From positions 1-30,080 of the IMG/VR virus record IMGVR_UViG_3300042296_000150: a DNA stretch of 30,080 nucleotides. One strand, written 5' to 3'. A program made the position numbers and the translations under genes. Positions 1 to 30,080 of the stretch are shown piece after piece (the stretch's first letter is position 1; the number at the start of each line of letters is the position of its first letter). This DNA is from a virus. Below the pieces are notes generated by a model. It ran no database searches, was not told the DNA's origin, and was given only the letters and a program-made list of their open reading frames with translations.

Positions 1-127
1 GCCCTGCCCCCAATCAATACTATTTGCCATTATTAGATTTTAAAGTTTCTACTTTTTTTAATTGCTCAACTTTAGCTAAATATAAATTTAGCTTTTTAAA
101 GTTTTTAATCTTTACGTTATTATAAAT
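1..127. repeat. Left copy of 127-bp terminal direct repeat
   Basis: These bases are identical to 29954-30080. A perfect repeat of exactly 127 bases at both ends is what a de Bruijn assembler with k=127 leaves when it closes a circle, so it most likely reports a circular or circularly permuted molecule and not a biological terminal repeat. It contains the first ten codons of the small WGQG-repeat protein gene (complete at 29747-29983) and most of the microgene at 20-139. Confidence 0.93.
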
Positions 128-139
128 ACCAGCCACCAT
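20..139 (-). CDS. Lysine-rich 39-residue microprotein spanning the circle junction
   Basis: An ATG at 139 opens a 39-codon frame ending in TAG at 20-22. It overlaps the end of the connector gene upstream by 20 bases and the start of the next gene downstream (at 30, equal to 29983) by 11 bases. Without it there would be about 90 empty bases in an otherwise tightly packed block. The product begins MVAGIYNNVKIKNF and is basic, with a predicted helix (LYLAKVEQLKKVETLK). No function is recognised. Between connector and tail genes it could be a small virion or assembly factor, but that is position only. Only a truncated copy exists at the right end of the window (from 29973), so the gene is complete only because the map is circular. 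Confidence 0.6.
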   Translation of the reverse strand: MVAGIYNNVKIKNFKKLNLYLAKVEQLKKVETLKSNNGK

Positions 140-632
140 AAAAATTATTTGTATCAGGGTTTACATCATCGTTATTGTTATTGTTATATTCAGGGTATGT
201 ATTTGTATTATAACACATAAAATCAATAAAACGCTGTGTATAACTTTCTGCTATATCCCTTTCTTTTTCAACTAAAAAATCTACTTCTGCTTTATCTACA
301 TTTGTAGAGTTTTCAGAGTTATGTTTAAACAATCCTTTGTTACTTAATGTATATGCTGCAAATGGTAAATAGTAAACCATTGCCCAATGAATAAGCATAG
401 GTTTAACGTAAATGGTTAAAAGATTTTTATAATCTACAAATGCAACTTCGTTAATATCATCGTTTAAAATCAATTCCTGTAACTTTTGGTAAAGTTTAGA
501 ACCTAAATAATTTTGAATAGTAATATCTTGACTGATTTTTATATACTCTATAAAATCATCAGCATCTAAATTACCGTTTGTAATTGTAAATTTCTTTACA
601 TCTTCTGTGCTTATTAATAGTGCGTACGCCAT
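120..632 (-). CDS. Head-tail connector / head completion protein (DUF6712-like)
   Basis: This 170-residue protein follows the portal gene with a 3-base gap. The N-terminal part (MAYALLISTEDVKKFT, then a helix with DDFIEYIKISQDITIQNYLG) resembles the DUF6712 family of Bacteroidota phages, thought to be head completion adaptors between portal and tail. The mid-region (about residues 65-95) has the hydrophobic helix LLTIYVKPMLIHWAMVYYLPF, and the C-terminus is Asn-rich (NNNNND) and ends in aromatic residues. Placement next to the portal fits an adaptor that binds the portal ring. The family assignment is from recall of sequence character, and the precise structural role is inferred. Confidence 0.72.
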   Translation of the reverse strand: MAYALLISTEDVKKFTITNGNLDADDFIEYIKISQDITIQNYLGSKLYQKLQELILNDDINEVAFVDYKNLLTIYVKPMLIHWAMVYYLPFAAYTLSNKGLFKHNSENSTNVDKAEVDFLVEKERDIAESYTQRFIDFMCYNTNTYPEYNNNNNDDVNPDTNNFYGGWYL

Positions 633-635
633 ATC

Positions 636-2435
636 TTAATTTTTAAAACCTTTTTTTTTCCAATATTCCTCTGTATAACCTTTGTATGTCATATCGTTTG
701 GCTTCATAGAAACTTCTTTGTCATTTCTTATTCTATAACCATACTTTTCAGCTTTTGCAATACTTAAAGGTTTTGCGTTTGGGTTTGTAGGGTCAATTTT
801 AGTATCAAAACTTGCATAGGTTCTACGTAACCAATTATGCCCACATCGTGGACCGCCCTTGAATTTCCATATTGAATAAGTATCAGCACCATTTTTACCA
901 AAACCTGCATTTACAGCAACGCTATCCATTGCTTCAATATCTTCTTTACGATATACTTTATCAGCATTTAACATTTTACTGCAAAAAGCACGTTCGCCTG
1001 TTTGTTTACCACTATAAACATAACGAGTAATAAAATTAACACCGTCAATTTCTTTATCTTGTTCTGATTTTTGTCTTGGTCTTGCAGTACCTGTACTTAC
1101 TAAATTTAATATTTTAGATAGTAAATTTTTTTCTTTTTTATTTTTATTATTTAATTTTTCTATTTCTGCATCTAATTCTGTTTCAGTATCATAATCAACT
1201 TCTGTTTCATCTATTAAAAACCATTCATCAGTTAAATTTTCTCCTTTTGAAATTAAAATATCAGCAATATCTTCTTTAATTTCACTTAAACAAGTATGAG
1301 CAGATAATTGAGTACCTGTTTCTTCTGTTACTTGGTCTGTAGTTTGTGCATTTGTTAAATCAGTAAACTCTAAAGGTTGTATTGTTTTAAAGTATAATTT
1401 TAACTTAATACCATTAACAGCCAAAATAATATCTAAAGCATCTATAATTTCTAATTGGTATGGTTTAATAACCAAGTTATCATATAACAAAGTTGCTGTT
1501 TTAATTTCATCTGCATTGTTACTAAAACCGCCACCAGCATCACGAATACCTAAAAGCATTGGCGAAGTAACCCTATGCCCTACAACTAATTTTTCAAAAC
1601 ATTCTTTACTTAAATACTCATAATGTGCAGGTGCATCATTTAAAGGGATATCATCTACAGTAGTTTTGTTATCTACCGAGCTGTTAAAACCTACAATTAC
1701 TTTTTCACCCCTTGCTCCTGTTAATTTACGTTTAACCTCGTTTGCAATTTCTTCACGCTTTTCTTCTGGTGGCACACCGTTATTAAAATTTATAACTTTA
1801 GTACCACTAAAACCATTCATTACATCGTTAATCAAATAATCAGATATTTCTTCTTCTAACTTTGCATAAGGTAAAGCACCTGAATAATCAATCGGAGTGT
1901 AATAATGGTATCCACTAATATAAGGTTTGATAACGTAAATTTCAACTTCTTTACCATCACCAAAACCAAAAGCAGGAATACGTTTTAATTCTTCACTTGG
2001 TTTTTTATTTGCCCAATCAGGGTGATAATACCAAGCTTCAATTTCGCCTTTATCGTTGCATTTTTCAGCTCGTAAAGTATGCATAGGGAAATGGTCTACA
2101 AATTTAACTTCGCCTTTTTCATAACCAACTTGCATAGCAGCCATTCCTAAAAGTTTACGCTCTAAACCAATTTTCTTTAAACAATTTGGTTTAATAATAG
2201 AAATCATTTTAGCGTACTCATCAGGTTTTTTATTGGCATCTAATGCTGATATACCTTTTCCGTAAATCATATTAGAAACACCTGTAATAATAGCGTTGTT
2301 AGTCGTGCTGTATAAATACCTTTCAATTAAAAAATTAAAGTAATTATTATCTAATCCGTATTCTACAAATTCACCTTTTTTACTTTCGTTAATTTGTGGC
2401 GAAGTATATGCACTTAAATTTAAAATGTGAAACAT
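636..2435 (-). CDS. Phage portal protein
   Basis: The portal is the dodecameric ring at the packaging vertex. This 599-residue product matches portals of Bacteroidota siphophages. It has an N-terminal clip/stem region with IERYLYSTTNNAIITG and MIYGKG, a central region with YLSKECFEKLVVGHRV and SPMLLGIRDAGGGFSNNADE, and a C-terminal extension (about residues 455-560) with a conserved-looking GPRCGHNWLRRTY segment also found at the end of related portals. I chose the ATG at 2435 (MFHILNLSAYTSP). An in-frame ATG at 2486 would overlap the upstream gene by 50 bases, whereas 2435 sits one base after that gene's stop. It is separated from the terminase genes by about 12 kb, which is unusual. Asp/Glu-rich residues 370-440 look like a linker. 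Confidence 0.85.
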   Translation of the reverse strand: MFHILNLSAYTSPQINESKKGEFVEYGLDNNYFNFLIERYLYSTTNNAIITGVSNMIYGKGISALDANKKPDEYAKMISIIKPNCLKKIGLERKLLGMAAMQVGYEKGEVKFVDHFPMHTLRAEKCNDKGEIEAWYYHPDWANKKPSEELKRIPAFGFGDGKEVEIYVIKPYISGYHYYTPIDYSGALPYAKLEEEISDYLINDVMNGFSGTKVINFNNGVPPEEKREEIANEVKRKLTGARGEKVIVGFNSSVDNKTTVDDIPLNDAPAHYEYLSKECFEKLVVGHRVTSPMLLGIRDAGGGFSNNADEIKTATLLYDNLVIKPYQLEIIDALDIILAVNGIKLKLYFKTIQPLEFTDLTNAQTTDQVTEETGTQLSAHTCLSEIKEDIADILISKGENLTDEWFLIDETEVDYDTETELDAEIEKLNNKNKKEKNLLSKILNLVSTGTARPRQKSEQDKEIDGVNFITRYVYSGKQTGERAFCSKMLNADKVYRKEDIEAMDSVAVNAGFGKNGADTYSIWKFKGGPRCGHNWLRRTYASFDTKIDPTNPNAKPLSIAKAEKYGYRIRNDKEVSMKPNDMTYKGYTEEYWKKKGFKN

Positions 2436-2436
2436 A

Positions 2437-2766
2437 TTAATCAAATATTTTATAATCGTTATTTGTTGGGTGTTCAGTGTAAACATTTTTGTTTATACTA
2501 TAACTTTCAATAGTTTGGTTAGTACAAAAAATTTTATCTCTATAAACTATATCCGTGCCATTTAAAATAGTAAGCGTATAGTATTTATTTTCTTTAATTG
2601 GGAATATTACAGAAGTTGCTACGTAATACCTATCTATTGAAAACGTGCAATTAATTTCTGTTTCTATATTCGTTTCTTCATCTCGCAATACAATAGCATC
2701 AGCATTACTACCATAAATAATGGCGTTTAATGTTTGGGCTGTTTCTTGTTCTCTTAAGATTATCAT
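2437..2766 (-). CDS. Unknown small beta-rich protein upstream of portal
   Basis: This 109-residue acidic protein (start MIILREQETAQTLN) has alternating polar and hydrophobic strands such as YYTLTILNGTDIVYRDKIFC, suggesting an all-beta fold. It is the first gene of the portal-connector block, and its ATG lies 5 bases beyond a copy of the repeated TGTTTTTAAATAAA element. Such small genes near head or tail genes of Bacteroidota phages may encode minor virion proteins, but I do not recognise a family. The stop codon abuts the portal start, which implies translational coupling. Confidence 0.7.
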   Translation of the reverse strand: MIILREQETAQTLNAIIYGSNADAIVLRDEETNIETEINCTFSIDRYYVATSVIFPIKENKYYTLTILNGTDIVYRDKIFCTNQTIESYSINKNVYTEHPTNNDYKIFD

Positions 2767-2771
2767 ATTGT

Positions 2772-2785
2772 TTTATTTAAAAACA
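2772..2785 (-). promoter_or_regulatory. Late element copy 1 (TGTTTTTAAATAAA)
   Basis: On the minus strand the 14-mer TGTTTTTAAATAAA ends 5 bases before the ATG at 2766. The same 14-mer occurs at 5461, 6707 and 14085, always just before a structural gene. This copy and the 14085 copy are also preceded by CAACTTT two bases upstream. It could be a late promoter or a translation signal. Confidence 0.55.
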
Positions 2786-2791
2786 CAAAAG

Positions 2792-2824
2792 TTGCATTTT
2801 TGTTAAATTAAATTATTATATTTG
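2792..2824 (+). promoter_or_regulatory. Plus-strand promoter of the two-gene cassette
   Basis: The -7 box TATATTTG (2817-2824) matches the Bacteroidota consensus TAnnTTTG exactly. A TTG at 2792-2794 lies 22 bases upstream, within the known spacing range. Transcription would begin near 2830, about 18 bases before the ATG at 2848. It is one of only two plausible plus-strand promoters I found. Confidence 0.7.
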
Positions 2825-2847
2825 TTGAAACTTAAAACAAAATAATT

Positions 2848-3108
2848 ATGCAAATTGATTACATTAAAACAAAAAGTAACATTTATAAATCTCAAAAAAA
2901 AGGTGTAAAAGATGAAAGTAAAAGGTTTACAAATTATCCTGTTTGTAATATAAAAAAATTAAGTTTTGGTAGATACCAAATAGATTATTATTGTTCTCTT
3001 CATCAATGTTATGTATTAAAAAAAGGTATTAGTTTTGGAGATGAAGATACACCAAATAAAAGAATTATTTTATATCCAAACGGAATAGAAGAAATTGGTT
3101 TTAAATAA
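2848..3108 (+). CDS. Moron-like unknown protein, first gene of plus-strand cassette
   Basis: This 86-residue basic protein is read against all its neighbours. It starts MQIDYIKTKSNIYKSQKKG and has the central segment KKLSFGRYQIDYYCSLHQCY with two cysteines (CSLHQC) and a C-terminal strand RIILYPNGIEEIGF. No family is recognised. A consensus promoter lies just upstream and a partner gene begins 11 bases after its stop. An opposite-strand unit with its own promoter and terminator inside a structural block is the usual layout of a moron, so a host-facing role (superinfection exclusion, counter-defence) is possible but only inferred. Codon use is as AT-rich as the rest. Confidence 0.7.
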   Translation: MQIDYIKTKSNIYKSQKKGVKDESKRFTNYPVCNIKKLSFGRYQIDYYCSLHQCYVLKKGISFGDEDTPNKRIILYPNGIEEIGFK

Positions 3109-3119
3109 AATATAATATT

Positions 3120-3302
3120 ATGATTGAATTTATAGGAGAAATCCCTACTTGGAAAATTCCAAAACAAATACCTAAAAAAATAAAATTAAGTAAATATTTA
3201 AAAAATAGACCATTACCTATATTTTCTTGTAATAAATATAATAAAGGATTTAAAGATGGATATAATAAAGCAATTAAACTTATAAAAGAAAAGGGTAACT
3301 AA
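3120..3302 (+). CDS. Small basic unknown protein, second gene of plus-strand cassette
   Basis: This 60-residue, strongly lysine-rich protein begins MIEFIGEIPTWKIPKQIP, continues with repeated Lys-Pro and Lys-Leu pairs, and ends with a likely amphipathic helix (KGFKDGYNKAIKLIKEKGN). It lies 11 bases behind the first cassette gene and its stop codon is inside the loop of the terminator hairpin, so both genes share one transcript of about 480 bases. Net charge would suit nucleic-acid or membrane binding, but there is no recognised domain. Confidence 0.62.
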   Translation: MIEFIGEIPTWKIPKQIPKKIKLSKYLKNRPLPIFSCNKYNKGFKDGYNKAIKLIKEKGN

Positions 3303-3314
3303 AAAGCTACCCTT
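3291..3314. terminator. Bidirectional terminator between converging genes
   Basis: Arms AAGGGTA (3291-3297) and TACCCTT (3308-3314) form a hairpin with a 10-base interior. On the minus strand it is followed by a T-rich run (TTCTTTT), and on the plus strand it contains the stop codon of the 3120-3302 gene. It separates the plus cassette from the converging tail tube gene. Confidence 0.75.
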
Positions 3315-3335
3315 AATTTAATCTAAAGTTGATTA

Positions 3336-3863
3336 TTAAGAACCAACTACTACTGTAAATCCTGCAGCAGTTAAAGTATCACCAATAAAATTAGCAGGTA
3401 CTTTTTCCATTCCTGTTAAAGTTAAAGTATAACCTGATAAATCTCCCATAGCACCACCTGTTACAATAGTACCACCTGTAACATCCATACCGTGTTGTAA
3501 ACCTGCGTAAAAGAAATTACCGTTGTTATCTTCTATAATAACTTGTGGTCTACCATAAGCCATTAATTTTAATTCTTTGTTATCCTTAACAGTTAATTTC
3601 TTAAATGTTAATTCTAAAACCTGCTCAAAAAACGTTGTTCCGTTTTCTCTTGAGCTATTAACGTTTTGAGTAAAGGTACTTGCACCTTTCAACTCATATT
3701 TGTAAGCACTTGGAGTACCTGCAACCGCATCGATTACATCTGTATTTGTAGCGTCGTAAGTGTAACTTGTTGCATCTCCGTAATTAACGAAGTAAACATT
3801 TTTTAAACCACCTACGCTATCTTTACATACTTCCAATCTACCTAAACTTAAATCACAAGCCAT
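3336..3863 (-). CDS. Probable major tail (tube) protein
   Basis: This 175-residue beta-rich protein carries segments typical of an abundant virion protein common in flavobacterial phages: MACDLSLGRLEVCKDSVGGL at the start, then TFTQNVNSSRENGTTFFEQ, LMAYGRPQVIIEDNNGNFF and TGGAMGDLSGYTLTLTGMEK. The family is often annotated simply as structural. Tail tube is my inference from size, beta content and position next to the major capsid gene. It lies after the strong hairpin that follows the capsid gene and before a second terminator, so it may form its own short transcript. An alternative is a head decoration protein. Confidence 0.75.
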   Translation of the reverse strand: MACDLSLGRLEVCKDSVGGLKNVYFVNYGDATSYTYDATNTDVIDAVAGTPSAYKYELKGASTFTQNVNSSRENGTTFFEQVLELTFKKLTVKDNKELKLMAYGRPQVIIEDNNGNFFYAGLQHGMDVTGGTIVTGGAMGDLSGYTLTLTGMEKVPANFIGDTLTAAGFTVVVGS

Positions 3864-3884
3864 AGTATTTATATTTTAAAAGTT

Positions 3885-3917
3885 AAAAAAAAAGGTGGCG
3901 TTTATTGCACCACCTTT
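3885..3917 (-). terminator. Strong intrinsic terminator after the capsid gene
   Basis: On the minus strand AAAGGTGG (complement of 3910-3917) pairs with CCACCTTT (3891-3898) across an 11-base loop and runs into nine U. It starts 21 bases after the capsid stop codon and should end or attenuate the structural transcript before the tail tube gene. Confidence 0.87.
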
Positions 3918-3937
3918 AATTAGTTATTTGTTATTAA

Positions 3938-4870
3938 TTATGCTGGAGTATAAAGTACGATTTCAGAACCGATACCGTATTGAACAGCAGCAGTAAATCT
4001 CATTACAACTCTTACATTTTGTGAACCATCGATATCTGCCATATCAATTAATTTAACTTCATTCTGGTCAGATAATAAACCTGTACCAAAGTATAAATTA
4101 GATTTTTGTGCAGCCATCATATAGTTAGCAGCTAAACCATTAGCAACAAAGATTTTAACACCATCAAAAGACAATGAACCGTTGTTAAACCATTGTGTAC
4201 CCATTGCGTTAGTACCGTTTGCACCTAAACCAGAAGCAGCAAAACCACCTAAAGCTCTAACGTATGCTCTTGCAACGTTTTGAGAAACGTAAATATGTAA
4301 ATCTTCTTTACCGTATAATGCAGCAGGGATAGCATCAACTACTTTACCCAATTCAGCAATAACATTAGAAGCTGTTACAGTAGTACCAACTACATCAACT
4401 ACAGTAGCATCAGCAGTAGCTAAAGCTACAAATCCGTTAAATTCACCTGCATTAGCAGTAGCACCTCTCCAAATATTAGTTTCATTTTTTTCTGCTACTT
4501 TAGCTGCTACGTGTGCAATTAAATAATCAGCAAAAGATTTAGGTAAAGTTTCGAAAGCAGACATTCCCATTTCGATAGATTGCCAAGTACTTGCGAAATC
4601 TTTTTTACATAATTCTAAATTTACCTGAAATTCTTCAGGAGTAATAACTCTTTCAGTTAAAGTAACTGTAGAAGTTGCATCAAAAGCACAAGTTGCATCT
4701 TTAACGATAGCATCAGTAGCTAAACGTTGGATAACTGATTTGTACTTTACGTTTGGCATTACTTCAATTCCACCATTTTCAATAGTAGAAGCTGATAATA
4801 ATGCAGCTGAAATGTATTTTTTTGAAAATTCACCAGCATAAGTTGTTGTAATACTTGTTGTAGTAGCCAT
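3938..4870 (-). CDS. Major capsid protein (HK97 fold)
   Basis: This 310-residue protein has the features of a Bacteroidota phage major capsid protein. It has a Ser/Thr-rich N-arm (MATTTSITTTYAGEFSKKYI), a P-domain-like segment with ITPEEFQVNLELCKKDF, a long helix (PKSFADYLIAHVAAKVAEKN), a Gly/Ala-rich A-domain (GGFAASGLGANGTNAMGTQW) and a final strand-rich part with VRVVMRFTAAVQYGIGSEIV. It follows protease and scaffold genes in transcription order, a standard capsid maturation set. The gene has the smoothest codon use of the window and is followed immediately by the strongest terminator, as expected for the most highly expressed gene. Confidence 0.9.
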   Translation of the reverse strand: MATTTSITTTYAGEFSKKYISAALLSASTIENGGIEVMPNVKYKSVIQRLATDAIVKDATCAFDATSTVTLTERVITPEEFQVNLELCKKDFASTWQSIEMGMSAFETLPKSFADYLIAHVAAKVAEKNETNIWRGATANAGEFNGFVALATADATVVDVVGTTVTASNVIAELGKVVDAIPAALYGKEDLHIYVSQNVARAYVRALGGFAASGLGANGTNAMGTQWFNNGSLSFDGVKIFVANGLAANYMMAAQKSNLYFGTGLLSDQNEVKLIDMADIDGSQNVRVVMRFTAAVQYGIGSEIVLYTPA

Positions 4871-4886
4871 TTTTTTTAATTAATTA

Positions 4887-5450
4887 TTAGTTTGCTATTT
4901 TATTCATTACTCTGTCGAAAGTAGTCATTTCTCTGTTTTGTGAGAATAACACTTTTTCAACGTTTGGTTTTGCATCTGGGTTGTGTGTTAAAGGTTGTGC
5001 AGACAATTCTACTACTTCTTTTACCTCAACATTTTTCATAGATGCTAATTCCGTTTTTAAACTTTCGATTTCTGACTTTAAAGCATCAACATCTTCTTTT
5101 GAAAAATGCGACTCTCTAACAGTAGACTCGATTACTTTTTTAGCTGTTGCTGTTTGTGCTGCCTCAACTTCAACTTCTACTTCAGGTGTAGCTTCCTCTG
5201 CAGGTGCTTCAACTTCCATTTCTTTGATTTCTTTGATTTCGCCCTCAACCTCAACTACTAAAATCATTCCGTTATCAAGAGTGTACTCGCCTACAGGCAA
5301 CGCTACTCTATCTTCACCGTTTACAATAAACACCGCTTGTCCTGCTTCGAAGATTTCCGCTTCAATAACAGTACCGTTGTCTAATGTCATTTGCTCTAGT
5401 TTGATTTCCATACCAAGCAACTTTTTGATTTCTGTAATTACGTTTGACAT
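4887..5450 (-). CDS. Probable capsid scaffolding protein
   Basis: This 187-residue acidic protein sits immediately before the capsid gene. Residues 1-75 form beta-type segments (LDNGTVIEAEIFEAGQAVFI, then LPVGEYTLDNGMILVVEVEG). They lead into a Glu/Ala/Val-rich, low-complexity stretch (about 78-105) and a coiled coil (SHFSKEDVDALKSEIESLKT onward). The C-terminal tail ends TTFDRVMNKIAN, a pattern I associate with phage scaffolds next to capsid genes. Its role would be to guide procapsid assembly and be removed by the protease at 6107-6700. A late element copy lies 10 bases upstream of its ATG. Confidence 0.75.
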   Translation of the reverse strand: MSNVITEIKKLLGMEIKLEQMTLDNGTVIEAEIFEAGQAVFIVNGEDRVALPVGEYTLDNGMILVVEVEGEIKEIKEMEVEAPAEEATPEVEVEVEAAQTATAKKVIESTVRESHFSKEDVDALKSEIESLKTELASMKNVEVKEVVELSAQPLTHNPDAKPNVEKVLFSQNREMTTFDRVMNKIAN

Positions 5451-5460
5451 ATTTATTAAA

Positions 5461-5474
5461 TTTATTTAAAAACA
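5461..5474 (-). promoter_or_regulatory. Late element copy 2 (TGTTTTTAAATAAA)
   Basis: The exact 14-mer is 10 bases upstream of the scaffold ATG at 5450, the longest spacing of the four copies. It overlaps a weak AT-rich inverted repeat (AACAATA/TATTGTT) that might slightly attenuate transcription from upstream. Confidence 0.5.
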
Positions 5475-5505
5475 ATACTTTTTAATTGTTGTTGTATTTT
5501 ATTGT

Positions 5506-5916
5506 TTATAGATTTTTAAATTCTCCAAATTCTTTATCTTCAGTATAAACTTCTAATAAATCATAAACTTTGCTTAATGGACTATAAGCAGGGATAGTTT
5601 TTACATCAATACCTAATTCTTTTGCAGATTTTTCAGCTTTGCCTAATATGTCAGTTATTTTTTTCATTGTTACTTCAGTAGAAACAATATTTTTAACTGC
5701 TTTTGCTAATTCAGTTTCTCCTAATTTTTTTATATCTGCAATATTTTTATCAATAGTTCTTAAATTTTGATTGTCTGCTTTTAATCTTGCTAATTGAGCA
5801 TCTGCTTCAGAAGAAAGTTTTGCCATATCATCAGAAATAGCTAATTCTACTTTTTGCGTTCTTAATTCTGTTTTAGCAAATAATTTACCAAATACGTTTT
5901 TTTCTTGTGGTGTCAT
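5506..5916 (-). CDS. Unknown helical virion-block protein
   Basis: This 136-residue protein is largely helical and probably coiled-coil (DAQLARLKADNQNLRTIDKN and KKLGETELAKAVKNIV). It starts MTPQEKNVFGKLFAKTELR. It lies between the small cysteine protein and the scaffold in the capsid-maturation block. Related small helical proteins occur at this place in flavobacterial phages, but I know of no assigned role; an assembly factor is plausible. Confidence 0.72.
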   Translation of the reverse strand: MTPQEKNVFGKLFAKTELRTQKVELAISDDMAKLSSEADAQLARLKADNQNLRTIDKNIADIKKLGETELAKAVKNIVSTEVTMKKITDILGKAEKSAKELGIDVKTIPAYSPLSKVYDLLEVYTEDKEFGEFKNL

Positions 5917-5934
5917 TTTTAATTATTTAATTGT

Positions 5935-6129
5935 TTATCCGTTTACTCTTGTTATTACTCTTACTCCGCTATTTTCTGTAACGGTTACACTATCTACTCC
6001 TGATGTTTGCCCAATGCCTTGATTTTGTAAATCACCATTGCAACATTCTTTACTATAGGTGCTATCATCACATAGACACCCACGTTTACCATTTACTGGA
6101 CTCGTTTTACTTTTTGTTTTCGTACTCAT
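5935..6129 (-). CDS. Small cysteine-containing conserved-type protein
   Basis: This 64-residue protein begins with a Lys/Ser/Thr stretch and the signature NGKRGCLCDDSTYSKECCNG. Four cysteines in two pairs (CLC and CC) suggest a small metal site or disulphides. The C-terminal half is strand-like (DSVTVTENSGVRVITRV). Short proteins with the GKRGCLC...CC pattern recur next to protease and capsid genes in Bacteroidota phages, without known function. Its ATG overlaps the end of the protease gene by 23 bases, so the two are probably translated together. Confidence 0.72.
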   Translation of the reverse strand: MSTKTKSKTSPVNGKRGCLCDDSTYSKECCNGDLQNQGIGQTSGVDSVTVTENSGVRVITRVNG

Positions 6130-6700
6130 TTATTAAAGATTTAATTTGTTCAACAATACTTTCGTTTTTACTTAACTGCTTTTTTTCTTCTAATTTATCT
6201 GCAAAATAACCCTCAAGACTAAAACCTTTTACTTTACCTGTTTTAACATAGTCATTCCAAATAGCATCATCTTCTACTTTAACCGAAGCCATCCAAGTAC
6301 CTACAGGCACACTTAAATTATAAATAGCTGATTTATCTTTTTCAGTATTTTCAACTATCCAACTTTCAACTACGGTTAAACCTTTAATTTCTTTTCCGTG
6401 TTCTAAAGTCCAGTTATTCTGATTACCATTTTTAAAAAATAATTGACTTGCTTTGTTTACTGTATCTTTTGAAAAGTAAATATAATATTCATCTTCGCCA
6501 TTACGTCTATAAATTGGCTTTTCAGGAATCAAAACTGCACCCATCAAAATACGCTTTTCAGTATCTACTTGGGCTAATTTAATTTCCTCAGATTTTAACG
6601 CTACAAAATTTGACTCAATAGCAGGTGTAGCTACTACACTAATAGCATCAACACCACTTAACTCGTCTTTATCGTCTATTATTAATTCTATAAGGTTCAT
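6107..6700 (-). CDS. Prohead protease (XkdF-like serine protease)
   Basis: This 197-residue protein resembles the XkdF-like putative phage serine proteases that mature procapsids. Landmarks are an early DAISVVATPAIESNFVAL, a histidine in WTLEHGKEIKG (His101), the ESW segment (VVESWIVENTEKDKS), the PVGTWMASVKV block, and serine 161 in VKGFSLEGYF. His101 and Ser161 are the likely catalytic residues. I start at 6700 (MNLIELIIDDKDELSG). An in-frame ATG at 6721 lies inside the repeated upstream element and would add seven residues encoded by that element. Downstream are scaffold and capsid genes, its likely substrates. Confidence 0.83.
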   Translation of the reverse strand: MNLIELIIDDKDELSGVDAISVVATPAIESNFVALKSEEIKLAQVDTEKRILMGAVLIPEKPIYRRNGEDEYYIYFSKDTVNKASQLFFKNGNQNNWTLEHGKEIKGLTVVESWIVENTEKDKSAIYNLSVPVGTWMASVKVEDDAIWNDYVKTGKVKGFSLEGYFADKLEEKKQLSKNESIVEQIKSLINEYENKK

Positions 6701-6706
6701 ATTATT

Positions 6707-6720
6707 TTTATTTAAAAACA
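6707..6720 (-). promoter_or_regulatory. Late element copy 3 (TGTTTTTAAATAAA)
   Basis: The exact 14-mer lies 6 bases before the preferred protease ATG at 6700. It contributes a spurious upstream ATG (6721), which illustrates that the element and not that ATG is conserved. Confidence 0.55.
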
Positions 6721-6744
6721 TTAATTACTCAATTTTGTTATTTT

Positions 6745-8784
6745 TTAACCTAAACTTGCATTGTTTACAATATTTCTATCTAAACTTTGTTGGCTTGTAA
6801 CTTGGTTTGCAACTACAAACGCTTGAACAGGTTGTTGGCTTCCTAATGTACTTGCTAATTGATTAACTCCACTTGTACCTACAACGTTAAACTGTGGTGG
6901 TGGTGGTGGTGGTGGTGCTACAGGACTTGGTGCAGAACCCCCACCACTTCCACCTGGAGCTTTAACTGCTAATATCTTTTTAACGTTTGCTATACCCGCA
7001 GCTACAGCAACACCTGCAGCAACCCCACCCAATACAGGACCCACTATTGGAATACCCGATAACGAATTATAAGAAGAAACTGCTGATTGGTAAGTAGATA
7101 TAGTAGCTTGTGCTATTGCTGCTGCTTTACCTGCTGCTGTGCTTTCTCCTAACGCCCCTGCTAATGACCCTAATAAATTAGAAACTGCTTGTATGTTTTT
7201 AGCTTTTGCTTCTGACTCTGCATCACCTATTTTTATCCTTGCATCTGAATATTGTTTTTCAATAGCATTACGTTGTTCTTCGCTTAATGCTTTATCTTCT
7301 AATAATAAACGCTCTTGTTCATTTAAAGCAACTCTTCTTGTTTCAAAAGCTAACAATTCATTATCAATTAGTAACTGTTGTTGCTCTACTTTTTTATTTC
7401 TTTTTTCTTCTTCTATTGCATCTTCTGCTAAAATAATTTGTTGGTCAATTTCTTGTTTCTTTAAAGCAAATTCATTTTCTGCATCTACTCTGGCTTGTGT
7501 ACCTGCATTTGCACCATCAATAACACTTTGTAAACGTTCTAATTCAATTATTTTATTTTGTTCTAAAGCATTCTTTTTAGCTACTAATTGTGCTTCTTCA
7601 TTTTTAATACGCTCTGCATTAAAATTAGCTTCATTAATTGCTAACTCTGTTTCTGTTTCTTGTTTAGTTTTAGTTAAATCAATAAGCTCTTTATTTAATG
7701 CTAAATCATTTGCTTTTTGTTCAGAACGTAAACCTTCAACTTGTGCTAAAACTCCCTCACGATTTGCTAAAGCATTTGTTAAAGCAACTTGATTTTCAAT
7801 ATTATTATTTTGTGAAAGTGTAGATTGTGCTGCTGCTATTTGTGCAGCTGCTTGTGCTAACATTGCAGATTGCTGATTTTCTAAAACATCTTTTAATTGA
7901 TTATTAGCTTTTATTCTATCTTCAACACTATTACGTTCTTCATCCCTAACTTGTCTTAACTTTTCTGCTTGTCTATCGTATTGCTCTACTAAACGTGCTT
8001 GGTTTGCTTCGGCTAATTTTGCAGTATTTTGTAAATTAACATTTGCCTTTGCTTGTTCGTATGCACTTGCAATAGATATTTTACTAACACCATCAATAGT
8101 ACCCTCTACAACTGCACCTACTTCGCTAATTGCTTTTCCTATGTTATTACCTACTTGCTTACCAGCTTCAACCGCATCTGTACCTACTTTCTTTAAACTT
8201 GTTTTAGTTTCTTCAATACGTTTAGTAAGTTCCTTAATTGTTTTCGGGTCATCATCACCAAACAAACTTTGTTCCCACGCTAAACGTACTTCATCAATTA
8301 CTAATTTAATTCCAAAAAATGCAGCTTTTAATGGCGTAATACCTAACTTTAATAAACCACCTATTACGTTTTTTAAACCCTCAAAACCATTTGAAGCACC
8401 TGCTACTTTTTCAATAACAGAAACTACTACATTTGTAACTTGACTAAATACATTTGCAACCGTACCCAATACTGCACTAAAGGTATCAGCTACTTTTTGA
8501 TTGCTTGTAAAGATTTCTTTAAGCGTAGACATTAAACTTATAACAAGTCCAATACCCATCGCCTTTAATGCTACGCCTGTAGCTTTAAAACCCTCGCTTA
8601 ATGTTTTGGTGCTTTTTTCTGTTTCTTTAATGTTCTTATCGATATTATCTAAAGACTTTTTACCTGTCTTTGAAAAATCTTCTACAGAATTTTCTAACCT
8701 AACAACCGATTTGTTTAAGTCATTAATATCTTTTTCTGCTGCACCAGCTTTAACATCAATTTCTATTGTTTTTGTAATTGCCAT
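6745..8784 (-). CDS. Tail tape measure protein
   Basis: The 679-residue product is the second-largest protein here. Tape measure proteins set tail length and are threaded through the tube. Residues 1-70 are charged helix, 72-110 hold a hydrophobic segment (ATGVALKAMGIGLVISLMST), about 250-510 form a long Glu/Gln/Ala/Lys-rich coiled coil, and about 525-600 form an Ala/Gly-rich hydrophobic region (VGPVLGGVAAGVAVAAGIAN). Near 620 is a Pro run (APPPPPPP), followed by a Gln/Ser/Val tail. This architecture, including the proline run, is usual for flavobacterial phages. At about 3.5 angstroms per residue the tail would be well over 100 nm minus unthreaded parts, an estimate only. It is preceded by a 47-codon gene and followed by the protease. 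Confidence 0.88.
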   Translation of the reverse strand: MAITKTIEIDVKAGAAEKDINDLNKSVVRLENSVEDFSKTGKKSLDNIDKNIKETEKSTKTLSEGFKATGVALKAMGIGLVISLMSTLKEIFTSNQKVADTFSAVLGTVANVFSQVTNVVVSVIEKVAGASNGFEGLKNVIGGLLKLGITPLKAAFFGIKLVIDEVRLAWEQSLFGDDDPKTIKELTKRIEETKTSLKKVGTDAVEAGKQVGNNIGKAISEVGAVVEGTIDGVSKISIASAYEQAKANVNLQNTAKLAEANQARLVEQYDRQAEKLRQVRDEERNSVEDRIKANNQLKDVLENQQSAMLAQAAAQIAAAQSTLSQNNNIENQVALTNALANREGVLAQVEGLRSEQKANDLALNKELIDLTKTKQETETELAINEANFNAERIKNEEAQLVAKKNALEQNKIIELERLQSVIDGANAGTQARVDAENEFALKKQEIDQQIILAEDAIEEEKRNKKVEQQQLLIDNELLAFETRRVALNEQERLLLEDKALSEEQRNAIEKQYSDARIKIGDAESEAKAKNIQAVSNLLGSLAGALGESTAAGKAAAIAQATISTYQSAVSSYNSLSGIPIVGPVLGGVAAGVAVAAGIANVKKILAVKAPGGSGGGSAPSPVAPPPPPPPQFNVVGTSGVNQLASTLGSQQPVQAFVVANQVTSQQSLDRNIVNNASLG

Positions 8785-8906
8785 TTTATTGCTCTTTTAA
8801 GTTCGGTTAGTGTATCTGGTAATTTGTATTTTCCTTTTGCAATATCTATCGCTTCGCTTGTTCCAAATTTTTGAAATTCAAGCATCTGTATTATTAATTT
8901 AAGCAT
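8763..8906 (-). CDS. 47-residue small protein before the tape measure gene
   Basis: An ATG at 8906 opens a 47-codon frame (MLKLIIQMLEFQKFGTSEAI, then a basic helix) ending TAG at 8763. It overlaps the baseplate gene end by 8 bases and the tape measure start by 22 bases, and it fills the otherwise empty 115-base gap. Size, helical character and position directly before the tape measure suggest a tail assembly partner, but no homology is recognised. Confidence rests on the tight overlaps and ordinary codon use. Confidence 0.62.
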   Translation of the reverse strand: MLKLIIQMLEFQKFGTSEAIDIAKGKYKLPDTLTELKRAIKWQLQKQ

Positions 8907-11343
8907 CTTGTGTTATTACTATTAAATCATTATTATTACTTTCTATGCTATATATTTTTTCTACTCCAGAAGTATTTGCTTTTATATCTACCTCTACATA
9001 ATCTGCAGCGTTTGTTATAGTTATTATTTGCCCATCAGGGTCATTTAAAATACTCCACGTTAAAGGCTCGTTACTTACTGTATCAAATTTTAAAGTTTGA
9101 GCAGAACTATCAATTTGTCTTGGAACTGAATTATTAAAAGTTAAACTTCTAAAATCTTGTATCAATTCAAACTTACTTTCAAACGTATCTAAATCAGTTG
9201 TAAAAGAATTAATAATATACCTTTTATCACGTATTACAATACGGTCGTTTAAACGTAACGCTAATAGCTCTGAATAAGGCAAACGCATTGCAACCTTAAC
9301 CATTCTTGATTTTAAAGAATATAAGTTATTTAAATAGTCAAAATAATAATCTCTAAACAAACTATTGTTTACAGTTTGTAAATTAAAAGTACTAACCTCG
9401 ACCCCCCAATTTAAACTATGCTGTTCTGATTCATAACTTACATCTTGTCCAAAAAAATTATAATTTGTAATTGTATTTGTACTTATGTTATTATTAAATT
9501 TAAAACTACAAGGCAAATTTTGATATTGATATAAAATTACAGGTTTTGGTATGTATGGTTTAAAATCTTTATTAATTGAATAACCTAATTGTAAATTAGT
9601 ACCACCAATTCTATTAAATAATATATTTTCAAAGGGTAATTGAATATTATAATCAGAACCATCGTTATTAAATTGGTATTCCAAATCTCCGTATTCTTTA
9701 GAAGCGTTATCAAAATAAGCTCTATTTAAAAAACTTTCGCTTTTTTGATATTGAAAATTTACTTTTTTATAAGGTTTTATTCTATCGTATTCAAAATCAG
9801 TAACACAATTTTCTGAATAATCTTTTATATTACCCTGATAATACCAATTTTCTAACTGCTCTAAAGTATAATTCGTTTCATCAAAACTAAAAGTTGTTAG
9901 GTTAAACATTTTTAAAATACCACTAAAGAAATCAGATACTTTCATATCTGGCATAAAACTTGGCAAATCTAAACCAGCTGTTGAAGTACCAGAAAAACCA
10001 CCTGATGTAGTAAATGTGCCTATTGTGTTATTATCTTCATCATAAACATATAATTCACTTACAACGCTACCGCTATAATTTACCATTGTAGTAGTGCTTA
10101 AATAAATTTGATAAAGTCCACTAATATCAGGTATTTGAAATTGAGCTGTATTACCTGTTCCTGTAACATTAAAATATAAAACACTATCTTTAAACACACT
10201 AATAACATAATTTGTTGAAGCTGAAAAAGTAAAACTAACTAAACCTGTTTCAGATGTATTAGTACCATAAGCAGCCAAAACATCATAATCAATAATAAAG
10301 CCATTACCAGCAAAGGTTAAATAATTTTGACCTATTAAATCAGGAGTATATGTAAGTAATATTTTTTGACTTAATGGGTTAAAAACCTCTCTATTTTTTA
10401 ACCATAAATAAGCTTTTGTAAATCTACTTTGTGTTAAAAAATTACCATTAAAACTTACACCATATTTAATTTCTATTGCATCAAATATTCTCGCTATTTT
10501 TAAAGCAGGGAATAACTCTGTATAAACCATTGGAGTTGAATTGTTTGTAATATCATCTACACCACCACCACCATACTGCCAAACTCTTTTACTTGAAATT
10601 AATGGGAATGCTAAATTAGTATCAGAACCTGTTGTTATTTTATCTTGAACATTTGCACCTGAATAACTAATTGTATAGTTATTTAATTCTTGAATATCTT
10701 TTAATTTATCTTCTTTAAATTTATCACTTAAAGAAATTAAGTTACCATAGAAAGTTATTTTATAATCTTCAACTCTATTATTTTTTACGCTACAATTTTC
10801 TAACTGCCATTTACCTGTTCTAAATACTTGAGTATCTATTTCAATATAACCTGCGTACCTTTGGTTTTGATTGTAACCATTATCTAAACTATTTTCGTAC
10901 CAATGTCTAAATATTTCATTATTATTATCACTTGCAGGGATTGTAAAACTCTGACTATAATCGGTAAATACTTTTGATATATCATTAACATTTTGTATAG
11001 AAGAAGTAATACTAATTTTTTCATCGTTAAATAATTCAATACGTTTTACAACATCTATTTCTGTTGCTGTAGGTGCTACTCCACCAAGTGAATTAATAAT
11101 ATTTAATAAACAATTTTCTGCTTCAAAAGTACCGCCATCAGCTACTACTCTATTTGCAAAATCATTTATAGTATTTAAAGCAACTCCATAAACACCACCT
11201 AAAGCAATTATATTATTTTTTAAACAGTTATCAGCTTCAAAGGTTCCACCATCAGCAATTACCCTACTTTTAAATTTGTTTAAAATTAAATCAATAGACT
11301 CATCAATAGTTTGTTTTGTATAAATGTATAATGCTACTTCCAT
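8899..11343 (-). CDS. Large tail/baseplate protein with N-terminal GTFEA repeats
   Basis: This 814-residue protein is the largest in the genome. Residues about 25-85 hold two repeats, RVIADGGTFEADNCLKN and RVVADGGTFEAENCLLN. Then comes a segment characteristic of Bacteroidota phage baseplate proteins (VFTDYSQSFTIPASDNNNEI), a GYIEIDTQVFRTGKWQLENC strand region, a central beta-sandwich-like insertion (about 330-450), and a C-terminal beta-rich half with LLALRLNDRIVIRDKRYIIN. It is probably the baseplate hub or upper baseplate component linking the tail tip to the fibre. It begins directly at the stop of the 11343-12359 gene. The last 90 residues resemble an immunoglobulin-like module. The repeats are shared with the 78-residue protein at 29747-29983. 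Confidence 0.78.
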   Translation of the reverse strand: MEVALYIYTKQTIDESIDLILNKFKSRVIADGGTFEADNCLKNNIIALGGVYGVALNTINDFANRVVADGGTFEAENCLLNIINSLGGVAPTATEIDVVKRIELFNDEKISITSSIQNVNDISKVFTDYSQSFTIPASDNNNEIFRHWYENSLDNGYNQNQRYAGYIEIDTQVFRTGKWQLENCSVKNNRVEDYKITFYGNLISLSDKFKEDKLKDIQELNNYTISYSGANVQDKITTGSDTNLAFPLISSKRVWQYGGGGVDDITNNSTPMVYTELFPALKIARIFDAIEIKYGVSFNGNFLTQSRFTKAYLWLKNREVFNPLSQKILLTYTPDLIGQNYLTFAGNGFIIDYDVLAAYGTNTSETGLVSFTFSASTNYVISVFKDSVLYFNVTGTGNTAQFQIPDISGLYQIYLSTTTMVNYSGSVVSELYVYDEDNNTIGTFTTSGGFSGTSTAGLDLPSFMPDMKVSDFFSGILKMFNLTTFSFDETNYTLEQLENWYYQGNIKDYSENCVTDFEYDRIKPYKKVNFQYQKSESFLNRAYFDNASKEYGDLEYQFNNDGSDYNIQLPFENILFNRIGGTNLQLGYSINKDFKPYIPKPVILYQYQNLPCSFKFNNNISTNTITNYNFFGQDVSYESEQHSLNWGVEVSTFNLQTVNNSLFRDYYFDYLNNLYSLKSRMVKVAMRLPYSELLALRLNDRIVIRDKRYIINSFTTDLDTFESKFELIQDFRSLTFNNSVPRQIDSSAQTLKFDTVSNEPLTWSILNDPDGQIITITNAADYVEVDIKANTSGVEKIYSIESNNNDLIVITQDA

Positions 11344-12359
11344 TATATTACATCGTTAATTAAACCATAGTTATATTCAAACTCGATTTCGTAATTTATA
11401 TTCTTATCTTTTAAATGCGTTTTGTATTCAGAACTTTGGCTTTTAACTATTGCTGGTTTGTTGTTTAATAATACAACTTCGCTCAATAATAAATCTTGTA
11501 TTAACTCAAAGTAATTTTCATCAACCCAACCTGTGTTACATTTTACCTTTTGTTTACCTTGTTGGTTAAATACTCTTTTCTGCCCTTGTAACGGATTGTA
11601 ATTTACATTACTTGGTAATAGGTTAAAGTCTTTAGAATTTACATCTATGCTTTGTAAATTGGCTTTAAAAAATGTAAGGTATTGCCACCCACCAAACCTA
11701 TTAATAAAGGTGCAAGTAATAGGTGTGTATTTAGGTTCGCATAATTCCTCTGCATTAATTTCGTATAATTGACCTACTCCATCCTGACTTATCAAAACCC
11801 TTTCACTAGATATTAATATTTTGTACAAAGAAGCTTCCGATACAGTAAAAGTATCTACTGTTGTACCATTATCTACATCATAATTACCATCTTCAAAAAA
11901 TACATTTACATAATTAGTATTGAAATCTTTAACGTACTTTTTTATATCTGTATTAAACAAAGGTAAAACAGCATTTGTATCATCGTTATTATAACCACCT
12001 GTATAATCTGTGTAGCCATTTAAACAAACAAAAGTTTCTGTAGATAACAAAGTATAAACTCCTACGGTTAATTCTGTATATCTTTTTACAATACAATATG
12101 CCCAACAATCTACATTTTCTTCTGTAGGTGTAGTAACAGAAACAGGTGCAACAGGTTTAATAAACTCTTTAGCATAATTAGCTATGTTATATGTATTTTC
12201 TAATTGTGTAGTACTTGCTACTTTTTTACTTAAAATGTATGTAGGTAAAATAGGCACACTATCACCTTTATTATATAAATATAATTCTACTTTGCTACCT
12301 AATTGCCCAGCTTCATTTACCTGTATAAAATACGGACTTCTAATAAATATCTTTTTCAT
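11343..12359 (-). CDS. Probable distal tail / baseplate protein
   Basis: This 338-residue beta-rich protein (start MKKIFIRSPYFIQVNEAGQL) has many Tyr, Asn and Thr residues and six or so cysteines. Features include KVELYLYNKGDSVP, NIANYAKEFIKP, the INRFGGWQYLTFFK segment and a final strand pair ending NYEIEFEYNYGLINDVI. Proteins with this FGGWQYL-type block precede the large baseplate protein in related phages, and a distal-tail role is inferred from order. Its stop overlaps the next start by one base, indicating coupling. Confidence 0.72.
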   Translation of the reverse strand: MKKIFIRSPYFIQVNEAGQLGSKVELYLYNKGDSVPILPTYILSKKVASTTQLENTYNIANYAKEFIKPVAPVSVTTPTEENVDCWAYCIVKRYTELTVGVYTLLSTETFVCLNGYTDYTGGYNNDDTNAVLPLFNTDIKKYVKDFNTNYVNVFFEDGNYDVDNGTTVDTFTVSEASLYKILISSERVLISQDGVGQLYEINAEELCEPKYTPITCTFINRFGGWQYLTFFKANLQSIDVNSKDFNLLPSNVNYNPLQGQKRVFNQQGKQKVKCNTGWVDENYFELIQDLLLSEVVLLNNKPAIVKSQSSEYKTHLKDKNINYEIEFEYNYGLINDVI

Positions 12360-12931
12360 TATTTTTTATTAATTGTATATTGTAAAAATTGTTCTACATC
12401 TAAACCGTATGCTTCAACTAATTCATTTGGCAAACGTTCAAAAGCTTTTTCAAATGGTTTGGTAAAAAATAAACTTGGTTTAATACCACGAAAGTAAATA
12501 TTCCTTGCAACTATTTGAGCTATTGTTTTTACATTGCCTTTAGTAAACTTTCCTTTTGAGTCTCGCAACCTTAAATTTTTTGACTTAACCCACTTTTCTA
12601 AACCATTAGTAAAACTATCCCAAGTTCCTGCAAAATTACCACTACCAAATCTATATTCTGATTGACGTGCTTGTTGCCCTCTTATCTTTGCGTTTTTAGA
12701 AACCTTGCTCGGGTCTTTACCCCTAACACCTTTGTCTACGAATTTACCGTAATCTTCCATTAAAAAAGCTAAACGAAAACTATTAGCACTTACATTAATT
12801 TCGCTATCTAAACTATTGTAAAGTTTTTTTTCGTAATTTTTACCACCATTTGTTAAATTACTTCTACTTTGCTGTATAACGTATTTAGCAAATTCGTTTA
12901 AATATTTGTTTGTATTTTTGTTATCTAACAT
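12359..12931 (-). CDS. Neck / head-tail joining protein (HK97 gp10-like)
   Basis: This 190-residue basic protein carries MEDYGKFVDKGVRGKDPSKV, a variant of the pattern around the conserved Y-x-x-x-V-x-x-G turn of gp10-like head-tail joining proteins. It also has a basic middle (KIRGQQARQSEYRFG) and the GIKPSLFFTKPFEKAFERLP segment with the typical Pro-x-x-Phe start of the last helix. Such proteins join completed heads to tails or close the tail end. It overlaps its neighbours by one and seven bases in a tight run. Confidence 0.75.
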   Translation of the reverse strand: MLDNKNTNKYLNEFAKYVIQQSRSNLTNGGKNYEKKLYNSLDSEINVSANSFRLAFLMEDYGKFVDKGVRGKDPSKVSKNAKIRGQQARQSEYRFGSGNFAGTWDSFTNGLEKWVKSKNLRLRDSKGKFTKGNVKTIAQIVARNIYFRGIKPSLFFTKPFEKAFERLPNELVEAYGLDVEQFLQYTINKK

Positions 12932-13347
12932 ATTGTCATATCGTTTCTAACTAACACATCAAACGTTAAAGCCCAACCTGCCAAATCATTTTCAAAACGT
13001 TCTGTAAATGGTTCAAAGTTTGGGCTACCTGTTAATTCCCAAAAGCTATCTTTTAAATCACCACGATTTAACCTATCCATAACCCTAACCCCTAACTGCA
13101 TTTGAGTATTCCAAACATCTACTTTATTACTTTCATCTTTTTGGTTTAGTATATCCATTAAAAGTATAGTAATATTAAACTGAATTACATTACCCTGATG
13201 CGTTGCATTGTTTATCATTATATGTGATAAAGGGAATAATGTACGTTTTGCTAAATCAACACCAAATATATCGCCCTCTGTAACTGTGTTTACAAAAGGC
13301 TCATCTAATAAAGCTTCTTTAATTTTATTTATAATACTATATACCAT
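12925..13347 (-). CDS. Tail completion / terminator-like protein
   Basis: This 140-residue protein (MVYSIINKIKEALLDEPFVN) has an alpha-beta layout typical of tail terminators: an N-terminal helix, strands (PLSHIMINNATHQGNVIQFN, then ITILLMDIL), a helix with VWNTQMQLGVRVMDRLNRG and closing strands (GWALTFDVLVRND). These proteins cap the tail tube and bind the neck. It follows the frameshift product by an 11-base overlap and precedes the gp10-like gene, the usual neighbourhood. Family membership is inferred from layout and order. Confidence 0.72.
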   Translation of the reverse strand: MVYSIINKIKEALLDEPFVNTVTEGDIFGVDLAKRTLFPLSHIMINNATHQGNVIQFNITILLMDILNQKDESNKVDVWNTQMQLGVRVMDRLNRGDLKDSFWELTGSPNFEPFTERFENDLAGWALTFDVLVRNDMTIC

Positions 13348-14079
13348 TACGTTTTAAATTTTTAATTTCTATTTCTGTTTTTTCTTTTTCAAACATTAAC
13401 CACGTCATTAATTGAGTGATGGGAAGTTTGGTAATTGCATCAAATCGTAAAAGGTCGCCTTGAGCTGCTCCGTAGATTGATTGATACCAACCCCATTTTT
13501 TTCCAAAAGCTTCTTCAATGTTTCCGATTGCTCCACTTCGTTGTGTATAAAGTCCATCAAACCTTTCACGCAATCTTTGGTTAAAGTCGAAAAAAAAACC
13601 AAGCAACCTAAAACTACATCCAAAGGCATATCTTTTAAAACCTCGCTGTATTTATCTGAGGACTCGTATTCTTCTATTGTATATAAATCCTTAACTTTTG
13701 TTTTTATTGGTCTAAAAAGTACTGCCATTGCTTTGTGAAACGTTGCAGTATCACTTAAATAGTTTTCCAAATCAATATACTCGCCAGAAGTCATATCTTC
13801 TAACTTTGGTATAAACCCAAATTCGTAAGCACCCAGCTTAAAAGTATTTATTAATTTAGGTTTTTGATTTAGCAAATTGTTTAAATGGTTTAACAAATCA
13901 TCTGTATCAGCTAAACGAATACGAGCCACATCTTTTAAATCTATGTTGCAAAATATTTCAATAGTTTTCTGATTAACAAATTCACTCGCTTCATTATTAT
14001 TAATTAGCTTATCAAACTTTTGGTATTGATAAAGCGTAATTTCGTTTAGTGTTTCTGGTATTTTAATATCTATTTTCAT
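13337..14079 (-). CDS. Frameshifted tail assembly chaperone, long form (gpGT-like)
   Basis: The short chaperone frame (13408-14079) and a second frame ending at 13337 overlap. The second frame is in the -1 register and encodes a convincing domain: KKWGWYQSIYGAAQGDLLRF, then ITKLPITQLMTWLMFEKEKT and a basic end. Both frames share a run of seven A (complement of 13496-13502) followed by TGGGG. A -1 slip on that run gives LLEK-KWGWYQ and a product of about 247 residues. This is the G/GT arrangement of siphophage tail chaperones, which load the tape measure before tube assembly. Several tail genes lie between it and the tape measure, unlike the standard order. A sequencing indel in the A7 run is the main alternative. 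Confidence 0.72.
13408..14079 (-). CDS. Tail assembly chaperone, short form (gpG-like)
   Basis: This 223-residue protein begins MKIDIKIPETLNEITLYQYQ, a start shared by many flavobacterial phage proteins in this place. It has a Leu-rich helical middle (DLLNHLNNLLNQKP), a TSGEYIDLENYLSD turn and a helix rich in Lys/Asp (MPLDVVLGCLVFFSTLTKDC). Without frameshifting it ends in a 28-codon tail after the A7 run. I use the ATG at 14079; the one at 14085 overlaps the repeated upstream element. It opens the structural operon after the 14121-14148 terminator. Confidence 0.72.
   Translation of the reverse strand: MKIDIKIPETLNEITLYQYQKFDKLINNNEASEFVNQKTIEIFCNIDLKDVARIRLADTDDLLNHLNNLLNQKPKLINTFKLGAYEFGFIPKLEDMTSGEYIDLENYLSDTATFHKAMAVLFRPIKTKVKDLYTIEEYESSDKYSEVLKDMPLDVVLGCLVFFSTLTKDCVKGLMDFIHNEVEQSETLKKLLEKNGVGINQSTEQLKATFYDLMQLPNFPSLN
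13496..13502 (-). other. Candidate -1 slippery site (A7 run)
   Basis: On the minus strand the zero-frame codons read GAA AAA AAT GGG. A -1 slip of A-AAA-AAT re-pairs on AAA AAA and continues TGG GGT TGG in the frame that encodes the C-terminal chaperone domain. The preceding GG and following TGGGG make the run prone to slippage. I did not find a clear downstream stem within the next 20 bases. Confidence 0.6.
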
Positions 14080-14084
14080 AAGCA

Positions 14085-14098
14085 TTTATTTAAAAACA
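14085..14098 (-). promoter_or_regulatory. Late element copy 4 (TGTTTTTAAATAAA)
   Basis: The exact 14-mer ends 5 bases before the chaperone ATG at 14079 and is preceded by CAACTTT plus two bases, as at 2772. It stands right after a terminator, where a new promoter is needed, which is the best argument that the element is part of a late promoter. Confidence 0.58.
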
Positions 14099-14120
14099 TT
14101 AAAGTTGGTTTTTTGTATAA

Positions 14121-14148
14121 AATAAAAAGCAACCTATTAAGATTGCTT
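14121..14148 (-). terminator. Intrinsic terminator before the structural operon
   Basis: On the minus strand AAGCAATC pairs with GGTTGCTT (one G-U pair) around the 6-base loop TTAATA, followed by TTTTATTTTA. It separates the terminase/sigma unit (ending at 14157) from the structural operon. Confidence 0.83.
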
Positions 14149-14156
14149 ATGTTTAA

Positions 14157-14516
14157 TTAATTAATTTTATGGTAAAGTAATTTTTCTTTATTGTACATAG
14201 CTTCAAATATTTCATCAAAAGAAAACTTTTGCAATATGATATTCATAGCGTCATCTTCGTACTCATACATTTTAATTACTTTATCTTCTACTGTTTTTTC
14301 AATTAATATTCTTGGTCTTGGGTTTATTAAAGTAACAGGTTTATGTGCTTCGTGTAAACCTACAGCAATTTTTAAATCACCTTTAATATAAATGTAACCT
14401 AAATTAACCATAGTAGATATTATATGTGCTTTAGGTTTATAGTATTCACCTTTTTTGGCATCCCAGCCAAATTTGTCAAAACCCTTTTCTATTAAATAAT
14501 TTTCAAATGCTATCAT
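14157..14516 (-). CDS. Unknown protein downstream of terminase
   Basis: This 119-residue protein (MIAFENYLIEKGFDKFGWDA) has a strand-rich middle (YIYIKGDLKIAVGLHEAHKP then PRPRILIEKT) and an acidic C-terminal helix. Its ATG overlaps the stop of the 51-codon gene as ATGA, so the two are coupled. It is the last gene before a terminator and therefore belongs with the sigma/terminase unit. No family recognised. Confidence 0.72.
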   Translation of the reverse strand: MIAFENYLIEKGFDKFGWDAKKGEYYKPKAHIISTMVNLGYIYIKGDLKIAVGLHEAHKPVTLINPRPRILIEKTVEDKVIKMYEYEDDAMNIILQKFSFDEIFEAMYNKEKLLYHKIN

Positions 14517-14668
14517 AATTGGTTTGTTGCTACTTTATACAAATGTACTAATTTTTTTATTTCTCCTACATTACGTGGTAAGTTAATAGTAACTTGTTTA
14601 CCTGTTTTTTTTAATATGTGTACTTCTACCATATAAATCATTTCGCCATAAGTAGGGTTAGTAGACAT
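14513..14668 (-). CDS. 51-residue protein between terminase and the 14157 gene
   Basis: An ATG at 14668 opens 51 codons (MSTNPTYGEMIYMVEVHILK, then GKQVTINLPRNVGEIKKLV) ending with TGA that shares ATGA with the following gene. It overlaps the large terminase end by 11 bases and fills the 141-base gap. The pattern of a short beta hairpin followed by the LPRNVGEIKKLV helix looks like a genuine small domain. Function unknown; the neat overlaps at both ends support it. Confidence 0.68.
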   Translation of the reverse strand: MSTNPTYGEMIYMVEVHILKKTGKQVTINLPRNVGEIKKLVHLYKVATNQL

Positions 14669-15863
14669 AATAACTACCTTTGTTTGGGTTGTCTAAATGA
14701 AAAGTAACATTGTAACGTATTGCATCGATAGCGTGGTTAAAATCATCTATGTATAATTTACTACCTTTGTTTAGGTATGCGTAATTGTTTAACTCTTTTG
14801 CAATATTGCTACTATCGTTATCAACTATAATATCATAATCTAACATCATAGTAATACCGCTTTCAATAGTACCTTTTTTAATTGGTTCTATGTTTAAACC
14901 TTTGTGCCTTAAATCTACTATTAACCTATTTTCAGCACTATCAGCTATTATTAATTTATTGGTTGCTTTATCTGTACATATCTTTGCCAATTCTTCCATA
15001 CGTAAACCATTCTGATACAGGTGCTCTTTAACGTAAATCTTTTTATGGTCTTTGTCTATTGCAACTTCTATTAGTGTATCAGGGTCAATACTGAAACCAA
15101 AATCCAAACCAAATGAAGTAGGTAAATTGTTTGGGTTAAACGTTCCAAACTGCCAATTAGTAAATACTACTCCCTCTGCTTTATCTAACCACGCTCCCAA
15201 TATTTGATGATTATACTTTTGCTTTCTGCGAGTTTTCATATCTTCTAACTGCAATATAAAAGACTCGGATAAGTTTTCGTAATTATCTAAATATGTTGTA
15301 TGTATGTAAGTAGTATCTTTGTTTATTAAATTACTGCCATCTGCAATACCTTTACTTTCAAAGAAACGTTTATAGATAAAATGCTCTTTTGTTGCAGGGT
15401 TTAAAACTAATATAACCCTATTTTGTATTCCTTTGGCACGAATTGAAAAATCTATTTTGTCAAAAGTATCTTCATCGTTTAATTCTTCTGCTTCATCTAA
15501 CACCCAAGTAGTAACACCAGCTAAAGATTTTAAATTTGCAGTTTGAGTTCCGCTACTTGTTTTAATACCTTTAAATAAAATTTTGCTGCCTGTTTTTAAA
15601 TTTACTATTTCATCTTTAGTTATAGAGAAATCGTTGTTTAAATTGGCTGTTTCTATCTTATCAATAAACTCTGGTATAATAGAAACGTGTGCAGAAGTTA
15701 AAGTATAACGAGTAAATAATATAACGTGTCCTACTTCATAAGTAAGCAGCAATAAAAATGAATTAAGGGAGTAGGATTTACCACTTCCCCTACCCCCTGT
15801 AATCACAAAGTATCTACTATTAGCCCCGAGTAGATTGTATTTTTCATTAAGATTTATCACCAA
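14658..15863 (-). CDS. terL: Terminase large subunit (ATPase and nuclease)
   Basis: This is the DNA packaging motor. The 401-residue protein has Walker A GGRGSGKS (23-30), Walker B WVLDEAEE (120-127, with catalytic Glu after Asp), a coupling-motif region LVLNPAT (152-158), and the RNase H-like nuclease with Asp254 in FGLDFGF, Asp308 in IIADSAEN and Asp373/374 and Asp380 in DDFNHAIDAIRY. It resembles the PBSX-like (Terminase_3) branch. It overlaps the small subunit by 17 bases. The length is normal and all expected residues are present. The portal gene it docks on is about 12 kb downstream in transcription. Confidence 0.94.
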   Translation of the reverse strand: MVINLNEKYNLLGANSRYFVITGGRGSGKSYSLNSFLLLLTYEVGHVILFTRYTLTSAHVSIIPEFIDKIETANLNNDFSITKDEIVNLKTGSKILFKGIKTSSGTQTANLKSLAGVTTWVLDEAEELNDEDTFDKIDFSIRAKGIQNRVILVLNPATKEHFIYKRFFESKGIADGSNLINKDTTYIHTTYLDNYENLSESFILQLEDMKTRRKQKYNHQILGAWLDKAEGVVFTNWQFGTFNPNNLPTSFGLDFGFSIDPDTLIEVAIDKDHKKIYVKEHLYQNGLRMEELAKICTDKATNKLIIADSAENRLIVDLRHKGLNIEPIKKGTIESGITMMLDYDIIVDNDSSNIAKELNNYAYLNKGSKLYIDDFNHAIDAIRYNVTFHLDNPNKGSYYVY

Positions 15864-16140
15864 TTTTAAATATATCCTTAATGTTAAAATCGTTTATGTT
15901 ATGCGTTGTTTCAACTGTTTCTTTTGGTTTGCCAAATATATGCTCAGCAATAAATATCTGACCTCTTTGGCTATCTAATAACTTATCTTTAATGAAAAGT
16001 ATTTTAGCAGCATCATCTTTATCCGTTTTATATAATTCCTTTAAAGCGTTTACAAAAAGATTGTTTACTTTTTCTTCTTCTACTTTTGGTTTTCTACCAG
16101 CAGATTTGTTACCTCCGTTGTATTTTCTTTTATCTTCCAT
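15847..16140 (-). CDS. terS: Terminase small subunit
   Basis: This 97-residue protein starts with a basic NGGNKSAGRKPKVEEEKVNN, followed by helices (FVNALKELYKTDKDDAAKIL) and the segment GQIFIAEHIFGKPKETVETT, which is a typical ending in Bacteroidota small terminases. It recognises phage DNA and hands it to the large subunit. It overlaps terL by 17 bases. Assignment rests on the FGKPKETV-type motif plus position. Confidence 0.85.
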   Translation of the reverse strand: MEDKRKYNGGNKSAGRKPKVEEEKVNNLFVNALKELYKTDKDDAAKILFIKDKLLDSQRGQIFIAEHIFGKPKETVETTHNINDFNIKDIFKIGDKS

Positions 16141-16165
16141 AAATCAAAAAAGTATTCATTATTGA

Positions 16166-16552
16166 TTATTCAATAGTTGCATTATACACTTGTTGTAATT
16201 CCCTTATCATATCTCTCCAACAACTTCCGCAGCTTGTACTTTGAAAGTTAAGGTTAAATACTTCTTTGTAAATAGCTTTTAATCGTTCTTGTAATTTAAT
16301 TGTTAATTGCTCTGGTGGGTTTATTAAGAAGTCTTTTAAAAACGCTATGCTATCTTCTGACAAACAATTTAGAGTTTTGTTCTCTGTACTTCTGTAGCTC
16401 CATAACTTGTTTAGCGTTTCTTTACGTTCACTGCAACCACAGTCTTTACCTGTTACTTCGCTTATCTTATCTACTACAGCTTTAATACCTGTAGCTGTGG
16501 TTATTTGTTCTATTGTATCACCTAACCCTTTTGCTTTTCTACCTCGTGCCAT
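16166..16552 (-). CDS. Cysteine-motif protein upstream of terminase
   Basis: This 128-residue protein has a basic start (MARGRKAKGLGDTIEQITTA), then TGIKAVVDKISEV and two cysteine clusters, DCGCSERKETLNKLW (about 37-52) and STSCGSCWRDMIREL (about 105-120). Together they offer four cysteines for a metal site. Proteins of this GLGDTIE...DCGC type are common just before terminase genes in Bacteroidota phages but have no assigned role; a regulatory or packaging helper is possible. It overlaps the preceding gene by 14 bases. Confidence 0.74.
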   Translation of the reverse strand: MARGRKAKGLGDTIEQITTATGIKAVVDKISEVTGKDCGCSERKETLNKLWSYRSTENKTLNCLSEDSIAFLKDFLINPPEQLTIKLQERLKAIYKEVFNLNFQSTSCGSCWRDMIRELQQVYNATIE

Positions 16553-16772
16553 ATTGTTTAATTATTTTTTTATAGTATAATTTATCTTGCTTTGTTATTG
16601 TATAATTTCCTTTTCTTAATTCATTTAAAACATTTGAAACCATAAATATTAATTCAGCATCATTATTAATTGGTTTATCTTTTATTTCAAATTTGCTTAA
16701 AGAATTAAAATCTATGTATTTATAAAATTCTATTAAACCATAAATATATTTTATAAAATTTTCATAATTCAT
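16539..16772 (-). CDS. Unknown 77-residue protein
   Basis: A 77-residue helical protein beginning MNYENFIKYIYGLIEFYKYI, with a basic C-terminus (KQDKLYYKKIIKQYGTR). It lies 4 bases after the sigma factor gene and overlaps the next gene by 14 bases, so it is co-transcribed with sigma and terminase. No family recognised. Confidence 0.7.
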   Translation of the reverse strand: MNYENFIKYIYGLIEFYKYIDFNSLSKFEIKDKPINNDAELIFMVSNVLNELRKGNYTITKQDKLYYKKIIKQYGTR

Positions 16773-16776
16773 AATA

Positions 16777-17265
16777 CTATTTTAAATTATTATAGTCATC
16801 TTGGAATAACTCCCTTAACTTTTTCTTATGCCCTTTTAGTGAATGGAATATGGATACAAAACTTATACCTGTTTCTTTGGCTAATTTACGCATACTTAAA
16901 TCACTATCCCTATAAATAGTAAATAGCTTTTTATCGTACATATCCCAGCTATTAACTTCTGCTTCGCATTTGGTTCTAAATAAATGCCATTGTACTGCGT
17001 GTTGTTCATCAAAATCTATTTCTGCTGGTTGGTCTACAAAATCTACAATAGTAAATTTATTATAAAACTGTGTTATGTAAACACTACGTATAACGATAAA
17101 AATATAACTTTTGTTTAAATTACCTTTTGTAAAACATTTATCTTCACTTGAGTACATATGTAACTTTATGTAAGTTTCTTGTACTATATCCTCATAGTTA
17201 ATCTTATCAAATACTTTAGCGTATTCAATTAATTGCTTATGGTGTTTGTATAACTTTTCTAACAT
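16777..17265 (-). CDS. Phage RNA polymerase sigma factor (sigma-70 family)
   Basis: This 162-residue protein looks like a compact ECF-type sigma. The region 2 signature is NYEDIVQETYIKLHMY (about 24-39), followed by a helix with SYIFIVIRSVYITQFYNKF. Region 4 is a helix-turn-helix (DLSMRKLAKETGISFVSIFH, about 125-145) followed by LKGHKKKLREL. Small sigma factors of this kind occur in Bacteroidota phages and are expected to redirect host polymerase to late genes. It lies just before the terminase genes. Paired inverted repeats overlap and precede its start codon. An alternative is a sigma-like transcription regulator without polymerase activity. Confidence 0.8.
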   Translation of the reverse strand: MLEKLYKHHKQLIEYAKVFDKINYEDIVQETYIKLHMYSSEDKCFTKGNLNKSYIFIVIRSVYITQFYNKFTIVDFVDQPAEIDFDEQHAVQWHLFRTKCEAEVNSWDMYDKKLFTIYRDSDLSMRKLAKETGISFVSIFHSLKGHKKKLRELFQDDYNNLK

Positions 17266-17316
17266 TACACAAATGTTACAAAAACATTTTATATTATTAA
17301 AACATCATTGTAACAT
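17261..17316 (-). promoter_or_regulatory. Nested inverted repeats at the sigma gene start
   Basis: ATGTTACAA (17273-17281) and its perfect reverse complement TTGTAACAT (17308-17316) flank 26 AT-rich bases just upstream of the sigma gene. A second palindrome, AACATT...AATGTT (17261-17277), overlaps the start codon and the first arm. This is the layout of an operator or a leader hairpin that could control sigma expression. Confidence 0.5.
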
Positions 17317-17335
17317 ATTTGTATAAAGTTATTAA

Positions 17336-17443
17336 CTATTCTTCTATTTCTTCTGCTTCTGTAAATTGTTCTAAACAACTACTGCATAAATCACTCCAAA
17401 TGTAATGCCTTTCTGCACCACAACAATTACTGTATTCTTCCAT
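17336..17443 (-). CDS. 35-residue cysteine microprotein (zinc-ribbon-like)
   Basis: An ATG at 17443 opens 35 codons (MEEYSNCCGAERHYIWSDLC, then SSCLEQFTEAEEIEE) ending TAG at 17336. The CC...CxxC spacing is that of a minimal zinc knuckle, and similar CCGAE...LCxxC microproteins occur in many Bacteroidota phages. It lies 3 bases behind another microgene and about 70 bases before the sigma gene. The acidic tail suggests protein binding rather than DNA binding. Function unknown. Confidence 0.72.
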   Translation of the reverse strand: MEEYSNCCGAERHYIWSDLCSSCLEQFTEAEEIEE

Positions 17444-17446
17444 AAC

Positions 17447-17533
17447 TTAAAGTATAAAAAATAATATTGTAAAAAACACTACCCAATAAACTGTTATTAA
17501 TAATACATCTGATAATTTTAATTCTGCTTTCAT
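17447..17533 (-). CDS. 28-residue single-span membrane microprotein
   Basis: An ATG at 17533 opens 28 codons: a short polar head (MKAELKLSDV) and an uninterrupted hydrophobic stretch (LLITVYWVVFFTILFFIL) to the end. It is preceded at about 35 bases by a TAnnTTTG promoter and followed 3 bases after its stop by the cysteine microgene. A lone transmembrane peptide could modulate the host membrane or an inner-membrane complex, though this is speculative. Confidence 0.6.
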   Translation of the reverse strand: MKAELKLSDVLLITVYWVVFFTILFFIL

Positions 17534-17567
17534 AATTTTTTTGTTTTAATTGTTAATAATTGTTTGG

Positions 17568-17598
17568 CAAATATATAAATACTTTTTTAATAAAAAAA
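17568..17598 (-). promoter_or_regulatory. Promoter for the sigma/terminase unit
   Basis: The minus-strand -7 box TATATTTG lies at 17568-17575. About 23 bases upstream is AGTTTTTTTATTAAA, a T-tract also found at the same distance at two other promoters (23917 and 25186). Transcription would start near 17563, 30 bases before the first microgene. Confidence 0.65.
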
Positions 17599-17616
17599 CT
17601 TTTTATTACTTTTTTT

Positions 17617-18183
17617 TTATTTTAAATAACTATCAAACATTTCAGGGTTAATTTCTCTTAATTTATGCCAATCATCATTAGTATAATCTAATAGCATTTT
17701 ATCCCAAAACTTTGTTTTTTTTAATACCTTGTTTGCTTTTAAATAATCAGCTACTTGTAAATTACTCATTAACTTATTTACTTTAGTTCTTATTGGAATA
17801 ACTACTTTTGGTTTAGGCTCATAATCTTTAGCATCGTAATATTTTTTAAAACTCCATTGTTGTTTATAACTGTCTTTTTGTTGCTGTATTAAATCGTAAT
17901 ATTTTTTTATGTATTCTTTATCTTTGTTTATATATGCTTTTACAATTAGTTTAGAAGCCTTATCTGTTTTATAGGTTTTCATTTTTTTAAAGTAATTGTA
18001 AATATTTGAGCGTTTACAATTAATATCATTTGTTACGCTACGTAATATTTCTGCTTGTTTTAAATGCTTTAATTGTTTATATTGTTGTTCTACGTATAAT
18101 GCTTTTAAAACTGTATTTACTACGGTTCTATTCTGTAAAGTTAAATCTACTCCTAAAGTTTCTTTTATTTCGTTAATTGTCAT
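17617..18183 (-). CDS. DnaA domain IV-like DNA-binding protein (tentative)
   Basis: This 188-residue basic protein begins MTINEIKETLGVDLTLQNRT, a beginning I associate with phage proteins related to the C-terminal helix-turn-helix of DnaA. It continues with helices (LKALYVEQQYKQLKHLKQAE, then SVTNDINCKRSNIYNYFKKM as a likely recognition region). The C-terminal half is Lys/Tyr-rich. It ends the replication operon just before the sigma unit promoter. DNA binding is likely from charge and predicted helix-turn-helix; an origin-binding role is a guess. Confidence 0.68.
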   Translation of the reverse strand: MTINEIKETLGVDLTLQNRTVVNTVLKALYVEQQYKQLKHLKQAEILRSVTNDINCKRSNIYNYFKKMKTYKTDKASKLIVKAYINKDKEYIKKYYDLIQQQKDSYKQQWSFKKYYDAKDYEPKPKVVIPIRTKVNKLMSNLQVADYLKANKVLKKTKFWDKMLLDYTNDDWHKLREINPEMFDSYLK

Positions 18184-18406
18184 TGTTTAAATTTTTATGT
18201 AAGTGTAAAATCGTTTTGTTAATTGCTAAAGCTATTTCTCCTTGTGCTACTGGTTTTGTAAATCGTGTTACTTCGCCTTTGTATTTGTATTCAATCCACC
18301 ATTTAAAGTTATTATACGTTGGATAAACTTCATAGCCTTGTTTTAATAGTTCGTAATATTGTTTACTTGTATCAGGTAGGTTTTCTATTTCTTTACGTTT
18401 TGCCAT
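18173..18406 (-). CDS. Unknown 77-residue protein
   Basis: I start at the ATG at 18406 (MAKRKEIENLPDTSKQYYEL), which overlaps the NinG gene by 14 bases. A further in-frame ATG at 18442 would overlap by 50. The middle has the aromatic-rich strand YPTYNNFKWWIEYKYKGEV followed by a helix. No family recognised. It is co-transcribed with recombination genes and overlaps the next gene by 11 bases. Confidence 0.68.
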   Translation of the reverse strand: MAKRKEIENLPDTSKQYYELLKQGYEVYPTYNNFKWWIEYKYKGEVTRFTKPVAQGEIALAINKTILHLHKNLNNDN

Positions 18407-18938
18407 TTGTAAGTTCTTTTGTTTTAACCCTGTATATTGCAATAAGTTCTTTTATATCCTCAATAGTCAATAAAGCAGGTTTATTTCTATCATTTAGTAA
18501 TTGGTTATATTCTTCTATACTTAAAATATTTTGAAGCCTTAAATCGTATTCTTTTACGTTTCCGTGTTTATGTAGGTTGCACTCTACGCATTGAGCGTGT
18601 ACGTTATTTTCATTAAAACGCAAGTTAGGGTACGCCCCTGTGCTAAACATATGCCCTGCGTGAAATGTTTTGCCTAATGGTCTATCACAAGAAATGCAGT
18701 TTTTGCTTTTGTCCCTGGTACGTATGTAAGTATTAAAAACTTTTTGGCAAATATTTAAGTAATCAGATTTTGTCATTAACTTTTCTTTAAGTACTTTCTT
18801 TTCTTTTTGCCAATCGTTTGCCTTTTTACTTTTCATATAATCAATAGCACATTTTGGGCTGCAGCATATTTGAGTATTATTCTGCGGTGTAAATTTATCT
18901 TTACAAGTTACGCATTTTCTTTGATATACTTTTTGCAT
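18393..18938 (-). CDS. NinG/Rap-like recombination endonuclease
   Basis: NinG (Rap) proteins act on branched DNA such as Holliday junctions and D-loops. This 181-residue protein has an N-terminal cysteine cluster (CVTCKDK and ICCSPKC, residues 9-30), a helical linker and the NinG core: YIRTRDKSKNCISCDRPLG, HAGHMFSTGAYPNLRFNEN, VHAQCVECNLHKHGN and EYDLRLQ. The HAGH and CxxC residues are those expected for metal binding. It directly follows the methyltransferase gene with a one-base overlap. All family landmarks are present. Confidence 0.9.
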   Translation of the reverse strand: MQKVYQRKCVTCKDKFTPQNNTQICCSPKCAIDYMKSKKANDWQKEKKVLKEKLMTKSDYLNICQKVFNTYIRTRDKSKNCISCDRPLGKTFHAGHMFSTGAYPNLRFNENNVHAQCVECNLHKHGNVKEYDLRLQNILSIEEYNQLLNDRNKPALLTIEDIKELIAIYRVKTKELTNGKT

Positions 18939-19894
18939 TAGAATAGTTTTGTTTGGTTAGTGTGGTTTTTTATTCTTTCATTTGCAATTTTTACATATTT
19001 TTCTTCAATTTCATAACCTATAAAATTTCTACTTTCTTTTGCACTCATAGCACATTCAGTTCCACTACCACAAAAAGGCACAATAACTAAATCATATAAA
19101 CGTGAAGAAGTTAAAATTAATTCTCTTGTTAGCTTTTCTGGTTTAATTGTATCGTGTGCATAGTTTCCAGTTTCATAATTTGGTATTCTAATCACATCAC
19201 CATAAAATCGCTCATTGTTAAACGGTCTACGTAACTCCTCGTATTCTTTTCTTAACTCATCGTATTCTTTTCTTAAATAAGGATAGCACCAATTTTGCAA
19301 CTTTTTATACATTTCTTTTGTTAGCATTGTTGGTTCTGCTTTATCTAAACTTAAACAAGCGGAAGCTACTCCACCACCATTTGTAGCAGTTCCTAAAGCT
19401 TCATTTACTTCTTTTAAAACTATTTTCCCTTTTGATTTTTTTATTTCAAATCTAATATAATCTCTTATATGATAAACACATTGTGTTAAATTATAAGTTT
19501 CATTACTATACATTAGTAATCTTTCAGTAAGTGGTGCAAATGTTCTTAAATCTGTATTAAATCGTATTTGTTGCTTATGGTCGTTTGTATTTTCCCAAAC
19601 CAAACTATTTAGTAAATTAAAATATTTGTCAAATATAATTTGAGAATAAGCTATATTTTTAGCGTCACCATACCAAAATAAAGTTCCATTATCTGCAAGT
19701 AATCTTTTACATTCAATTGCCCATTTCTCAACATCAATTAAATAATCATTAAATGATTTCCAAATAAAATCAAAATCACCTTTAACTTTATAATATGGAG
19801 GGTCTGCTATTATTAAGTTTGCACATTTATCAGGTAAATTATTTTCTAAAAAATTTAAGTGATGGACTTTGTTTAATTTTTCTGTAATTTTCAT
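18938..19894 (-). CDS. DNA methyltransferase (N6-adenine / N4-cytosine type)
   Basis: This 318-residue enzyme has the catalytic DPPY (31-34) before the S-adenosylmethionine site FCGSGT (274-279), followed by GYEIEEKYVKIA, which is beta-class order. The DPPY form favours N6-adenine. Further support is LLADNGTLFWYGD and DTIKPEKLTRELI. Between them (about 205-230) is a heptad duplication, LRKEYDELRKEYEELR, encoded by a 17-base direct repeat at 19239 and 19260. No restriction partner is near, so protection of phage DNA is the likely job. Target sequence unknown. Confidence 0.88.
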   Translation of the reverse strand: MKITEKLNKVHHLNFLENNLPDKCANLIIADPPYYKVKGDFDFIWKSFNDYLIDVEKWAIECKRLLADNGTLFWYGDAKNIAYSQIIFDKYFNLLNSLVWENTNDHKQQIRFNTDLRTFAPLTERLLMYSNETYNLTQCVYHIRDYIRFEIKKSKGKIVLKEVNEALGTATNGGGVASACLSLDKAEPTMLTKEMYKKLQNWCYPYLRKEYDELRKEYEELRRPFNNERFYGDVIRIPNYETGNYAHDTIKPEKLTRELILTSSRLYDLVIVPFCGSGTECAMSAKESRNFIGYEIEEKYVKIANERIKNHTNQTKLF

Positions 19895-19896
19895 AA

Positions 19897-20328
19897 TTAT
19901 AATTTTAAAGTTAAATCATCGTTTGGACTTGGTAAACTTACACCAAAGTATTCAAACGTAAAGTTATTAATTTCTGCGAGTAAATCCATAAATTGACTTG
20001 TTGAAAGTTCAGTAGTAGATTTTATACGTTCTATTACTTCGCCTGTTTCTTCATTAACAAATAGTGCTTCTTTTAAAAACTTTAGTTTAATTAAATCGTG
20101 AGTACTTTCGTTTGTCATTATATGCCCAGCTTCTTTTAAACAATTTTGCACTATTGGGATAATCACACCGTAATAAAATCTGTTCTGCTGCGTACTTCTT
20201 TTCTTCTTTGCCTTTTCTATTTTAATAACTATTTGCTTACCCTCAAAAGTTTGTATTGCATCTTTAATTAAATTTGTATTGCGTGTTAAAGTTCCGTTTT
20301 TAACTTCGCTTCTAATTTCGTAATTCAT
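19897..20328 (-). CDS. NinB-like recombination protein
   Basis: This 143-residue protein has the NinB/Orf-like core KKKRSTQQNRFYYGVIIPIV, a helix with ESTHDLIKLKFLKEALFV and a closing STSQFMDLLAEINNFTFEYF. NinB-type proteins bind single-stranded DNA and assist recombination. It starts one base within the ATPase stop and precedes the methyltransferase and NinG, a nin-like block. The DUF1367 family is a related alternative. Confidence 0.72.
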   Translation of the reverse strand: MNYEIRSEVKNGTLTRNTNLIKDAIQTFEGKQIVIKIEKAKKKRSTQQNRFYYGVIIPIVQNCLKEAGHIMTNESTHDLIKLKFLKEALFVNEETGEVIERIKSTTELSTSQFMDLLAEINNFTFEYFGVSLPSPNDDLTLKL

Positions 20329-21164
20329 TATATAAATTCTTGAATTTCTTTAGGCAACCAATCGTTATCATCTACATTAAATTTAATTTCTTTAAATGGC
20401 TGGTTACGTGAATATTCGCATTTAACTACTGTTACATCATCATCATCTTTTTCTACAAATACTACAGTTTCAGCTTTTTTTAGTACGCTACTTCCAACAT
20501 GTCCTACAGGTTTTGCAGTACCAAAGTTTTTATGTAGTATTCCTGTACAGTGCATTTTACCCTTTGCAGTCCAATTTAATAATTTTTCTGTTAAACCTGT
20601 ACTTTGTTCTAAACTATTAAAATCGGTTACTAAATCTACAAAACCATCTATTGACATTAAACCTATATTATCTTTAAAATCGCTTTCAAATACAACCCAA
20701 TCAATAAAATCAAAACGCTCTTTTGGTGTATAACTACGCAATCCAAAAGTTTTATAATAATCACAATTACCACCGATTAATTCTAATACTCTACGTTGTA
20801 CTCTTTGAGCGTGAAAATGCGACTGCTCAGTATCAAATGATAGTACAAATTTTTTATCGTTATTATGCCCTTTAATACTTGGATTGTAAATATTAGATTT
20901 ACCACCAATGTATGCAGCTTCAACCATAGATTTAAAAAATGTTTTCCTACTTTTAGAAGCACCAACTATGCAACTAAAATCACCATACGAGCCAAATGGT
21001 ATTGGATAACTATTTCCTTTGTAATTACTTTCGCCTATGCTTAATGCAATAGGTTGCTGTTTTATTTCTTCTGCAGGGTCAATTAAAGCATCTTTAAATA
21101 TTTGTTTAAAGTCTAAAATCTGTTCTACATTGTTAGTTAAATCTTCAAAATTAAAATCATTCAT
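20328..21164 (-). CDS. RepA/RecA-like replicative ATPase
   Basis: This 278-residue protein belongs to the RecA-fold ATPases (AAA_25/RepA helicase-like). Its P-loop is GASKSRKTFF (68-77), in which Arg replaces the usual Gly before Lys-Thr, a variant common in Bacteroidota elements. FVLSFDTEQSHFHAQRVQRR (107-126) and Walker B IGLMSIDGF (167-175) follow, then a sensor-like HCTGILHKNFGTAKPVGHVG. It probably unwinds or organises the replication fork with the DUF6291-like protein upstream. It overlaps the preceding gene by 8 bases. Confidence 0.82.
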   Translation of the reverse strand: MNDFNFEDLTNNVEQILDFKQIFKDALIDPAEEIKQQPIALSIGESNYKGNSYPIPFGSYGDFSCIVGASKSRKTFFKSMVEAAYIGGKSNIYNPSIKGHNNDKKFVLSFDTEQSHFHAQRVQRRVLELIGGNCDYYKTFGLRSYTPKERFDFIDWVVFESDFKDNIGLMSIDGFVDLVTDFNSLEQSTGLTEKLLNWTAKGKMHCTGILHKNFGTAKPVGHVGSSVLKKAETVVFVEKDDDDVTVVKCEYSRNQPFKEIKFNVDDNDWLPKEIQEFI

Positions 21165-21666
21165 AATAGTTTACATCTTTTAATAATTCGTTTGCAGTTT
21201 TTACAAAACTTTTTTCTACTAATTCAAAATCCCAATTCTTTTTTAATTGTTCTATAATTTCTTTTTGTTTATCTGAAATTATATTTTTATCGTTTTGCTT
21301 TTGCTCATCTGTTAATAAATTTGGGTTAGAAGTATTTACACCAAGTGAGTTAAAATAATTTGTTAATTCTGTATTGTTTAAATTTTTTTGTAAATATATT
21401 AAGTTGTAATTTAATGACAAAGATAAATCTGATTTAATTTTCTTTATTGCTTCCTCAATACTTCCGTAATACATTAAATTCTGGTTTAACTGTATTGCTA
21501 ATAATTTAGCATATAATAAATTTTGAGTTACAAATTGTTTGTTTTTATTTTCTAACGCTGTATTTAATAATTTTAATGCTTCTATATCTTCGCTATAGAT
21601 ATTGTTTTTATTTCGTTTAAATACGTTGTAAATGCGTTTAAATGCGTTTTGTTCAGTCCAACTCAT
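21157..21666 (-). CDS. Unknown helical protein in the replication operon
   Basis: This 169-residue helical protein (MSWTEQNAFKRIYNVFKRNK) lies between the initiator-like and ATPase genes with 4- and 8-base overlaps. The N-terminal half is Lys/Asn/Leu-rich. The second half has a linker (NPNLLTDEQKQNDKNIIS) and an amphipathic helix. The order initiator, helical protein, ATPase suggests a helicase loader, but no loader motif is visible and the role is inferred from context only. Confidence 0.72.
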   Translation of the reverse strand: MSWTEQNAFKRIYNVFKRNKNNIYSEDIEALKLLNTALENKNKQFVTQNLLYAKLLAIQLNQNLMYYGSIEEAIKKIKSDLSLSLNYNLIYLQKNLNNTELTNYFNSLGVNTSNPNLLTDEQKQNDKNIISDKQKEIIEQLKKNWDFELVEKSFVKTANELLKDVNYYE

Positions 21667-22283
21667 AACCTATCTTGTTTAATTTGTTGTTTAGGTGCAA
21701 AAGTTTTATCATTTTTAGCCCAAGTTTCTAATCTTCTGCTTATACTCCAAGTTTGCTGCAATTCAAATTTTAGTTTAGTATTGCTTTTATTTGGTTCAGT
21801 CCAATATCCAAAAAAGTCTTTTAGCATATCAATAGAATATTTTTGTTTAAAAGGTATTAATGAATTTTTAAAAGCGAGAGAGCGAATTTCTAAATTCGCC
21901 TTACTATCTTTTTTTATTACATTTACATTTACACTATCATTTACACTTACAGTTGAATTTGTTGAAGTTTGTTGAACAAAATCAACATTTGTTGAATTTG
22001 TTAAAGTTTGTTGATTAAGTTTTGCTAATCTTTTAGCTTCTGCAGATGCTTTACCTGCAATAGACCTACCCTCTTTTGTTTGTTCCCACTTCTTTAAATC
22101 ACGTTTTAATTGTAATTTAATCATCTCAAAAACTAAAGCAATGGAATTATCAATAATAGGGTTTTCATCGTTTACATAAGCAAATAATGTTTTTAAAAGT
22201 AATCCAGCTTGTTCGTTAGTCATTAAATCAATAATAGATTTACTATCTGAATATAATACAAAAGAAGTTTTATCTTTAGCCAT
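21663..22283 (-). CDS. DUF6291-like replication initiation protein
   Basis: This 206-residue protein matches the DUF6291 pattern: SFVLYSDSKSIIDLMTNEQA near the start, LLLKTLFAYVNDENPIIDNS, then MIKLQLKRDLKKWEQTKEGR and SIAGKASAEAKR. A Thr/Asn/Ser/Val-rich linker (about 95-130) joins a second domain with IDMLKDFFGYWTEPNKSNTK and WSISRRLETWAKND, similar to the C-terminus of phage initiators and loaders. It probably binds the origin or loads the ATPase encoded two genes on. Confidence 0.75.
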   Translation of the reverse strand: MAKDKTSFVLYSDSKSIIDLMTNEQAGLLLKTLFAYVNDENPIIDNSIALVFEMIKLQLKRDLKKWEQTKEGRSIAGKASAEAKRLAKLNQQTLTNSTNVDFVQQTSTNSTVSVNDSVNVNVIKKDSKANLEIRSLAFKNSLIPFKQKYSIDMLKDFFGYWTEPNKSNTKLKFELQQTWSISRRLETWAKNDKTFAPKQQIKQDRL

Positions 22284-22482
22284 TGGTTACCTCACTTTCT
22301 AAATAACCAATTTGTTTTTTTAATTCACGTACTAATCTAACTGAAGTAGATTTATCTAAACAAATTAAATTTTCTTGCATATCAATAACAATTTCATTAA
22401 AATTATTAATGAATACTTCTAATTCATTTTGGTCTGTTTGACTTCTTTCAGTTCCTTGAAAAATTAATTTTACGTTTGCCAT
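22276..22482 (-). CDS. Unknown 68-residue protein
   Basis: This 68-residue protein (MANVKLIFQGTERSQTDQNE) has a short strand start then helices ending VRELKKQIGYLESEVTNG, possibly a dimerising coil. It is the first protein gene after the structured RNA and terminator at 22522-22622, so its level would respond to read-through there. It overlaps the DUF6291-like gene by 8 bases. No family recognised. Confidence 0.7.
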   Translation of the reverse strand: MANVKLIFQGTERSQTDQNELEVFINNFNEIVIDMQENLICLDKSTSVRLVRELKKQIGYLESEVTNG

Positions 22483-22521
22483 AACTATAAAGGTTTAAAG
22501 ATAACCTATAACTATTAAATT

Positions 22522-22622
22522 AATAAAAAAATCCCATTCATTTGGTAGTGTTGTGGAACGTACCTCCTGAATAGGATTTTATATAATATTTTAATTTTAC
22601 GTAATGCGTTCCACTTCATTAC
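22522..22622 (-). ncRNA. Structured leader or small RNA with interleaved stems
   Basis: From a TAnnTTTG promoter at 22627-22634, a transcript of about 100 bases would contain GTGGAACG (complement of 22607-22614) pairing with CGTTCCAC (22553-22560), and a 13-base arm (22568-22580) pairing with 22528-22540. The arms alternate (1-2-1-2), so they form either a pseudoknot or two exclusive folds. The second stem has a G-U pair on the minus strand that would be C-A on the plus strand, which favours this orientation. It ends in seven U. The 7-base stretch between arms is GGAGGTA, a Shine-Dalgarno-like sequence. There is no credible ORF inside. Confidence 0.6.
22525..22580 (-). terminator. Terminator at the end of the structured RNA
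   Basis: The 13-base stem described above (22568-22580 with 22528-22540) is followed by TTTTTTTATTAA on the minus strand. The stem encloses 27 bases including one arm of the other stem, so termination may depend on which stem forms first. Confidence 0.65.
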
Positions 22623-22626
22623 TTTG

Positions 22627-22657
22627 CAAATATAATATTTTAATTTAAACCTGTAAA
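22627..22657 (-). promoter_or_regulatory. Promoter of the structured RNA / replication operon
   Basis: The minus-strand -7 box TATATTTG lies at 22627-22634, and TTTA stands in the -33 position 19 bases upstream (22654-22657). The -33 region overlaps the preceding terminator hairpin. Confidence 0.6.
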
Positions 22658-22672
22658 ATTAATTACAGGTTT
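22647..22672. terminator. Perfect 10-bp hairpin after the SSB gene
   Basis: AAACCTGTAA (22647-22656) and TTACAGGTTT (22663-22672) form a perfect 10-bp stem with a 6-base loop, 13 bases after the SSB stop. The T-run is better on the plus strand (TTTTATT) than on the minus strand. It probably ends the recombination unit. Confidence 0.75.
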
Positions 22673-22684
22673 TTATTAACAATT

Positions 22685-23035
22685 TTAAAAAGGCAAATCA
22701 TCTGCCGCTTGTTGTAAAGGAGTTTTTACTTCAAATGTTTCAACTGCTGTATTAGTTAAACTTGGTGCATCTAATTTATCAATTCTCCAACCGTTTAAAC
22801 TACAATACCATTTTTCGTTATACTTATTACCACGAATATTAATACCTACTTTTACAGATTGCCCTACAGCGTATTTATCTAACATTTCGCATTTGTCTTG
22901 TACAAAATCAATAGCTACTTCTTGTGGATATTGCTCATCTGTTTTAACTACTAATAATCTTTTTTTGAAAGTTCCTGCACTTCCTACTGTTTCTGTATTT
23001 CCAATATGGATAATACTACCAATTACTTCACTCAT
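22685..23035 (-). CDS. Single-stranded DNA-binding protein (DUF3127-like)
   Basis: This 116-residue OB-fold-type protein has IGSIIHIGNTETVGSAGTFK, RLLVVKTDEQYPQEVAIDFV and the KYNEKWYCSLNGWRIDKL strand typical of DUF3127. It ends in an acidic DDLPF tail like that of bacterial SSB, which recruits partner proteins. It would coat single strands in replication and recombination. It follows the possible annealing protein by 18 bases and ends just before a terminator. Confidence 0.85.
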   Translation of the reverse strand: MSEVIGSIIHIGNTETVGSAGTFKKRLLVVKTDEQYPQEVAIDFVQDKCEMLDKYAVGQSVKVGINIRGNKYNEKWYCSLNGWRIDKLDAPSLTNTAVETFEVKTPLQQAADDLPF

Positions 23036-23053
23036 TTTTATTTAATTTAATTA

Positions 23054-23440
23054 TTATTTACGTTTAAAATCTTCGCTTTCATCTTCTCCAAATACTCCCA
23101 ATTCATAAAACCCTGTTAGTTTTAATACTGCTCTACTCATAGCACGTTTTTCTGCCATTTCCATAACATACCAACTTTGAGTGTTACCATCTTTAAAACT
23201 ATCGCCTTTTAAAGCAGATCCAAATGTTTCAATAACATTGTTTTGTTTTGTAGCAGTTGCTTTAACTACGCAAAATTTAGGTTCGCAAGTTACAACTTCG
23301 TAAGATATTTGTACTTTTTCTTTTGCTTGTATCTTATCTATACCGCTTCTGGTAATAATAATGTAATGCTGATGCTTGTAAACATCATCTTTAGTTAATT
23401 CAAACTTAACGTAAAGCTCTTTTAATTTATCTACATTCAT
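23054..23440 (-). CDS. Possible single-strand annealing protein
   Basis: This 128-residue protein has strands (YIIITRSGIDKIQAKEKV, then KFCVVKATATKQNNVIETFG) and a C-terminal block, WYVMEMAEKRAMSRAVLKLT, then GFYELGVFGEDESEDF. The AEKRAMSRA-x-x-K-L-x-G pattern followed by acidic residues recalls Rad52-like and Sak-type annealing proteins, but this protein is short. Position beside SSB agrees with recombination. It contains the only GATC I found in the window. The role is tentative; existence is certain. Confidence 0.75.
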   Translation of the reverse strand: MNVDKLKELYVKFELTKDDVYKHQHYIIITRSGIDKIQAKEKVQISYEVVTCEPKFCVVKATATKQNNVIETFGSALKGDSFKDGNTQSWYVMEMAEKRAMSRAVLKLTGFYELGVFGEDESEDFKRK

Positions 23441-23444
23441 AATT

Positions 23445-23888
23445 TTAGTATTTAATTGTTAAACTATCTGCCGAATATTTAATACTTACTTTTGGTATCT
23501 CGCAACCATCACAATCATACAAAGGTTCTGTTTGTTTTAAAGCTATTTTTAAAACTTCCTCACGTTCTTTTAATTTTCTGTTTAAATCTGCCCAAAGTTC
23601 ATCTTCTGCAAATTGTATCATTTGCCTACCATTTACAGGGTTAATTTCTATTCCGTAAACAATTTGCTTTTCACGTGGTAAACTTGCTTTTAATTCATCT
23701 CTAACATTGCTTATTGCGGTTGTTAAACGTTCTGCTTGTGCAAACGCTTCTATTTTGTTAATTTCACCTGCATCAATTAGATTTTTAGCGAATGTTTTAG
23801 ATGATAATTCTAATTCCTTTTTACTTGGTAAAAAATTAGATGTTGCAATTTCTTGCATTTGCATTAATTCATAAAGATTTTTACTCAT
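23445..23888 (-). CDS. Unknown helical protein of the recombination unit
   Basis: This 147-residue protein (MSKNLYELMQMQEIATSNFL) is mostly helical: RLTTAISNVRDELKASLP, a strand IVYGIEINPVNGRQMIQFAE, a helix WADLNRKLKEREEVLKIALK and a C-terminal CDGCEIPKVSIKYSADSLTI. The arrangement suggests a small two-part protein with a CDGC motif. I do not recognise the family. It is the first gene after the 23917 promoter, so it should be made early. Confidence 0.75.
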   Translation of the reverse strand: MSKNLYELMQMQEIATSNFLPSKKELELSSKTFAKNLIDAGEINKIEAFAQAERLTTAISNVRDELKASLPREKQIVYGIEINPVNGRQMIQFAEDELWADLNRKLKEREEVLKIALKQTEPLYDCDGCEIPKVSIKYSADSLTIKY

Positions 23889-23916
23889 AATATTTTTGTT
23901 TTTGATTAATAATACG

Positions 23917-23948
23917 CAAATATAAATATAATTTATTTAATAAAAAAA
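23917..23948 (-). promoter_or_regulatory. Early promoter with T-tract
   Basis: The minus-strand -7 box TATATTTG lies at 23917-23924. The T-tract AGTTTTTTTATTAAA lies 24 bases upstream, as at 17568 and 25186. Predicted start is near 23912, 24 bases before the ATG at 23888. Confidence 0.7.
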
Positions 23949-23961
23949 CTTTTTATTAATT

Positions 23962-24234
23962 TTATTCAGTAATCATAGTATAATTTTTTCTAATAACTGT
24001 ATCTATCTTATATGTAAGTTCGTTTAAATACGTTCCTTTAGATATTTGTTTACTTTCAAATATTGCATCCATCATAGGCTCAAGTGAATTTTCTAATTCT
24101 TTTCCTTTGTCTATAATTTCTTTTGCTAAAAAACTATTAGCTTGTATATCATTAAGTTCTGTAATTAGCAAATAAGTTAAAGTTGCAATTTTATGGCTAC
24201 TTAAATTATGCTTTTTGTTAGTTTGTAGTTTCAT
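23962..24234 (-). CDS. Unknown helical 90-residue protein
   Basis: A 90-residue helical protein (MKLQTNKKHNLSSHKIATLT) with LLITELNDIQANSFLAKEII and a C-terminal TYKIDTVIRKNYTMITE. It follows the previous gene by one base and is the last of five small genes from the 25186 promoter. No domain recognised; such early small genes often target host functions, which cannot be told here. Confidence 0.7.
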   Translation of the reverse strand: MKLQTNKKHNLSSHKIATLTYLLITELNDIQANSFLAKEIIDKGKELENSLEPMMDAIFESKQISKGTYLNELTYKIDTVIRKNYTMITE

Positions 24235-24235
24235 A

Positions 24236-24517
24236 TTAATTTTGTATTGGTTGTTGAAATACTGTATCTTTTACAGTTGTATAAGGTAAAGCTACACGTC
24301 TATTAAAATAATTACTTACATTGTTATTTTCATTTATTGCTTCTAATTTACGTTTACTTAATTCTTCTTCAAAATCACGTTTTAATTCTAAAAATAAATT
24401 AATACTTTGTGCAGTTGTTTTATCTCTAAATAAAATTAATTTTAAATCTAATAATTCTTCTGATTGGTTTTTAACCCCAGCTAAAATATTCCAATAATTT
24501 GTTAATCTGTTTTTCAT
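24236..24517 (-). CDS. Unknown charged 93-residue protein
   Basis: A 93-residue charged helical protein with LILFRDKTTAQSINLFLELK and RDFEEELSKRKLEAINENNN, then a short basic RRVALPYTTVKDTVFQQ end. It lies 4 bases after the helix-turn-helix gene. No family recognised. Confidence 0.7.
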   Translation of the reverse strand: MKNRLTNYWNILAGVKNQSEELLDLKLILFRDKTTAQSINLFLELKRDFEEELSKRKLEAINENNNVSNYFNRRVALPYTTVKDTVFQQPIQN

Positions 24518-24521
24518 AATT

Positions 24522-24734
24522 TTAAATTTTAGTTATAATTTCGTTTTCTACTAATATCAAATCTTTGTCAATTAAACCTTTTTTCTTTAGTAATTTAGCA
24601 AGTTGTACAGCTTCTTTTAAATTGTACTGCTTTTTCTTTTGATAGTGTATTAGTTGAGTACTTACTCCTGTATGCTTACTTAACCTGTATGCGGTTAAAT
24701 CTGTTTGCCTTAATAATTGTTCTATTGCATTCAT
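24522..24734 (-). CDS. Small helix-turn-helix DNA-binding protein (Cro-like)
   Basis: In this 70-residue protein residues about 12-32 (LTAYRLSKHTGVSTQLIHYQ) form a clear helix-turn-helix, with AYRLSKHTGVS as the turn and TQLIHYQKKK as recognition helix. It is followed by LKEAVQLAKLLKKKG, the third-helix packing region of Cro/XRE-type folds. It lacks a dimerisation or peptidase domain, so it is more Cro-like than repressor-like. The expected target is an early promoter such as 25186 or 27378. Without integrase a lytic-switch role is unclear. Confidence 0.78.
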   Translation of the reverse strand: MNAIEQLLRQTDLTAYRLSKHTGVSTQLIHYQKKKQYNLKEAVQLAKLLKKKGLIDKDLILVENEIITKI

Positions 24735-24943
24735 TATTTTATTTGGTTTTTAAGTTGTTCAATAGTTTTTTCTAATTCTTTATTTTGCTTTTCTAATTTT
24801 GTTAAATAATCTTCTATTTTAATAAAAGCCAAACCTACTTTTGTTTGCTGCATTACTTCAAAATCTACTGCTTCGGAATGATAAAGCTCATTAATTTCAA
24901 TACCTAATTCCTCTAAATCTGTTCTAAATAAATTATTTGCCAT
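24734..24943 (-). CDS. Unknown coiled-coil 69-residue protein
   Basis: A 69-residue protein (MANNLFRTDLEELGIEINEL) whose C-terminal half is a coiled coil (KLEKQNKELEKTIEQLKNQI). It overlaps both neighbours (11 and 1 bases). The shape suggests a dimeric adaptor. No homologue recalled. Confidence 0.68.
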   Translation of the reverse strand: MANNLFRTDLEELGIEINELYHSEAVDFEVMQQTKVGLAFIKIEDYLTKLEKQNKELEKTIEQLKNQIK

Positions 24944-25154
24944 AAAATATATTGTCTAAAGGTGTTATAAATTCAAAATCTTTTACTTCTAATGCATCAA
25001 ATAAATGCATCATTTCAATTACTTTTAATTCAGTCCAAGCTACTTCTGCTTTTAAAGATACAATTAACTTTCCAGCAATAGTTGGGTACTTTTCTTTGTA
25101 GTTTTTTAACTTGTTTCTGTTTTCTTTGGATAATTTGTCCCATAAATTTTTCAT
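24933..25154 (-). CDS. Unknown 73-residue protein, first gene of the small-protein unit
   Basis: A 73-residue protein (MKNLWDKLSKENRNKLKNYK) with a basic helix then VSLKAEVAWTELKVIEMMHL. It is first after the 25186 promoter and overlaps its follower by 11 bases, so it should be among the first proteins made. Function unknown. Confidence 0.7.
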   Translation of the reverse strand: MKNLWDKLSKENRNKLKNYKEKYPTIAGKLIVSLKAEVAWTELKVIEMMHLFDALEVKDFEFITPLDNIFYGK

Positions 25155-25185
25155 AATTATATTTGTTTTAGTTATTAATATGGTA

Positions 25186-25217
25186 CAAATGTAAAGTAAA
25201 TAATTTTAATAAAAAAA
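25186..25217 (-). promoter_or_regulatory. Early promoter with T-tract
   Basis: The minus-strand -7 box is TACATTTG (25186-25193). The T-tract ATTTTTTTATTAAAA lies 24 bases upstream, as at 17568 and 23917. Predicted start is near 25181, about 27 bases before the ATG at 25154. Confidence 0.68.
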
Positions 25218-25247
25218 TATTTTACTAATTATTTTGAAAATTCATGC

Positions 25248-25276
25248 AAAAAAAAAGCCTTACAATTAAGTAAAGC
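25248..25276 (-). terminator. Intrinsic terminator after the spanin-like gene
   Basis: On the minus strand GCTTTAC pairs with GTAAGGC (one G-U) around TTAATT and is followed by nine U. It ends the first early unit 25 bases after the stop at 25301. Confidence 0.82.
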
Positions 25277-25300
25277 CTTGAAAACATTGGTAAAAATATT

Positions 25301-25921
25301 TTAAAATAATTTTTTGTAGTATCCTATTCCTATACGTTTTTCTGTATCAAATGAAGCATTTATAATATTACCACGTTTATTTTTAATACCAATTCCTGCA
25401 GAAAATAGCGGTTTATTTAATTGTAAAGTATTTGCTACGTTTACACCTAAATATAAATTGTTTTTTGGTTTGGGTGCATCTACTTTTAATTCTTGTGGCT
25501 TTATTGTGTAATCTAAACGCATTTGCTTTACATTACCCATCACTTCGCCTGAAACTTGAGCGTTTATATATTTATCATCAAATGTTTGCTTAAAAGCGTT
25601 TATTTCGATTGCTTTATTATACGCTTGTATTTGTTGCAAACTATCCATTTTTAAAAATTCTAATTGCATCTTATTATTTTCTTCAAATAGTTTATCAATT
25701 TGGTTTACGTAAAAACCTGTGCCTACAGTATCTTTAATATTTATTGGCACATTAATAACTTTTTCTTTCGTTACAATAGAACCTTTTACTTCTTTTGTAA
25801 TTACTTTTATTTTTTCTGCGTATTGTGGCTCAGGGTTGCAACCTTGAAACCATAATACAATAAATAAAATTATCCAACCTAACCAAGTTAAATAATTTAT
25901 TCTTTTATTAGTTGCTTCCAT
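25301..25921 (-). CDS. Membrane-anchored, possibly spanin-like protein
   Basis: This 206-residue protein has one N-terminal hydrophobic segment (WLGWIILFIVLWFQGC, about 13-28). The final FQGC looks like a weak lipobox, so it may be a signal-anchor or a lipoprotein. A periplasmic helix region (KIKVITKEVKG onward, with FEENNKMQLEFLKMDSLQ) leads to a C-terminal Gly/Asn-rich strand region (NLYLGVNVANTLQLNKP, then FSAGIGIKNKRG) ending YYKKLF. This order resembles spanins that bridge the envelope during lysis, but it lies in an early unit far from the endolysin, which argues against that role. An envelope-modifying exclusion protein is an alternative. Confidence 0.7.
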   Translation of the reverse strand: MEATNKRINYLTWLGWIILFIVLWFQGCNPEPQYAEKIKVITKEVKGSIVTKEKVINVPINIKDTVGTGFYVNQIDKLFEENNKMQLEFLKMDSLQQIQAYNKAIEINAFKQTFDDKYINAQVSGEVMGNVKQMRLDYTIKPQELKVDAPKPKNNLYLGVNVANTLQLNKPLFSAGIGIKNKRGNIINASFDTEKRIGIGYYKKLF

Positions 25922-26078
25922 CTGCTAATTCTTTTATTGCGTTATTAATACTTTCTTGTTGGTAACCTAACTGAATTAATAATCCTGTAATAATTTCAAT
26001 TACTTCGCTAATTTCTAAATCGTCATTTGGTGTTTCTACTGTGTATGTATTTCCGTAATTCTTAATTTCTATTTTCAT
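25908..26078 (-). CDS. 56-residue acidic protein of the first early unit
   Basis: An ATG at 26078 opens 56 codons: MKIEIKNYGNTYTVETPNDD, then LEISEVIEIITGLLIQLGYQ and a helix ending ADGSN. It overlaps the next gene by 14 bases and the preceding microgene by 17, and together with that gene fills the 265-base gap. The N-terminal strand pair and following helix recur in many small Bacteroidota phage proteins of unknown role. Confidence 0.75.
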   Translation of the reverse strand: MKIEIKNYGNTYTVETPNDDLEISEVIEIITGLLIQLGYQQESINNAIKELADGSN

Positions 26079-26184
26079 ATTTTATTCTTAAAATTTTATG
26101 ATATACTTTGTTTACGCTTTCTTTGTTGCAACCACGATTATAATTAAATTTTATAATTCGTAATACTCTTTGTAAATCTGACAT
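26062..26184 (-). CDS. 40-residue basic protein of the first early unit
   Basis: An ATG at 26184 opens 40 codons: MSDLQRVLRIIKFNYNRGCN then KESVNKVYHKILRIKYENRN. It begins two bases after the phosphoesterase stop and overlaps the next gene by 17 bases. It is small and very basic (Arg/Lys-rich), which suits nucleic-acid binding, but no domain is recognised. Confidence 0.68.
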   Translation of the reverse strand: MSDLQRVLRIIKFNYNRGCNKESVNKVYHKILRIKYENRN

Positions 26185-26186
26185 AG

Positions 26187-27353
26187 TTAAAATATAAATG
26201 TTAAACGTTGTACTTGTCCGTGTTCTTTATCGTGTATGTAACCCTCAACTGCTTTAGGTGCGTGTTGATACCCGTTTCTATGGTGCCAACTATCTGTACC
26301 GCTTGGACTTCTTAAAGTTTCTACGCATACACTCATATAATCTTTGCTAATTTTATGGTGCATATGGTGCGTGTAAATATATTTGTGTTTGCAATTACTC
26401 CAATCTTTGCTTTCGTTTGCCATTAGCAAAGGTAAATCTTGTGGCTTTGCACCGTCTCCGTGTGTAGTACCTATTAAATTTTTACCATAAACAAAGTATT
26501 TTCTGTGTGCTATTGTAGTATCAAATGTAACGTTTTTACAATCTTTAAAATGCGTTTCAATTACTTGTGCTAAAAAGAAACCATTTGTATAATCGTGATT
26601 ACTTGGATTATAAACCACGTGAACATCTGCAATACTCATTAATATTTCTACAATATCTACGTATAATTGTTTTGCAATTAAAAAATTAGTGTGCCACATT
26701 CCATCTGTATCTTGTGGCGTTCCACTTGTTGTAGTTCGTTTAGTATTGTCAATATGTAAAATATCATTACCAATAACAAATAATATCTTATCAATACTAT
26801 TTTCTTTAATTTCATTTAAAATGCCTTTACAACCATTTAAAACACGTTGTACTGCTATTTGATTATTATATGCTTCTCCAACTTCAAAAGCACTACATAA
26901 TTTACCAATGTGAATATCTGCAGGGTCGAAAACAAACAACCTTTTATTTTCGTTATTTTCTTTTCTTTTTATTGTTGGGTATTTAGGTACGTAATTTTGT
27001 AGCTCTTTTAATAATTCCGTTTTAATTAATTCTAAATCGTTTTCAGAATTTTCAACAAAGTTTGGGTTTTTAATAAAGATACTGCTTTTCTTTGTTTTAA
27101 GCCACAAATGTTTAACCGAAGTATTTGGTACATCTAATTCATCTGTTGCATCAAACACGCCTTCGTGTGTATCTAATAAACGCTTTCTATTTCTTTTAAC
27201 ATAGGTGCGTAATAAATCAACTTCTTTGTTTAAATAACCACCCTCATTAGTTTTTAGTAATTTCTTTGCAATTTCTGTGTCTGTAGCCTTTCTATTATCT
27301 TGTAATAATTCAGTTAATTGCAAATCGTAATTTTTCCATTTTGAAACGCCCAT
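26187..27353 (-). CDS. Mre11-like metallophosphoesterase with N-terminal extension
   Basis: In this 388-residue protein residues 140-388 are a calcineurin-type phosphoesterase. The metal ligands are in DIHIG (146-150), GNDILH (195-200), SNHDY (251-255), THGD (297-300) and THHMHH (328-333). This set is typical of nuclease-like members related to Mre11/SbcD, which occur in Bacteroidota phages. Residues 1-130 are charged, with a helical repeat (ATDTEIAKKLLKTN) that could be a helix-turn-helix or clamp. It is the first gene after a consensus promoter, so it acts early. Nuclease or phosphodiesterase activity on host DNA or a defence signal are options; the substrate is not visible. Confidence 0.85.
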   Translation of the reverse strand: MGVSKWKNYDLQLTELLQDNRKATDTEIAKKLLKTNEGGYLNKEVDLLRTYVKRNRKRLLDTHEGVFDATDELDVPNTSVKHLWLKTKKSSIFIKNPNFVENSENDLELIKTELLKELQNYVPKYPTIKRKENNENKRLFVFDPADIHIGKLCSAFEVGEAYNNQIAVQRVLNGCKGILNEIKENSIDKILFVIGNDILHIDNTKRTTTSGTPQDTDGMWHTNFLIAKQLYVDIVEILMSIADVHVVYNPSNHDYTNGFFLAQVIETHFKDCKNVTFDTTIAHRKYFVYGKNLIGTTHGDGAKPQDLPLLMANESKDWSNCKHKYIYTHHMHHKISKDYMSVCVETLRSPSGTDSWHHRNGYQHAPKAVEGYIHDKEHGQVQRLTFIF

Positions 27354-27377
27354 AATTTATTTGTTTAAAAGTTTCAA

Positions 27378-27408
27378 CAAATATATAAAAAAGTTTTGTA
27401 TAAACAAA
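27378..27408 (-). promoter_or_regulatory. Consensus early promoter (minus strand)
   Basis: -33 TTTG (27405-27408) and -7 TATATTTG (27378-27385) are separated by exactly 19 bases, a textbook Bacteroidota promoter. Start near 27373 leaves a leader of about 20 bases before the phosphoesterase ATG at 27353. It overlaps a plus-strand promoter. Confidence 0.82.
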
Positions 27409-27425
27409 TATTTGTATTATATTTG
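27395..27425 (+). promoter_or_regulatory. Overlapping plus-strand promoter
   Basis: TTTG (27395-27398) and TATATTTG (27418-27425), also with 19-base spacing, face right. No plus-strand gene follows. A transcript from about 27430 would meet the hairpin at 27459-27491, giving an RNA of about 60 bases. Confidence 0.6.
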
Positions 27426-27458
27426 CGTATTCATAATTTGTTTTGATTAATAGTTAAG

Positions 27459-27491
27459 AAAAAACCCTTGCAGTATTTGTAAGGGTTTTTT
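27459..27491. terminator. Strong bidirectional terminator after the endolysin gene
   Basis: Arms AAAAAACCCTTGCA (27459-27472) and TGTAAGGGTTTTTT (27478-27491) pair over 14 positions (one G-U) with a 5-base loop, and both strands end in a T-run. It closes the late/lysis transcript 5 bases after the endolysin stop and could also end the short plus-strand RNA. Confidence 0.9.
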
Positions 27492-27496
27492 TGATT

Positions 27497-27871
27497 TTAC
27501 CAACGAGCTTTTACACCCCTTATATCGTAATGCGTAAAGTTTGGATATATTCCTATACCGCCCTGTTGCATTTTACCACTTGCTATTAAACCCTCAATTA
27601 CTTTTGCAACTTCTTTAGGAGTCATACCTTTTACAGTAATATCAGAAGCATTGCCTTTTAAGTGTTGGCTATCTTTAACGCCACCTATTTTTTTATTATA
27701 TTCTGGTGAACGGTATGCTGAATTAATAATAATTGATTTACCAATAGCATCACGTAATACTTGTAAATTTTTAGCCAATTTAATAATGTTAATCATTACA
27801 TTGTTTGGCATAATTGAACCATCTTTACAATTAAATTCTTGTAAACTAAAATTAGTCGTTATTTTTGCCAT
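27497..27871 (-). CDS. Endolysin, peptidase M15 family
   Basis: This 124-residue enzyme has the M15_3-type zinc site: YRSPEYNKKIGG, then SQHLKGNASDI with His70 and Asp77, and THYDIRG with His114. These peptidases cleave peptidoglycan stem peptides and serve as endolysins in many small phages. No signal peptide is visible, so it needs the holin-like proteins for export. The 20-base overlap with the membrane microgene and the downstream terminator mark the end of the lysis unit. Confidence 0.9.
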   Translation of the reverse strand: MAKITTNFSLQEFNCKDGSIMPNNVMINIIKLAKNLQVLRDAIGKSIIINSAYRSPEYNKKIGGVKDSQHLKGNASDITVKGMTPKEVAKVIEGLIASGKMQQGGIGIYPNFTHYDIRGVKARW

Positions 27872-28025
27872 CGTTTTTTTTGTTTAAAGTTTCTATTGTT
27901 TTTAATATTGTGTAAAAAATAGAAGCAATTAATAGAATTATTTTTAAAAAGTTTTCAATATTAGAAAAGCTTAAAGCCATAGTTATAGCATTAAAAAAAT
28001 AAAGTTTTAAATCGTTATGCGACAT
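27852..28025 (-). CDS. 57-residue membrane protein of the lysis unit
   Basis: An ATG at 28025 opens 57 codons ending TAA at 27852. The start is MSHNDLKLYFFNAITMALSF, followed by a single hydrophobic helix (FLKIILLIASIFYTIL) and a polar, basic-Asn tail (KKNDGKNND). It overlaps the holin-like gene by 11 and the endolysin gene by 20 bases, so it belongs to the lysis cassette. A single-span protein with basic tail could be an antiholin, a second holin or an inner spanin; none is proven. Confidence 0.75.
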   Translation of the reverse strand: MSHNDLKLYFFNAITMALSFSNIENFLKIILLIASIFYTILKTIETLNKKNDGKNND

Positions 28026-28212
28026 TTTTACTTTTCATTAAACGTTCAACAATATTAGTAACCCCTTCAATAGTTATGTAAGAAGTAGAAACTATTACCC
28101 AATCAGTAGAAGTTATATTGCCAAAAAATAAGCCAACACAAGCCACTACAAATACTGTTAATTTTCTACTCACCCATTTATTTAAAAATAAATCTATTTT
28201 TTCTCTAGTCAT
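28015..28212 (-). CDS. Holin-like small membrane protein
   Basis: This 65-residue protein has a basic amphipathic start (MTREKIDLFLNKWVSRK), a first membrane helix (LTVFVVACVGLFFGNI) and a second hydrophobic segment (DWVIVSTSYITIEGVTNIV) before a basic end (ERLMKSKNVA). Size, charge and position upstream of the peptidase fit a phage holin. It shares one base with the preceding gene. Confidence 0.8.
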   Translation of the reverse strand: MTREKIDLFLNKWVSRKLTVFVVACVGLFFGNITSTDWVIVSTSYITIEGVTNIVERLMKSKNVA

Positions 28213-28502
28213 TATGAAGCAAATGTATGTTTAGGTGTTTTAACCTCAATAGCATTAGTAAACTTAATTTCGTTTTCACTCATAACGTCATAATGGTAAC
28301 CATCAGCATAAATAGGCTCTTTAACTAAATTAAAATCTTCATCTATAATTCCGTTTTCTAAAATAATTAAACCCAATTCTACAACCGCTTGTATTCCATC
28401 TGCATAAAATAAATCATCCTTTACTTCTTTGTAAACACCTTTGCTAATTAAATCAGCTATTGCAGTTTTTTTGTCTGTGTATTTAAGTTTATATATGTAC
28501 AT
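28212..28502 (-). CDS. Small protein between tail fibre and holin
   Basis: A 96-residue acidic protein (MYIYKLKYTDKKTAIADLIS) with DLFYADGIQAVVELGLIILE and an EPIYADGYHYDVMSENEIKF segment. It follows the fibre gene by one base. Proteins of this YADG type commonly follow fibre genes in flavobacterial phages, and a fibre chaperone or accessory is plausible, though unproven. Confidence 0.76.
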   Translation of the reverse strand: MYIYKLKYTDKKTAIADLISKGVYKEVKDDLFYADGIQAVVELGLIILENGIIDEDFNLVKEPIYADGYHYDVMSENEIKFTNAIEVKTPKHTFAS

Positions 28503-28503
28503 T

Positions 28504-29745
28504 TTATAAAGTTGTTAAAGTTGATAATACATCATTTGTTAAACGTGTTTTAAATAATGTAGATAAAGAAACGTTATCAGAAAATTGTGAAGCACCTGCA
28601 TAATTTTGCCCTATATCTACTCTACTACAAGTTGGTATAGTCGCACTTGTATCAGTTCCAATTTGTACACCATTTATATAAAATACAATATCATTGTTTT
28701 TATAAGCTAAAGCTAATTTATACGTTCCTGTAGTTGTAATTGCAGAAGTATCTATACTACATTGTAAAGTACCACCATTAAAAATCCTTGCCCTTAATAC
28801 ATTTGAAGAAGAACCAGAAAAAGCAATATAAATACGGTTGTTTGCTGTGCCATCTGATACGTGAAAAATATACCTTGAAGCAGTACCTATTAATTTATTA
28901 ACTTTAATTTCTGCGTATAAAGTACCTTCTGTTTGACCTATTAAACTACTTACACTTGTTTTATTAATTACATCTGCGTTACGTGTTACTGCTGCAGTAG
29001 TTGTAGGAATGTATGAAGTAGAATAACTACCTAATTCTAATTGAGCACCCCATAAATATAAACCAGAACCAGAAGTACCTGTATAACTTGAAGCACCAGA
29101 ATTATTTAATATAGTAAATAATATTTGTGTACTTGCACCTGTTAAATTAGGCCACGTTGCAGAGCATTTATACCAACCATTACCATAGTTTTCTATCTTA
29201 CCATTTTTAGCAGGTGCTGTACTTGTAGCTGTAACCGCTGTTAAATCAAATGTAACATTCCCACCAACTGTAAAAACTTCTGATATTTGAAATTTACTAC
29301 GTTCAGCCGCTTTTACAAATACAGAAATTGTATAATCTGCTAAGGTTACAGGTGGATTAATAATATCAATAGCGTGTAAACCCGTTGAGGTATCTTCTAC
29401 TAATTTATCAGCTGTAGTATTCCCATCAGGTGCAGCAATAGCATTTGTAGTAACAGTAGCACCAATTTTTATATAAATAGCATTACTAAAATCTTCGCTA
29501 TAAGTTTGTACATTTGTTCTTTGTGGTTCTACTAATATACTCGGACAAGTAGAATTTAGATAATCTAAACGTGGTACATTACTTGCAACGCTTTCAATTA
29601 AACCTGCATTATTAACTCGCCTTGCTGTAGTTGCTCTTGTAACACTTAAATCACCACTTCCATCAGTTGGTTTTATAGCGTATAACTTACTCGCTTTTGC
29701 ACCATTTGGAGTTACTACCAAACTTGAACTTTCAAATAAACTCAT
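28504..29745 (-). CDS. Tail fibre / receptor-binding protein with LamG-like end
   Basis: This 413-residue protein begins with a phage spike/fibre module (SLVVTPNGAKASKLYAIKPT, then GSGDLSVTRATTARRVNNAG and LVEPQRTNVQTYSEDFSNA) followed by a carbohydrate-binding-like beta sandwich (about 100-230) and a concanavalin/LamG-like domain (about 255-400, with GTLYAEIKVNK, NNDIVFYINGVQIGT and RVDIGQNY). It probably binds the host surface. It lies between the small WGQG protein and the accessory/holin genes, as in related phages. Confidence 0.85.
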   Translation of the reverse strand: MSLFESSSLVVTPNGAKASKLYAIKPTDGSGDLSVTRATTARRVNNAGLIESVASNVPRLDYLNSTCPSILVEPQRTNVQTYSEDFSNAIYIKIGATVTTNAIAAPDGNTTADKLVEDTSTGLHAIDIINPPVTLADYTISVFVKAAERSKFQISEVFTVGGNVTFDLTAVTATSTAPAKNGKIENYGNGWYKCSATWPNLTGASTQILFTILNNSGASSYTGTSGSGLYLWGAQLELGSYSTSYIPTTTAAVTRNADVINKTSVSSLIGQTEGTLYAEIKVNKLIGTASRYIFHVSDGTANNRIYIAFSGSSSNVLRARIFNGGTLQCSIDTSAITTTGTYKLALAYKNNDIVFYINGVQIGTDTSATIPTCSRVDIGQNYAGASQFSDNVSLSTLFKTRLTNDVLSTLTTL

Positions 29746-29746
29746 A

Positions 29747-29983
29747 TTATATATTTTCTATATTATTAATTAAACATTGTTTTGCTTCAAACGTACCTGT
29801 ATCTGTAGTAATTCTCGCTATAAAATCTATAACAGCTTCAATTTCATTACCTAAAATTTCAGTTTCTCCACTATAACTATTGCCATATATAGAACCCCAA
29901 GATATATCGTTATTTATAGCACCTTGACCCCAACCGATATCGTTGTTATTTACGCCCTGCCCCCAATCAATACTATTTGCCAT
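29747..29983 (-). CDS. WGQG-repeat virion-type protein with GTFEA motif
   Basis: This 78-residue protein starts with three imperfect repeats (SIDWGQGVNNN, DIGWGQGAINN, DISWGSIYGNSYSGE) and ends with ARITTDTGTFEAKQCLINN, the same module found twice in the 814-residue baseplate protein. Its neighbours, microgene and fibre, suggest a small tail component joining fibre to baseplate. It is complete here, and its first ten codons recur at 1-30 because of circular closure. Confidence 0.78.
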   Translation of the reverse strand: MANSIDWGQGVNNNDIGWGQGAINNDISWGSIYGNSYSGETEILGNEIEAVIDFIARITTDTGTFEAKQCLINNIENI

Positions 29984-30080
29984 TATTAGATTTTAAAGTT
30001 TCTACTTTTTTTAATTGCTCAACTTTAGCTAAATATAAATTTAGCTTTTTAAAGTTTTTAATCTTTACGTTATTATAAAT
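29954..30080. repeat. Right copy of 127-bp terminal direct repeat
   Basis: Identical to 1-127; see the left copy. One of the two should be removed to give the 29,953-bp circular map. Confidence 0.93.

Follow-up and report, generated by a model that had tools for sequence, protein, structure and literature searches.

Kissing-loop leader RNAs form an uncatalogued family in phages of Flavobacteriia

The RNA described here, about 100 bases long, belongs to a large and so far uncatalogued family of 5′-leader RNAs that stand at the head of many early genes in phages of Flavobacteriia; in these RNAs the apical loops of two hairpins, H1 and H2, are complementary to each other. It lies on the minus strand of the window, that is, the whole stretch of 30,080 nucleotides analysed (positions 1 to 30,080 of the IMG/VR virus record IMGVR_UViG_3300042296_000150). 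Because a transcription stop signal stands just before the following gene, the RNA is probably a built-in brake on that gene; judging from its anatomy, we put the probability that it is a cis-acting leader attenuating transcription of the next gene at roughly 0.55.

After the promoter box TATATTTG the minus strand reads CAAA-GUAAUG-AA-GUGGAACG-CAUUAC-linker-AAAAUCCUAUUCA-GGA-GGUA-CGUUCCAC-AACAC-UACC-AAA-UGAAUGGGAUUUU-UUU (Table 1). On this strand GTGGAACG (22614-22607) and CGTTCCAC (22560-22553) are exact complements over 8 bp, and AAAATCCTATTCA (22580-22568) pairs with TGAATGGGATTTT (22540-22528) over 13 bp including one U-G pair. The original prediction placed the box, the arms of both pairings, the seven U and GGAGGTA (22567-22561) correctly on the minus strand, and sequence, fold and relatives support the structured RNA that it proposed, with a promoter of its own and an end resembling a terminator. 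Both of its long stems are real, but it overlooked two further helices: H1 (GTAATG/CATTAC, 22622-22617 with 22606-22601), with one arm of the 8-bp pairing (22614-22607) in its 10-nt loop, and an inner stem, GGTA/TACC, formed by 22564-22561 with 22547-22544, with the other arm (22560-22553) in its loop. Since these two helices enclose both arms, the pairing is a loop-loop (kissing) interaction and the 8 bp are part of a kissing complex. The kiss and the H2 terminator stem are compatible in the window RNA. The suggestion that the stems might instead exclude each other is rejected: in relatives the two persist side by side in a kissing complex, and a fold made to contain the 8 bp as a nested helix is about 8 kcal/mol less favourable. 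On its own, the nested part reaches -23.1 kcal/mol (z = -3.62), a value matched by 1 of 200 dinucleotide shuffles. A 22-base near copy (95%) of the leader promoter occurs on the plus strand of the window at 2803-2824, shortly 5′ of an ORF at 2848 and without a leader RNA behind it.

Table 1. Features of the leader RNA and the gene that follows it in the window
Feature	Position	Strand	Basis or remark
-7 promoter box, Bacteroidota-type, TATATTTG	22627..22634	-	sequence; TAnnTTTG-type box directly 5′ of the RNA in relatives
Kissing-loop leader RNA, predicted terminated form	22525..22622	-	sequence, fold, relatives
H1 stem 5′ arm GUAAUG	22617..22622	-	pairs with 22601-22606
H1 stem 3′ arm CAUUAC	22601..22606	-	covariation in relatives
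Kissing word, H1 apical loop, GUGGAACG	22607..22614	-	pairs with 22553-22560; relatives and unbiased test
A+U-rich linker, recurring AUUAUA element	22581..22600	-	linker composition in 127 relatives
H2 terminator stem 5′ arm	22568..22580	-	covariation in relatives
GGAGGUA: H2 internal loop (GGA) and inner stem 5′ arm (GGUA)	22561..22567	-	relatives
Kissing word, H2 apical loop, CGUUCCAC	22553..22560	-	relatives and unbiased test
H2 inner stem 3′ arm UACC	22544..22547	-	relatives
H2 terminator stem 3′ arm	22528..22540	-	relatives
U-tract, 7 U	22525..22531	-	sequence; four U inside the H2 stem
Downstream gene, 68-aa protein	22276..22482	-	no Pfam match; RNA upstream in 25/29 IMG/VR loci with a homologue

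The starting point for the family was the product of a neighbouring gene (DUF3127/single-strand-binding-type), whose IMG/VR homologues supplied the first relatives; their loci show the same architecture in the same place with different letters. A first scan without a promoter requirement and a second with one indicated the same RNAs. Clear members score at least 32 in the promoter-requiring scan, against a maximum of 27 for first-order Markov sequences of equal total length. Over the fetched loci the total is 266 hits, comprising 127 distinct RNAs with 72 kissing words in 199 loci; some of the lowest-scoring among the 127 may be chance matches, and the member counts are not independent tests because the descriptor for most members required a promoter together with a kiss of 6 bp or more. 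Each member lies directly 3′ of a Bacteroidota-type promoter. Kisses of 7-8 bp are common within a range of 6-10 bp, and A is the most frequent base 5′ of the kissing word in either loop (74/127 and 79/127). Linkers of the 127 relatives are 85% A+T and 56% A, with a median length of 19 nt and A commonest at positions 1-9 after H1. By a loose pattern, some internal loops of H2 resemble tandem G-A pairs (42) or AGUA/GAA bulged-G motifs (12); the H2 of L109:3513-3620 carries such an AGUA/GAA, which as in some other members is the signature of the sarcin-ricin (bulged-G) motif.

Carriers include the isolated Flavobacterium phages lillamy, morran, hattifnatt and mumin, part of a set of virulent Baltic Sea phages (PMC7077304), as well as Cellulophaga phage phi18:3 and metagenomic phages. 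In 34 Flavobacterium phage records, GenBank and RefSeq copies counted separately, an endonuclease gene begins with a 96%-identical leader. The covariance model R1, built from the short-loop type without the kiss, also detects the window type. Rfam 15 gave no match at the gathering score for the window and 14 loci and none at E ≤ 1 for six loci, and our search of the literature for kissing loops in combination with phage leaders, Bacteroidetes or Flavobacterium found nothing relevant. No leader match was obtained in the distantly related Nonlabens phage P12024S. A role in host genomes was considered and rejected: a covariance search over 397 genomes of one family matched in 2, a weak test in which 10 candidates per genome were scored.

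The original prediction looked to relatives for compensatory changes, and these speak strongly in its favour, with two-sided changes in the stems and the kissing helix alike. Alignment A3, with 14 sequences of the window type, has 97.0% paired cells overall, and 21 of its 31 pairs show two-sided changes. By element, the values are 98.8% and 3/6 pairs for the H1 stem, 96.4% and 5/8 for the kissing helix, 95.6% and 9/13 for the H2 terminator stem, and 100% and 4/4 for the H2 inner stem. The kissing helix of alignment A2 (short-loop type, 14 sequences) is 100% paired, two-sided changes affecting 5/7 pairs and including G-C to C-G and U-A to A-U. For both subtypes the whole structures score above slid controls and column shuffles, of which 0-1 in 500 reached the same value. 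GGAGG, on which the original prediction based a Shine-Dalgarno or anti-Shine-Dalgarno decoy, is present in the window as GGAGGTA, but it occurs in only 4 of the 14 close relatives in A3, is absent from the other type and from most relatives, and its bases belong to the inner stem and internal loop. Since GGAGG is not conserved, the decoy idea fails, and we regard it as almost certainly wrong.

Because the aligned members came from a descriptor demanding complementarity, an independent test of the kiss was made by scanning IMG/VR for a promoter and the H1 hairpin GTAGAGT-NNNN-GCTAC only. Among the matches listed there were at least 90 distinct sequences with 14 different NNNN words; in 89 of 90 distinct sequences, and for 14 of 14 words, the exact 7-nt complement (CnnnnAC) followed downstream in H2. 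Words taken from other sequences fitted in 6 of 6574 control trials (0.09%). The sole imperfect kiss among the 90 listed (L200, minus strand, about 555 from the strand start) pairs GUGGACG with CGUCAAC, with one mismatch. Thus the mutual complementarity of the two hairpin loops, maintained through compensatory changes, is established by covariation. Pairs of H1-loop and H2-loop words in relatives are, for example, GUGAGAAG/CUUCUCAC (L005), GUGGACG/CGUCCAC (L009), GUAGGAG/CUCCUAC (L010) and ACUGGUACU/AGUACCAGU (L016). In 119 of 127 members the linker is, by a rough span estimate, long enough to reach along the stacked helix; linker length showed no positive correlation with helix length in a crude parse of stem ends. 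In L042:5439-5553 and L043:4965-5081 the halves are swapped, CGUCUCAC or CUUCUCAC standing in the H1 loop, whereas in L058 and L005 they stand in the H2 loop; judged by these words, an RNA of one such phage could base-pair with that of another.

The RNA also occupies a fixed place between its promoter and the next gene. In 121 of 127 members H2 is followed, at 5-118 nt, by the start of a co-directional ORF with 40 codons or more; in the remaining 6 there is no such ORF within 200 nt of H2, contig ends being a possible cause. The distance is 5-27 nt in most, and a second group at 41-53 nt includes the 68-aa gene of the window. Between promoter and first codon stands a terminator-like hairpin with a U-tract: at least 5 T occur in the 8 nt after the stem in 88 of 89 sequences of the unbiased short-loop set, among the matches listed, and some members, such as L053 and L009:3399, have weak U-tracts. 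In short-loop leaders T makes up 57% of the 10 nt preceding the start codon, whereas the 16 nt before the start of ordinary window genes are 56% A and 32% T, so the U-run is more than the composition of an initiation region. The genes that follow encode homing endonucleases, replication proteins and helicases. Pfam searches of the 121 downstream proteins gave NUMOD4 (27), HNH_3 (27), AP2 (8), GIY-YIG (5), DEAD or ResIII (4) and DUF6291 (4); primases, methylases, KilA-N and AntA proteins occurred once or a few times each. Because the unbiased scan used a short-loop pattern, homing endonucleases are probably over-represented.

The 68-aa protein of the window belongs to a family of about 70 aa with the pattern MANVKLIF...LDKxTAIRLVRELKKQI. 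As an obligate partner of the RNA it was rejected, having no match in 26 of 38 RNA-bearing records. Between the U-tract and its start codon (22483-22524, minus strand) lies a recurring stretch, AATAGTTATAGGTTATCTTTAAACCT, which many relatives carrying this gene have retained and which is able to form a small AGGU/ACCU hairpin. A leader peptide was also considered and rejected: in the window an ATG within H1 starts a frame of 34 codons, but in relatives such as L005 and L058 the frame ends after two codons, and H1 of the GTAG type has no ATG.

The attenuator listed as an option in the original prediction fits this anatomy, with its U-tract and a start codon just downstream, but falls short of proof. 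In the mechanism that we propose, transcription would start at or just before H1 from the Bacteroidota-type promoter, and the A-rich linker, which leads to H2, would run along a stacked H1-kiss-H2 helix. The H2 apical loop kisses that of H1, and the base of H2 is followed by the U-tract and usually, a few nucleotides on, by the start codon of an early gene. H2 would then act as an intrinsic terminator; its formation would be linked to the kiss, which may thus tune termination. Many transcripts would end as an RNA of about 100 nt, and the gene would be expressed by regulated read-through only. Neither a competing anti-terminator pairing nor a ligand pocket was found, alternative pairing being judged by eye, so a switch is hypothetical. 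A phage or host factor recognising the kissed shape, or a modified RNA polymerase, seems the most plausible read-through signal, although the diversity of the downstream genes makes a single common signal less than obvious.

A stable 5′ structure or a free small RNA would look similar to such an attenuator. If the terminated molecule of about 100 nt were itself the product, acting in trans, the adjacent gene would be expressed by leaky read-through; the promoter and terminator-like end of each copy, the compact fold and the absence of any known cis switch from our findings would suit this. The free small RNA of the original prediction is thus possible as a terminated product, but the next start codon usually lies too close for a promoter of the next gene's own: at 5-27 nt after H2 in most members, there is no room for a second one. 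The loops, the usual sites of target pairing, are moreover occupied by the internal kiss, and several copies per genome carry different words, so that we consider a trans-acting RNA rather unlikely. Alternatively, the kissed fold might shield the 5′ end of the mRNA, with the U-tract secondary, as H1 lies within a few nucleotides of the expected start site and the kiss ties this 5′ hairpin to H2. The U-tract is, however, as constant as the stems yet would not be needed, and the closeness of H2 to the start codon should interfere with initiation; a stability element therefore appears improbable.

Two or three leaders are present in many genomes. No kissing word was shared within a genome in 78 pairs (53 distinct word combinations), where 2.9 would be expected (P = 0.036) with words shuffled within two classes, the strict short-loop class alone being too small in numbers. 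This suggests that cross-pairing is avoided, the marginal significance making it a hint rather than proof; under the attenuator model, leaders of the same genome would be prevented by their differing words from pairing with one another. A bolder and improbable extension treats the kissing word as a key: leaders carrying identical words would cross-pair, words would therefore diverge within a genome and between co-infecting phages, and released RNAs could interfere with the same-word leaders of a rival phage. If true, this would be RNA-based exclusion, like plasmid incompatibility.

Transcription attenuators and terminator-type leaders share with the family a promoter, a structured leader and a terminator-like hairpin with U-tract ahead of the start codon. 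The family differs in having no common leader peptide and no competing anti-terminator that we could find, in its hypervariable loops of which only complementarity is kept, and in placing one module before many unrelated genes. In ColE1, RNA I and RNA II, transcribed from opposite strands, have loops of about 7 nt that pair fully with each other in many orthogonal spellings, whereas the leader holds both loops in one RNA. The packaging RNA of phi29 is a small phage RNA whose two mutually complementary loops pair between molecules in the packaging motor. As each leader has two complementary loops able to pair in trans as in cis, it might likewise form dimers or rings. The likeness is limited to loop complementarity: no link of the leaders to packaging genes was seen, and they are often present in several copies per genome, each before a gene and with a terminator-like end. 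A linker that can span the stacked helix in nearly all members by the rough estimate, the differing words within a genome and a position right before a gene, ill-suited to a ring-forming RNA, make intermolecular action very unlikely. HK022 put, which is not known to have a U-tract terminator of its own, resembles the leader as a cis RNA with two hairpins behind early phage promoters. About 70 nt long and with a triplex in the first stem, put counteracts terminators (PMC9378689). The leader might similarly, as a nascent RNA, modify RNA polymerase for read-through of later terminators, its two hairpins lying directly behind early promoters as in put (PMC9378689). In a comparison of anatomy only, however, the leader has kissing loops and an H2 ending in its own U-tract, neither of which is described for put in that paper, from which the words "kissing" and "pseudoknot" are absent, and we hold a put-like role to be quite improbable.

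These RNAs add a large, strongly supported structured-RNA family to the phages of Bacteroidota, and nothing similar was found in searchable papers. With at least 72 natural spellings of one kissing-loop design, the family is useful for RNA structure work and as a source of orthogonal RNA parts. The control of replication genes and homing endonucleases becomes testable in cultured phage-host pairs (Flavobacterium LMO6/LMO9, Cellulophaga).
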